Shown in pieces: positions 1-46,920 of a stretch of DNA of 46,920 bases; position 1 is the first letter of the stretch, and each line of letters begins with the position of its first letter. The notes under the pieces were generated by a model. That model did no database searches. It saw nothing but the letters and a program-made list of their open reading frames with translations, and was not told the origin of the DNA. Source of the DNA: Bacillota bacterium (GTDB lineage: Bacteria > Bacillota > Clostridia > Peptostreptococcales > Anaerovoracaceae); NCBI GenBank assembly GCA_017440275.1, contig JAFSHN010000069.1, positions 1 to 46,920 of the forward strand, in the 5' to 3' direction. A program made the position numbers and the translations under genes.

Positions 1-107
1 ATAGTCTGGATATTTGCATTCCATTTTCTTCTTGTGTGTCTCATGGAGTGGGATACAGCGTTACCGGAAACCTGACCCTTACCACAAACTTCGCACTTTC
101 TTGACAT
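1..107 (-). CDS. rpmB: 50S ribosomal protein L28, 5' part only
   Basis: The reverse strand from 107 reads [20 protein letters not shown] and onward through an Arg/Lys-rich stretch, the N-terminus of ribosomal protein L28, a component of the large subunit. The two early cysteines (C-x2-C at residues 5 and 8) are those of the zinc-binding form of L28. Only about 35 codons are inside the window; the rest lies beyond position 1. An AGGAGGTG ribosome-binding site sits about 7 bases upstream of the ATG. A separate promoter (186-214) lies between it and nrdG. The identification is secure for so short a fragment because the N-terminal motif is highly characteristic. Confidence 0.9.
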
Positions 108-158
108 CTACCGCACCTCCTCTTAGTATATTAAGCATGTCATTGCATATTCTACAAA

Positions 159-182
159 ATAGTGTTCACACTTGAACACTAT
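159..182. promoter_or_regulatory. perfect inverted repeat at the rpmB transcription start
   Basis: Arms ATAGTGTTCA and TGAACACTAT (10 bp each) surround a 4-base loop. The repeat covers the expected start point of the rpmB promoter. The core TGAACAC recurs once more in the -35 region of that promoter (around 207-214, minus strand). It could be an operator, a 5' mRNA hairpin, or a weak terminator of nrdD-nrdG, since only three T follow it on the minus strand. I do not recognise the regulator. Confidence 0.4.
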
Positions 183-185
183 GAC

Positions 186-214
186 ATTATAACACAAGGT
201 TTTGCGGTGTTCAA
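186..214 (-). promoter_or_regulatory. sigma-A-type promoter of rpmB
   Basis: On the minus strand, -35 TTGAAC (209-214) and a perfect -10 TATAAT (186-191) are 17 bp apart. It lies directly between the nrdG stop codon and rpmB, so rpmB appears to be transcribed independently of nrdD-nrdG. Confidence 0.75.
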
Positions 215-232
215 GCACTTTTTTAGTATTTT

Positions 233-763
233 TTACATATATTTTTCAGCCAAAATTACCTGCCCTTTTTCGATGGTCTTTGGCATATCTATTACTCTTT
301 GATTCTTGCTTCCGCGGAACAAAAGAGTCAAATCTCTCTGACTTTGTACGAATCTGCCGTCCACCAAATAATCTAACAATTTAAGAAGTTCATCCACTGC
401 CGGATTTTTCATATTTGACAGTTCTTCGTAAGTGTATCCGCTGTAAGCCATCAAATTCAATGAGCGTTTTTTAAGTTCTTTGGCCAGTTCTAAAAACGCT
501 TCAGGCTGACAAAATGGTTCTCCTCCGCTGAAAGTTACTCCGTCAAGTAAAGGGTTGGCATCAACTGCTGCAATTATTTTCGAAATATCGCAGTCATAAC
601 CGCCTTTAAAATCGTGCGTCTCAGGATTGTGACATCCGGGACAGCCGTGAGGGCAACCTTGGCAGAAAACAGTGAAACGCAGGCCGGGGCCATCCACGAT
701 TGATTCGCGGACAACCCCTGCTATTCTTATTGTATTAAAGTTTTTCAAGTCCTGTGTCGACAT
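233..763 (-). CDS. nrdG: anaerobic ribonucleoside-triphosphate reductase activating protein
   Basis: Radical-SAM activase that uses a 4Fe-4S cluster and S-adenosylmethionine to install the glycyl radical on NrdD. The 176-residue protein has the NrdG cluster motif C-x3-C-x2-C at C37, C41 and C44 (CPHGCPGCHN) and the GGEP motif (FSGGEPF) used for SAM binding. Its length is normal for the family. The gene overlaps the end of nrdD by 29 bp, so translation is probably coupled; the ribosome-binding site (AGATAGAG) is weak. It is the second and last gene of the nrdD-nrdG operon. Confidence is high because motifs and neighbour agree. Confidence 0.95.
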   Translation of the reverse strand: MSTQDLKNFNTIRIAGVVRESIVDGPGLRFTVFCQGCPHGCPGCHNPETHDFKGGYDCDISKIIAAVDANPLLDGVTFSGGEPFCQPEAFLELAKELKKRSLNLMAYSGYTYEELSNMKNPAVDELLKLLDYLVDGRFVQSQRDLTLLFRGSKNQRVIDMPKTIEKGQVILAEKYM

Positions 764-3080
764 TGTGTTTTACTCTATCTCTTTCTTCAGCAGACTTTGC
801 ATTATTCCACTGATCCATAGTTCCTACAAGGTAACCTGTAATTCTACGGATTCTTTCAAATCCAACTGAACCTTCTTCTTCCTTTCTGTGGCAGAGAGGA
901 CATTCGTTGTCGATGATTCCTGTGTATCCGCAAACAGGGTCTCTGTCTACAGGGTGGTTGATGGAACCGTAACCGATGCCGGATTCCTTCATAAACTTAA
1001 CCACCTTTTCGAAGGCATCCAGGTTTTTCAGCGGGTCGCCGTCAAGTTCAATATAGGAAATGTGACCGCCGTTTGTCAGTTCATGATATGGAGCTTCTAT
1101 TCTGATTTTATCAAAAGCGTTGATATCATAGTAAACAGGTACATGGAAGCTGTTTGTGTAGTATTCTCTGTCTGTTACGCCAGGGATTACGCCGTATTTA
1201 GCTCTGTCGATTCTTACAAATCTGCCGGAAAGACCTTCTGCAGGTGTTGCGATGAGGGACCAGTTAAGACCTGTCTGTCTTGCTCTTTCGTCCATTCTCT
1301 TTCTCATGTAACCGATGATTTCTTTGCCTAAAGTCTGAGCTTCTTTGCTTTCGCCGTGGTGGTATCCAACAAGTGCCTTCAGACATTCAGCAAGTCCAAT
1401 GAAACCAACTGTTAAAGTACCGTGCTTGATAACTTCTTCAATAGTATCATCAGGTTCTAAGTTATCAGAATCCAGCCAGATACCCTGTCCCATTAAGAAT
1501 GGGAAGTTTCTTACTTTTTTCTGAGACTGAATTTTAAATCTATGATAAAGCTGGTCGCATGCCAGGTCAATCATATTGTCCAGTCCTTCAAAGAACATAT
1601 CTAAATCGCCTTTAGCTTTGATTGCAAGTCTTGGCAGATTGATGGATGTAAAGCTCAAGTTACCTCTTCCTGTTACGATTTCTCTGTGAGGATCGTAAAC
1701 ATTGCCGATTACTCTTGTTCTGCATCCCATATATGCACATTCTGTGTTTGGATCGCCTTCAACCATATATTGTTTATTGAAAGGAGCATCCATAAATGAA
1801 AAGTTAGGGAACAGTCTCTTTGCAGAAACTCTGCAAGCCAGTTTGAATAAGTCGTAGTTAGGTTCACCTTCGTTGTAGTTTACACCTTCCTTAACCTTGA
1901 AAATCTGGATTGGGAAGATTGGTGTTTCACCATTTCCAAGACCAGCTTCAGTTGCCAGCATTACTGATTCCATAACAAGTCTTCCTTCAGGGGAAGTATC
2001 TGTACCGTAGTTAATGGAACTGAAAGGTACCTGTGCACCCGCTCTTGAGTGCATTGTATTTAAGTTGTGGATGAAAGCTTCCATTGCCTGGTAAGTCTTT
2101 CTCTTAATTTCTTTGTTTGCGTATCTTGTGGATCTGTCCTGAATTCTGCGTGCTTCTTCTTCGCTTACGATTTTCTTCAGTTCTTCCAGTTCTAATTCCT
2201 TATAGTTATTGTCCCATGACATACAAGGAGCTACGCCATATTCAGCTTCAATCTTCTTGCCTAATTCCTTGATTTTTTCTACACCGTCTTCAATGTCAAG
2301 GATGTAGTTAACCATTTTTCCTACGTTCATCCAATACATCTTCTTATAGGACTTACGAACGCCGGGAGCCATACCATAATCAAAGTTAGGAACAGACTGT
2401 CCACCGTGCTGGTCGTTCTGGTTAGACTGAATAGCGATACATGCAAGTGCTGCATAGCTTTCGATGTCATTAGGTTCTCTCAGATGACCATGACCTGTGG
2501 AGAATCCACCGGAAAGAAGCTTAACCAGGTCAATCTGGCAACATGTCATAGTAAGAGTGTAGAAGTCCATATCGTGAATATGAATATCTCCGTTTTCGTG
2601 AGCTTTGCTGTGCTTAGGGTCGATTACGTGCATCTTGTAGAATTCTTTAGCACCTTCGCTGCCGTACTTGAGCATAGTACCCATAGCAGTGTTACCATCG
2701 ATATTGGCATTTTCTCTCTTGATTTCGTTTTCTTTTGCTTCTTTGAATGTAAGATCTTCATAGATCTTCATCAGTTTTGTATTCATGTCACGTACTTTTG
2801 TACGTTCTGCTCTGTACAGGATATATTCCTTTGCAGTACGTGCATGTCCGTTTTCAATCAGAATCTTTTCTACGGCGTCCTGAATCTGTTCTACAGTAGG
2901 CACCTGATTGTGACAAATCTGCAGCAGATATAATTCTGTCTGTCTTGCCAGATACATTGCCATTTCGCTGTCTTTACCGCCGAGTACCTGGGCAGCCTTG
3001 AAGATGGCGTCCGCAATCTTATCAACATCGTAATCGACCATACGGCCGTCTCTTTTAATAATCTTTTTAATGCTGTCCAT
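735..3080 (-). CDS. nrdD: anaerobic (class III) ribonucleoside-triphosphate reductase
   Basis: Makes deoxyribonucleotides from NTPs without oxygen, through a glycyl radical. Residues about 4-95 form an ATP-cone (IIKRDGRMVDYDVDKIADAI), the allosteric nucleotide-sensing domain. The catalytic barrel follows. The C-terminal radical site is RRITGYL, with the radical glycine at about G749 of 781. Just before it, the zinc-binding region reads DPVCGYTG...CPLC; it shows three cysteines rather than the four of the E. coli enzyme, with Asp at the first position, which I believe is common in clostridial NrdD. The start has an AGAGGTAAGG ribosome-binding site. It is the first gene of nrdD-nrdG, behind a good promoter and NrdR-like boxes. 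An obligate or facultative anaerobe is implied. Confidence 0.97.
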   Translation of the reverse strand: MDSIKKIIKRDGRMVDYDVDKIADAIFKAAQVLGGKDSEMAMYLARQTELYLLQICHNQVPTVEQIQDAVEKILIENGHARTAKEYILYRAERTKVRDMNTKLMKIYEDLTFKEAKENEIKRENANIDGNTAMGTMLKYGSEGAKEFYKMHVIDPKHSKAHENGDIHIHDMDFYTLTMTCCQIDLVKLLSGGFSTGHGHLREPNDIESYAALACIAIQSNQNDQHGGQSVPNFDYGMAPGVRKSYKKMYWMNVGKMVNYILDIEDGVEKIKELGKKIEAEYGVAPCMSWDNNYKELELEELKKIVSEEEARRIQDRSTRYANKEIKRKTYQAMEAFIHNLNTMHSRAGAQVPFSSINYGTDTSPEGRLVMESVMLATEAGLGNGETPIFPIQIFKVKEGVNYNEGEPNYDLFKLACRVSAKRLFPNFSFMDAPFNKQYMVEGDPNTECAYMGCRTRVIGNVYDPHREIVTGRGNLSFTSINLPRLAIKAKGDLDMFFEGLDNMIDLACDQLYHRFKIQSQKKVRNFPFLMGQGIWLDSDNLEPDDTIEEVIKHGTLTVGFIGLAECLKALVGYHHGESKEAQTLGKEIIGYMRKRMDERARQTGLNWSLIATPAEGLSGRFVRIDRAKYGVIPGVTDREYYTNSFHVPVYYDINAFDKIRIEAPYHELTNGGHISYIELDGDPLKNLDAFEKVVKFMKESGIGYGSINHPVDRDPVCGYTGIIDNECPLCHRKEEEGSVGFERIRRITGYLVGTMDQWNNAKSAEERDRVKHNVDTGLEKL

Positions 3081-3159
3081 GAGACCTTACCTCTTTCTTT
3101 CTTATTATTCCTTATCTTTAATTAACTACAATTATTTCCGTTTTTGCGCACAATAAGCA

Positions 3160-3207
3160 CTACTACATATAGTATGCGCATTAAGACTTTACCACTAATT
3201 GTACTTC
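3160..3207 (-). promoter_or_regulatory. pair of NrdR-box-like sequences upstream of nrdD
   Basis: On the minus strand ATACTATATGTAGTAG (3160-3175) matches the NrdR consensus ACACTATATATAGTGT at about 12 of 16 positions. A weaker copy, GAAGTACAATTAGTGG (3192-3207), lies 32 bp away centre to centre, the three-helical-turn spacing usual for NrdR box pairs. The boxes overlap the promoter spacer and the start region, as expected of a repressor of ribonucleotide reductase genes. Inference from pattern only. Confidence 0.5.
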
Positions 3208-3214
3208 ATGTCAA
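3186..3214 (-). promoter_or_regulatory. promoter of nrdD-nrdG
   Basis: Minus-strand -35 TTGACA (3209-3214) is perfect. The -10 is TAAAGT (3186-3191), with a 17-bp spacer. It leaves a leader of about 100 nt before the nrdD ATG. Confidence 0.7.
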
Positions 3215-3220
3215 TATAAA

Positions 3221-3254
3221 ACACGGGCAGATATAGATGTTTTTTTGCCCGTGT
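3221..3254 (-). terminator. terminator after the GNAT gene
   Basis: Inverted repeat ACACGGGCA (3221-3229) and TGCCCGTGT (3246-3254) with a 16-base loop, followed on the minus strand by TTTATATT. It lies about 40 bp after the stop codon of the acetyltransferase gene and before the nrdD promoter. Confidence 0.65.
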
Positions 3255-3292
3255 ACCATATTTTGCTACTATAGGCAGTGTTTTATGTAAAC

Positions 3293-3817
3293 CTACCTTT
3301 TATAATATTCATTTTTAAGTATAGACATTAGATGTAAATCCACATATTCTCCGTTTTTCTTGCCTCCATGTCTCATAACTCCTTCGAATACGAATCCTAT
3401 TTTATCGTATAATTTTCTTGCTGTTTTGTTGCCTGTAAAATGATCTAAAGTAACTCTTTCGCACTTCATTTCATCAAAAGCCCATGCAAGACAAAGACGT
3501 AGAGCCTCTTCCCCATAACCTTTTCCTCTTTTTTTTGTATCGGCAATATAAATTCTGCTTATGTCAAGAGAATCATAGTGATGATTAATATTACTTATAT
3601 ATATACGTCCTATGGGCTCACCGTTTTCTTTCATGCAAATGGTGAATTGCACTGCACAAGGATCTTCTTCTCTTTCAAGAAATTCTCTTACTGTATCTTC
3701 GTAGGTTTTATCCAGATTGATAGTGAAAAATTCGGTCACTTCAGGGTTTCTTTCCCATTCAGCAAAAATGCTGCAATCCTCTAAGATGCTTTTTCTTAAA
3801 ACTATATTTTGACCCAT
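3293..3817 (-). CDS. GNAT-family N-acetyltransferase, RimJ/RimL type
   Basis: Predicted acetyl-CoA-dependent N-acetyltransferase of 174 residues. The acetyl-CoA pyrophosphate-binding motif is KKRGKGYGEEAL, followed by the family pattern of a second strand-helix (RVTLDHFTGNKTARKLYDKIGF). The N-terminal strand IVLRKSILEDCSIFAEWE is that of the RimJ/RimL/SpeG-like branch, which acetylates ribosomal protein N-termini, polyamines or small molecules; the substrate cannot be told here. The start at 3817 is preferred because AAGGAG lies 9-10 bases upstream; a longer reading from 3850 lacks a ribosome-binding site. It is monocistronic, with a terminator downstream. Confidence 0.85.
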   Translation of the reverse strand: MGQNIVLRKSILEDCSIFAEWERNPEVTEFFTINLDKTYEDTVREFLEREEDPCAVQFTICMKENGEPIGRIYISNINHHYDSLDISRIYIADTKKRGKGYGEEALRLCLAWAFDEMKCERVTLDHFTGNKTARKLYDKIGFVFEGVMRHGGKKNGEYVDLHLMSILKNEYYKR

Positions 3818-3961
3818 CAGTATGTTTCTCCTTTTGTCGATTCTTAACATTATGTGAATTTTTAATGAAGTTGTGTCATTATTTAAAAAAATATGTTATT
3901 ATGCTATATTATAAATGTTTTTGTTATAAATTTAAAGATTTAAATTAGATTGGGGTCACTT

Positions 3962-5398
3962 ATGAAAGATAAATTATTAAAGCTTGTAAAAAACAAAAAA
4001 GCATTGATAGTTGCCGGTGTCGTATTACTTTGCATAATTCTCATACTGGCAATATATTTTATTTTTATAAAAGGCAATAATGAACCTTCACTTCAGGAAA
4101 CCATCGACGGAAGAGTTCTCGCATACGAGACTGATTTAAGAGATTCTTTAGAAACTCTGGACAGTAACGATGCAGTCGTAAAATATCTGGTTAACTGGGG
4201 TAAGAATAAAAACATAGATGCAAAAGCCGATTATCATAACAATGTAGTATTCAATATCCCTGCAACAGCTGCGGCTAATGAACAAAAGCCAACAGTTATC
4301 GTCTGCGGATACAATGCAGATTGTATGGAATCATATATACACAGCATTGTTTGCGCTCTTACTGTTGCTAAAACCACTACTGAACACGGAGACCTCAAGA
4401 TTATTTTTGTTTCAGAAAATCCTGACGACTCCGGTAACGTTGAAAAAATCTCTTCAAAATATTTTAGTGATAACACTCAGGCATTTTATTTAGGTAATAC
4501 CAATAATTCAAAAATAGGTATTGCAACAGGTGGATTTAATAAATACACAATCTCTAAAAATTACAAAGAAGTACGACCTTCTAATAACAAAGCTTACAAA
4601 ATCAGCATTTCCGGTCTTCCTGAACAAATGATGGACAGCAAATCAGTCAAGACTCCAAATCCTATTAAGCGACTTGGAAATCTTCTTGCAACATTCAAAT
4701 CAAACTCCATTATATTTGAATTGGCATCCTTTGAAGGCGGAAAAGATGCTTCCGTTACTCCAGGAAATGCTTCAATGACTATAGTTGTCAACAATGATGC
4801 TACAACAAAACTTGAAAACCAATTAAATAAAGCTATTGAAAAATTCAATGATTCTTATTCAGAAAAATATCCTGATGCGGCATTCACTTTTGAAGTATGT
4901 GATCTCCCGTCAAGAGTAGTGAACAGTGACGATACAGAACATTTAGTGAGTCTTATGTACACCCTGCTCAATGGAGAGTATTCAGTAGATGAGGAAGATG
5001 ATGACTATATAACTTCTTATTCAAATATTGGATATATTTCTATTAAAGCAAGAAAAATAACTATCCTGACTGCGGCATCAAGTTATGACAGTTCAAAACT
5101 ATCAGAAATCACTGAATCATACAAAACAATCAGTGCCTTGTCAAATATCGGTTTCAAAGTTTCATCATCAAAAGCTGTGTTTGCAGCAAATGATGCCGGT
5201 AAGGAATTGGCTAAAAACTTCATAGTTTCTTACAAAAAATATAAGACTACTGAACTTGAAAAGAAAAATGTGCCTGAATATACACCGTGCTATTATTTAA
5301 GCAAACTCAATGAAAAAGCCGGTTTAATATACTTAGGCGTTACTGAAAAAACACAAGATAACTTTGCCGGCGGCTTAATTGTTCATATGCAGCCGTAA
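3962..5398 (+). CDS. membrane-anchored M20/PepD-like protein with degenerate active site
   Basis: 478 residues. A short basic N-terminus and one membrane segment (about 14-36) anchor it, with the rest probably outside the cell. From about residue 68 the sequence follows the aminoacyl-histidine dipeptidase (PepD) layout: AVVKYLVNWGKNKNI, then HNNVVFNIPAT, then PTVIVCGYNADC. Where PepD has the metal-binding GHxD, this protein has GYNA. The EE catalytic/metal pair after the next strand is replaced by ENP (about 152-154). The dimer-domain GGHSG is replaced by a QMMDS-like stretch after ISGLP (about 217-226). It therefore probably lacks peptidase activity and may bind or scaffold peptides. The start at 3962 follows a GGGG stretch 5 bases upstream. 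It stands alone, ending at a bidirectional terminator. The homology is by eye and moderately sure. Confidence 0.6.
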   Translation: MKDKLLKLVKNKKALIVAGVVLLCIILILAIYFIFIKGNNEPSLQETIDGRVLAYETDLRDSLETLDSNDAVVKYLVNWGKNKNIDAKADYHNNVVFNIPATAAANEQKPTVIVCGYNADCMESYIHSIVCALTVAKTTTEHGDLKIIFVSENPDDSGNVEKISSKYFSDNTQAFYLGNTNNSKIGIATGGFNKYTISKNYKEVRPSNNKAYKISISGLPEQMMDSKSVKTPNPIKRLGNLLATFKSNSIIFELASFEGGKDASVTPGNASMTIVVNNDATTKLENQLNKAIEKFNDSYSEKYPDAAFTFEVCDLPSRVVNSDDTEHLVSLMYTLLNGEYSVDEEDDDYITSYSNIGYISIKARKITILTAASSYDSSKLSEITESYKTISALSNIGFKVSSSKAVFAANDAGKELAKNFIVSYKKYKTTELEKKNVPEYTPCYYLSKLNEKAGLIYLGVTEKTQDNFAGGLIVHMQP

Positions 5399-5413
5399 TC
5401 AAATAATCGCAAA

Positions 5414-5442
5414 AAACACCTGCCTACTCGGCAGGTGTTTTT
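5414..5442. terminator. bidirectional terminator
   Basis: Arms AAACACCTGCC (5414-5424) and GGCAGGTGTTT (5430-5440) with loop TACTC, flanked by an A run on the left and a T run on the right. It serves the convergent M20-like (+) and CNNM/CorC (-) genes. The TAG stop codon of the minus-strand gene lies at the hairpin loop. Confidence 0.9.
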
Positions 5443-6725
5443 AATTCAACAGTAGTAAACTGAACGATATGATTTTTTACATCATGAATTGTAATTTTTA
5501 AGTTTTTCCATTCAAATGATACGTTTTCCCCTTCTTCAGGAATTCTGTCGAGAATATCACATACAAATCCATTAAAGGTGTCATAATCATCAATCGGTAA
5601 AGCTATCTTTAAAATTTCTGCAACATCTTCTAAATCTGCTGAACCGTGAATCAGCCATGATGTATCTGAAATTTTCTGAATATCCAATGCTTTGTCCGGG
5701 TCTTCTTTTTCTGAAATATCTCCAAATAAGGATTCAATTATATCATGCAGAGTAATAATTCCTGACATTCCACCATATTCATCAATTACAACTGCAAAGT
5801 AGTCTCTGCTTGTCTGCATTTTCTTGAAAAGAGTATTAGCTTTCATACTTTCAGGAATCAGCATTGCTTTTTCCACCACATGTTCCAGAATATACTCTTT
5901 TGATAGTTCTTTGCTTCTGAAATAGTCTTTGGTGTCAAGGACTCCTACGATATCATCCAGACTTTCTCCGCATACAGGGTAAAGATTATGTCTGCTTTCC
6001 TTTATAATTTCCTGCCACTCTTCAATTTCATCTTCTGTACTCAAGGCGATTACATCACGTCTGTGAGTACAAAGCTCATCAGCAGTTATGTCGTTAAATT
6101 CAAATACATTCTGAATCAATTCATTTTCTTCAGAAGGAATGGTTCCCTTTTCTTTACCTTCTGCCAGCATCATTCTTATTTCTTCTTCAGTGACTGCACT
6201 GTCCTCTTCCTTTGGATTAATTCTAAGAATTTTTAAGCATAAATTAGTAGAAAGAGTCAAGAACCATACAATTGGTGCACAAATCTTTGCAACCCAGTAC
6301 AATACGCCACTCATCCCAAGTGCAATGCCTTCTGTTTTTTTCATTGCAACTCGCTTTGGAACAAGTTCGCCGAAAACAAGGGTGAAGTATGCCAGCACAA
6401 CGGTAATTACCATGATAGAAACGGTTTTGAGCGCTTCTTCAGGAACATTGACACCCATATTTACAAGCCATTTTACAAGCGGTCCGGCAAAATTTTCTGC
6501 TGCAAAAGCTGACTGCATTAAACTGGCAAGCGTGATGGCAACCTGAATTGTTGATAAGAACTTCGCAGGTTGATCTGTGAGAGCAATTAATCTTTGTGCT
6601 CTTTTATCTCCGCTGTCAGCCATTTTTTTCATTTTAGTATCATTCATTGAGATTACAGCAATCTCAGCTGCCGCAAAAGCTGCATTTACGGCAATAAGAA
6701 TAATAAGTAATATAAACGCATCCAT
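5424..6725 (-). CDS. CNNM/CorC-family membrane protein (hemolysin-like, TlyC type)
   Basis: 433 residues with the standard layout of this family: an N-terminal DUF21/CNNM domain with four hydrophobic segments (about 1-200, starting MDAFILLIILIAVNAAFAAA and including LVFGELVPKRVA), a pair of CBS domains (about 205-335) and a C-terminal CorC/HlyC domain (about 345-430). Characterised relatives such as S. aureus MpfA and bacterial CorC take part in Mg2+ efflux or homeostasis; the older name haemolysin is misleading. The CBS pair is expected to bind adenine nucleotides. The gene stands alone between two hairpins. The upstream hairpin lies inside its own predicted leader, next to a 16-codon reading frame (see 6822-6872), which suggests attenuation control. 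Confidence 0.88.
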   Translation of the reverse strand: MDAFILLIILIAVNAAFAAAEIAVISMNDTKMKKMADSGDKRAQRLIALTDQPAKFLSTIQVAITLASLMQSAFAAENFAGPLVKWLVNMGVNVPEEALKTVSIMVITVVLAYFTLVFGELVPKRVAMKKTEGIALGMSGVLYWVAKICAPIVWFLTLSTNLCLKILRINPKEEDSAVTEEEIRMMLAEGKEKGTIPSEENELIQNVFEFNDITADELCTHRRDVIALSTEDEIEEWQEIIKESRHNLYPVCGESLDDIVGVLDTKDYFRSKELSKEYILEHVVEKAMLIPESMKANTLFKKMQTSRDYFAVVIDEYGGMSGIITLHDIIESLFGDISEKEDPDKALDIQKISDTSWLIHGSADLEDVAEILKIALPIDDYDTFNGFVCDILDRIPEEGENVSFEWKNLKITIHDVKNHIVQFTTVELKTPAE

Positions 6726-6764
6726 TTGTTAAAATTTTTCCTTTCTTATTAAATCCAAATTTAC

Positions 6765-6823
6765 AAAAAACACAATAAGGCACAGCTTTTAAGATCTATA
6801 ATCTTCAAAAGCTGTACCTTATT
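6765..6823 (-). terminator. terminator or attenuator hairpin in the CNNM/CorC gene leader
   Basis: A long, slightly interrupted hairpin pairs 6801-6823 with 6774-6795. Key paired blocks on the minus strand are AATAAGG/CCTTATT and ACAGCTTTT/AAAAGCTGT. It is followed by GTG and a run of six T (6765-6770). It could end the ruvC-to-rlmD operon, but it is more than 110 bp from the rlmD stop and behind a new promoter. Its 5' base overlaps the stop codon of the small reading frame, so an attenuator is a reasonable alternative. Confidence 0.75.
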
Positions 6824-6872
6824 AAAATATCTCTTGTTTTAAAAGGTTCCCGTGACAATCGGAATCTTCCAT
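6822..6872 (-). CDS. predicted 16-residue leader peptide
   Basis: Minus-strand ATG at 6872 encodes MEDSDCHGNLLKQEIF and stops at TAA (6822-6824). An AAGGGG ribosome-binding site lies 7 bases upstream and a promoter 30-60 bp upstream. The stop codon overlaps the first base pair of the terminator hairpin, so a ribosome at the stop would cover its 5' arm. The peptide starts with acidic residues (E2, D3, D5), which resembles leader peptides that provoke Mg2+-sensitive ribosome drop-off. No homology is claimed. It may be translated only as a sensor; it could also be chance. Confidence 0.45.
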   Translation of the reverse strand: MEDSDCHGNLLKQEIF

Positions 6873-6903
6873 TTCTATTCCCCTTTTTTAAGTATTGAAG
6901 CAA

Positions 6904-6932
6904 ATATTACCACATAACAATCCTGCAGTCAA
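6904..6932 (-). promoter_or_regulatory. promoter of the CNNM/CorC gene leader
   Basis: Minus-strand -35 TTGACT (6927-6932) and -10 TAATAT (6904-6909), spacer 17 bp. It starts just after the rlmD stop codon and would give a leader of about 170 nt before the CNNM/CorC ATG. No other promoter fits in the 48 bp between the hairpin and that ATG. Confidence 0.6.
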
Positions 6933-6935
6933 TAT

Positions 6936-8090
6936 CTATTCCTTTTCTAACAAGCAAATAGCCTCTATATGTTTTGTGAAAGGAAAGTTGTCAAAAGGCT
7001 TCAGATATTTGCACTTATAGCCGTAGTAATCCATATATCTTATGTTGTCTGCAAGAGTCTTTGGATTGCAGGAAACATATACAATCTGCTTCACTCCGTA
7101 TTCTAAAATCTTGTCCAGTGCCTTAGGCTGAATTCCCACTCTCGGTGGGTCTACAACTATTACGTCAGGTTTATCTTCTACTGTCTTAAGCACTTCAAAT
7201 ACATCGCCTGCAATAAAATCACAGTTTTCAAGGCCGTTAAGTTTTGCATTTTCTTTGGCAGCTTCTACTGCTTCCTCAACCAGCTCAATTCCGAGAACGT
7301 GCTTTGCTTTAAGCGCCATAATCTGGCTTATTGTCCCTGTGCCGCAGAAAAGGTCGAATACATTTTTACCATCAAGTCCGTCAATCAAATCGATAGCTTC
7401 TGTGTATAAACGCTCTACGGCTTCCACATTGGTCTGGAAGAATGAAAAAGCGCTCACTTTAAAATCAAGTCCAAGAAGCTTTTCCATATAGTAGTCTCTT
7501 CCCCACAGTGTCTTTAGACTGTCGCAGACAACTGCATCGGCAAGGCGGTCATTAAAAGTTCTGAGCACGCCTACAATTTGATTATTGAGTTTCAAACCGA
7601 GAAGTCCTTCCACATACGCTTTTTCGTCAAAACCTTCTTCTGAAGAGGTAACGATATTGATGAGAAGCTCACCGGTTCTCATACCTTTTCGAACAATAAG
7701 GTTACGCAACAAGCCTAAATGAGACTTTTTGTTATAATGCTTATATCCTCTCTCAATGGCAAAATCTAAGGTAAATCTTAAAATTTTGTTGAAATCTTCA
7801 TCAACCAGCTGACATTCATCAACGGTGATAATAGACATAAAATGCCCTTTTTTGTGCATTCCAAGGGTAGTTTCTCCGTCTTTAACCATATCACCGAAGG
7901 TGTATTCCATCTTGTTTCTGTATCTGTACTGACAAGGGCAGCCTTCAATAAAATCAATTTTTTCCGGAGAAACTTCCTTCTTTTCAAGAAGCGCAAGAAC
8001 CTCTTGCTCTTTTATTTCAAGTTGTTTTGGGTAGTCATGCTCCTGATAGATACATCCACCGCAAAATTCATTATGTTTACAAATTTCCAT
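6936..8090 (-). CDS. rlmD: 23S rRNA (uracil-5-)-methyltransferase, RumA/RlmD family
   Basis: Predicted to place the C5 methyl group on a uridine of 23S rRNA (U1939, or also U747 as in the RlmCD type), using S-adenosylmethionine. 384 residues. The N-terminus has the Fe-S cysteines (CKHNEFCGGC, with the fourth in DECQL near residue 90). The SAM site is FDLFCGTGTISQIMA, the DPPR motif is VVDPPRVG and the nucleophile is the Cys of VSCNPKTL. It lacks the N-terminal TRAM domain of most family members, which explains the short length. It is the last gene of the ruvC-ruvA-ruvB-queA-tgt-rlmD operon, 24 bp after tgt, with a GGGAGG ribosome-binding site. The exact target base is uncertain. Confidence 0.88.
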   Translation of the reverse strand: MEICKHNEFCGGCIYQEHDYPKQLEIKEQEVLALLEKKEVSPEKIDFIEGCPCQYRYRNKMEYTFGDMVKDGETTLGMHKKGHFMSIITVDECQLVDEDFNKILRFTLDFAIERGYKHYNKKSHLGLLRNLIVRKGMRTGELLINIVTSSEEGFDEKAYVEGLLGLKLNNQIVGVLRTFNDRLADAVVCDSLKTLWGRDYYMEKLLGLDFKVSAFSFFQTNVEAVERLYTEAIDLIDGLDGKNVFDLFCGTGTISQIMALKAKHVLGIELVEEAVEAAKENAKLNGLENCDFIAGDVFEVLKTVEDKPDVIVVDPPRVGIQPKALDKILEYGVKQIVYVSCNPKTLADNIRYMDYYGYKCKYLKPFDNFPFTKHIEAICLLEKE

Positions 8091-8114
8091 TATTGTAAAC
8101 TTCCTCCCAATATA

Positions 8115-10300
<2,186 letters not shown>

Positions 10301-10318
10301 AAAAATCTCCAATTATAT

Positions 10319-11323
10319 TTATTCTTCAGGTACCGGCAATCCCAGGTGTTTATATGCCAGATTAGTTACCATACGTCCCTTCGGTGTTCTGCTGATATAC
10401 CCTATCTGCAGCAGATACGGTTCATAGGCATCTTCTATGGTAACACGTTCTTCACCTATAGAAGCCGCAATGGTATCAATGCCAACAGGACCTCCATTAA
10501 AGCGCTCGATTATAGATGTTAGAATCTCTCTGTCGAGGCGTTCAAGCCCCATATCATCAATCCCAAGTGCATCAAGACCCTGCTTGGTAATCTCCAAATC
10601 AATCTTATCCTTGCCGAGAACCTGAGAAAAGTCTCTGATTCGTTTAAGAATTCTATTGGCTATACGAGGAGTTCCTCTTGATCGCTTAGCCATTTCTATT
10701 ACGGCATCATTATCAGCAGTTATTCCGAGAAGCCCTGCAGAACGATTGATGATTTGAGACAGTTCTTCAATAGTATACATCTCAAACTTACTGAGTACAC
10801 CGAATCTGTCTCTGAGCGGAGCAGAAAGGCTTCCGGCTCTTGTTGTTGCTCCAATCAAAGTGAATTTTGAAAGATCCAGTCTGATGGAACGAGCTGAAGG
10901 GCCTTTGCCGATAATAATATCCAGGGCAAAGTCTTCCATTGCCGAATAAAGTACTTCTTCAACAGAACGATTAAGTCTATGGATTTCATCGATAAACAGC
11001 ACATCGTTTTCATTCAGGTTTGTAAGGATTGCAGCCAGATCTCCTGCTCTTCCGATAGCAGGACCTGATGTTATCTTGATATCTACACCCAGCTCATTGG
11101 CAATAATCCCTGCCAAAGTAGTTTTACCAAGGCCCGGAGGACCATAAAAGAGAACGTGGTCCAAAGATTCACCACGCATTTTAGCAGCTTCAATAAAAAC
11201 CTTTAAATTGTCTTTAGCGTTTTTTTGTCCTATATATTCTTCAAGAGTCTGAGGCCTAAGACCTGTTTCCTGTTTTAATTCGCCAGGACTTATGTTTGCA
11301 GATGTTATTCTTTCGTTATCCAT
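10319..11323 (-). CDS. ruvB: Holliday junction branch-migration ATPase RuvB
   Basis: Hexameric AAA+ motor that drives branch migration with RuvA during recombination repair. 334 residues. Walker A is [11 protein letters not shown], Walker B is LFIDEIHRL, sensor 1 is LIGATTRAG, and the arginine-finger region follows (PLRDRFG). The C-terminal winged helix contains [17 protein letters not shown]. It begins 15 bp after ruvA and ends 18 bp before queA. It belongs to an operon with a LexA-like box at its promoter, as expected for an SOS gene. Confidence 0.98.
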
Positions 11324-11338
11324 AATATCCCTTTCGTA

Positions 11339-11941
11339 TTAGAATAAGTTTTTCAATGCTTTTTTAATGTAATCTTCACTGGATAAACCTTCATCGTTAA
11401 CAGTTGACACAGCATTGAATGCCTCTGCTTTTGTATATCCTAATGCCACCAATGCATTAATAGCTTCAGTTCTGTTGTCTGCAGAAATACCCGGTGTTTC
11501 ACCGCCGATAACCACTCTGTCAACTTCTCCGTCCATCTTACCGATTTTGTCTTTCAGTTCCAGAATGATTCTTTCAGCAGTTTTCTTTCCAATACCGTTT
11601 GCTCTTGCGATTTCTTTTGCATCTTCAAAGGTAATGGCTATTTTCAATTCGTCTGCAGAAAGAGTTCCAACGATGGCCATGGCTCCCTTCGCTCCCACTC
11701 CGCTGACAGTTATGAGTTTTTCAAAGATTTCAAGAGTTTCCTTGTTATGAAAGCCATACAAACTCATATCATCTTCTTTAACAATCATAGATGTATGCAC
11801 CATAACAGAATCACCTATACTATATTTATAAACGGGGGAATTTGCCGGTATAAAGACTTCCAAGCCTATGCCTGACGGTGTTTCGACAACGATTCCTCCG
11901 TTCACATTCATTGCATATATTCCTTTGATGTATCTTATCAT
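11339..11941 (-). CDS. ruvA: Holliday junction DNA helicase subunit RuvA
   Basis: Tetrameric protein that grips Holliday junctions and loads RuvB. 200 residues, normal length. The N-terminal OB-fold starts [20 protein letters not shown]. Helix-hairpin-helix motifs follow ([20 protein letters not shown] and [20 protein letters not shown]), and the C-terminal domain that contacts RuvB ends the protein ([16 protein letters not shown]). The start ATG overlaps the ruvC stop in an ATGA arrangement, so the two genes are translationally coupled. Confidence 0.97.
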
Positions 11942-12438
11942 AATTTAACACCTTTCAAAATATTCTTCGTATTTGCTGAGTGCGCATGACAAATTGCTGC
12001 AGCAAGTGCATCGGCCGTATCATCAGGTTTTGGAGCAGCTTTTAGATTCAGCATTGTTTTTACCATATATTGAATCTGCTGTTTATCAGCTCTGCCGTAT
12101 CCTACAAGAGCCTGTTTAATCTGCAGCGGTGTATATTCATTAATTTTAAGATTGCCTTTTTGACAAGCCAAAACAGCAACACCTCTTGCTTCCCCAACCA
12201 AAATAGCAGTCTTGGCGTTACTGTTAAAAAACAATTCTTCAATCGAGGCCTCATCAGGCTGATACTTTGACATTATCTCCGTCAGTCCGTCATACAGTGC
12301 TTCAAGACGACAAGGCATATTCATAGAAGTATCTGTGGTGATAGCACCGTAATCAACTACCGAAAACCGGTTTCCTATTACATCTATTACTCCCCAACCT
12401 AAAATCGCATAGCCGGGGTCAATGCCTAAAATACGCAT
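11938..12438 (-). CDS. ruvC: crossover junction endodeoxyribonuclease RuvC
   Basis: Resolves Holliday junctions by paired nicks. 166 residues with the RNase H-like fold. The first acidic ligand is in [17 protein letters not shown] (D7), the second in SIEELFF, and the C-terminal pair in [17 protein letters not shown]. The ATG follows an AGAGGT ribosome-binding site. It heads the operon ruvC-ruvA-ruvB-queA-tgt-rlmD. Many Firmicutes lack ruvC and use RecU, but Clostridia commonly have it. Confidence 0.96.
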
Positions 12439-12470
12439 TTTTCAACCTCTTTCCCTCTTTGTACGAAAAA

Positions 12471-12499
12471 ATTATAACACACAAACATTTGTTTGTCTA
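12471..12499 (-). promoter_or_regulatory. promoter of the ruvC operon
   Basis: Minus-strand -35 TAGACA (12494-12499) and perfect -10 TATAAT (12471-12476), spacer 17 bp. A LexA-like palindrome lies within the spacer and touches the -35. Confidence 0.7.
12482..12495. promoter_or_regulatory. LexA (SOS) box-like palindrome
   Basis: CAAACATTTGTTTG matches the Gram-positive LexA consensus CGAAC-N4-GTTYG except for A in place of G at the second base and a T in the central four. It sits between the -35 and -10 of the ruvC promoter and 5 bp from the -35 of the divergent argR promoter. ruvCAB and recN are known SOS genes in several bacteria. Confidence 0.55.
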
Positions 12500-12500
12500 C

Positions 12501-12529
12501 TTGCAAAGCTAAAGTCATTATGTTAAAAT
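12501..12529 (+). promoter_or_regulatory. promoter of argR-recN
   Basis: -35 TTGCAA (12501-12506) and -10 TAAAAT (12524-12529), spacer 17 bp, 40 bp before the argR ATG. TATGAATA just downstream resembles half an ARG box, so ArgR self-control is possible but weakly supported. Confidence 0.6.
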
Positions 12530-12568
12530 TTTAATGAAGTATTATGAATATGCAAAGGAGAATTGTGT

Positions 12569-13036
12569 ATGCGTTATTCAAGACAAAACAAGATTTTAGA
12601 TCTAATCAACAATTACGAAATCGACACACAAGAAAACCTGGCTGCTATCCTGAGAAACCACGGATATGATGTTACCCAGGCAACTGTGTCAAGAGACATT
12701 AAAGAGTTACAGTTGGTAAAAGTATTGTCTTCCTCCGGCAAGTACAAATACGCTGTGAGTTCACACAAGGATTTGCCTGCTTCAGAAAGATTCTCGAAGA
12801 TTTTCCGTGAAACAATTACTTCATTCACATCTTCAGGCAATATCGTTGTAGTAAAAACACTTTCCGGCTGCGGCCCTGCTGCAGGAGAAGCCATTGACAC
12901 ATGCGGATTACCTCACATTGTAGGCAGCATCGCAGGAGACAACACAATCTTCCTTCTTGCAGATTCCGAAGAAAATGTGCCTATCATTCTTGAAAAGTTT
13001 CAGGAAATGTTAGCAACGAGAGGTAAAAATGATTAA
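12569..13036 (+). CDS. argR: arginine repressor ArgR/AhrC
   Basis: Arginine-responsive transcription factor, a hexamer that represses arginine biosynthesis and can activate catabolism. 155 residues. The N-terminal winged helix-turn-helix spans about 1-70 (RYSRQNKILDLINNYEIDTQ ... VTQATVSRDIKELQLVKV). The C-terminal arginine-binding and oligomerisation domain has the family signature GSIAGDNTIFLL. The ATG at 12569 has AAAGGAG 9 bases upstream. It overlaps recN by 8 bp, a pairing conserved across Firmicutes. No arginine genes lie in this window. Confidence 0.96.
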   Translation: MRYSRQNKILDLINNYEIDTQENLAAILRNHGYDVTQATVSRDIKELQLVKVLSSSGKYKYAVSSHKDLPASERFSKIFRETITSFTSSGNIVVVKTLSGCGPAAGEAIDTCGLPHIVGSIAGDNTIFLLADSEENVPIILEKFQEMLATRGKND

Positions 13037-14648
13037 TCACATCAGCATAAAAAATTTTGCTATTATTGAAAACACTGAAATTGATTTTCAGGAAGGTCTT
13101 AATATAATCACAGGAGAAACAGGTTCAGGTAAGTCAATAGTTATTGAAGCCATTAGTTTAGCTTTGGGCAGCCGTGCCGACTCCTCATACGTCAGAACTG
13201 GCACCGACAAAGCTGTGATTCAGCTTGCCGGCACTTTGAATGATGAAGATTATGTTATTACCAGAGAAATTACGGCTAATGGCAAAAATTTATGCAGAAT
13301 TAACGGCGAAATCGTTACCCTCGCACAGGTAAATCGCCTTTCTTCCAAGCTGGCGGATATCCATGGTCAATACGACAATCAGTCTCTTCTTAATCCGGAC
13401 TATCATATTGTACTGCTGGATTCATATAAAAACTCCGACTCCAAAGAAATCAAGGAAAACCTTGCAGAAAAATATTCAACATATATGCAATGCCGCAAGG
13501 AACTTGCTCAACTTCTTTCTATGGAAAAAGAAAACGCCCGCCAACTTGATTTTTATAAATACGAAGCAAATGAAATTGAAAAAGCGAATTTGGTAATTGG
13601 AGAAGATGCTGATCTGTCAGAAAGAATTTCTCTGCTCCAGAACAGTGAAAAGATTTTTGACAATGTAAGCAAAGCATACCAATGTATGTATGACGAATCA
13701 CCTTCCGTTATGGACGGCCTTAATTTAGCCACAAAATCCATAGAGGAAATCGCCGTATATGCTCAAGGTATTGCATCTCTTTACGAAGAAATCAACGACA
13801 TTTACTATAGACTTGAAGAGTTATGCCATCAGATTCGTGAGGTGAAAGAATCTATCGTATTTTCACCTGCAGAGTTGGACGAAGCTATCGCAAGGCTTGA
13901 TTTGATAGACGGTCTTAAGAAAAAATACGGTTCTACTATTGAAGAAATATTAGAATACGAAGCTAACCTTCAAAAGAAACTTTCAATTGCAGAAAACTTC
14001 GATGAAGAAAAAAAATCCATGATGATTGCTCTCAAGAATGCCAAAGCAAATCTTCTTGAATGCTGCAGCGAACTTACAAAAGTGCGCAAAGAAAAAGCAC
14101 TTGAACTTGAGCAATCAATTCAAAAAGAACTCCACGACCTGAATTTTAAAGATTCTCTGGTCAAAATCAGTATTGAACCTCTTGAAGAGCCTTCTGAATC
14201 AGGTATGGACAAGGTTGAAATTCTTATTACAACCAACAAAGGTGAACCGTTGAAACCTCTTTACAAAATAGTTTCCGGCGGTGAAATGTCAAGAATAATG
14301 TTGGCTTTCAAAAATATCATCAGTTCCTACGATCAAATTCCAACCCTTATATTTGATGAAATTGACAATGGAATCAGTGGCATTACTGCCAGCATCGTCG
14401 GTAAAAAATTAAAAGAAATAAGTGCCCAGCGCCAGATTATCTGTATTACCCACCTTCCTCAGATAGCAGCATGCGGCCAATATAACTTCCGAATTTTCAA
14501 AGAGTCTGATGATACCAATACTTTCACTTATGTGCAGCCATTGAGCGAGGATGAAAAGATAATGGAAATTGCCCGGCTTCTCGGAGGTACTTCTATTACA
14601 GAAACCACTCTGATGACAGCAAAAGAATTAATTGAAAATGCCCATTAA
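13029..14648 (+). CDS. recN: DNA repair protein RecN
   Basis: SMC-like ATPase that acts at double-strand breaks. 539 residues, slightly short for the family. Walker A is ITGETGSGKS near residue 30. A long coiled-coil region occupies about 150-380. The ABC signature is VSGGEMSRIMLA, Walker B is LIFDEIDNGISG, and the switch His is in ITHLPQIAA. The ribosome-binding site (GAGAGGT) lies inside the end of argR, with which it overlaps by 8 bp, so the genes are probably coupled. It ends at a strong bidirectional terminator. The shared upstream region contains a LexA-like box. Confidence 0.97.
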   Translation: MINHISIKNFAIIENTEIDFQEGLNIITGETGSGKSIVIEAISLALGSRADSSYVRTGTDKAVIQLAGTLNDEDYVITREITANGKNLCRINGEIVTLAQVNRLSSKLADIHGQYDNQSLLNPDYHIVLLDSYKNSDSKEIKENLAEKYSTYMQCRKELAQLLSMEKENARQLDFYKYEANEIEKANLVIGEDADLSERISLLQNSEKIFDNVSKAYQCMYDESPSVMDGLNLATKSIEEIAVYAQGIASLYEEINDIYYRLEELCHQIREVKESIVFSPAELDEAIARLDLIDGLKKKYGSTIEEILEYEANLQKKLSIAENFDEEKKSMMIALKNAKANLLECCSELTKVRKEKALELEQSIQKELHDLNFKDSLVKISIEPLEEPSESGMDKVEILITTNKGEPLKPLYKIVSGGEMSRIMLAFKNIISSYDQIPTLIFDEIDNGISGITASIVGKKLKEISAQRQIICITHLPQIAACGQYNFRIFKESDDTNTFTYVQPLSEDEKIMEIARLLGGTSITETTLMTAKELIENAH

Positions 14649-14653
14649 AAAAA

Positions 14654-14683
14654 GAGGTCTTCCAAAAGGAAGACCTCATATTT
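14654..14683. terminator. bidirectional terminator between recN and the hydrogenase gene
   Basis: Perfect 10-bp stem GAGGTCTTCC (14654-14663) and GGAAGACCTC (14668-14677) with loop AAAA, preceded by an A run and followed by a run of T. It serves the convergent recN (+) and hydrogenase (-) genes. Confidence 0.92.
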
Positions 14684-14684
14684 T

Positions 14685-16430
14685 TTATGTATCTTCGAGT
14701 ACCATTTCAATATCCCAATTTTCAAGATCTGTGTGCAGCAGATGATGGGATGTCTTTGATAAAGGTTCACCCAGATATTCTTCGTATGTAAGTTTTACGG
14801 ATGGATTTTCGTGGGAGAATCTGATGTGGTTTGCTTTATCAAGGTCGTATAATTTTTCGCCTCTTATTTCAGCCATTTCTTCTCCATCACGGAATGGCTG
14901 GCCACCACCGCCTACGCATCCGCCCGGACAAGCCATAACTTCTACAAAGTCGTATTCAACCTCTTTTTTCTTGATAGCTTCCATCAGTTCTCTGGTATTG
15001 CCGAGACCATTTACTACCGCAACTCTCAATTTAGTTCCTTTCAAGTTGAAAGTCTCTTCCTTCCAGCCCCTTATACCCCTTACATTTTTAAATGCATCCG
15101 GTTCAGGGTTCTTCCCAGCAACTAAAAAGTATGCACTTCTGAGCGCCGCTTCCATTACACCGCCTGTTGTACCAAATATAACAGCGGCACCGGAACCTTC
15201 TCCGAAAATTGTATCAAACGGCATATCGGTTAAATCTTCAGGCTTGATACTGTCACATCTGATAAATCTGTCAAGTTCTCTTGTTGTAAGTACTAAGTCT
15301 ACATCATTGCCTTTTCCTGAATCGTTAACCTGAGGCACTGCTCTTTCGTACTTTTTAGCCAGACAAGGCATAATAGATACTGAGAATACCTTGCTTGGAT
15401 CCACACCCAGTTTCTGTGCTATGTATGTCTTGGATAATGCACCGAACATCTGCTGAGGTGACTTTGCAGTTGAAAGATTCTTTACAAATTCAGGATACTG
15501 TGTTTTAACAAATCTTAACCAACCCGGACAACAAGATGTGAACATTGGCCACTGATAGTCTTCCTTATGCGCTAATCTGTGAAGGAATTCGCTTCCCTCT
15601 TCCATAATTGTAAGGTCGGCAGTGTAGTTAGTATCAAACACATAGTCAATACCAATCTTTTTCAGCGCACATACAAGTTTTCCTGTTGTACTTGCTTCAT
15701 CGTTAAGCCCAATCTGTTCGCCCCAAGCAGTTCTTACAGCAGGAGCAATCTGAGCAATAACAATTTTTTCAGGATCTGCCAAAGCATCATTGAGCACGTC
15801 TCTGTCGTCTCTTGTTCTTAAAGCGCCTACAGGACAATGTGTGATACATTGACCGCACAATGCACATCCAACCTTCTGAATATCGAGATTATCCCTCACA
15901 CCTACGGATGTTCTGTGACCTGTACCCTTCAAATCCCAAACGCTGAGTCCTTGAACTTTTTCGCATATCTGAATACATCTCATACATTTGATGCATTTTG
16001 AAGCATCTCGTACAATCGGAAGGCGATTATCCCAACGATTTTTTTCTGCAGTGTTTTCTTCGTAAGGAATAACCATAATTCCCATATCATTAGCGATAGA
16101 CTGCAATGTACAGTTGCCGCTTCTAACACAGCTTGCACAATTTGTATCGTGGTCGGAAAGAATCAATTCCATATTGACTCTTCTGGTTTTTCTTACACGA
16201 GGACTGTTAGTTATAACTTTCATGCCCTCTCTGCATTCTGTGTTACATGCTGTAACAAGTCGTTCCATTCCTTCTACTTCTACAAGACAAACTCGGCATG
16301 CACCGATTTCATTGATTTCCTTTAAGAAGCAAAGATGAGGAATATGAATACCTACCTTCTTGGCAGCTTCCATAATGGTAGTGCCTTCAGGCACAGATAC
16401 TTTCTGTCCATTTATAATTAACTTTACCAT
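14685..16430 (-). CDS. [FeFe] hydrogenase catalytic subunit with NuoG-like N-terminus
   Basis: Cytoplasmic enzyme that reversibly reduces protons to H2. 581 residues. A 2Fe-2S domain comes first (C34, C45, C48, C62), then a His-Cys 4Fe-4S site (H94, C98, C101, C107) and two 4Fe-4S motifs (CIKCMRCIQIC 146-156; CALCGQCITHC 189-199). The H-cluster domain has all three signatures: L1 TSCCPGW (298-304, with the proton-relay Cys), L2 MPCLAKKYE (354-362) and L3 ACPGGCVGGGGQP (500-512). It lacks the extra C-terminal 2Fe-2S domain of bifurcating HydA. Its partner, overlapping by 7 bp upstream, is a NuoF/GltD fusion, the arrangement of the glutamate-synthase-linked (A2) group. Electrons probably come from NAD(P)H. 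Confidence 0.93.
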   Translation of the reverse strand: MVKLIINGQKVSVPEGTTIMEAAKKVGIHIPHLCFLKEINEIGACRVCLVEVEGMERLVTACNTECREGMKVITNSPRVRKTRRVNMELILSDHDTNCASCVRSGNCTLQSIANDMGIMVIPYEENTAEKNRWDNRLPIVRDASKCIKCMRCIQICEKVQGLSVWDLKGTGHRTSVGVRDNLDIQKVGCALCGQCITHCPVGALRTRDDRDVLNDALADPEKIVIAQIAPAVRTAWGEQIGLNDEASTTGKLVCALKKIGIDYVFDTNYTADLTIMEEGSEFLHRLAHKEDYQWPMFTSCCPGWLRFVKTQYPEFVKNLSTAKSPQQMFGALSKTYIAQKLGVDPSKVFSVSIMPCLAKKYERAVPQVNDSGKGNDVDLVLTTRELDRFIRCDSIKPEDLTDMPFDTIFGEGSGAAVIFGTTGGVMEAALRSAYFLVAGKNPEPDAFKNVRGIRGWKEETFNLKGTKLRVAVVNGLGNTRELMEAIKKKEVEYDFVEVMACPGGCVGGGGQPFRDGEEMAEIRGEKLYDLDKANHIRFSHENPSVKLTYEEYLGEPLSKTSHHLLHTDLENWDIEMVLEDT

Positions 16431-18274
16431 TTATCGTTCCTCCCTCCTCTGAAAGATCCGAAACCATGGTAGTCACAGCGCAGACATCTTGAAGCTTCTC
16501 TTAAAGCTTCTTCGTGTGTCATGCCGTATTCGATTTCGTCAAAGTCGCTTCCTCTCTGTTTTGCATAACGCTCTTTCATTTCGATTCTTCCGCTTGGAAT
16601 ATGATCTGAAATTCCAGGGAGAGGAATGTCTACATTAGCTTCAATTTCGTGATTGAAGCCCAGGTATGCGTCAATATTTGCAGCTGCAACCTTACCTGCT
16701 GCGATGGCATTGATTACGGTTGAAGGACCTGTTACACAGTCTCCGCCGGCGTAAGTACCATTGCTGGAGTCTACTACACTGTTTGCTTCCGCCTTGATAT
16801 TGCCTCTGAACACAGGAATACCGTAATCTTCAAAGAACTGAATGTCTGTTGCTTGTCCAATAGCAGAAATAATGATGTCACAAGGAATCTTTTCTTCGGC
16901 TTCAGATGAATCAACCGGCTTAGGTCTGCCGGAATTGTCAGCTTGACCTGCAATCTGAGGCTTAACCCAAAGAGCTTTAACTCTGCCGTATTTATCATTT
17001 TCAATTCTTGACGGTGCCTTCAATTCTAACAGGCTGCATCCTTCAGCGATGGCACCTTCAATCTCATTTGGCAGTGCAGTCATATCATCTTTACGTCTTC
17101 TGTATACGATGGAAACTTCTGATGCTCCGAGACGTTTTGCAGTTCTTGCTACGTCCATTGCTACGTTACCGCCTCCGATTACTACTACTGACTTACCTGC
17201 AAAGTCAGGCATAGCATCATCGCCAATTCCTCTGAGCATTTCAACTGCAGGGATTACACCTTTGCTGTATTCTCCCGGAATACCAATTCCCTTAGCATTA
17301 TGGGAACCAATCGAAATGTAAATAGCATCGTATTTTTCTTTTATTTCAGCGATTGCTTCCGGTGAAGAAATATCGCAATCCAGTTTGCATTCCACGCCTG
17401 TAGAAAGAATTGCATCAATATCCCACTGGAGTCTTTCTCTTGGAAGTCTGTAATTTGGAATACCATATCTGAGCATACCACCAAGCTGAGATCTCTTTTC
17501 AAAGATTGTAACCTGGTGACCCATAATGGACAAGAAATATGCTGCTGATAAACCGGATGGACCGCCGCCGATAACAGCAATTTTTTTGCCTGTATTATCC
17601 ATCTTTTCAGGAACAGGCACACTGCCGCAGTTATCTACAGCATAACGTTTGAGGCCTCTGATATTAATAGGCGCGTCTACCAATGTTCTTCTGCACTTAT
17701 TTTCACATGGATGTTCGCAGATTAAAGCACAAACGGTTGGGAAAGGATTGTCCTTTCTTATTAATTTAACTGCATCATCGTATCTGCCAGCTCTAAGCAA
17801 AGCAATATATCCCGGTACATCTACTCCTGCAGGGCACATTGCAACACAAGGAACCGGCTGATCGTTATTTCTGATTGTCGGAGTGCAAGTATGATCTTTG
17901 ATATGAGATTCAAAGTCATCTCGATAGCCTTGAATACCGCGCAGAACCATTTTAGCTGCTTCGGCTCCGATTGCACAGTCAGCAGAAACACTGATGGCTG
18001 TTGCAGTCTTTTCGAGAAGTTTAATATCTTCCATTCTCGGTTCTTTATCGGTATCTAAAATGTCATCGATAATTAGTTGTAACTGTCCAAGACCAACACG
18101 ACAAGGAGCACATTTGCCACAGCTTTGGGAATGGCAAAGTCTTAAGAAGGATGCCGTTAAATCTACAGGGCACTGTCCAGGAGGGCTGGCAATGATTCTT
18201 CTTTCCAAATCTTTATGAAGCCCTTCTACAGTTTTTTGAACAATGTCCTGGGACTTAATAAAAAGTCTGTTCAC
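16424..18274 (-). CDS. NuoF-type 4Fe-4S domain fused to GltD-like FAD/NAD(P) oxidoreductase
   Basis: Likely electron-input subunit for the adjacent hydrogenase. 616 residues. Residues about 1-115 match only the C-terminal 4Fe-4S domain of NuoF (SQSCGKCAPCRVG, C52, C55, C58, then C100); the FMN/NADH fold of NuoF is absent. Residues about 140-225 have the double 4Fe-4S motif of GltD/dihydropyrimidine dehydrogenase (CVAMCPAGVDVPGY; CALICEHPCENKCRR). Then come an FAD site (VIGGGPSGLSAAYFL, about 235) and an NAD(P) site (VVIGGGNVAMDVARTAKRLG), followed by YRRRKDDM. GTG start with GGAGG 8 bases upstream. First gene of the two-gene operon. It is not glutamate synthase itself, since no large subunit is present. 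NADH or NADPH preference is not decided. Confidence 0.85.
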   Translation of the reverse strand: MNRLFIKSQDIVQKTVEGLHKDLERRIIASPPGQCPVDLTASFLRLCHSQSCGKCAPCRVGLGQLQLIIDDILDTDKEPRMEDIKLLEKTATAISVSADCAIGAEAAKMVLRGIQGYRDDFESHIKDHTCTPTIRNNDQPVPCVAMCPAGVDVPGYIALLRAGRYDDAVKLIRKDNPFPTVCALICEHPCENKCRRTLVDAPINIRGLKRYAVDNCGSVPVPEKMDNTGKKIAVIGGGPSGLSAAYFLSIMGHQVTIFEKRSQLGGMLRYGIPNYRLPRERLQWDIDAILSTGVECKLDCDISSPEAIAEIKEKYDAIYISIGSHNAKGIGIPGEYSKGVIPAVEMLRGIGDDAMPDFAGKSVVVIGGGNVAMDVARTAKRLGASEVSIVYRRRKDDMTALPNEIEGAIAEGCSLLELKAPSRIENDKYGRVKALWVKPQIAGQADNSGRPKPVDSSEAEEKIPCDIIISAIGQATDIQFFEDYGIPVFRGNIKAEANSVVDSSNGTYAGGDCVTGPSTVINAIAAGKVAAANIDAYLGFNHEIEANVDIPLPGISDHIPSGRIEMKERYAKQRGSDFDEIEYGMTHEEALREASRCLRCDYHGFGSFRGGRNDKW

Positions 18275-18299
18275 TGTTTTACCTCCTCATTTTGGGTAT

Positions 18300-18328
18300 A
18301 TTTAAACTAGTCTTTCTTTATTTGTCAA
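18300..18328 (-). promoter_or_regulatory. promoter of the hydrogenase operon
   Basis: Minus-strand perfect -35 TTGACA (18323-18328) with -10 TTAAAT (18300-18305), spacer 17 bp. It lies 25 bp before the GTG start, whose ribosome-binding site is strong. No operator is recognised. Confidence 0.5.
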
Positions 18329-18393
18329 ATATTGTATTTATAATTATAAACTCTTTTATATATATTTTCAATCGACATATATGTACAAAAAGT

Positions 18394-18428
18394 TGTCGCT
18401 CCTATTGTAATTCACAATAAGAGCGACA
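18394..18428 (-). terminator. terminator after the comEC-holA-EamA operon
   Basis: Stem TGTCGCTC (18394-18401) with GAGCGACA (18421-18428), extended by TATTGT/ACAATA. On the minus strand it is followed by ACTTTTTG. An A run on the other side could let it work in both directions. Confidence 0.8.
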
Positions 18429-18436
18429 TAAAAAAA

Positions 18437-19351
18437 TCATAGATTTTTATCTTCAGTAATATTTTTTGTCAGTTTTTGTAGAGAGGAAAAGTCTAATTCC
18501 ATTAGTATAGTAGCTGCAAACATTAGGAATGCGCCGAAATATGCACGAGGGATTAATACTTCCCCTGCAAATAAGTATGCTACAATTGCGGCAAAAACCG
18601 GTTCCAATGCATATATTACGCAAACATGCTCTGCAGAAGTAAATCGCTGAGCTATAGGCTGCACAATCAGTGCTACTCCTGTACAGAATATGGATAGAAA
18701 TGCTACCGCACCCCATACACCTGCTGATTGCGGCAAAACCGGAGTTTCAACTATAAAAGCCAATGCAAGATTACAAATTCCCGTTACACCAAGCGAAAAT
18801 ATTCCTATCTGTAATGCATCCACTTTTTCATTTGAAACAGCTTTTTCAGTCATTATTAACTCAAAAGCATAGAATAATGCCGTCATCATTGACAGTAAAT
18901 CGCCCTTCAGATTGGCCATATTTATTGAAAAATCTTCGCCTAAAGTCAGAAGCGCAATGCCTGTGGTACACATAGTCAGTATAAACAACAACTTTCGGCT
19001 TGTTTTTTTCTTAAACAGTATACGTTGAAGAATCGGTACTATTACAACCGTCAATGAACAAAGAAAAGCAGCATTGGAAAGTGTCGTATATTTGACACCG
19101 AATGTTGAGCCTATATATACAAAAAACAAAGATATACCTATTATCAGACTATATCTCAATGTTTCCCTTGTAACATTAACAAGTTTTCTGCAGCAAATAA
19201 TTGCAGCAACACAAAAAGCACCCAAAAATCGATAGGAATTCAGCGTAAAGGGGTCCATTTCAGTTAAGCTGATATCTGTCAAATAATAAGATGTTCCCCA
19301 ACCAAGAGTAACAAGTAATATCATTCCGTCTGCTTTGAGTTGCTTTGACAT
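18437..19351 (-). CDS. EamA/DMT-superfamily transporter
   Basis: Integral membrane protein of 304 residues with about ten hydrophobic segments in two EamA repeats, the layout of the drug/metabolite transporter superfamily. The first repeat starts with ILLVTLGWGTSYYLTDISL, a typical N-terminal EamA stretch. The second includes AVAFLSIFCTGVALIVQPIAQ and ALEPVFAAIVAYLFAGE, the conserved EPV-type motif. The likely role is export or import of a small metabolite; the substrate cannot be told. It begins 3 bp after holA, with GGGAGG 9 bases before the ATG, and is the last gene of comEC-holA-EamA. Confidence 0.88.
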   Translation of the reverse strand: MSKQLKADGMILLVTLGWGTSYYLTDISLTEMDPFTLNSYRFLGAFCVAAIICCRKLVNVTRETLRYSLIIGISLFFVYIGSTFGVKYTTLSNAAFLCSLTVVIVPILQRILFKKKTSRKLLFILTMCTTGIALLTLGEDFSINMANLKGDLLSMMTALFYAFELIMTEKAVSNEKVDALQIGIFSLGVTGICNLALAFIVETPVLPQSAGVWGAVAFLSIFCTGVALIVQPIAQRFTSAEHVCVIYALEPVFAAIVAYLFAGEVLIPRAYFGAFLMFAATILMELDFSSLQKLTKNITEDKNL

Positions 19352-19354
19352 AAA

Positions 19355-20407
19355 CTAAATCCTCCCTATGAGCAGTTCAAGGGCAAGAGTTTGCTCCATC
19401 ATTCCTGTCTTTATACTTCTGTCTATTTCATATAGTTGAATTAATATTTCTTTTATTTTTTTGTTACTGAACTTATCAGCAACTGTGAGAGCTTTTTTCA
19501 GTCTGTACGGATTCACTTTGAGAGTTTTAGCAATTTGTTCCTGATTCATATCGCTGTCCCTCAATTCTTTAGCCTCGAGCATGAGCTCAAATTGATTAAC
19601 CAATAATCCAAGGATAGAATATACATCCCCTCCTGCTCCAAGCATATTATACAGAAGCCTGAGCGCCGTGTCTTTGCGGTTTGCGCCGATGGCATCAAGG
19701 AAATTGAAAGCGAATCTGTCCAGATCGCCATGAAGAGTTTGATCCACATCATCTTTTGTCACTGAAAACCCGCTCGCATGTGCTGCCAGCTTTTTAATGT
19801 CGTTCACAAGATTTAAAATTCTGTAGTCACTTTCTTTATTAAAATATCCGGTTTCGTCTATGAAATATCGTAATGTACTTCTGTCTATTTGAACTCTGTT
19901 GCTTTTAAACCGTTTTTCGGCAAATCCCATAAGCTGTGCCATATCAAGTCTTTCGAAAGCATAACTTTTGTGTTCTTTTTTCAGGTTTTTTACTAATGCT
20001 GCACCTTCGTCGGGATTCATACAGGAAAGAATAAGAATCGTACCTTCATTGGGAGAGTTGAGGTAGTTCATCAACTTATTCAGTTCACTTTCGCCAAATC
20101 CTTTGGCATTCTTCTTTAACAGCGGAGGGAAATTATGCGCCCAAACCACTCTCTTTACAGATAACATGGAAAAAGTATCACAAGCTTCCAACAGCGCTTC
20201 TGCTGTTGCATCTTCATCCTGTATTTTTACAAAGTCAAAGTCACGCATTGAATTATCAACATATTTGCCTACTATTGATTCTGCTGCCCAATCTATCAAG
20301 TATTCTTCTTCACCATACATAAATAAGACTGGTGCAAAATCACCGGCCTTTAAATCTTTATGAAATGTTTGAAATGCATGTTCCGTTTTGGTCTGATTGT
20401 ACGCCAT
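19355..20407 (-). CDS. holA: DNA polymerase III subunit delta
   Basis: Clamp-loader subunit that opens the sliding clamp. 350 residues. The N-terminal region contains the delta family pattern APVLFMYGEEEYLIDWA, where other clamp-loader proteins have Walker A. The middle has YFIDETGYFNKESDYRILNLVNDIKKLAAH, and the C-terminal collar domain follows (LEAKELRDSDMNQEQIAKTLKVNPYRLKKA). The ATG at 20407 is chosen because AGGAG lies upstream; a longer reading from 20458 has no such site and would run further into comEC. It overlaps the 3' end of comEC by 50 bp. The comEC-holA pair is common in Firmicutes. Confidence 0.93.
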   Translation of the reverse strand: MAYNQTKTEHAFQTFHKDLKAGDFAPVLFMYGEEEYLIDWAAESIVGKYVDNSMRDFDFVKIQDEDATAEALLEACDTFSMLSVKRVVWAHNFPPLLKKNAKGFGESELNKLMNYLNSPNEGTILILSCMNPDEGAALVKNLKKEHKSYAFERLDMAQLMGFAEKRFKSNRVQIDRSTLRYFIDETGYFNKESDYRILNLVNDIKKLAAHASGFSVTKDDVDQTLHGDLDRFAFNFLDAIGANRKDTALRLLYNMLGAGGDVYSILGLLVNQFELMLEAKELRDSDMNQEQIAKTLKVNPYRLKKALTVADKFSNKKIKEILIQLYEIDRSIKTGMMEQTLALELLIGRI

Positions 20408-22439
20408 AAGTAATTTTTTCTCCTGATAAAGAAAATCCCACGCAGCCGTGAGTGTCATTTCTAAACAATATTATACCTTTTTCCTCACATTTTTCAATCA
20501 CTTTAGAATTTGGATGTCCATAATTATTTCGTCCCACCTGTATAACTGCATATTTTGGATTAACTGCATCTAAAAACTCATCACAAGTACTGTATCGGCT
20601 TCCGTGATGCCCTATTTTCAATATATCCGCCTTTAAAGAATCCGTTCCCTTGTAGTATTCCATCATCTTTTTTTCACCTTCCGAATCCAAATCACCTGTA
20701 ACAAGTATCCTGTAATCATTGTAGAATATCATAAAAACTGAGCAGTTTTCATTTGCATCCTGCCCTATATCCTCCGGTATACTGATCGGCCAAAGAGTTT
20801 TTATCTTTATAGCATCTTTTATAAGAACATTTTTTCCTGCCGTCTGACCTGAAATAAGCCTCTTTATCATTTTTTCTTCATTGAGCTCACAAAGACCTTT
20901 GTAATGATCCGTATGAAGATGGGTTGCCAAAGCCACATCAATTTTTCTTACACCATTTTTCAGCAAGTAGGGTTTCAATGTTTGTTTGCCTACGTTATAA
21001 TCGATACTTCCGCCTCCGTCTATCAAAACATTATAAGACCCTGCCCTGATATGAATGCAGTCTCCCTGTCCCACATCTACAAACAAAATATCCGCCTTGG
21101 TTAGACCATTATATGAAAGGATTCCTATCAGTGCTGCAATAATCAAAAAGATTAATTCAAAACGAATCACTTTCTTTAATTGTTTTCTCATAACTAATAT
21201 TTCAAAATGCTCAGATGAGAAATAAAACAAGGTCAAATAAAAGAAAACCAATGTCCACAGCGGCATACTGACCATATCGTAGTGCCCATAATTGCCTAAA
21301 GAAAGCACCTGGTTAATCTTCACAAGAAGGCTGCTTAAGGCTTCTACAAAAACATCAAGCCAACCTGTACATCCCAACATATATAGAACAAAATCTGCCA
21401 GAGCAAAAGGCATAAGAATACCTGCAATATATATTACAGGTATGTTCACAATCAGCGATGAAACAGACAATATATTAAATTGAAAAATCTGATAAGGTAT
21501 CAAGCCAATATTAACAGCGATCATAGTGCTTACACCATCAGGGATTCTTCTCGGAATTAGTCTTTGTAAAAACGAAATAGCCAAAACGGCGAGAAATGAC
21601 ATTTGAAAACCCGCGTTATAAACGGTGTATGGGTTATAAATCATAAAACCGATAGCGACAACGGAAGCCGCCGTCAGCAAATCGTAGCGTTGGTCAAAGT
21701 ACGTTCCCCACTCTTTCATGAGAATCATAACGGTTGCTCTTACGGCCGAAAAACTCCATAAAGCCATAAAACAATAGATAAAAAGAATTAATGTTGTCAC
21801 AGTTAAAGTAAATATAGAGAACCTTTTACCAAGTACCTTTCTTATTAAACCGTAAAGTACGCCAACATGCAGACCGCTTACAGCCAAAATATGCGCCGTT
21901 CCGTTTTCTCTGAATTGGTCATATACATTTTCCTCAAGATGATTTTTGTCCCCAAACAAAATGCCTGCAACAATCCCTTTGCAGTTTTCAGAAAGTGAAG
22001 CCAAATACTCAAATCTCTTCTCAATCAAAATGTTTTCTATATTGTTTTCCTGAGATCGAATTATTTTTAATTCGTCAACATAAATAACCGCATCTATTCC
22101 TTCACTTTTTAAATGTTTTGCATAATCAAAACATCCCGGATTACGTCTGTCTTGAGGTTTTTCCATTATACCGGAAAATTTTATTTGGGATTTCCACAAA
22201 TACCTCGGCAACTCATGGCAATTATACACAGTCAACAAAACCCTGATATCCCCTTTGATTTCAACAACTAATTTGCTTTTTTCCGATGTATGTTCTTCAA
22301 TACTGATAACTTTGCCGGTGTAAACTGTACTTTTGCCGTACATCTCTTTATTCGAAAAATCCACATTTAAACCTGCATAATCTGCCAATACTATGCAAAA
22401 CATTAAAATGGATGCAAATAAAAAAAGTTTGCGCCGCAT
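20358..22439 (-). CDS. comEC: ComEC/Rec2 family DNA-uptake channel protein
   Basis: Predicted inner-membrane channel for single-stranded DNA during transformation. 693 residues. An N-terminal extracytoplasmic domain after one membrane segment (about 1-160) precedes the multi-spanning Competence domain (GTAHILAVSGLHVGVLYGL, about 180-440). The C-terminal metallo-beta-lactamase-like domain has ATHLHTDHYKG (about 505), LVTGDLDSEGE and KIGHHGSRYSTC. All three domains are present, so it is full length. No other competence gene is visible here, so transformability cannot be judged. It has its own promoter (22478-22506) and is first in comEC-holA-EamA. Confidence 0.93.
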   Translation of the reverse strand: MRRKLFLFASILMFCIVLADYAGLNVDFSNKEMYGKSTVYTGKVISIEEHTSEKSKLVVEIKGDIRVLLTVYNCHELPRYLWKSQIKFSGIMEKPQDRRNPGCFDYAKHLKSEGIDAVIYVDELKIIRSQENNIENILIEKRFEYLASLSENCKGIVAGILFGDKNHLEENVYDQFRENGTAHILAVSGLHVGVLYGLIRKVLGKRFSIFTLTVTTLILFIYCFMALWSFSAVRATVMILMKEWGTYFDQRYDLLTAASVVAIGFMIYNPYTVYNAGFQMSFLAVLAISFLQRLIPRRIPDGVSTMIAVNIGLIPYQIFQFNILSVSSLIVNIPVIYIAGILMPFALADFVLYMLGCTGWLDVFVEALSSLLVKINQVLSLGNYGHYDMVSMPLWTLVFFYLTLFYFSSEHFEILVMRKQLKKVIRFELIFLIIAALIGILSYNGLTKADILFVDVGQGDCIHIRAGSYNVLIDGGGSIDYNVGKQTLKPYLLKNGVRKIDVALATHLHTDHYKGLCELNEEKMIKRLISGQTAGKNVLIKDAIKIKTLWPISIPEDIGQDANENCSVFMIFYNDYRILVTGDLDSEGEKKMMEYYKGTDSLKADILKIGHHGSRYSTCDEFLDAVNPKYAVIQVGRNNYGHPNSKVIEKCEEKGIILFRNDTHGCVGFSLSGEKITYGVQSDQNGTCISNIS

Positions 22440-22477
22440 AAAAGATTCTTCCTTTCATACTGCTCAAACTCGTTACC

Positions 22478-22506
22478 ATTATATTCCATTTCCTCAATAT
22501 TTTCAA
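22478..22506 (-). promoter_or_regulatory. promoter of comEC-holA
   Basis: Minus-strand -35 TTGAAA (22501-22506) and perfect -10 TATAAT (22478-22483), spacer 17 bp, about 40 bp before the comEC ATG. Confidence 0.75.
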
Positions 22507-22549
22507 CTTTAAATAATTGAATTTTTATGTATAAAATGACCAATATTTC

Positions 22550-22578
22550 TTAACTTTACTGCTTATATATGGTATAAT
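22550..22578 (+). promoter_or_regulatory. promoter of the class A penicillin-binding protein gene
   Basis: -35 TTAACT (22550-22555) and perfect -10 TATAAT (22573-22578), spacer 17 bp. It is back to back with the comEC promoter. The transcript would have a short leader of about 25 nt. Confidence 0.7.
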
Positions 22579-22610
22579 ATTAGCGATTATGACAGAAAGT
22601 GGGTGAAATT

Positions 22611-25600
22611 TTGAGTAATTATAACGATTTCAAAGATTCCAACGAATCATTAGATCAAGAAACACCTTCAGGTTCAAGACGAGCTAATAGGAAAAAAAGC
22701 AAAAATAGAAAAATTGCTTTTAATAAGAAGACAACTTCCGGCCAAAAGGCGGCTACCGGCAGCAAATCAGCTTCCAATATTTCTGCAAAAGCCGGAGTTT
22801 TTAAATCGAAAGTTTCTGATTCCATGGGACCAAAAGTTGCTGCAATTATAGCAAAGCTCAAAGAAAAGTATACTAAAACCGTAATCTCTGCTGACGGCAC
22901 TGAAACAGTTGCTCTTGATAAAAAGAATATCCTTAAGACAGCAATATGTGCATTTTTAGCAATAGCGCTGATAGTAATACTTTATGTAGGCATTGTTATT
23001 GCTACAGCTCCAAAGATTGAAACTGATAATGTTTACAGTTTATTATCACAAAGTTCTATCCTCTATGATGATGAAGGTAATATAGTAGATACTGCCCACG
23101 GTGGCGAAAATCGAACCATTGTAGAAATAAGCCAGATTCCGGAACATACTCAGGCGGCTTTCATCGCTTTGGAAGATAAGACATTTAAAAAACATAACGG
23201 CTTTAATATCATCAGACTCTTTGGTGCTCTCAAGGATGCCGTTTTCAACGGAGGTCATATCAGCGGTACTAGTACTATTACACAGCAGCTTGCCCGTAAC
23301 CTCTATCTTGAAGACCGTATGGGTGAACGTTCAGTTTCCCGTAAAGTAACTGAAGCGTATTACACTATAATACTTGAAAGCAAACTGAACAAAGATGAGA
23401 TTCTCGAAGCTTACCTCAACACTATCAACTTCGGTCAGTGTTTCGGTATTCAGGCTGCGGCTCAAACATACTTCTCAAAGGATGTTGAAGACCTTACTAT
23501 TGCAGAATCTGCTGCTCTCGCTGCTATTCCGCAGTATCCGCAGGCTTACAAACTCATCACTACATGCAATGTTTCAGAAATTGATGACAATACACCTAAC
23601 TTAATCAGAACAAGTGGTGATACTGCTTATCTGTGGAACGATGCCGGAAGAGACAGAATGCTCACTTGCTTATACCTGATGCACGATCAGGAATATATTT
23701 CTGACAAGGAATATAAAGAAGCAAAAAATACAGAAATTAAAGATATGGTTAAACCAAATCTTGATGCTCTTTCTTCCGGTTCCAACTACTTTGCAGACTA
23801 TGTAATTACTACTGTAATCAATGATCTGCAGGAAAAAGCCGGATACACCAAACAGGAAGCTTCCGATCTTGTTTATAACGGCGGTATTCAGATTTATACA
23901 ACAATGGATTCTCAGGCTCAAGATATTATGGACAAAGAGTTCAATAACAGCAGCAACTTCCCTAAGGCAATCGGATATTCAAAAGATGCTGACGGTAATA
24001 TCAAGAATCCAAAAGGCAGCGGTGTCCTGTTATATGCTCATTCAAACTATTTCAATAAAGACGGACAGTTCGTACTGAATTCAGACGAATATAAGATGAA
24101 TGACGACGGAACACTTACCATCTATGCCGGCAAGAGATTACATCTTTATAACACAACTGTTAACGGTAAAGATGATGTCAGCGTTGAATTTAAAAATATG
24201 TACGTTGAAGAAAACGGAATTATCTATTCTATCAGCGGTGGATATATCAACATTCCTCAGGATTACAAATCCAAGGATAAAGACGGAAACTTAGTTGTTT
24301 CAGAAAAATTCTTTGATGATTATCCTAAGTTCTTCCAGGAAAAGGACGGAAAGTTATATACAAAGGACTACACTCTGAATCAACGAGTAATTCAGCCTCA
24401 GGCTGCAATGGTTATCGTTGATAACGAAACAGGTCAGGTTAAGGCCATGAGCGGTGGACGTAAAACATCCGGACGTATGCTTTACAACAGAGCTATAATT
24501 CCTAACCAGCCTGGTTCCTCCATCAAACCTCTGGCAGTTTATGCTGCAGCTCTCCAGAAGAGTTTTGAATTATCTGAAAAAGGTCAGACATTCTCCTATA
24601 CAACAACAGGTTTTGATAAGCAAGGAACTGCTTTGTGGGGTGACTACATTACTGCAGGTTCAATCGTAGATGACGAACCATTGACAATTGAAGGCAGAGT
24701 ATGGCCAAAGAACTCCTACAGTGGCTACAGAGGTTTATATACTTTCAGAACAGCACTCCAGCAATCCGTTAATATTTGTGCAGTAAAAATTCTCGCTCAG
24801 GTTGGAGTTGATTATTCAGCAGACTTAGTAGAAAAATTCGGTATTTCCACCTTTGACAGAGAAGGTGACCTGAATCTGGCAGCTCTCGGTATGGGTGGTA
24901 TGGTGGCAGGTGCAACACCTCTTGATATGGCAAGTGCGTATACAGTATTTGTAAACAATGGTGTACTCAACTCCCCTACTGTTTATACAAAAGTTACAAC
25001 AAGAAACGGAGATCTTCTTTTAGAATCTGAATCTGAAGAAACAGAAGTTTTAGACCCAGGCGTTGCATGGATTATGAGAGATATCTTAAGAACAGTAGTT
25101 ACTGAAGGTATCGGAAGTCCTGCATCTATCTCCGGAGTTCCTGTAGGCGGTAAAACCGGTACAACAGATGACCAGTACGATATCTGGTTCTGCGGTTTCA
25201 CACCAAAGTATAGTGCAGCACTTTGGATTGGTAATGACGTTAATATGAAACTTTCCTCCTATTCCAACGCAACCGCAAGAATGTGGGGAAAGATTATGGG
25301 ACAGATTACTGATGCACGCGGCGGCTCCTACTCAGAAAAACCTGATAACGTTGTTCAGGTAACAGTCGATACAAAGAGCGGACTTCTGGCTACTTCTGCA
25401 AGCGGAAGCCATACAAGAAATGAATACTTCATTTCAGGTACACAACCTACTGCAACAGATACATCACATCAGACAATGTTAGTATGCAGTGCCAGCGGAT
25501 ATCAGGCTACTCCATCATGCCCATCCACTAAATCAAAAACAGGTATCTTAAGACCTTATGAACCAAACACCAAGGTCAGCGATTACAAGAATGAATTACC

Positions 25601-25772
25601 ACATTACTTCTGTAATCAACACAATCCTAACCCTAACGACTACCCTACCAAACCGGGACTTAAGGTAACGATTGTTGATATCCCTGTGCTACCTCCTTCC
25701 ACAGGAGATGATGATTCATCCGATGATAATTCATCCGACGATAATACAGATGGACAATCAGAAAATGAATAA
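22611..25772 (+). CDS. class A penicillin-binding protein (transglycosylase/transpeptidase)
   Basis: Bifunctional peptidoglycan synthase, PBP1A family, about 1053 residues. A basic, Lys/Ser-rich cytoplasmic tail (about 1-100) precedes one membrane segment (AICAFLAIALIVILYVGIVI). The glycosyltransferase (GT51) domain follows, with catalytic ALEDKTFKKHNGFN (Glu near 187) and TSTITQQLARNLYL. The transpeptidase domain has SxxK in PGSSIKPL (Ser near 635), SVN in QQSVNICA and KTGTT near 846. A long insert sits between the two enzymatic domains. The C-terminal tail ends in an Asp/Ser repeat. Start: TTG at 22611 has GGGTG 6 bases upstream; GTG at 22599, 4 codons longer, is also possible. It is monocistronic with its own promoter and terminator. 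Confidence 0.93.
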   Translation: MSNYNDFKDSNESLDQETPSGSRRANRKKSKNRKIAFNKKTTSGQKAATGSKSASNISAKAGVFKSKVSDSMGPKVAAIIAKLKEKYTKTVISADGTETVALDKKNILKTAICAFLAIALIVILYVGIVIATAPKIETDNVYSLLSQSSILYDDEGNIVDTAHGGENRTIVEISQIPEHTQAAFIALEDKTFKKHNGFNIIRLFGALKDAVFNGGHISGTSTITQQLARNLYLEDRMGERSVSRKVTEAYYTIILESKLNKDEILEAYLNTINFGQCFGIQAAAQTYFSKDVEDLTIAESAALAAIPQYPQAYKLITTCNVSEIDDNTPNLIRTSGDTAYLWNDAGRDRMLTCLYLMHDQEYISDKEYKEAKNTEIKDMVKPNLDALSSGSNYFADYVITTVINDLQEKAGYTKQEASDLVYNGGIQIYTTMDSQAQDIMDKEFNNSSNFPKAIGYSKDADGNIKNPKGSGVLLYAHSNYFNKDGQFVLNSDEYKMNDDGTLTIYAGKRLHLYNTTVNGKDDVSVEFKNMYVEENGIIYSISGGYINIPQDYKSKDKDGNLVVSEKFFDDYPKFFQEKDGKLYTKDYTLNQRVIQPQAAMVIVDNETGQVKAMSGGRKTSGRMLYNRAIIPNQPGSSIKPLAVYAAALQKSFELSEKGQTFSYTTTGFDKQGTALWGDYITAGSIVDDEPLTIEGRVWPKNSYSGYRGLYTFRTALQQSVNICAVKILAQVGVDYSADLVEKFGISTFDREGDLNLAALGMGGMVAGATPLDMASAYTVFVNNGVLNSPTVYTKVTTRNGDLLLESESEETEVLDPGVAWIMRDILRTVVTEGIGSPASISGVPVGGKTGTTDDQYDIWFCGFTPKYSAALWIGNDVNMKLSSYSNATARMWGKIMGQITDARGGSYSEKPDNVVQVTVDTKSGLLATSASGSHTRNEYFISGTQPTATDTSHQTMLVCSASGYQATPSCPSTKSKTGILRPYEPNTKVSDYKNELPHYFCNQHNPNPNDYPTKPGLKVTIVDIPVLPPSTGDDDSSDDNSSDDNTDGQSENE
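25707..25751 (+). repeat. 15-bp imperfect tandem repeat in the penicillin-binding protein tail
   Basis: Three adjoining 15-bp units beginning GATGATGATTCATCC encode DDDSS, DDNSS and DDNTD at the extreme C-terminus. The unit is a multiple of three, so gain or loss of copies would change tail length without a frameshift. Confidence 0.75.
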
Positions 25773-25784
25773 ACCAATAAAAAA

Positions 25785-25812
25785 ATCCACATCACTATGA
25801 TGTGGATTTTTT
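25785..25812. terminator. bidirectional terminator
   Basis: Stem ATCCACATCA (25785-25794) and TGATGTGGAT (25798-25807) with loop CTA, flanked by A run and T run. It ends the penicillin-binding protein gene (+) and the YfcC-family transporter gene (-). Confidence 0.92.
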
Positions 25813-25841
25813 ATTGCTGCTTTTAGTTTAGCAGTTAGATT

Positions 25842-27389
25842 TTATACTAATCCTACGTATGGAGCAACGGAAATAATAATTGCCGCTACAACTAACATTG
25901 GTACTAAAGTCTTAAGCATAGTCTTTAAGTATGTTGGATATGATGTACCTGTCATTTCACACATTGCCATATTTGTTGCTTCAGGGTAAATACCACAGAT
26001 GAAGTTAACACCGCATGTGAATGCAGAAATTAACAGAACCTGACCAGCAGTGCCGCCAGCGCTTGAAGTTGCGAATAATGCTAATGCGATAGCACCGAAG
26101 ATTGGCATTGTGATACCAGCTACGCCGGAAGTGGACTGTAAGAACAGAGCAATCATCAGGTAAACTGCGATAGCTGCGATTACGAATGCCCATAAAGGAA
26201 CACCTGTTAAGATGTCACGTAACCAGTAAATGAATGTGATGGACATACCGGAGTACTTGTCGCCCATGAATACGCCGATACCTCTGGATACAGCTAATAC
26301 CAGAATAACGGACATTAAGTCAGCAGCACCACCAGCAAAAGTCTTAACGAATACCTTTTCAGGCATTTTATTTACAATGGCAATTAATACAGCACCAATT
26401 AACCAAGTAGCACAGAATTCATCGAAGTACCACCATGCAAATTCGCAAAGACCGTCAACACCCAGTAAATTACCGATGAAAGTACCGGATAAGTTCTTGT
26501 AAGCGTTAACTGTGTTAAATACTGTTTCACCATCGCCAATGGAATCCCATGGAGCATAACCAACGATAGTTACGATGATTACCATTACAAATATAAACAG
26601 AGAAGCTTTGTGCTTACCAGTTAAAGGCTTAATTTCGTCTACTTCGAAAGAAGCATGTAAGCTTGCTGCTTCTGGATTGTCTACAACAGACTTTGCAGGA
26701 TCTTTTTTAACAGAAGCTGCATATCTTGTAACGGAGAAGCAACCGATAACTAATAATACTACAAATAAAATCATTCTTAAAACGATACCGTCGCCGATGC
26801 CTAAATCAGGATCGCCGATAGCAGCAACAGCTGCACCGATAGCATAAGGGTTTACAATGTCAGCCATGTTACCTGCAACAGCACCAACGATGATTACCAT
26901 AATACCGGTAAATGCATCATAACCTGCTGCTAAGAACATTGGAATAACTACGATTGCATAAGCAGGCAGTTCTTCCCATAAACCGTATACAGTACCCATT
27001 ACAGCGAAAGCGAACATCAGAACACAAATCAGAGTGTTTCCGCTGAATCTTCTTAATAATGCACCGATACCAGCGTCTAAAGCACCTGTTGCATTTAATA
27101 CAGCAACGAAACCACCGGATACAATAAGAGCTGCAGCAACCTGTACACCTTCCTGTAAGCCAAGAATTGGAGCTAAGAAGAAGTCCCAAAGACCTACAGG
27201 ATCTGTTCCTGCGTTTTCAATAACGTTGCCATCTGCATCAAATGCCGCATTGAAGATGATTTCTCCATCAACAACTACGGAAGTTGGTACGAACCAAGTC
27301 AGTAAACCAACAATGAATAAGAAGATCGTTACGATCATTAATGCAGAAGGCATCTGAAATTTTTTCTTTTTGTTTAAATTTTCAGACAT
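25842..27389 (-). CDS. YfcC-family membrane transporter
   Basis: 515 residues with about 12 hydrophobic segments. The opening KKKKFQMPSALMIVTIFLFI, then LLTWFVPT, and the later WEELPAYAIVVIPMFLAAGYD are characteristic of the YfcC family (C4-dicarboxylate/basic amino-acid antiporter relatives), whose genes often lie next to peptidases. The substrate is not known; uptake of an amino acid or peptide, or exchange for one, fits with the PepV dipeptidase gene 42 bp upstream in the same operon. An AGGAGG ribosome-binding site precedes the ATG. Small residues Gly/Ala are abundant, as in antiporter folds. Family assignment is good, substrate assignment weak. Confidence 0.8.
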   Translation of the reverse strand: MSENLNKKKKFQMPSALMIVTIFLFIVGLLTWFVPTSVVVDGEIIFNAAFDADGNVIENAGTDPVGLWDFFLAPILGLQEGVQVAAALIVSGGFVAVLNATGALDAGIGALLRRFSGNTLICVLMFAFAVMGTVYGLWEELPAYAIVVIPMFLAAGYDAFTGIMVIIVGAVAGNMADIVNPYAIGAAVAAIGDPDLGIGDGIVLRMILFVVLLVIGCFSVTRYAASVKKDPAKSVVDNPEAASLHASFEVDEIKPLTGKHKASLFIFVMVIIVTIVGYAPWDSIGDGETVFNTVNAYKNLSGTFIGNLLGVDGLCEFAWWYFDEFCATWLIGAVLIAIVNKMPEKVFVKTFAGGAADLMSVILVLAVSRGIGVFMGDKYSGMSITFIYWLRDILTGVPLWAFVIAAIAVYLMIALFLQSTSGVAGITMPIFGAIALALFATSSAGGTAGQVLLISAFTCGVNFICGIYPEATNMAMCEMTGTSYPTYLKTMLKTLVPMLVVAAIIISVAPYVGLV

Positions 27390-27431
27390 TTTAAAGTTTC
27401 CTCCTAATAAATAATTACATATATCAACGAT

Positions 27432-28802
27432 TTATTTTGCTAATTGATAAATCGCTTCTAACATAATTTCAAGCCAGATTTTAAGTTTGTCAATTTCAAG
27501 ATACTCATTTGCCATGTGCATAGTATCTTCCTGTCCCGGAAGCAGACAACCAAATGCAACACAGTTTTCCATAGTTCTGGAGTAAGTTGCACCACCGGAT
27601 GACTGTGGCTGGCTTTCATAGTCGCCTGTTACTGTTCTGTAAGCTTCCATAAGAGTTGTAACCAACTTGGAATCCTTTGGAACATATAAAGGTCTTTCTG
27701 TTGAATGAAGCTCATATTCATAACCTGTACCTGCAACCTTTGCCTGTACCTTTTCTATGATAGAAGCCGGTGCAAAGCTTACAGGAATTCTGCTGTCGCA
27801 GCAAAGAACAAGTTTGCCGTCCTTAACATAAATCATACCTACATTCAATGTTAAAGGACCGCAGTCTTCGTCTGAACAAGCAACACCCATCTTTTCGCCA
27901 TAGAGGCAAGTTCCGAAGTGTTCGTTGTAGAAGTCTACAACTTCTTTTAATTCACCTGTGATTGACAGTTTGCCAAGTACATCCATCATAAAGCTGATGG
28001 CATTAACACCTTCCTGAAGATGTGCAGCGTGTGCACCTACCCCCTTTACAGAAAGGAGAAGCTTGTCTTCTTTTTCTTCTACCGTATAAATAGAAGGATC
28101 TTTAGCTTCAGCTATTGCTTTCTTCAGTTCATCTGCAAACTTAACATCTAATTCAACCTTTGCAGAAGATGGAACAGAGTTAAATGCATTACCGCCCTCA
28201 ATGAAAGGCATATCTTTAACTTCGCGAGTTAAAGTGTACTGTAATAAACCGAGTTCAGCATATGTGAGCGGGAACTCTGAGTCAGGGGAGAAAGCCATTG
28301 TAGGAAGTTCAGGTTTTACTTCATTTAAGTAATAGTTCATACACTTCCAATCTGTTTCTTCGTTTGTTCCGAGAATAATTCTGACTCTCTTGCTCAAAGG
28401 AACATTTAATTCCTTAAGAATCTTCATAGCATAGAGACAAGTTACGATAGGGCCCTTATCATCAAGAACACCTCTGCCGATAATCTTATCTTCAGTAATA
28501 ACGCCTCCCCAAGGATCTGTATTCCATCCATCTCCAGCAGGTACAACGTCAACATGGCCTAAAATCCCAACTAATTCTTCGCCTTCGCCATATTCGATAT
28601 GACCAACATAACCATCAAAATTTTCAGTTTTGAAACCCATATCCTGACCCAGCTTCAAAGCTGCTTCAAGAGACTGTGCTACACCTTCACCAAAAGGCAT
28701 GCCGGGTTTTTCTTCACCCTCAACGCTGTTAATTCTGCATAATGCAGCAATATCCTGCACTAAGGATTCCATTGAATTGTCAATTGCTTTTTTAAAATCC
28801 AT
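27432..28802 (-). CDS. pepV: M20 dipeptidase PepV/Sapep family
   Basis: Zinc dipeptidase that hydrolyses a broad range of dipeptides, cytoplasmic. 456 residues, normal for the family. The metal ligands are intact: LGHVDVVPAGDGW (His and bridging-side Asp), GRGVLDDKGP (bridging Asp), GTNEETDWKCMNYY (catalytic Glu and metal Glu), SPDSEFPLTYAE and, near the end, the SGGATYSRTMENCVAFG block with the last His replaced or displaced relative to PepD-type enzymes. It contrasts with the degenerate M20-like protein at 3962. It is first in an operon with the YfcC transporter. Confidence 0.92.
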   Translation of the reverse strand: MDFKKAIDNSMESLVQDIAALCRINSVEGEEKPGMPFGEGVAQSLEAALKLGQDMGFKTENFDGYVGHIEYGEGEELVGILGHVDVVPAGDGWNTDPWGGVITEDKIIGRGVLDDKGPIVTCLYAMKILKELNVPLSKRVRIILGTNEETDWKCMNYYLNEVKPELPTMAFSPDSEFPLTYAELGLLQYTLTREVKDMPFIEGGNAFNSVPSSAKVELDVKFADELKKAIAEAKDPSIYTVEEKEDKLLLSVKGVGAHAAHLQEGVNAISFMMDVLGKLSITGELKEVVDFYNEHFGTCLYGEKMGVACSDEDCGPLTLNVGMIYVKDGKLVLCCDSRIPVSFAPASIIEKVQAKVAGTGYEYELHSTERPLYVPKDSKLVTTLMEAYRTVTGDYESQPQSSGGATYSRTMENCVAFGCLLPGQEDTMHMANEYLEIDKLKIWLEIMLEAIYQLAK

Positions 28803-28843
28803 GACTAAACCTTCCTAAACAATTATTTAACACATACTCCTTT

Positions 28844-28872
28844 ATTGTATTAAAGTTCGTACAAAAAAGCAA
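28844..28872 (-). promoter_or_regulatory. promoter of pepV-yfcC
   Basis: Minus-strand -35 TTGCTT (28867-28872) and -10 TACAAT (28844-28849), spacer 17 bp, about 40 bp before the pepV ATG and after the rpe terminator. Confidence 0.55.
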
Positions 28873-28890
28873 GCATATTTTCTTCGAAAA

Positions 28891-28922
28891 CATTGAAAAA
28901 AGTGCATTTTTCAATGCACTTT
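28891..28922 (-). terminator. terminator of the queH-to-rpe operon
   Basis: On the minus strand AAAGTGCATT, loop GAAA, AATGCACTTT (28922 to 28899) is followed by a T run. An overlapping alternative stem pairs 28891-28900 with 28907-28916, and the two cannot form together. It lies 7 bp after the rpe stop codon. Confidence 0.88.
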
Positions 28923-28928
28923 GGGTTT

Positions 28929-29576
28929 TTACAATTTTTTAAATTCGATAGTTCTCGCAATTACATCGTCTGCACCGAATACAGCCGAACCAGCCACAAG
29001 CATATCAGCTCCTGCTTCTGCAATTTCAGCCGCATTATCAAGGGTAACACCGCCATCAACTTCAATTACAAAATTCAGACCCTTTTCTTCTCTCAATTCT
29101 GCTAATTGCTTGATTTTTTTGAGAGCAGACGGTATGAATTTCTGACCGCCAAAGCCGGGATTAACAGACATTACTAAAACCAAATCAACATCTTCAAGAA
29201 TATCTTCAAGCATTGATACCGGAGTTGCAGGATTAAGTGAAACTCCCGCTTTCACGCCAAGGGATTTTATTAACTGAATTGTTCGATGAAGATGAACACA
29301 TGCTTCTTGATGCACAGTGATAAACTCTGTTTTATCTGTAACAAAGTCCTTTATGTATTTATCAGGAGTCTCAATCATCAGATGCACATCATAATTTAGT
29401 TGAGTACAATTATTCAGACTTTTCATTACGGCGCTGCCGAAGCTTATATTTGGTACAAAATGGCCGTCCATTACGTCCACATGAATGATGTCTGCACCGC
29501 CTTTTTCAATTTTTTCTACGGATTCACCGAGTTTTGCAAAGTCGGCAGATAAAATAGATGGGGCTAATTTAAACAT
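28929..29576 (-). CDS. rpe: ribulose-phosphate 3-epimerase
   Basis: Interconverts ribulose-5-phosphate and xylulose-5-phosphate in the pentose phosphate pathway. 215 residues forming a TIM barrel. Signatures are LAPSILSADFAKLGE at the N-terminus, IHVDVMDGHFVPNISFG (metal-binding His/Asp), MSVNPGFGGQKFIP and EVDGGVTLDNA (catalytic Asp). GGAGG precedes the ATG. It is the last gene of the long queH-rpe operon, 20 bp after rsgA, and is followed at once by the terminator. The rsgA-rpe pairing is widespread in Firmicutes. Confidence 0.97.
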   Translation of the reverse strand: MFKLAPSILSADFAKLGESVEKIEKGGADIIHVDVMDGHFVPNISFGSAVMKSLNNCTQLNYDVHLMIETPDKYIKDFVTDKTEFITVHQEACVHLHRTIQLIKSLGVKAGVSLNPATPVSMLEDILEDVDLVLVMSVNPGFGGQKFIPSALKKIKQLAELREEKGLNFVIEVDGGVTLDNAAEIAEAGADMLVAGSAVFGADDVIARTIEFKKL

Positions 29577-29596
29577 AATTCCTCCTTGTCGTAAAA

Positions 29597-30469
29597 CTAG
29601 TACTTTCTCTTGGTTCTCAATTCATCTTCATTAGCTACATAAGACTTGTATCTTAAAATATGAATTTCTTTGTTTTTTACTGCTTCGCGTACGGCACATT
29701 CCGGCTCTTTCAAATGTCTGCAGTTATCATATCTGCACTGTCCTAAATACTCAGAAAACTCAGGATAGTAATTCATCAGTTCTTCCGGATTGATATCCGC
29801 AATCTCAAAAGAGGTAAATCCCGGAGTGTCAAAAAGCATACCGCCGCCGTCTATATTAAAGATTTCAACATGTCTTGTAGTGTGCTTACCACGTTTGGTC
29901 TTCTGACTGATTTCGCCGGTTTCCATTTTAGCTTCCGGATGAAGCACATTGAGAATAGATGATTTGCCAACGCCTGATGGACCTGCAAAAGCTACCTTTT
30001 TCCCTGCTACCATTTCACGAAGCTGTTCAATTCCCTGTCCGGTCAAACTGCTGACACAAATAACATTATATACATTCTCATAGATTGATTTTATCTTTTG
30101 CAATTCTTCCTCAGAAACAAGATCACATTTATTGATGCATATAACAGGCTCAATATTATGCAATTCTGCCGTTATAAGGAATTTGTCTATAACAGGATAA
30201 TTAGGTTCAGGATCCTTTGCTGCAAATACGACAATAAACTTGTCTATATTGGCAATGGGCGGTCTGATGAAATGATTCTTTCTCGGATATATCTCATCGA
30301 TGACGCCTTTGGTCTCATCTTCCTTAGTTAGTTCCACGTTAACTTCATCACCGACGCAAAGGGTTATACCGCGATTTTTAAATATACCGCGGCCCTTTGC
30401 CTCAATAATTCCTTTTTCAGTTTGTATATAGTAGAATCCTCCGATTCCTTTTATAATTAAACCATTCAT
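29597..30469 (-). CDS. rsgA: ribosome small-subunit biogenesis GTPase RsgA
   Basis: Late 30S assembly factor with circularly permuted GTPase motifs. 290 residues. An OB-fold occupies the N-terminus (about 1-65). G4 is INKCDLV, followed by G5, then G1 AGPSGVGKSS, the switch region GKHTTRHVEIF and G3 DTPGF. The C-terminal zinc site is Cys/His-rich (CRYDNCRHLKEPECAV). The ribosome-binding site is weak; it follows prkC by 9 bp and may rely on coupling. In B. subtilis the homologue is phosphorylated by PrkC, which fits this neighbourhood. Confidence 0.96.
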   Translation of the reverse strand: MNGLIIKGIGGFYYIQTEKGIIEAKGRGIFKNRGITLCVGDEVNVELTKEDETKGVIDEIYPRKNHFIRPPIANIDKFIVVFAAKDPEPNYPVIDKFLITAELHNIEPVICINKCDLVSEEELQKIKSIYENVYNVICVSSLTGQGIEQLREMVAGKKVAFAGPSGVGKSSILNVLHPEAKMETGEISQKTKRGKHTTRHVEIFNIDGGGMLFDTPGFTSFEIADINPEELMNYYPEFSEYLGQCRYDNCRHLKEPECAVREAVKNKEIHILRYKSYVANEDELRTKRKY

Positions 30470-30478
30470 TATATTACT

Positions 30479-32149
30479 TTATTCGTTTGATCCTTCTCCG
30501 GAATCATTACCGGACTCAACACCCTTGCTAATTACAATGTCTATTGCACTTCCGGCTTCAAGTTCAGACCCAGCCTTTTGATGCTGTGAAATCACCTTGT
30601 TCTTTTCTACCTGAGCACTTTCCTGATAGTCGATATCTCCAACCTTGAATCCGGCCTTAATAATTTCATTTTTAGCTGCGTCAACATCTTTTCCTAACAA
30701 ATCAGGAACAGTGAGCATATTCTTGCCTTTGCCGTCGCTGACCTCAATATCAATTTTTGTACCGGCATCAGCAGTATCACCGGGGTCAATGGATTGTGAA
30801 ATAACAGTGTTTTCCGGTTTGGTACTGGATACCTTTACAATCAAGCCCAGTTCAAAACCAAATTGTTCCAAATACTTCTGAGCTTCTTTGTAATCCATAT
30901 CTATGATGGAAGGAACTACCCCGTTTTTCTTGCCCAAGCTTATATTAACGGTGACCACTTTTCCCTTGCTGACTTTTGAATTCTTGCTAGGGGTTTGTGA
31001 TGTGATAAGACCTTCTTCCTGATCTGGGCTGTATACGGATTCTCCTTTTTCAAGCTTCAGTCCGATTTCTTCAGCAATATCGGCTGCTTCTTCAAAAGTC
31101 TTTCCTGCAAAATCCGGTACGGTTATAGACTCATTATCTCCACTGAACCATCCCATCATTGCACCCAGTCCTATGATTCCTGCGATTATCACTATAACGG
31201 AAGCAGCGATAACAAAAATTTTTCTCTTGCTTACGCCTTTTTTCTCGGAAGTTTCAACTACCGGTTTTTCCTCTTCAATACTCTTGCTTTCACCCTTATC
31301 TACAAAAATAGGATTGCCCATAACTTTTGTAATAAAGTCTATATTGTCCAGTTCCTCAATCAACTCATCGGCTGACTTATATCTGTTGGTCTGATACTTG
31401 TCAGTTGCTTTAGAGATAACTCTTTCCAGCTGCGGAGGAAGTCCTGCAACTGTTTCAGATACAGGAGGAACTGTGTTATTAATATGCATCAATGCAATGC
31501 TGATAGGATTATCTCCGTCAAAAGGAACTTTGCCTGTCAGCATTTCATATAAAACAATTCCCAAGGAATATATGTCAGAACGTTCGTCCACATAGGAACC
31601 TCTGGCTTGTTCAGGTGAAAAGTAATGAACAGAACCCATTATCTTATCACTGCCTTCTGCAATACTTTCCTTGCTAACTGCTCTTGCAATACCAAAATCT
31701 GCCAGTTTTGCAATTCCGGATTCTGTAATAAGAATATTATGCGGTTTCACATCTCTGTGTATAATTTGATTTTTATGTGCAAGGCTAAGTGCTGAAGCAA
31801 CCTGGCTTGCAATACTTATAGCCTCTTTGTAATCAAGTTTGCCTTTTTCTTCAATAATTTGACTCAGGCTCTTGCCTACAATCAATTCCATCACTATAAA
31901 ATGGATATTTCCTTCTCTTCCAACGTCATATACATTAACAATGTTTGGATGAGAAAGCCCTGCTGCCGCTTGGGATTCCTTTTTGAAATTTTCAAGGAAT
32001 TTTTCATCCTTTGCGAATTCAGGTCTTAATATTTTGATGGCAACATAGCGATTCAAAAGTCTGTCCTTGGCTTTGTATACAACAGCCATACCGCCTTCGC
32101 CTATTTTTTCCACCAATTCATATCTACCAACAAGTAATCTAGTACTCAT
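30479..32149 (-). CDS. prkC: PASTA-domain Ser/Thr protein kinase (PrkC/Stk1 type)
   Basis: Membrane receptor kinase that senses muropeptides or lipid II and phosphorylates cell-wall, division and translation proteins. 556 residues. The kinase domain (about 9-275) has GEGGMAVVYKA, the ATP Lys near K39, HRDVKPHN (catalytic Asp near D133) and DFG near 151. A membrane segment lies at about 311-333. Three PASTA repeats follow (about 341-405, 407-472, 475-545), ending in a short Gly/Ser tail. The start at 32149 has GGAGG 9 bases upstream; an earlier ATG two codons before is too close to it. It overlaps the phosphatase gene by 11 bp. Confidence 0.96.
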   Translation of the reverse strand: MSTRLLVGRYELVEKIGEGGMAVVYKAKDRLLNRYVAIKILRPEFAKDEKFLENFKKESQAAAGLSHPNIVNVYDVGREGNIHFIVMELIVGKSLSQIIEEKGKLDYKEAISIASQVASALSLAHKNQIIHRDVKPHNILITESGIAKLADFGIARAVSKESIAEGSDKIMGSVHYFSPEQARGSYVDERSDIYSLGIVLYEMLTGKVPFDGDNPISIALMHINNTVPPVSETVAGLPPQLERVISKATDKYQTNRYKSADELIEELDNIDFITKVMGNPIFVDKGESKSIEEEKPVVETSEKKGVSKRKIFVIAASVIVIIAGIIGLGAMMGWFSGDNESITVPDFAGKTFEEAADIAEEIGLKLEKGESVYSPDQEEGLITSQTPSKNSKVSKGKVVTVNISLGKKNGVVPSIIDMDYKEAQKYLEQFGFELGLIVKVSSTKPENTVISQSIDPGDTADAGTKIDIEVSDGKGKNMLTVPDLLGKDVDAAKNEIIKAGFKVGDIDYQESAQVEKNKVISQHQKAGSELEAGSAIDIVISKGVESGNDSGEGSNE

Positions 32150-32888
32150 GAACATCTTCCTCCGTAACCTTCAGGGCAATAACGGTAATGTTATCGTCCC
32201 CACCGTTTTTATTTGCTTCTTCTACCATATTTGAGCAAATATTCGACATTGTCGAACTTTCCTTTATGATTTCTTTAAGACGCTCATTGCTCACTTCATC
32301 ATAAAGGCCGTCTGTACACATCAGGAAAACATCATCTTTCATAATGTTTAACTGGAAGAAATCCGGTTCAACAGTTTCATCTGCCCCCAATGCTTTGATG
32401 ATGACATTCTTTCTTTCATCACAAGCCGCCTGTTCCTCAGTTAAAATTCCCGCCTTAAGTAATGTATGTACATAGGTATGGTCTTCTGTCAATTGTACCA
32501 ATTCATCATCACGCAAAAGATATACTCTGCTATCACCGATATTGGCAATATATGCTCTGCCCTCTTTGGCATAAACTATTGCAATGGTAGTAGCCATACC
32601 TCTGTTTTCTTCATATTTAACTGCCATATTATAAATCTTTTCATTGGCTTTATCCAAACAATCCTGCAAATAGTTAACCACAGCGTATTTGTTTGTCGCC
32701 TTCTCAATAGGATTATTTACAATGTAATTGGCAATTTCACTGACTGCAGTTCTGCTCGCTATTTCTCCCGCGTTTCCGCCGCCGACACCATCTGCTACCA
32801 GATATACATTTTCAGGTAAGAGCACAAAGCAAGCATCTTCATTGTTACTTCGCCTAAGTCCTTTGTCGGACTTGAATCCAACCTCCAT
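32139..32888 (-). CDS. stp: PP2C-type Ser/Thr protein phosphatase
   Basis: Metal-dependent phosphatase that reverses PrkC phosphorylation. 249 residues, normal length. PP2C motifs are present in order: SDKGLRRSNNEDACF (metal Asp), LVADGVGGGNAGEIAS, ANIGDSRVYLLRDDELVQLTEDHT, LMCTDGLYDEV and GGDDNITVIALKV. An AGGAGG site precedes the ATG. It overlaps prkC by 11 bp and follows rsmB by 9 bp. The stp-prkC pair is conserved in Firmicutes (PrpC-PrkC in B. subtilis). Confidence 0.96.
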   Translation of the reverse strand: MEVGFKSDKGLRRSNNEDACFVLLPENVYLVADGVGGGNAGEIASRTAVSEIANYIVNNPIEKATNKYAVVNYLQDCLDKANEKIYNMAVKYEENRGMATTIAIVYAKEGRAYIANIGDSRVYLLRDDELVQLTEDHTYVHTLLKAGILTEEQAACDERKNVIIKALGADETVEPDFFQLNIMKDDVFLMCTDGLYDEVSNERLKEIIKESSTMSNICSNMVEEANKNGGDDNITVIALKVTEEDVHEY

Positions 32889-32897
32889 ATATCCTCC

Positions 32898-34169
32898 TTA
32901 ATTACTTCTTTTTATCATTTTACATACATAAAAGCCATCAAGACCCTCTGTAGGTAAAAACTGTCTTTCCTCTACAAGTTCAAAGTTATTGTTTTTCTTA
33001 AGAAACGTTCTTACCTGATTTTCATTTTCGTCCTTATTCACAGTGCAAGTGCTGTAAACCAAAACGCCATTGTCTTTAAGATATTTTGAAGCACGTTCCA
33101 AAATACCAGCTTGGATTGATACGAGTTCTCTTAAATCTTCATTTTCTTTATATTTAATCTCAGGCTTACGGCGAATCACTCCGAGTCCGGAGCAAGGTGC
33201 ATCCACCAAAACTCTGTCTGCTAAACCGTTAAGGCTTGTATCGCCGACAATTCCGTCTAAAAGGGTTGGCTTAACAATTGATACTCCCAGTCGGTTTGCC
33301 TGCTCGGATATGAGTTTAAGTTTATGCTCATAAATATCACAAGAATACAATTGACCCTTGTCATTCATAGCTTCTGCAATAGCTAAACTCTTTCCGCCCG
33401 GTGCTGCACAGACATCTATAACAAAATATCCTTCTTCAGGGTCAAGTGCATCAGCCGCTAAAGCAGAAGCCTCGTCCTGTACGGAAAACATCCCCTGTTT
33501 ATATTCATCTGTGTCAAGAAGACCGCTGCCTTCAACATAAAGAATTCTTTTTGAATGTTTGCCTGATGCAACCTTAAAACCTTTGCTTTCAAGCCTCGAT
33601 TTTAGCATTTCAGGCGTTTTTTTCATAAGATTGACTCTTATGGACAGATGGGGCCTTTCATTGGAAGCCTTTAATAATGCTTCACACTTTTCTTCGCCAT
33701 ACTGCATAGTCCACATGTCAATAATCCATATTGGGAATGAATATCTGATGCTGAGTGCTTCTTTTTCATCATCCGGAAGTTTGATTCCATCTTTTTTCTT
33801 CAGATATCCTCTCAAAACACCGTTAATAAAGGTTTCTCTTCCTCTGCAAAGTTTCTTTGCCAGATTCACCGTTTCGTTTATAGCCGCGTATTCAGGAACG
33901 CTGTCCATGAACAAAATCTGATAAAGTCCCATCCTGAGAAAACATTTTTCTTTCTTTTTTACTTTATTAATACCTGATGGAATCAGTTGATTCAGATAAT
34001 AGTCAAGCAGCATTTTGTTTTCCAAAACGCCATAAACCAATTCTCTGACGAAAGCAGGATTTTCAGGTTTGTTTTCACTTATGAATTTGTTTAAGGTCAG
34101 GTTTGAATAAGAATCTTCTTTTTCGATTTCAAACAAAACCTGAAATGCCGTCTTTCTGTTTAAATCCAC
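32898..34169 (-). CDS. rsmB: 16S rRNA (cytosine-967-C5)-methyltransferase RsmB
   Basis: Methylates a cytosine of 16S rRNA with SAM. 423 residues. An N-terminal NusB-like domain (about 1-140, RKTAFQVLFEIEKEDSYSNL) is followed by the Nol1/Nop2/Sun catalytic domain. SAM binding is at DVCAAPGGKSLAIAE. The two catalytic cysteines are in DAPCSGLGVIRRKPE and VYSTCTVNKDENE. It begins with GTG overlapping the stop codon of the upstream metallopeptidase gene (TAGTG), which points to coupled translation. The operon position between fmt and stp is the usual one in Firmicutes. Confidence 0.96.
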   Translation of the reverse strand: MDLNRKTAFQVLFEIEKEDSYSNLTLNKFISENKPENPAFVRELVYGVLENKMLLDYYLNQLIPSGINKVKKKEKCFLRMGLYQILFMDSVPEYAAINETVNLAKKLCRGRETFINGVLRGYLKKKDGIKLPDDEKEALSIRYSFPIWIIDMWTMQYGEEKCEALLKASNERPHLSIRVNLMKKTPEMLKSRLESKGFKVASGKHSKRILYVEGSGLLDTDEYKQGMFSVQDEASALAADALDPEEGYFVIDVCAAPGGKSLAIAEAMNDKGQLYSCDIYEHKLKLISEQANRLGVSIVKPTLLDGIVGDTSLNGLADRVLVDAPCSGLGVIRRKPEIKYKENEDLRELVSIQAGILERASKYLKDNGVLVYSTCTVNKDENENQVRTFLKKNNNFELVEERQFLPTEGLDGFYVCKMIKRSN

Positions 34170-34861
34170 TAGTCTCTTCCTCTCAGGGCTAAAATTCTCA
34201 ATAAATTAGCAACAGCAGTTGCAAGAGCCGCAACGTATGTTAAAGCCGCTGCATTTAAAACTTTTTTTGCTCCCACATATTCATCTTCATCAACAATACC
34301 GAGAGCATCCATCTGGGCCATTGCCCTGTTGCTGGCGTCGTATTCAACAGGAAGTGTAAGCCCGTGGAACACGATAACGCTGGCAAAGAAAATAACACCG
34401 ATATTAAAGAGCAAATCCCCCATATAATAATTAGTATAAAGCAAACCAATTCCTGCAATAATGAGTATCCAGCTGAGACTGGAAGCAATATTTACTACAG
34501 GAACAATTGAGTTTCTGATTTTCAGCGGTGCATATGCTGTAGCATGCTGGATGGCGTGTCCTGCTTCGTGACAAGCTACGCTTACCGCAGCAATAGACTC
34601 AACTCCGTAAACAGTCTGGGACAATCTCAGAACTCTGTGTCTTGGGTCATAATGGTCTGTCAGGCTTCCGCTGATTGCCTCAATCTGAACATCATACAGC
34701 CCATTAGCATCAAGAACTCTTCTAGCCGCTTCCGCTCCCGTCATTCTTCTGTTATTTGCAATTCTTGAGTATTTTTTGAAATTTGATTGAACTTTTCCCT
34801 GTGCTGAAACTGCAAAAATCATTGCAGCAAATAAAATAATCATTGATAATCCGTAATCCAT
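34169..34861 (-). CDS. YugP-family zinc metallopeptidase, membrane-bound
   Basis: 230 residues matching the neutral zinc metallopeptidase family PF04298 (B. subtilis YugP). One N-terminal hydrophobic segment (about 3-20) precedes the conserved KKYSRIANNRRMTGAEAARR block. The zinc-binding motif is ACHEAGHAIQHA at about residue 98. Further membrane segments follow (SLSWILIIAGIGLLY and FNIGVIFFASVIVFHG), then LPVEYDASNRAM with the likely third ligand. The biological substrate is unknown. It lies between fmt and rsmB, a placement frequent in Clostridia, which hints at a housekeeping membrane role. Confidence 0.9.
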   Translation of the reverse strand: MDYGLSMIILFAAMIFAVSAQGKVQSNFKKYSRIANNRRMTGAEAARRVLDANGLYDVQIEAISGSLTDHYDPRHRVLRLSQTVYGVESIAAVSVACHEAGHAIQHATAYAPLKIRNSIVPVVNIASSLSWILIIAGIGLLYTNYYMGDLLFNIGVIFFASVIVFHGLTLPVEYDASNRAMAQMDALGIVDEDEYVGAKKVLNAAALTYVAALATAVANLLRILALRGRD

Positions 34862-34874
34862 TTTTTTCCTCCTT

Positions 34875-35804
34875 TTATTGCAAAACAGTTCCCGCTTCTA
34901 TTGCATGACCTCTCAAATAGTCACTTACTGCCATACGCTTCTTACCGGGAACCTGAAGTTCCGTAACAATGAGAATCTTTCCCCCGCAGACAACCTTGAG
35001 ACCCTCTTTGTCAGCTTCGACCACTGTTCCTGCTGCAGCACAGGATGTTTTATCTGTCGGAATGGCTTTCCAGAATTTAATCTGCTGCTCACCGTACTGA
35101 CAATATGCTCCCGGCCATGGATCAAAACCTCTGATAAGTCTTTCAATTTCTTCAGGGCTCTTATTAAAATCAATTTTACCGTCTTTTTTAGAAATAAGAC
35201 CTGCGTAAGTTGCAAGAGCATCATCCTGCGGAACAGCCACAGCTTCACCCTTTGCAATTGCATCTATAGTTTCAACAAGCAATTCTCCGCCTATATGCGC
35301 CAGTGCATCGTGAAGCTGACTGCCGTTAAAGTTTCCGATTTCGATAGCTTTCTTGCTGATCATATCACCTGTGTCAAGACCTACCCCCATCTGCATGATA
35401 GTTACTCCGGTTTCTTTTTCGCCTGTAACAATTGCCTGCTGAATCGGGGATGCTCCTCTAAGTTTAGGAAGCAGTGACGCATGCACATTGATGCATCCGT
35501 ATTTAGGTAAATCCAGGATTTCTTTAGGAAGAATCTGACCATAAGCAGCTACGATTATAATATCCGGATTGGAGGCTTTAAGACGCTCCATCACTTCTTC
35601 GTTGCCTTTTACTTTTTCAGGCTGAAGCACTTCGGTTCCATTGGCAAGTGCCAGCTCCTTGACAGGCGTAAACTGCACTTTTTTGCCTCGGTCTTTAGCT
35701 CTATCCGGCTGGGTAAATACTAAATCTACTTGGTTTCCACTTTTATACAGATAATCCAGCACAATAGCTGCAAAATCCGGTGTTCCCATAAAAACTGTTT
35801 TCAT
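34875..35804 (-). CDS. fmt: methionyl-tRNA formyltransferase
   Basis: Formylates initiator Met-tRNA using 10-formyl-tetrahydrofolate. 309 residues. MKTVFMGTPDFAAIVLDYL starts the Rossmann domain. The catalytic stretch is CINVHASLLPKLRGASPIQQ (Asn, His), followed by MQMGVGLDTGDMI with the catalytic Asp. The C-terminal OB-fold domain binds tRNA (from about 205). GGAG lies 8 bases before the ATG. It follows def by 13 bp; def and fmt are the two halves of the N-formyl-methionine cycle. Confidence 0.97.
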   Translation of the reverse strand: MKTVFMGTPDFAAIVLDYLYKSGNQVDLVFTQPDRAKDRGKKVQFTPVKELALANGTEVLQPEKVKGNEEVMERLKASNPDIIIVAAYGQILPKEILDLPKYGCINVHASLLPKLRGASPIQQAIVTGEKETGVTIMQMGVGLDTGDMISKKAIEIGNFNGSQLHDALAHIGGELLVETIDAIAKGEAVAVPQDDALATYAGLISKKDGKIDFNKSPEEIERLIRGFDPWPGAYCQYGEQQIKFWKAIPTDKTSCAAAGTVVEADKEGLKVVCGGKILIVTELQVPGKKRMAVSDYLRGHAIEAGTVLQ

Positions 35805-35817
35805 GAAATTCTCCTAA

Positions 35818-36297
35818 TTATTCTTCATCATATTCTTCATCAGCTGCACTTCTGATGTTTGTAGCCTTATCTATATACAGAATTCCATCCAAGTGGTCGT
35901 ATTCGTGACACATTACTCTTGCATCAAAATCATAGAATTCATAAACCTGCTTTTCTCCGTTTAAGTCCAAAGCTTCAATTTTGATATAATCGGGTCTTTC
36001 TACTGTACCAATCATTCCGGGAACGCTGAGACAGCCTTCATCATCAATCTGGCTTCCGCTCTGTTCTAATATCACCGGATTAATCATATAGTAAATTCTG
36101 CCTTCTTCAGGTTCGGCAATGAACATTCTTCTCATAACGCCAACCTGTGGAGCTGCAATTCCCACACCTTGCTGACTATGCATAGTTTCCAGCATATCCT
36201 CGAGTGTCATTCTGATTCTGTCATTTACTTCAGAAACTTCTCTGCATTTCTTTCTTAAAATTTCATCGCCTTCTGTAACAACATTTCTTAAAGCCAT
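35818..36297 (-). CDS. def: peptide deformylase
   Basis: Removes the N-formyl group from nascent proteins. 159 residues. The three family motifs are GVGIAAPQVG (motif I), EGCLSVPG (motif II, Cys ligand) and CHEYDHLDGILY (motif III, HExxH variant with both His ligands and the catalytic Glu). Its length and motif II fit the bacterial type 1 enzyme. A GGAGG site sits 5 bases before the ATG. The C-terminus is acidic (EEYDEE). It lies 12 bp after priA. Confidence 0.97.
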   Translation of the reverse strand: MALRNVVTEGDEILRKKCREVSEVNDRIRMTLEDMLETMHSQQGVGIAAPQVGVMRRMFIAEPEEGRIYYMINPVILEQSGSQIDDEGCLSVPGMIGTVERPDYIKIEALDLNGEKQVYEFYDFDARVMCHEYDHLDGILYIDKATNIRSAADEEYDEE

Positions 36298-36309
36298 AAT
36301 AACCTCCGT

Positions 36310-38316
36310 CTAATATGTGCTGTATGGATTTATATCAAGGTCCATATTGCACTCAACTTTTTCATTTATTAAAATCTTACTGAAATTTTCCAGATAATAA
36401 ACATATTTATTTCGTTCACCTTTTGGGCATTTTATCAGCAGGTAAAAACGCACTGCATCTTTTCCCTTAAAATTTTGTGAATATTGGGGAGCAAGAATCT
36501 TGTAATTATTATCTCCTGCTAAAGCATTTTCCATATAACGCTTACATCTTTCGCCTGCAGCAATGGCAAGAGTTTCCTCCTCTGCCGTAAAATTCACCAT
36601 AATCAAATCGGTGAACGGCGGATAGTCCATAAAACGGCGAAGTTTTATCTCCTGCTTGTAGAACTTTTCATAGTCATGTGATGCGGCCGCTACAAGAGAA
36701 TAATTATCAGGTTCATAAGTTTGTATTATAACCTTACCGCGTCTGTCGCCTCTTCCTGCTCTTCCTGCAGCCTGAGTTATAAGCTGAAAAGTCCGTTCTG
36801 CAGACCTGTAATCAGGAATATTCAAGGTTACATCAGCCGCAATTACTCCTACAAGACCTACATTCTTGAAGTCAAGACCTTTTGCAACCAACTGTGTGCC
36901 TACTAATATTTTTGTTTCTCCCTTTGAAAAAGCATCCAGGATTCTGTCCAGATCCTTTCGTGTTTTCAAAGCATCAATATCCAGTCTATCTACTTCAGTG
37001 TCAGGAAAAAATTCTTTGAGAGCTTCTTCAACCTGTTCAGTTCCTATTCCGAAATGCTTGATGTATGTGCTGTCACATTCGGGACAGGCCTTAGGCACCG
37101 GAAATGTTCTGCCGCAGTAGTGACACATAAGCTTTTCGATAGACTTGTGATAAGTAAGGGAGATACCGCATTCAGGACACCTCATTACGTTTCCGCACTG
37201 TCTGCATGAAACAAATCCCGAATAACCTCTTCTGTTTTGAAGCAGAATAATCTGTCTTCCTTCGTCCAGTTCTTCTTTTATCTGATTAAAAAGCCTTTGG
37301 CTGAAAATAGTTGTATTCCCCGCCTTTAACTCAGCTCTCATATCGACAATTTCAACTTCGGGAAGCGGTGTCGTATTATATCTTTCTCTTAATGTAAGCA
37401 GTTTATAAATGCCTTGTTCAACTCTCGAATATGAAACTACCGAAGGTGTTGCACTTCCCAGCAAAAGGACTCCTTTATAATAGCCCAGTCTTTTCAATGC
37501 AATATCTACAGTATCATACTTCGGTGTCATATCGGCTTTGTAACTTGATTCGTGTTCTTCATCCATCACAATAAGTCCGATATTTGACAGCGGTGCGAAA
37601 ACTCCCAGTCTCGCACCTATAACAATTTTTGCATCGCCTTTTTTTATACGCTTCCACTCGTCGTATCTTTCCCTAGGCGTCAGTTTGCTATGCAAAACTG
37701 CTATATTGGATTTGCCGAATCTGCCGGCAAATACTTCTATTACCTGCTTAGTCAGAGAGATTTCGGGTACAAGCATTATTGCTGTTTTTCCAAGAGAAAC
37801 AGTCTTTTCAATGGCTTCCATATATACTTGCGTTTTACCGCTGGAAGTAACTCCATGTAAAAGAAAGTTTTCCTGAGTTTCGCTCTCAAGAGCCCTTGAA
37901 ATGGCATCAAATGCCATTTGCTGTTCAGATGTCAAAGATTCAGGTTTGAAATAAGTTCCTTTCACATTTTTGTAAGGTTCCTTTTCTTTTCCTTCTTTGG
38001 CATCTTTGCCCTTGACCATAAAGCATTTAAAAGCATCGTAGTACTTTATGCCATAACGCGGCTTCATCCAAAGGGCCGTTTTAACAATTTCTTCAGTCAG
38101 ATAATTTTTTTCTATGACTCCTGAAACATCTTTAATCTTTGATTCATCAAAATCAGGTGTTACGTCAATCTGACATACAACACCGGTGCGTTCTTTGTTG
38201 TGAGTTCCGAAAGGCAGCCTTACCAAATCACCTACCTGAACATCATCAGCCCTGTATGTAAAGAAACTGTCCGTATATTTGCTCTTGTTGTCTGTAATAA
38301 CATTAATATATTTCAT
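36310..38316 (-). CDS. priA: primosomal replication restart helicase PriA
   Basis: Recognises stalled forks and D-loops and reloads the replisome. 668 residues, somewhat short for the family, which is often about 730-800. The N-terminal DNA-binding domain is compact (about 1-115). Helicase motifs are LLHGVTSSGKTQVYMEA (Walker A), IVMDEEHESSYK (DEEH), LLGSATPS and QAAGRAGRG. The zinc-binding region carries CRQCGNVMRCPECG and CHYCGRTFPVPKACPECDS. It lies between asnA and def; priA-def-fmt order is typical of Firmicutes. Confidence 0.96.
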   Translation of the reverse strand: MKYINVITDNKSKYTDSFFTYRADDVQVGDLVRLPFGTHNKERTGVVCQIDVTPDFDESKIKDVSGVIEKNYLTEEIVKTALWMKPRYGIKYYDAFKCFMVKGKDAKEGKEKEPYKNVKGTYFKPESLTSEQQMAFDAISRALESETQENFLLHGVTSSGKTQVYMEAIEKTVSLGKTAIMLVPEISLTKQVIEVFAGRFGKSNIAVLHSKLTPRERYDEWKRIKKGDAKIVIGARLGVFAPLSNIGLIVMDEEHESSYKADMTPKYDTVDIALKRLGYYKGVLLLGSATPSVVSYSRVEQGIYKLLTLRERYNTTPLPEVEIVDMRAELKAGNTTIFSQRLFNQIKEELDEGRQIILLQNRRGYSGFVSCRQCGNVMRCPECGISLTYHKSIEKLMCHYCGRTFPVPKACPECDSTYIKHFGIGTEQVEEALKEFFPDTEVDRLDIDALKTRKDLDRILDAFSKGETKILVGTQLVAKGLDFKNVGLVGVIAADVTLNIPDYRSAERTFQLITQAAGRAGRGDRRGKVIIQTYEPDNYSLVAAASHDYEKFYKQEIKLRRFMDYPPFTDLIMVNFTAEEETLAIAAGERCKRYMENALAGDNNYKILAPQYSQNFKGKDAVRFYLLIKCPKGERNKYVYYLENFSKILINEKVECNMDLDINPYSTY

Positions 38317-38325
38317 CTCTTACCT

Positions 38326-39333
38326 TTACAGCAGGTGGATGTTATTAGCCTCACAAATTTCAACCATATCTTCCGGCCATACAGATGCCTGAACTTCACC
38401 GATGTGAGCTTTTCTCAGGAAGAACATACAAAGTCTGCTCTGACCGATACCGCCTCCGATAGTGTATGGCAGTCTGTCTTCCAATACAGCTTTTTGATAT
38501 GATAATTCAGCTCTTTCTTCGCAGCCTGCTTCTTTTAACTGTCTTCTCATAGCTTCTGCATCTACACGAATACCCATAGAAGAAATTTCAAAGGATCTGT
38601 CTAAAATTTCATTCCAAAGGATAATATCTCCGTTCAGTTCCCAGTCATCATAGTCAGGAGAACGTCCATCGTGTTTTTCGCCGGAAGCAAGTTTACCGCC
38701 GATTTTCATAATGAACACTGCCCCATGTTCCTTTGTAATTGCGTCTTCCCTTTCCTTCGGAGTAAGTTCAGGATACATGTCTTCCAGTTCCTGAGTTGTA
38801 ACAAAGAAAATTTCGTTAGGTAGTTCTGTCTGAATTCCTCTGTAAAGACGATTTACATAGTCACCCAGATTCTTTACTGCGTTGTAAATTGTAGTAACAG
38901 TTTCTCTTAAATATTCTTCTGTTCTCTGTTCCTTAGTAATAACCTTTTCCCAGTCCCACTGGTCCACATATACAGAGTGGAGGTTATCAAGATCTTCATC
39001 TCTTCTGATAGCATTCATATCTGTATAAATACCATGTCCCGGTGCAATACCGTATTTGCCGAGCGCCATACGCTTCCACTTCGCGAGAGACTGAACAACT
39101 TCAACTTCCAGTTCGTCAATTCCCTTTAAAGTGAAGGTTACTCTTCTTTCAACACCGTTTAAGTTATCGTTAAGTCCTGTTTTTGGGTCAACAAATAAAG
39201 GAGCTGATACTCTTCTTAAGTTTAATCCGTATGCCAGTTCCTGCTGGAAATAGTCTTTGATTTTCTTGATGGCTCTCTGGCTTTCCATCAAGTCGATTAT
39301 TGCATCATAGTTTTCCGGTAAAATTAACGCCAT
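38326..39333 (-). CDS. asnA: aspartate-ammonia ligase (asparagine synthetase A)
   Basis: Makes asparagine from aspartate, ammonia and ATP. 335 residues, the normal size. The class II aminoacyl-tRNA-synthetase-like fold is recognisable from [47 protein letters not shown] and the C-terminal [17 protein letters not shown] (ATP-binding). The ATG at 39333 has AAAGGAT upstream; a longer reading from 39489 would overlap queH by over 130 bp and is rejected. It lies in an operon between queH and priA, which is not its usual setting. Free ammonia use suits an amino-acid-fermenting anaerobe, though this is inference. Confidence 0.96.
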
Positions 39334-39352
39334 TGTTGTAATATCCTTTCGT

Positions 39353-40000
39353 CTAATATTTAGAATAACTGCATCCGCAGTAATTTTGTCTGTATAATTC
39401 ATATTCTTTTGACATCTGAATGCTTCTTTGGAATCCGGCTTTTTTCTTAAAATCCATATCCAGAAATTCAAGTCCGTATTTACCCGCAAATTCGCATCCG
39501 ATGGCAGAAACCAAGTTGTAATTTTTGTGCGGACTTACTGTTAAAGTAGTTCCAAAAAGATTATGTCCCGTTCTGATTGCTGCCTGCGCTGTTTTTTCAA
39601 GTCTCAATTTAAAGCACTCTGTGCATCTGGCACCGCCTTCCGGAGCATCTGCATACTGGCTGCAAACTTCATAAAACTCATCCGGCAAATATTCACCTTC
39701 GATGAAATCAACTTTATCTTCTTCAGAATGTTCTTCATTGAACTTATTCAGAAATTTGAGCTGTGCTTCTTTTCTCTTTTCGTATTCATCTTCTTCCGTT
39801 ATGTTCGGATTGTAGAAAAACACAGTAATCTTGTAATCAGGCAAAAGTCTTTCTATACACGCAGTACTGCAAGGTCCGCAGCAGGAATGTAATAAAAGCC
39901 TTCTTTTGGAAACCTTTGTCTCAACCTGCAAATCCAAAGGAATTTCTTGATTATTTATCTGTAAATTACAATGGGTCTGAGGCCCTGTTTTTTTGTCCAT
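39353..40000 (-). CDS. queH: epoxyqueuosine reductase QueH
   Basis: Performs the last step of queuosine synthesis, reducing epoxyqueuosine in tRNA to queuosine; a non-orthologous replacement of QueG. 215 residues. The cysteine-rich N-terminal motif [15 protein letters not shown] (C40, C41, C44) and the C-terminal NYCGCSYSK near 205-212 are the Fe-S/metal ligands of the family (formerly DUF208). [18 protein letters not shown] lies between them. The ATG at 40000 has AAAGGA 8 bases upstream. It is the first gene of an 11-gene operon; queA and tgt of the same pathway lie 30 kb away. Confidence 0.93.
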
Positions 40001-40024
40001 CAATTAATTCCTTTCTCTCAATTC

Positions 40025-40053
40025 TTGTTTTAAGGGCATAAATCTGCTATCAT
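40025..40053 (+). promoter_or_regulatory. promoter of the radical-SAM gene
   Basis: -35 TTGTTT (40025-40030) and -10 TATCAT (40048-40053) with a 17-bp spacer and a TG extension before the -10. It faces the queH promoter across only a few base pairs, so the two early transcripts would overlap. Confidence 0.55.
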
Positions 40054-40056
40054 ATT

Positions 40057-40085
40057 ATTATAGCATAAGGATTAAATAAATTAAA
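40057..40085 (-). promoter_or_regulatory. promoter of the queH-to-rpe operon
   Basis: Minus-strand -10 TATAAT (40057-40062) with TG extension (TGCTATAAT), -35 TTTAAT (40080-40085), spacer 17 bp, about 57 bp before the queH ATG. The weak -35 is offset by the perfect extended -10. Confidence 0.6.
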
Positions 40086-40099
40086 GGATTTAAGACAAT

Positions 40100-41029
40100 A
40101 TGAGTGAAATTTTTAATACAAAAAAGCCTGATTTTTTCGGCGAATCACGTTTCTATTCAGCAAGTACATGGCTAAAAAACAACTTCGGTCATAAGACTAT
40201 TAAATTAGCCATAGACGGCGGTTTCACGTGTCCTAACAGAGATGGAAGCAAGTCTACAGGAGGCTGCACTTTCTGTTCCGATACAGGTTCCGGAGAGTTC
40301 GCATCATCCATTGACGAACAAATAGAACTATATGCCCGCAAATGGCCTAACGCCAAATATCTGGCCTATTTTCAAAACCACACCAATACCTATGCTCCCG
40401 CAGAGGAACTTCGTAAAAAGTATTACGAAGTTTTGGCAAATCCAAAGGTGGAAGGTTTAGTAATCGGCACACGTCCCGACTGCCTGTCAAAGGATGCCCT
40501 TGACCTGCTGGAAGAGATTAATAAGACTCATTTTCTATGGATAGAAATGGGACTTCAGACCATTCACAAAGAGACTTCTGACAATCTGAACATCTGCTAT
40601 GATTTGTCAGTATATGATAAATCCTGCAAAGAATTGGCAGCTCGTAACATAAAGTTTGTTGTCCATCTTATACTTGGACTCCCCGGAGAAACGGAAGATA
40701 TGATGCTGGATTCGGTACGCTATGTTGCCAAAACGCCGGGTCTTTTCGGTATGAAACTTCATCTTCTTAACATAGTGAAAGGCTCACAGATGGAAAAAAC
40801 TCATTACGATTATCAGCCCTTTGATTCCATAGACTCCTATGTGGATCTGGTGGTACGCTGTCTTGAAATTATCCCGCCTCATATTACAATTCACAGGCTT
40901 ACGGGGGATGCTCCAAGACCTATTCTTATAAGTCCGCCTTGGAGTTTTAACAAGAGAACCATTTTGAACAGAATCAACGAGCAGCTTCATCTGCGCAATA
41001 CATGGCAAGGAAAAAAGTATAACGAGTAA
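40100..41029 (+). CDS. radical SAM protein, TIGR01212/YhcC family
   Basis: 309 residues. The radical-SAM cluster cysteines are C44, C56 and C59 (GGFTCPNRDG ... GGCTFCSDTGSG), with the widened C-x11-C-x2-C spacing of the TIGR01212 family, related to the Elp3-like fold. GLVIGTRPDCL, LWIEMGLQTIH and HLILGLPGETEDMM follow in the barrel. Its reaction is not established with confidence; involvement in tRNA or cofactor modification has been proposed for relatives. AAAGGA lies before the ATG. It is monocistronic, divergent from queH, and ends in a terminator shared with ridA. Confidence 0.88.
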   Translation: MSEIFNTKKPDFFGESRFYSASTWLKNNFGHKTIKLAIDGGFTCPNRDGSKSTGGCTFCSDTGSGEFASSIDEQIELYARKWPNAKYLAYFQNHTNTYAPAEELRKKYYEVLANPKVEGLVIGTRPDCLSKDALDLLEEINKTHFLWIEMGLQTIHKETSDNLNICYDLSVYDKSCKELAARNIKFVVHLILGLPGETEDMMLDSVRYVAKTPGLFGMKLHLLNIVKGSQMEKTHYDYQPFDSIDSYVDLVVRCLEIIPPHITIHRLTGDAPRPILISPPWSFNKRTILNRINEQLHLRNTWQGKKYNE

Positions 41030-41031
41030 AC

Positions 41032-41070
41032 AAAAGGACAGACCTTATCTGAAGGTTTCTGTCCTTTTTT
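41032..41070. terminator. bidirectional terminator
   Basis: AAAAGGACAG (41032-41041) pairs with CTGTCCTTTT (41059-41068); an inner CCTT/AAGG pairing is also present. T run on the right. It lies between the convergent radical-SAM gene (+) and ridA-like gene (-). Confidence 0.88.
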
Positions 41071-41077
41071 AGTCTAT

Positions 41078-41458
41078 TTATTTTACAGCCCACATTACGA
41101 TTTCTACAAGGAAGCCCGGCAGTAAGCCAACTTCCAGAGCTTTTCTGCAAGGAAGAGTTCCTTTTGGCATCAATTCCTTATACACTTTGTTAAAATCGTC
41201 CCACTGTTTTAAGTCTGTAAGATATACTTCCACATTAAAAACATTGGTTAAATCACATCCGGCCTCTTTGAGTGATCTTTCGCATGCCAGAATAGTGTTT
41301 CTCGCCTGAGTTCCCATGTCTTCAGGAATCTGTCCGTCATAATCATCGCAGCAATGTCCGGATGTCACTACAATTTCCTTTCCTTCTATAGAAAGAACAG
41401 GAGAAAAAGGATATCCTGTAGGCTCTTTAACAAATTTTTCAGGTAATTCAATCTTCAT
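41078..41458 (-). CDS. RidA-family (YjgF/YER057c/UK114) protein
   Basis: 126 residues of the Rid family, trimeric proteins of which the best known hydrolyse reactive enamine/imine intermediates. The C-terminal region has the substrate-binding Arg in GTLPCRKALEVG and the following ...LVEIVMWAVK strand, in line with RidA, where a Glu lies close by. SGHCCDDYDG near the front is not typical of RidA proper, so it may belong to another Rid subfamily. AGGAGG lies before the ATG. It is the last gene in the operon read tdk, glucosaminidase, cohesin protein, TSUP transporter, ridA. Confidence 0.85.
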   Translation of the reverse strand: MKIELPEKFVKEPTGYPFSPVLSIEGKEIVVTSGHCCDDYDGQIPEDMGTQARNTILACERSLKEAGCDLTNVFNVEVYLTDLKQWDDFNKVYKELMPKGTLPCRKALEVGLLPGFLVEIVMWAVK

Positions 41459-41470
41459 AATGTACCTCCT

Positions 41471-42226
41471 TTAATATATACCGATTACTTTTAGCAAAAG
41501 TAAAAATAAAACAAATAAAATGCTGTATTTGGCAAGGCTTGAGCCGTTTTTCATCGCCAATCCCGCACCAATGTATCCACCTACCATATTCGAGGCAGCT
41601 GCTGCAATCCCAAGAGGGAGCATAACCTGTCCGTTTATCAAAAATATAGCTAATGCAGTCACGTTGGTAGTCAGATTAATTACCTTTGCCTGGGCATTGG
41701 CAGTTTTGATATCCAGTTTTGCAAAAACGGTAAAGGCTATTATCAAAAATGTTCCCGTTCCGGGTCCATAAAATCCGTCATATATCCCTACTATAAAAGC
41801 AGATATCATTGCTGTCAAATATGTGCGGCTGTCAAGATGAACCCTGTCACTGCCTTCATCATTAAAAAGTTTTTTGTTCAAAACCAAAAATGCAGAAACA
41901 GGGAGTACAATAAACAGTACATAAGTCATTACCTTTTCCGGCAAAATCAAAGAGATATTTGCTCCCGTTCCTGATCCGATTATTGCTGCAATCACTGCAG
42001 GCACAGCTAATTTAAGGTTAACAAGTCCTGCTTTTGCAAATCTCCACGTAGCTAAAGCAGTTCCGAATGTGGAGGACATCTTATTAGTTGCAATACAAGC
42101 ATGCGGCGGCAATCCCGCAATCATATATGCAGGCAGAGAAATTAAACCACCTCCGCCTCCTATGGCATCAATTAAGCCCGCCAGGAAAACCAGCGGGCAT
42201 ACAATTAAATAAGTCATTAATTCCAT
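41471..42226 (-). CDS. TSUP-family (TauE/SafE) membrane transporter
   Basis: 251 residues with about seven to eight hydrophobic segments, matching the sulfite exporter TauE/SafE family (DUF81). Typical motifs are VFLAGLIDAIGGGGGLISLP near the N-terminus and GIYDGFYGPGTGTFLIIAF in the middle, the two repeats of the family. Its substrate may be a sulfur oxyanion or organic acid; nothing here decides. Its ATG shares one base with the stop of the cohesin gene (TAATG), implying coupled translation. It lies 12 bp before ridA. Confidence 0.9.
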   Translation of the reverse strand: MELMTYLIVCPLVFLAGLIDAIGGGGGLISLPAYMIAGLPPHACIATNKMSSTFGTALATWRFAKAGLVNLKLAVPAVIAAIIGSGTGANISLILPEKVMTYVLFIVLPVSAFLVLNKKLFNDEGSDRVHLDSRTYLTAMISAFIVGIYDGFYGPGTGTFLIIAFTVFAKLDIKTANAQAKVINLTTNVTALAIFLINGQVMLPLGIAAAASNMVGGYIGAGLAMKNGSSLAKYSILFVLFLLLLKVIGIY

Positions 42227-43431
42227 TATTCTAAATCACGTTTTCTTGATTTCATAATTTTAAACTGAAGTAATAATACAGCTACAAACAACAGTAACAA
42301 TGTGCCACCCAACGCAATGAATAACATTTTTTCTGTTGCATCCGTTTTATTATCACCAGATGGTGAATCGGTTCCTTTCAGAATCATTTCTTCGTATTCA
42401 ATAATTTCTTTGGCTGAAAGTGATGTCTTTTGTTCAAAAGCATCGCTTTCTTCGTTGTAAAAGAACCAATTATCATCGCCTGTCGCCTTATCTTCAAGAA
42501 GAGCTACAGTATATTTTAATTCCGCATCTTTGAAAACAGGAATTTCGTACTCACCGAAATCAGCTACAGTCATGGTAAAACCTTGCGGAATATCCTTACT
42601 GTCATAATTTTCGCATATAAGATATGTTTTGTCTCCAACCTTCACTTCAAACTGGTCAGGTCTCTTGTTTTCTTCCTTATCTCCGCCGCCCTGAGAATTG
42701 TTTCCTCCGTCGGAAGAAGATTTAGCAGCACGTACTATTGTGATAGTGTATGTCTTTGTAGCTCCGTTTTCAGCAGTAACTGTAACCTTTCTTACATTAT
42801 TGCCTACTGCAAGGCTTGATGAGCCGCTGATTTTATAAGTAGCTTTGGAATCAGCGGTCTTTACACTTAACGTACATGAAGTAACACTGTTTGCTACATT
42901 AACTTTGTAAGATGTAGTGTTTGCTGAAAATGCAGGAGACAAAGTTCCTGCAGATACCTTCAATGAAGCCAGGTTGGCATTGCTTGATGCAGCGGTTGAC
43001 GGATCTTTGATGGTAATTGAAGAACTCTTTGATGCTGCACTGAGTTCTTCCCCGTCCATATTATATGCTTCTACAGTATCAACTCTGACGCTGGTACTGC
43101 CGGCCTTCAAAGCCTTAAATTTTACTGTACATGACAGACTGCTCTCGTTTGCGCCTACCATACTTACAGTTATCTTGCCGTTTCCTCCTCCGGATGTTGT
43201 TGAGCAAGACTGGAACTGAAGATAGGACTTGTCATAATTTATGTCAGCAGCAACACTTCCATATGTTGCACCGCTATATTTTACAGTCACAGTAATCGTA
43301 TTGCCTTTGTTAACTGTACCCCCGCTTACACTAACCGCAGCTGATGCTGCAAAAGCAGTGCTGACAGAGATAACCATCATCGCAATAACGATCAAAAGCG
43401 TTAGTATCGTTTTCTTATTCGTATTTTTCAT
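42226..43431 (-). CDS. membrane-anchored surface protein with cohesin and cadherin-like domains
   Basis: 401 residues. A signal peptide (about 1-29, ending STAFAA) is followed by a cohesin-like domain (about 32-142): GNTITVTVKYSG, VAADINYDKSYLQF and a late CTVKFKALKAGSTSV strand, as in type I/III-like cohesins. Next is a cadherin-like beta-sandwich domain (about 152-234, ending AENGATKTYTITIVRA), a Gly/Ser/Asn linker, an unrecognised domain (about 258-350), and a C-terminal membrane segment (368-391) with a KSRKRDLE basic tail. It is thus displayed outside the cell and anchored by its C-terminus. The upstream neighbour ends in a dockerin, the cohesin-binding partner. The ATG at 43431 is preferred to a TTG two codons earlier. 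No function beyond binding is inferred. Confidence 0.72.
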   Translation of the reverse strand: MKNTNKKTILTLLIVIAMMVISVSTAFAASAAVSVSGGTVNKGNTITVTVKYSGATYGSVAADINYDKSYLQFQSCSTTSGGGNGKITVSMVGANESSLSCTVKFKALKAGSTSVRVDTVEAYNMDGEELSAASKSSSITIKDPSTAASSNANLASLKVSAGTLSPAFSANTTSYKVNVANSVTSCTLSVKTADSKATYKISGSSSLAVGNNVRKVTVTAENGATKTYTITIVRAAKSSSDGGNNSQGGGDKEENKRPDQFEVKVGDKTYLICENYDSKDIPQGFTMTVADFGEYEIPVFKDAELKYTVALLEDKATGDDNWFFYNEESDAFEQKTSLSAKEIIEYEEMILKGTDSPSGDNKTDATEKMLFIALGGTLLLLFVAVLLLQFKIMKSRKRDLE

Positions 43432-43444
43432 TGTCAATTACCCT

Positions 43445-45427
43445 TTATTCTATAACAGCAATTCCTACAATGTGTTTTTGTACATGAAGAAGATCCAAAG
43501 AATTAACCTTTCCGTTTCCATCTATATCAGAGCTGACAAAATTAGCATCTGTTAATGTTGACAATCTGACAATATGTTTCTGAATATTCAAAAGATCTAG
43601 TGAGTTGCACTTTCCGTCTCCGCTGTTATCTCCTCTTACGAGAACAGTTTTAGTCTTCACAGCTTTATTATTGCTGTCATAAACAACTACATTCATACCT
43701 GTTCCCACAGAGCCTTCTGTTACTTCAGTCCCGTCAGCTCTGCACACTTTAAATGTGTAACCTTCGGAAACAGTTAAGTTGGACTTAAAGTCATTTACAG
43801 AAGTCTTGAGTTTTACACCTGAAATGTATTCATCCACATCATATACATCACTTACCAATTCACCCTCAGGAATAGATTCTTTAGCAACAGTAATATAATA
43901 TGTTCTCGTTGCACCGCTTTCTGCAGTAACTGTCACAGGAATTCTTGTAATGTCACCTGTCAGCGGAATATCATCTAAATCGGAAATTTTTGCTTTAGAA
44001 TGATAAGTATCTGCTTTAATGTCAATATGCGTAGCTGCACCTGAAACAATTATTTCATATTCATAAGTATAGCAATCAAATCCAGGTGTAATTTCGTATC
44101 CTGCAACAGATAATGACTTGAGATAGTTGTCATTGCTGCCTGAAGACGGTTTCTTGCAAGGGTCATTAGGCATATTGTTATATACAGGAATATAGAAAGT
44201 TAATGGCGAATCCATGATAGTCTCATATCCGTCTCTTAACTTTGAGCCTTCGGTGTAAGCAGCACTGACATTTGTCATATACTGGTGTGTCGCTACTTTT
44301 GAAGCCCCGTTCATAACATTGAACTTTTTCAGATATTGAGTATCCTGTTTATTCTTTATATATTCAGCCGCATAGAAATTTGCACCACCTAGAATTGATT
44401 TAACTCTTGTATTCCAAGGTCTGTCATAACTTCCCTTATCAGATGCATACATCAATCCGTAAGTAACAGCATCAATACCGCCACTTTTATATGCTCTTAC
44501 ATTGAAGAAGTTATAAATACCTTCATAGCCTTTTACTGTGCCCGAAATGCTGGCTCCCTGACCATTTGTACCCTGCTCCGTAAGAATCATAGACGCAAGA
44601 ACATAAGGGCTGGATCCTGATTTGATTCCGGCGCTCATAAGTAAATCAACATAAGTCGGATAAGTTTCACTCTTTTCAGGAAAATCTTTTGCCAGGAATG
44701 TATTGGCAACAAGTTCCTGAAGACCTTTCTTTGTCTGTGTATCACCGTCATATGAGTGAGCAACAAACTGGAATACTGAACTTTCGGAAAGAGAGTTTCT
44801 AGGATCCATATAGTACTCAATTATACTTCTTGAAGCAGAAACCCATCCGCCGCTGTCGAAGATTTCATATGTACCTGTAGCAGGATCGTAGGCACCGTAC
44901 TCTACAGACTTATGTGAGTTATTAGAACTGTTGAGTACAAGGTTTCGGCCAACAATGCTCTGTTTGTCAATTACTGTCTGCCAGTCAAGGTTAGTCTTCT
45001 GAACTTTAAAAACCCACTCCGGATGAGCTGCATGCAGATTTCTTAAATAAGGTTTGTACGATTCCGGGAAACCTTGATCAGTCAAATATTTTTCGAAATC
45101 AGTATCAGTAGTATACTCAGGAGTCTCTGTAACTATTACGTATTTGTAGTAGACATAGCCATAAGTACCATCCACATAAATCTTATACCAGGTTTCACCG
45201 TTAGAATCTTTTGTAGTTTCCACTATATCAAAAACTGTTCCGTTTGGAAGCGCAGTTATCAGAGAATATGAAGTCCCCGGGCCGCTTCTGACATTGAGAC
45301 CTATATTAAGATTAACTTTACCTGTAGTTGCAGCCATAGCATCTTCGCTGAACAATACAACAGAAAAAAGCAATAAAACAATTAATATTGCAACCACTAT
45401 TAAATTGTGCTTTTTTGTAACGTACAT
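43445..45427 (-). CDS. secreted N-acetylglucosaminidase with SH3 and dockerin domains
   Basis: 660 residues. A signal peptide or anchor lies at about 1-33. An SH3-type wall-binding domain follows (about 37-100, LNVRSGPGTSYSLITALPNG). The LytD-like glucosaminidase domain is at about 190-385, with candidate catalytic Glu E284 in VLASMILTEQGTNG and YEGIYNFFNV downstream; it should cleave the glycan of peptidoglycan. A cadherin-like beta-sandwich domain (about 428-515) precedes a dockerin at 599-660. That dockerin has two near-identical calcium loops, DNSGDGKCNSLD and DIDGNGKVNSLD, each followed by LL-x2-QKHIV. AGAGG precedes the ATG. The next gene encodes a cohesin protein, so the enzyme may be held at the cell surface by it. 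Confidence 0.8.
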   Translation of the reverse strand: MYVTKKHNLIVVAILIVLLLFSVVLFSEDAMAATTGKVNLNIGLNVRSGPGTSYSLITALPNGTVFDIVETTKDSNGETWYKIYVDGTYGYVYYKYVIVTETPEYTTDTDFEKYLTDQGFPESYKPYLRNLHAAHPEWVFKVQKTNLDWQTVIDKQSIVGRNLVLNSSNNSHKSVEYGAYDPATGTYEIFDSGGWVSASRSIIEYYMDPRNSLSESSVFQFVAHSYDGDTQTKKGLQELVANTFLAKDFPEKSETYPTYVDLLMSAGIKSGSSPYVLASMILTEQGTNGQGASISGTVKGYEGIYNFFNVRAYKSGGIDAVTYGLMYASDKGSYDRPWNTRVKSILGGANFYAAEYIKNKQDTQYLKKFNVMNGASKVATHQYMTNVSAAYTEGSKLRDGYETIMDSPLTFYIPVYNNMPNDPCKKPSSGSNDNYLKSLSVAGYEITPGFDCYTYEYEIIVSGAATHIDIKADTYHSKAKISDLDDIPLTGDITRIPVTVTAESGATRTYYITVAKESIPEGELVSDVYDVDEYISGVKLKTSVNDFKSNLTVSEGYTFKVCRADGTEVTEGSVGTGMNVVVYDSNNKAVKTKTVLVRGDNSGDGKCNSLDLLNIQKHIVRLSTLTDANFVSSDIDGNGKVNSLDLLHVQKHIVGIAVIE

Positions 45428-45442
45428 ACTGTAACCTCTGTT

Positions 45443-46027
45443 TTACTTATTAGGACCAAGCCGTCCGTCATTATAGTGTTTGCGGCAAAGAGACACATAC
45501 ATATCATTGCCTCCGATGAGAACCTGTTCGCCGTGTTTTACAAATTCACCGTCTACAACTCTGGCAACCATTGTAGCTTTACGTCCGCACCAGCAAATTG
45601 TTTTGATTTCTTCAATCTTATCAGCATAAATAAGCATGTAATAAGAACCTTCGAAAAGTTCATTTCTGAAGTCATTTTTAAGGCCGTATGCCAAAACAGG
45701 CACATCGCAGCTGTCTACGATTTCAACCAGTTCCTGAACGTGATGTTTTTTAAGGAACTGACACTCATCTATGAGAACACAATCTATTTTGTTTTTCTCA
45801 TTTTCTCTGAGAAACAAATCTAAAATATTGGTATCGTCTTTAATAATCATTGCCTCTCTTTGAACTCCGATTCTCGACGTAACCAAACCAACCCCATATC
45901 TATCATCAACCGCAGGAACAAGAGTCAGAACTTTTTTGCCTCTTTCTTCATAGTTGTAAGCAACTTTTATGAGTTCCAACGATTTACCTGCGTTCATCGT
46001 ACTGTATCTATAATATAATTGAGCCAT
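45443..46027 (-). CDS. tdk: thymidine kinase
   Basis: Salvage enzyme that phosphorylates thymidine with ATP. 194 residues, the size of the TK1-like bacterial enzyme. P-loop YSTMNAGKSLELIK is near the N-terminus, DECQFLKKHHVQELV carries the Walker B/catalytic Glu region, and zinc-binding Cys lie in ICWCGRKATM and the C-terminal SLCRKHY. The ATG at 46027 is preferred because AGGAGG lies 5 bases upstream; a reading from 46051 would include that site within the gene. It has its own promoter and heads the operon with the dockerin glucosaminidase 15 bp downstream. Confidence 0.95.
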   Translation of the reverse strand: MAQLYYRYSTMNAGKSLELIKVAYNYEERGKKVLTLVPAVDDRYGVGLVTSRIGVQREAMIIKDDTNILDLFLRENEKNKIDCVLIDECQFLKKHHVQELVEIVDSCDVPVLAYGLKNDFRNELFEGSYYMLIYADKIEEIKTICWCGRKATMVARVVDGEFVKHGEQVLIGGNDMYVSLCRKHYNDGRLGPNK

Positions 46028-46055
46028 CTTTCCCTCCTGAATTTCATACATAAAT

Positions 46056-46084
46056 ATTGTACCTTAAAATACCTACAAAATCAA
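46056..46084 (-). promoter_or_regulatory. promoter of the tdk operon
   Basis: Minus-strand -35 TTGATT (46079-46084) and -10 TACAAT (46056-46061), spacer 17 bp, about 28 bp before the tdk ATG. Confidence 0.6.
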
Positions 46085-46206
46085 TGTATATAGAAAATTT
46101 CCATATATTTCTCAAGCAATATTTTGTTGTATTTTTTCAAAATATCATTTAAATCATCAGCATTTTGTGGTATCCTTATTTTAGAAAAAATCAACAAGGA
46201 GTAGTT

Positions 46207-46542
46207 ATGGAAGCATTTCTTTATTTAGTATTAAAATGTATTTTATTAGGCATTATCTGGGCAGCGTTGCTCATTCCTGTAATATTCAACAAAGGCGGGT
46301 TATTGAAATATATCATAACCGTAGCCATCATTGCGTTATTGTGTTTCTTCTTCAGAGGATGGGCGGCAGTGATCAATAAGATGACCGTAATCGCTTTAGT
46401 TACGTTGGTAATATCTTGGATAGCTTCCAGTGCTGTCTTCGAAAAAGAATCCAAAGTCAAGTCAAAGGTAATTTCCTTTACATGCGTAATGGCAGCTGTC
46501 GGCTATCTGGTTTCCAACTGGGTTTCCTTCGCAATACTTTAA
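46207..46542 (+). CDS. small hypothetical membrane protein
   Basis: 111 residues, about four hydrophobic segments: LVLKCILLGIIWAALLIPVI, a second around YIITVAIIALLCFFF, a third MTVIALVTLVISWIASS and a fourth VISFTCVMAAVGYLVSNWV. A short charged loop (EKESKVKSK) lies before the last. I do not recognise the family. The ATG at 46207 has AAGGAG 6 bases upstream, and a terminator follows the stop, both supporting a real gene. It is monocistronic, divergent from tdk and upstream of the tRNA cluster. Confidence 0.7.
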   Translation: MEAFLYLVLKCILLGIIWAALLIPVIFNKGGLLKYIITVAIIALLCFFFRGWAAVINKMTVIALVTLVISWIASSAVFEKESKVKSKVISFTCVMAAVGYLVSNWVSFAIL

Positions 46543-46550
46543 AAAACAAC

Positions 46551-46580
46551 AAGACCGTTCCAACTGGAACGGTCTTTTAA
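46551..46580 (+). terminator. terminator of the small membrane protein gene
   Basis: Perfect 11-bp stem AAGACCGTTCC (46551-46561) and GGAACGGTCTT (46566-46576) with loop AACT, followed by TTAA. Confidence 0.85.
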
Positions 46581-46654
46581 TATGCCTAAACAACAAAAAA
46601 TAAAAACAATCGCCGAATATTACATTAGCAGCGACCGTTAATATCAAAAAAATA

Positions 46655-46730
46655 TGGTGCCCAGATCCGGAATCGAACCAGAGACACGGGGATTTTCAGT
46701 CCCCTGCTCTACCTACTGAGCTATCTGGGC
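46655..46730 (-). tRNA. tRNA-Phe (anticodon GAA)
   Basis: The minus strand folds to a standard 76-nt tRNA: acceptor GCCCAGA/TCTGGGC, anticodon loop CTGAAAA (anticodon GAA), T-loop GGTTCGATTCC, and CCA encoded in the DNA. Confidence 0.96.
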
Positions 46731-46753
46731 AAATTAATCGTATGTTATAAAAA

Positions 46754-46830
46754 TGGTGGGCCTTCAGGGACTTGAACCCGGGACCTGCCGGTTATGAGCC
46801 GGATGCTCTGACCAACTGAGCTAAAGGCCC
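46754..46830 (-). tRNA. tRNA with anticodon CAU (Met or Ile2)
   Basis: A 77-nt tRNA on the minus strand: acceptor GGGCCTT/AAGGCCC, anticodon loop CTCATAA (CAU), T-arm CCGGGTTCAAGTCCC, encoded CCA. The base-paired 1-72 end rules against initiator tRNA. Its general look (CTTTAGCTCAGTTGG, GGCTCATAACC) resembles Firmicutes tRNA-Ile2, whose CAU is changed to lysidine, but elongator tRNA-Met cannot be excluded. Confidence 0.9.
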
Positions 46831-46846
46831 AAAATTTTTAAAAAAA

Positions 46847-46920
46847 TGGTCGGGGTGGCAGGATTTGAACCCGCGGCCCACTGGTCCCAAACCAGTTGCG
46901 CTACCAAACTGCGCTACACC
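46847..46920 (-). tRNA. tRNA-Pro (anticodon UGG), 5' end cut by the window
   Basis: Minus strand: CCA-encoded 3' end, acceptor 3' strand CACCCCG, T-arm GCGGGTTCAAATCCTGC, anticodon loop TTTGGGA (UGG), D-arm with GCGCAGTTTGGTAGCGC. About three bases at the 5' end lie beyond the window. Confidence 0.93.

Follow-up and report, generated by a model that had tools for sequence, protein, structure and literature searches.

Two neighboring genes on the minus strand of the window (the whole stretch of DNA that was analyzed, 46,920 nt) are predicted to encode a cell-wall hydrolase and a membrane-anchored partner. Both open reading frames have the coordinates given by the first-pass annotation and are separated by 7 nt; all features below lie on the same strand (-). 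The translated hydrolase ORF (43445..45427, 660 aa) consists, from N- to C-terminus, of a signal peptide, an SH3_3 domain, a SagB-like glucosaminidase region, a cadherin-like domain, a beta region and a dockerin. The putative signal peptide (45332..45427, residues 1-32), taken from the sequence and a hydropathy scan, has A-M-A before the likely cleavage site, and the SH3_3 domain (45137..45301, residues 43-97) matched PF08239 with an E-value of 5.9e-14. The catalytic region (44147..45100, residues 110-427) was assigned from the SagB model, PDB matches and conservation, and had no Pfam match up to E 0.01. Its score against the SagB NCBIfam model was 36.5 bits, far under the cut-off of 425, so the hydrolase is only a distant relative of SagB; a PDB search with the hydrolase matched autolysin E (E 1.2e-6). 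These matches uphold the earlier call of a glucosaminidase, which we predict to be of a distant SagB/autolysin E type. Residue E284 is invariant in 36 aligned dockerin-bearing hydrolases and is probably the catalytic glutamate. The cadherin-like domain that both proteins had been said to share is clear in the anchored protein (42730..42972, residues 156-236; PF12733, 47.1 bits against a cut-off of 24.2), and falls just short in the hydrolase (43883..44122, residues 436-515; 23.0 bits).

The dockerin (43448..43636, residues 598-660) matched PF00404 over residues 599-653 (E 1.5e-9, 38.3 bits against a cut-off of 22.9) and the PDB chains 1ohz_B and 2ccl_B. It has the two repeats originally described, with both calcium loops present in the translation as written: DNSGDGKCNSLD (D600-D611, 43595..43630) and DIDGNGKVNSLD (D634-D645, 43493..43528). 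All 36 aligned dockerin-bearing relatives, the window among them, keep the acidic residues D600, D604, D611, D634 and D645. A model of the dockerin of the G004 orthologue places helices at residues 17-27, 35-41 and 51-62. Other bacteria build large cellulose-digesting machines with the cohesin-dockerin plug and socket, and Peer et al. in 2009 reportedly dealt with noncellulosomal modules.

With position 1 taken as the first Asp of the loop, the recognition positions 10, 11, 17 and 18 read NSLD in both repeats of the window dockerin. Across 29 paired dockerins, repeats within a protein agreed at these positions with a frequency of 0.85, compared with 0.30 after shuffling (control positions: 0.43 versus 0.30). 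This agreement suggests that both faces of the dockerin are under selection. The set leaves out L170 and L174, for which no second repeat was parsable, and includes five pairs added by hand (L043, L044, L045, L046 and L265); of the 13 partnerless dockerins, the sequences of L186 and L188 end too early downstream to judge. The two-fold symmetry proposed in the first-pass annotation is thus seen at the level of sequence, and the symmetry of the residues predicted to contact cohesin would place this dockerin in the dual-binding type. The repeats are not fresh copies, since codons for the same residue are identical between them at 235 of 461 positions.

The second gene (42226..43437) encodes 403 aa when read from the TTG at 43437; by its sequence, the ATG at 43431 is the likelier start. 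Sequence and hydropathy agree with the signal peptide and C-terminal membrane anchor first assigned to this protein. A transmembrane helix followed by a short cytoplasmic tail is predicted at 42265..42333 (residues ~369-391), and a single-sequence model, poor overall (mean pLDDT 41.7), forms a helix over residues 367-402 with pLDDT 72-89 over residues 371-400. Before the helix lies a domain conserved in alignments (42388..42666, residues ~258-350) that has no Pfam line. Neither promoter-like nor terminator-like sites stood out from shuffled sequence (14 versus 17.2 and 5 versus 3.7, respectively).

The cohesin-like domain of the anchor (43000..43347, residues 31-146) was assigned by a profile match to PDB cohesins, by PF00963 matches in orthologues and by an orthologue model. 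Support for the original cohesin-like assignment, which is tentative for the window protein, comes from relatives. The window protein itself did not match PF00963, and its sole further Pfam line up to E 1 was a chance-level Ig-like match (E 0.2). Orthologous anchors exceeded the PF00963 cut-off of 24.1 bits in G001 (32.1), G156 (27.3), G249 (24.5) and G003 (24.2), the latter two only when adjoining stretches of the frame were included. When a profile of 14 related domains was searched against the PDB, the three best matches were 1g1k, 2vn5 (scaffolding protein) and 5g5d (cohesin region), at E 7e-4 to 2e-3, with antibody V domains next (E 0.004); with a 33-row profile, the same three entries held ranks 2 to 4, after 7urp. 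In an alignment-based model, the domain of the G004 orthologue has about ten strands with pLDDT mostly >90; solved cohesins have a nine-stranded jelly-roll fold. When the dockerin and cohesin-like domain of a same-genus pair were modeled as a linked chain, both folded well, but their relative placement was not confident (pTM 0.57); the lack of a confident interface counts against the proposed bond.

The domain might instead be a plain Ig-like stalk, with the dockerin folding on itself or binding something else and the adjacency reflecting only a shared wall function. That reading would fit the lack of a PF00963 match in the window protein, the antibody V domains close behind the cohesins and the unconfident interface. 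However, some orthologues pass the PF00963 cut-off, solved cohesins come first or nearly first in the profile searches, and both the one-to-one gene numbers and one case of repeat decay, described below, argue against it. We consider a plain stalk very unlikely.

Gene content in relatives suggests that the two proteins form a system. The hydrolase and anchor genes are adjacent in all five other genomes of the genus that we examined, and each of the 11 dockerin genes found in six genus genomes has an anchored-protein gene of its own next in line, at most 177 nt away (for four of the 11 partners, the evidence for a C-terminal hydrophobic segment is the alignment). The enzymes are glucosaminidases in six cases and GH25 lysozymes in three; the other two are a BspA-type LRR protein and a 1592-aa protein. 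Three partners exceed the PF00963 cut-off (G001, G003:C115 and G004:C42) and eight match the A5 (cohesin-like) profile, which was built with the partners matching it, making nine together; PF00963 and the A5 profile detected no cohesin domain in two dockerin partners of G005. Because the A5 profile missed the PF00963-positive partner G004:C42, gene counts based on it are lower bounds. Among 61 genomes searched, seven of the same family have a dockerin and no PF00963 match (G000, G002, G005, G008, G024, G025 and G027, the last included because it is missing from the PF00963 matches), and four of the seven have a cohesin-like neighbor detected by profile. The source bacterium has gut-dwelling relatives. 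The same dockerin/anchored-partner layout occurs in another family with a SpoIID-type enzyme.

In the source genome (75% complete), we found a single dockerin protein and a single cohesin-like match; the multi-cohesin scaffoldin and many dockerin enzymes of a cellulosome were not found there. Of 19 further genomes with the pair, 10 had exactly one PF00404 match, which was on the hydrolase. In the same search G295 gave no match, yet its hydrolase L174 matched in another search. In 11 of 12 paired genomes with a single dockerin, the adjacent protein was the only A5 match (by this lower-bound profile). The earlier description of one scaffold serving one enzyme agrees with these counts. One genome, G098 (93% complete), has no match to the A5 profile. 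There, the recognition residues of the first repeat are DEED, compared with NSAD in its sister L088, and those of the second are NALD, compared with NSLD. Degradation of the first repeat where the partner is undetectable, in this one case, appears to be a natural loss.

Docking on a scaffold whose gene lies at another place in the genome, or in another species, has been proposed for Ruminococcus albus. We regard this as extremely unlikely for the window dockerin, given that the adjacent protein is the sole A5 match in 11 of 12 single-dockerin paired genomes. Such a scaffold would be in keeping with the ten Ruminococcus-like hydrolases in our survey that have a dockerin and no adjoining cohesin, with the incompleteness of the window genome, and with R. 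albus itself, for which two genomes gave 60 and 62 PF00404 matches and which has hardly any cohesins (PMC4081043).

Of 134 distinct hydrolase loci, our wider survey used 121; the other 13 were left out for an incomplete 3' end or for having under 700 nt of downstream sequence. The sample is uneven, because we collected loci that resemble the window's proteins. The anchor by itself gave no match in named genomes, whereas the hydrolase profile did. Cultivated carriers include Pseudoflavonifractor sp. An44 and Diplocloster modestus ASD4241 (L161 and L163). A partner was scored when its profile score was >12 bits; L209 and L214 were scored as partnerless, although the next protein in each begins with a signal-like stretch and has hydrophobic segments. 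At 45 of the 121 loci, a cohesin-like partner adjoins a hydrolase that has no dockerin (8 of the 45 at 18 to 28 bits: L164, L181, L187, L197, L200, L203, L206 and L211). PF00404 had no match genome-wide in 24 of 30 such genomes searched, a selection in which G082 and G128 end within or just past the partner; G010 is an example of a genome with a dockerin-less pair and no dockerin found. The partnership is thus not only a cohesin-dockerin device. Two further ideas were rejected. Across all hydrolases, a link between dockerin presence and an adjacent partner had no statistical support (25 loci with both, 11 with the dockerin only, 45 with the partner only and 40 with neither; Fisher p 0.11; median p 0.5 on independent pairs), p reaching 2e-5 only with the ten Ruminococcus-like rows excluded. 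Dockerin-less partners are not less cohesin-like either, as PF00963 similarity was found in 23 of 45, compared with 9 of 25 partners with a dockerin. In a partial Mantel test, covariation with cohesin was alike for recognition (0.35) and control (0.32) positions and is uninformative on co-evolution.

The dockerin-less loci raise the alternative that the partner originally bound the hydrolase by another surface (catalytic, SH3 or cadherin-like) and that the dockerin came later as an auxiliary clamp, or is dispensable. A GRV ... SGG ... L ... P pattern, conserved in the domains of dockerin-less partners (14 rows) and absent from dockerin-paired ones (15), looks as if a different face had been selected. 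However, the two partner groups fall into largely separate clades, so the pattern may reflect descent alone, and an idle clamp would not need the recognition residues that paired dockerins keep in both repeats. We consider this alternative unlikely. Our favored interpretation, which we think probable, is that one gene encodes a peptidoglycan glucosaminidase and the other a membrane partner dedicated to it, the two forming a tethered complex that works like SagB-SpdC and is joined by a dockerin-cohesin-like bond. This bond is best read as one of two ways of joining enzyme and partner.

In the proposed tethered complex, the hydrolase would be exported, bind the wall through its SH3 domain and cut glycan strands, while its C-terminal dockerin would plug into the partner's cohesin-like domain, presumably in a calcium-dependent manner. 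The partner's cadherin-like and juxtamembrane domains would set the distance of the cohesin-like domain above the membrane, which would keep the enzyme near the membrane-facing side of the wall. The partner may thereby position the hydrolase much as SpdC does SagB in Staphylococcus aureus. With the same recognition residues in both repeats, the enzyme could bind in two orientations, or one dockerin might bridge two anchors.

In S. aureus, SagB-SpdC is described as a peptidoglycan release complex made of the membrane-associated SagB and of SpdC, a membrane protein homologous to eukaryotic CAAX proteases (PMC10581084). The window pair resembles it in that a SagB-kind glucosaminidase would be held by a dedicated membrane partner. 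Unlike SagB, the window enzyme carries a dockerin; unlike SpdC, its partner has cohesin-like and cadherin-like domains and one C-terminal helix, and is not of the CAAX-protease kind. As far as the text of PMC5429695 goes, non-cellulosomal dockerins of Clostridium thermocellum bring single enzymes to the surface, and Clostridium perfringens has a cohesin-dockerin pair. These cases share with ours one dockerin enzyme per cohesin and no multi-enzyme scaffold. They are reported as single-binding, whereas the window dockerin has recognition residues in both repeats and belongs to a peptidoglycan enzyme. The same source explains dual binding by crowding in multi-enzyme cellulosomes. Single-enzyme pairs with symmetric dockerins occur in several lineages, making this explanation testable in a minimal two-protein system. 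A more far-reaching possibility, which we consider rather unlikely, is that a widespread housekeeping wall-hydrolase complex of Clostridia, made of a glucosaminidase and a membrane partner with a cohesin-like domain, predates its dockerin. The dockerin would have been grafted onto the hydrolase, perhaps on several occasions, and the partner's cohesin-like domain would have captured it, so that one-to-one dual-binding pairs arose outside multi-enzyme complexes. If so, the explanation of dual binding as relief of cellulosome crowding would break, and the pair would be a surviving halfway stage from an ordinary surface complex to a cohesin-dockerin machine.

Among the matches listed in the open-access literature, we found no earlier description of such a hydrolase-anchor pair. 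PMC6403190 mentions wall hydrolases with dockerins, the idea of a 'lyticome', and a cellulosome with lysozyme activity in Ruminococcus champanellensis. Those hydrolases, like ours, carry dockerins; they are described as docking on a scaffoldin, whereas the window hydrolase has an adjoining dedicated membrane partner, in a genome where one dockerin protein was found. Single-cohesin proteins with C-terminal transmembrane helices, an architecture shared by the window anchor, are described in Lachnoclostridium sp. MSJ-17 (PMC11557425, in part). Up to 39 dockerin proteins could attach to the MSJ-17 scaffoldins, compared with the one found in the window genome.

The hydrolase gene (43445-45427, minus strand) encodes a signal peptide, an SH3_3 domain, a catalytic region, a cadherin-like domain scoring slightly under the Pfam cut-off and a C-terminal dockerin. 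This dockerin, found by Pfam search, bears out the dockerin-bearing hydrolase of the first-pass annotation. The anchor gene lies 7 nt away on the same strand (42226-43437) and encodes a signal peptide, then a beta domain of ~115 residues and a cadherin-like domain, followed by a conserved domain without a name and a membrane helix at the C-terminus. A thymidine kinase gene flanks the pair upstream; on the other side, the start of a TauE-family gene overlaps the anchor stop by 1 base. The unnamed domain (42388-42666, minus strand; P-x-GF ... W-x-FY), which precedes the membrane helix, was defined by alignment, is partly common to glucosaminidase and GH25 anchors, and had no Pfam line in the anchor search. 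The catalytic region matched no Pfam family at E 0.01 or better, but a PDB search matched it to the solved autolysin E (E 1.2e-6), and E284 is invariant in an alignment of 36 dockerin-bearing hydrolases. Its match to the SagB glucosaminidase model was weak (36.5 bits, cut-off 425). Since that cut-off was missed and the partner's domains differ from those of SpdC as described in PMC10581084, we rejected assignment of the pair to the SagB-SpdC system.

The anchor's beta domain had been annotated as cohesin-like, and the searches bear this out in part. The window protein by itself had no match to PF00963, the Pfam cohesin family, but some orthologous anchors exceeded its cut-off of 24.1 bits: G001 (32.1), G156 (27.3), and, only when neighbouring stretches were added, G249 (24.5) and G003 (24.2). 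Those of G190 (22.8) and G243 (19.5 bits) fell below it, and 32 of 70 adjacent partners reached E 0.1 or better. A profile from 14 related domains placed cohesin chains at PDB ranks 1-3, with antibody V domains close behind; a 33-row profile placed the same three chains at ranks 2 to 4, after 7urp.

Six genomes of the genus encode 11 dockerin proteins, and every dockerin gene is followed within 177 nt by an anchored-protein gene. Three of the 11 partners exceed the PF00963 cut-off, eight match A5 (a profile of partner cohesin-like domains built with those same eight) and nine match either; the remaining two, both from G005, share the juxtamembrane domain. Six pairs carry a glucosaminidase. Three carry a GH25 lysozyme with a C-terminal dockerin and its own anchored partner (L043 1865-4384 in G003; L044 7157-9627 in G002; L045 9431-11859 in G005), in two cases downstream of what we take to be an aldo/keto-reductase-like gene. 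Another pairs a BspA-type LRR protein with an anchor (L046 157-4016, G005). The dockerins of L046 and L045 are almost identical, with KATDYMKIKNHIM in both repeats, and their anchors are closely related, with an N-terminal domain missed by both cohesin searches. The last is a 1592-aa protein of unassigned function (L265 1647-9002, G004); 177 nt beyond it lies the gene for an LPXTG-type protein that matches PF00963 and has a Big_2 domain. In another family of the order, a SpoIID-type enzyme with SH3 and dockerin precedes two cohesin-like proteins, both with hydrophobic C-terminal stretches (L040 7263-11702, G042). Partners in one genus of the family (L107 2868-4838, L115 4064-5971) have a long, charged, Ala-rich tail beyond the membrane helix. 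Among the matches listed from the open-access literature, there was no description of a dockerin hydrolase paired with an anchored cohesin-like protein.

In the lineage to which the window belongs, the hydrolase would dock through its dockerin in the partner's cohesin-like domain; we infer export, binding, calcium dependence and a physiological role for the window pair. For a same-genus pair (G004), dockerin, spacer and cohesin were modelled as one linked row (alignment of 46 rows). Both domains came out well formed (mean pLDDT 88.9), but with a pTM of 0.57 their relative placement was not predicted.

The two-fold dockerin symmetry proposed earlier was recovered at sequence level. At recognition positions 10, 11, 17 and 18, named in PMC4081043, the two repeats of 29 paired dockerins agreed at 0.85 vs 0.30 when second repeats were exchanged among proteins, ignoring relatedness; exposed control positions gave 0.43 vs 0.30. 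For 13 dockerins without an adjoining partner, the values were 0.40 vs 0.18 (recognition) and 0.40 vs 0.32 (control). Where both repeats have the same residue, 235 of 461 codons were identical, against 176 expected on pooled usage; the symmetry is therefore not explained by one repeat having recently been copied over the other. Both dockerin faces look to be under selection. In G098, which has no A5 match anywhere in its genome, the dockerin reads DEED + NALD vs NSAD + NSLD in sister L088, a single case in the expected direction. PMC5429695 links dual binding with crowding in cellulosomes and gives single-enzyme systems as examples of the single-binding mode; that view can be tested directly on pairs in which a single enzyme with a symmetric dockerin stands beside a single cohesin-like domain.

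A cellulosome was rejected, since one dockerin protein and one cohesin-like match were found in the window's own genome (75% complete). Of 19 additional genomes carrying the pair, ten have exactly one PF00404 (dockerin) match and the other nine have 0 to 8. Among 12 paired genomes with a single dockerin, 11 have exactly one A5 match; G288 has two. In Ruminococcus bicirculans 80/3, the sole PF00404 match lies on the counterpart of the window's hydrolase, which has no adjoining cohesin-like gene (L172 6659-8431).

Not all loci fit. The 121 usable hydrolase loci (of 134) comprise 25 with dockerin and partner, 11 with dockerin only, 45 with partner only and 40 with neither. The dockerin-partner association is weak overall (p 0.11), reaches p 2e-5 without a Ruminococcus-like clade holding 10 of the 11 dockerin-only loci, and is not significant on independent pairs. 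The tree requires a minimum of 7 dockerin-state and 15 partner-state changes, gain and loss being indistinguishable. PF00404 matches were absent from 24 of 30 genomes searched that have a partner but a dockerin-less hydrolase. These genomes and the partner-only loci make a dockerin-independent role probable for the membrane partner and its cohesin-like domain. A GRV, SGG, L, P pattern is conserved in the cohesin-like domains of dockerin-less pairs and absent from dockerin-paired ones, the two groups being largely separate clades. The cadherin-like domain occurs in 25/25 dockerin-paired partners vs 23/45 others, as raw counts that ignore relatedness.
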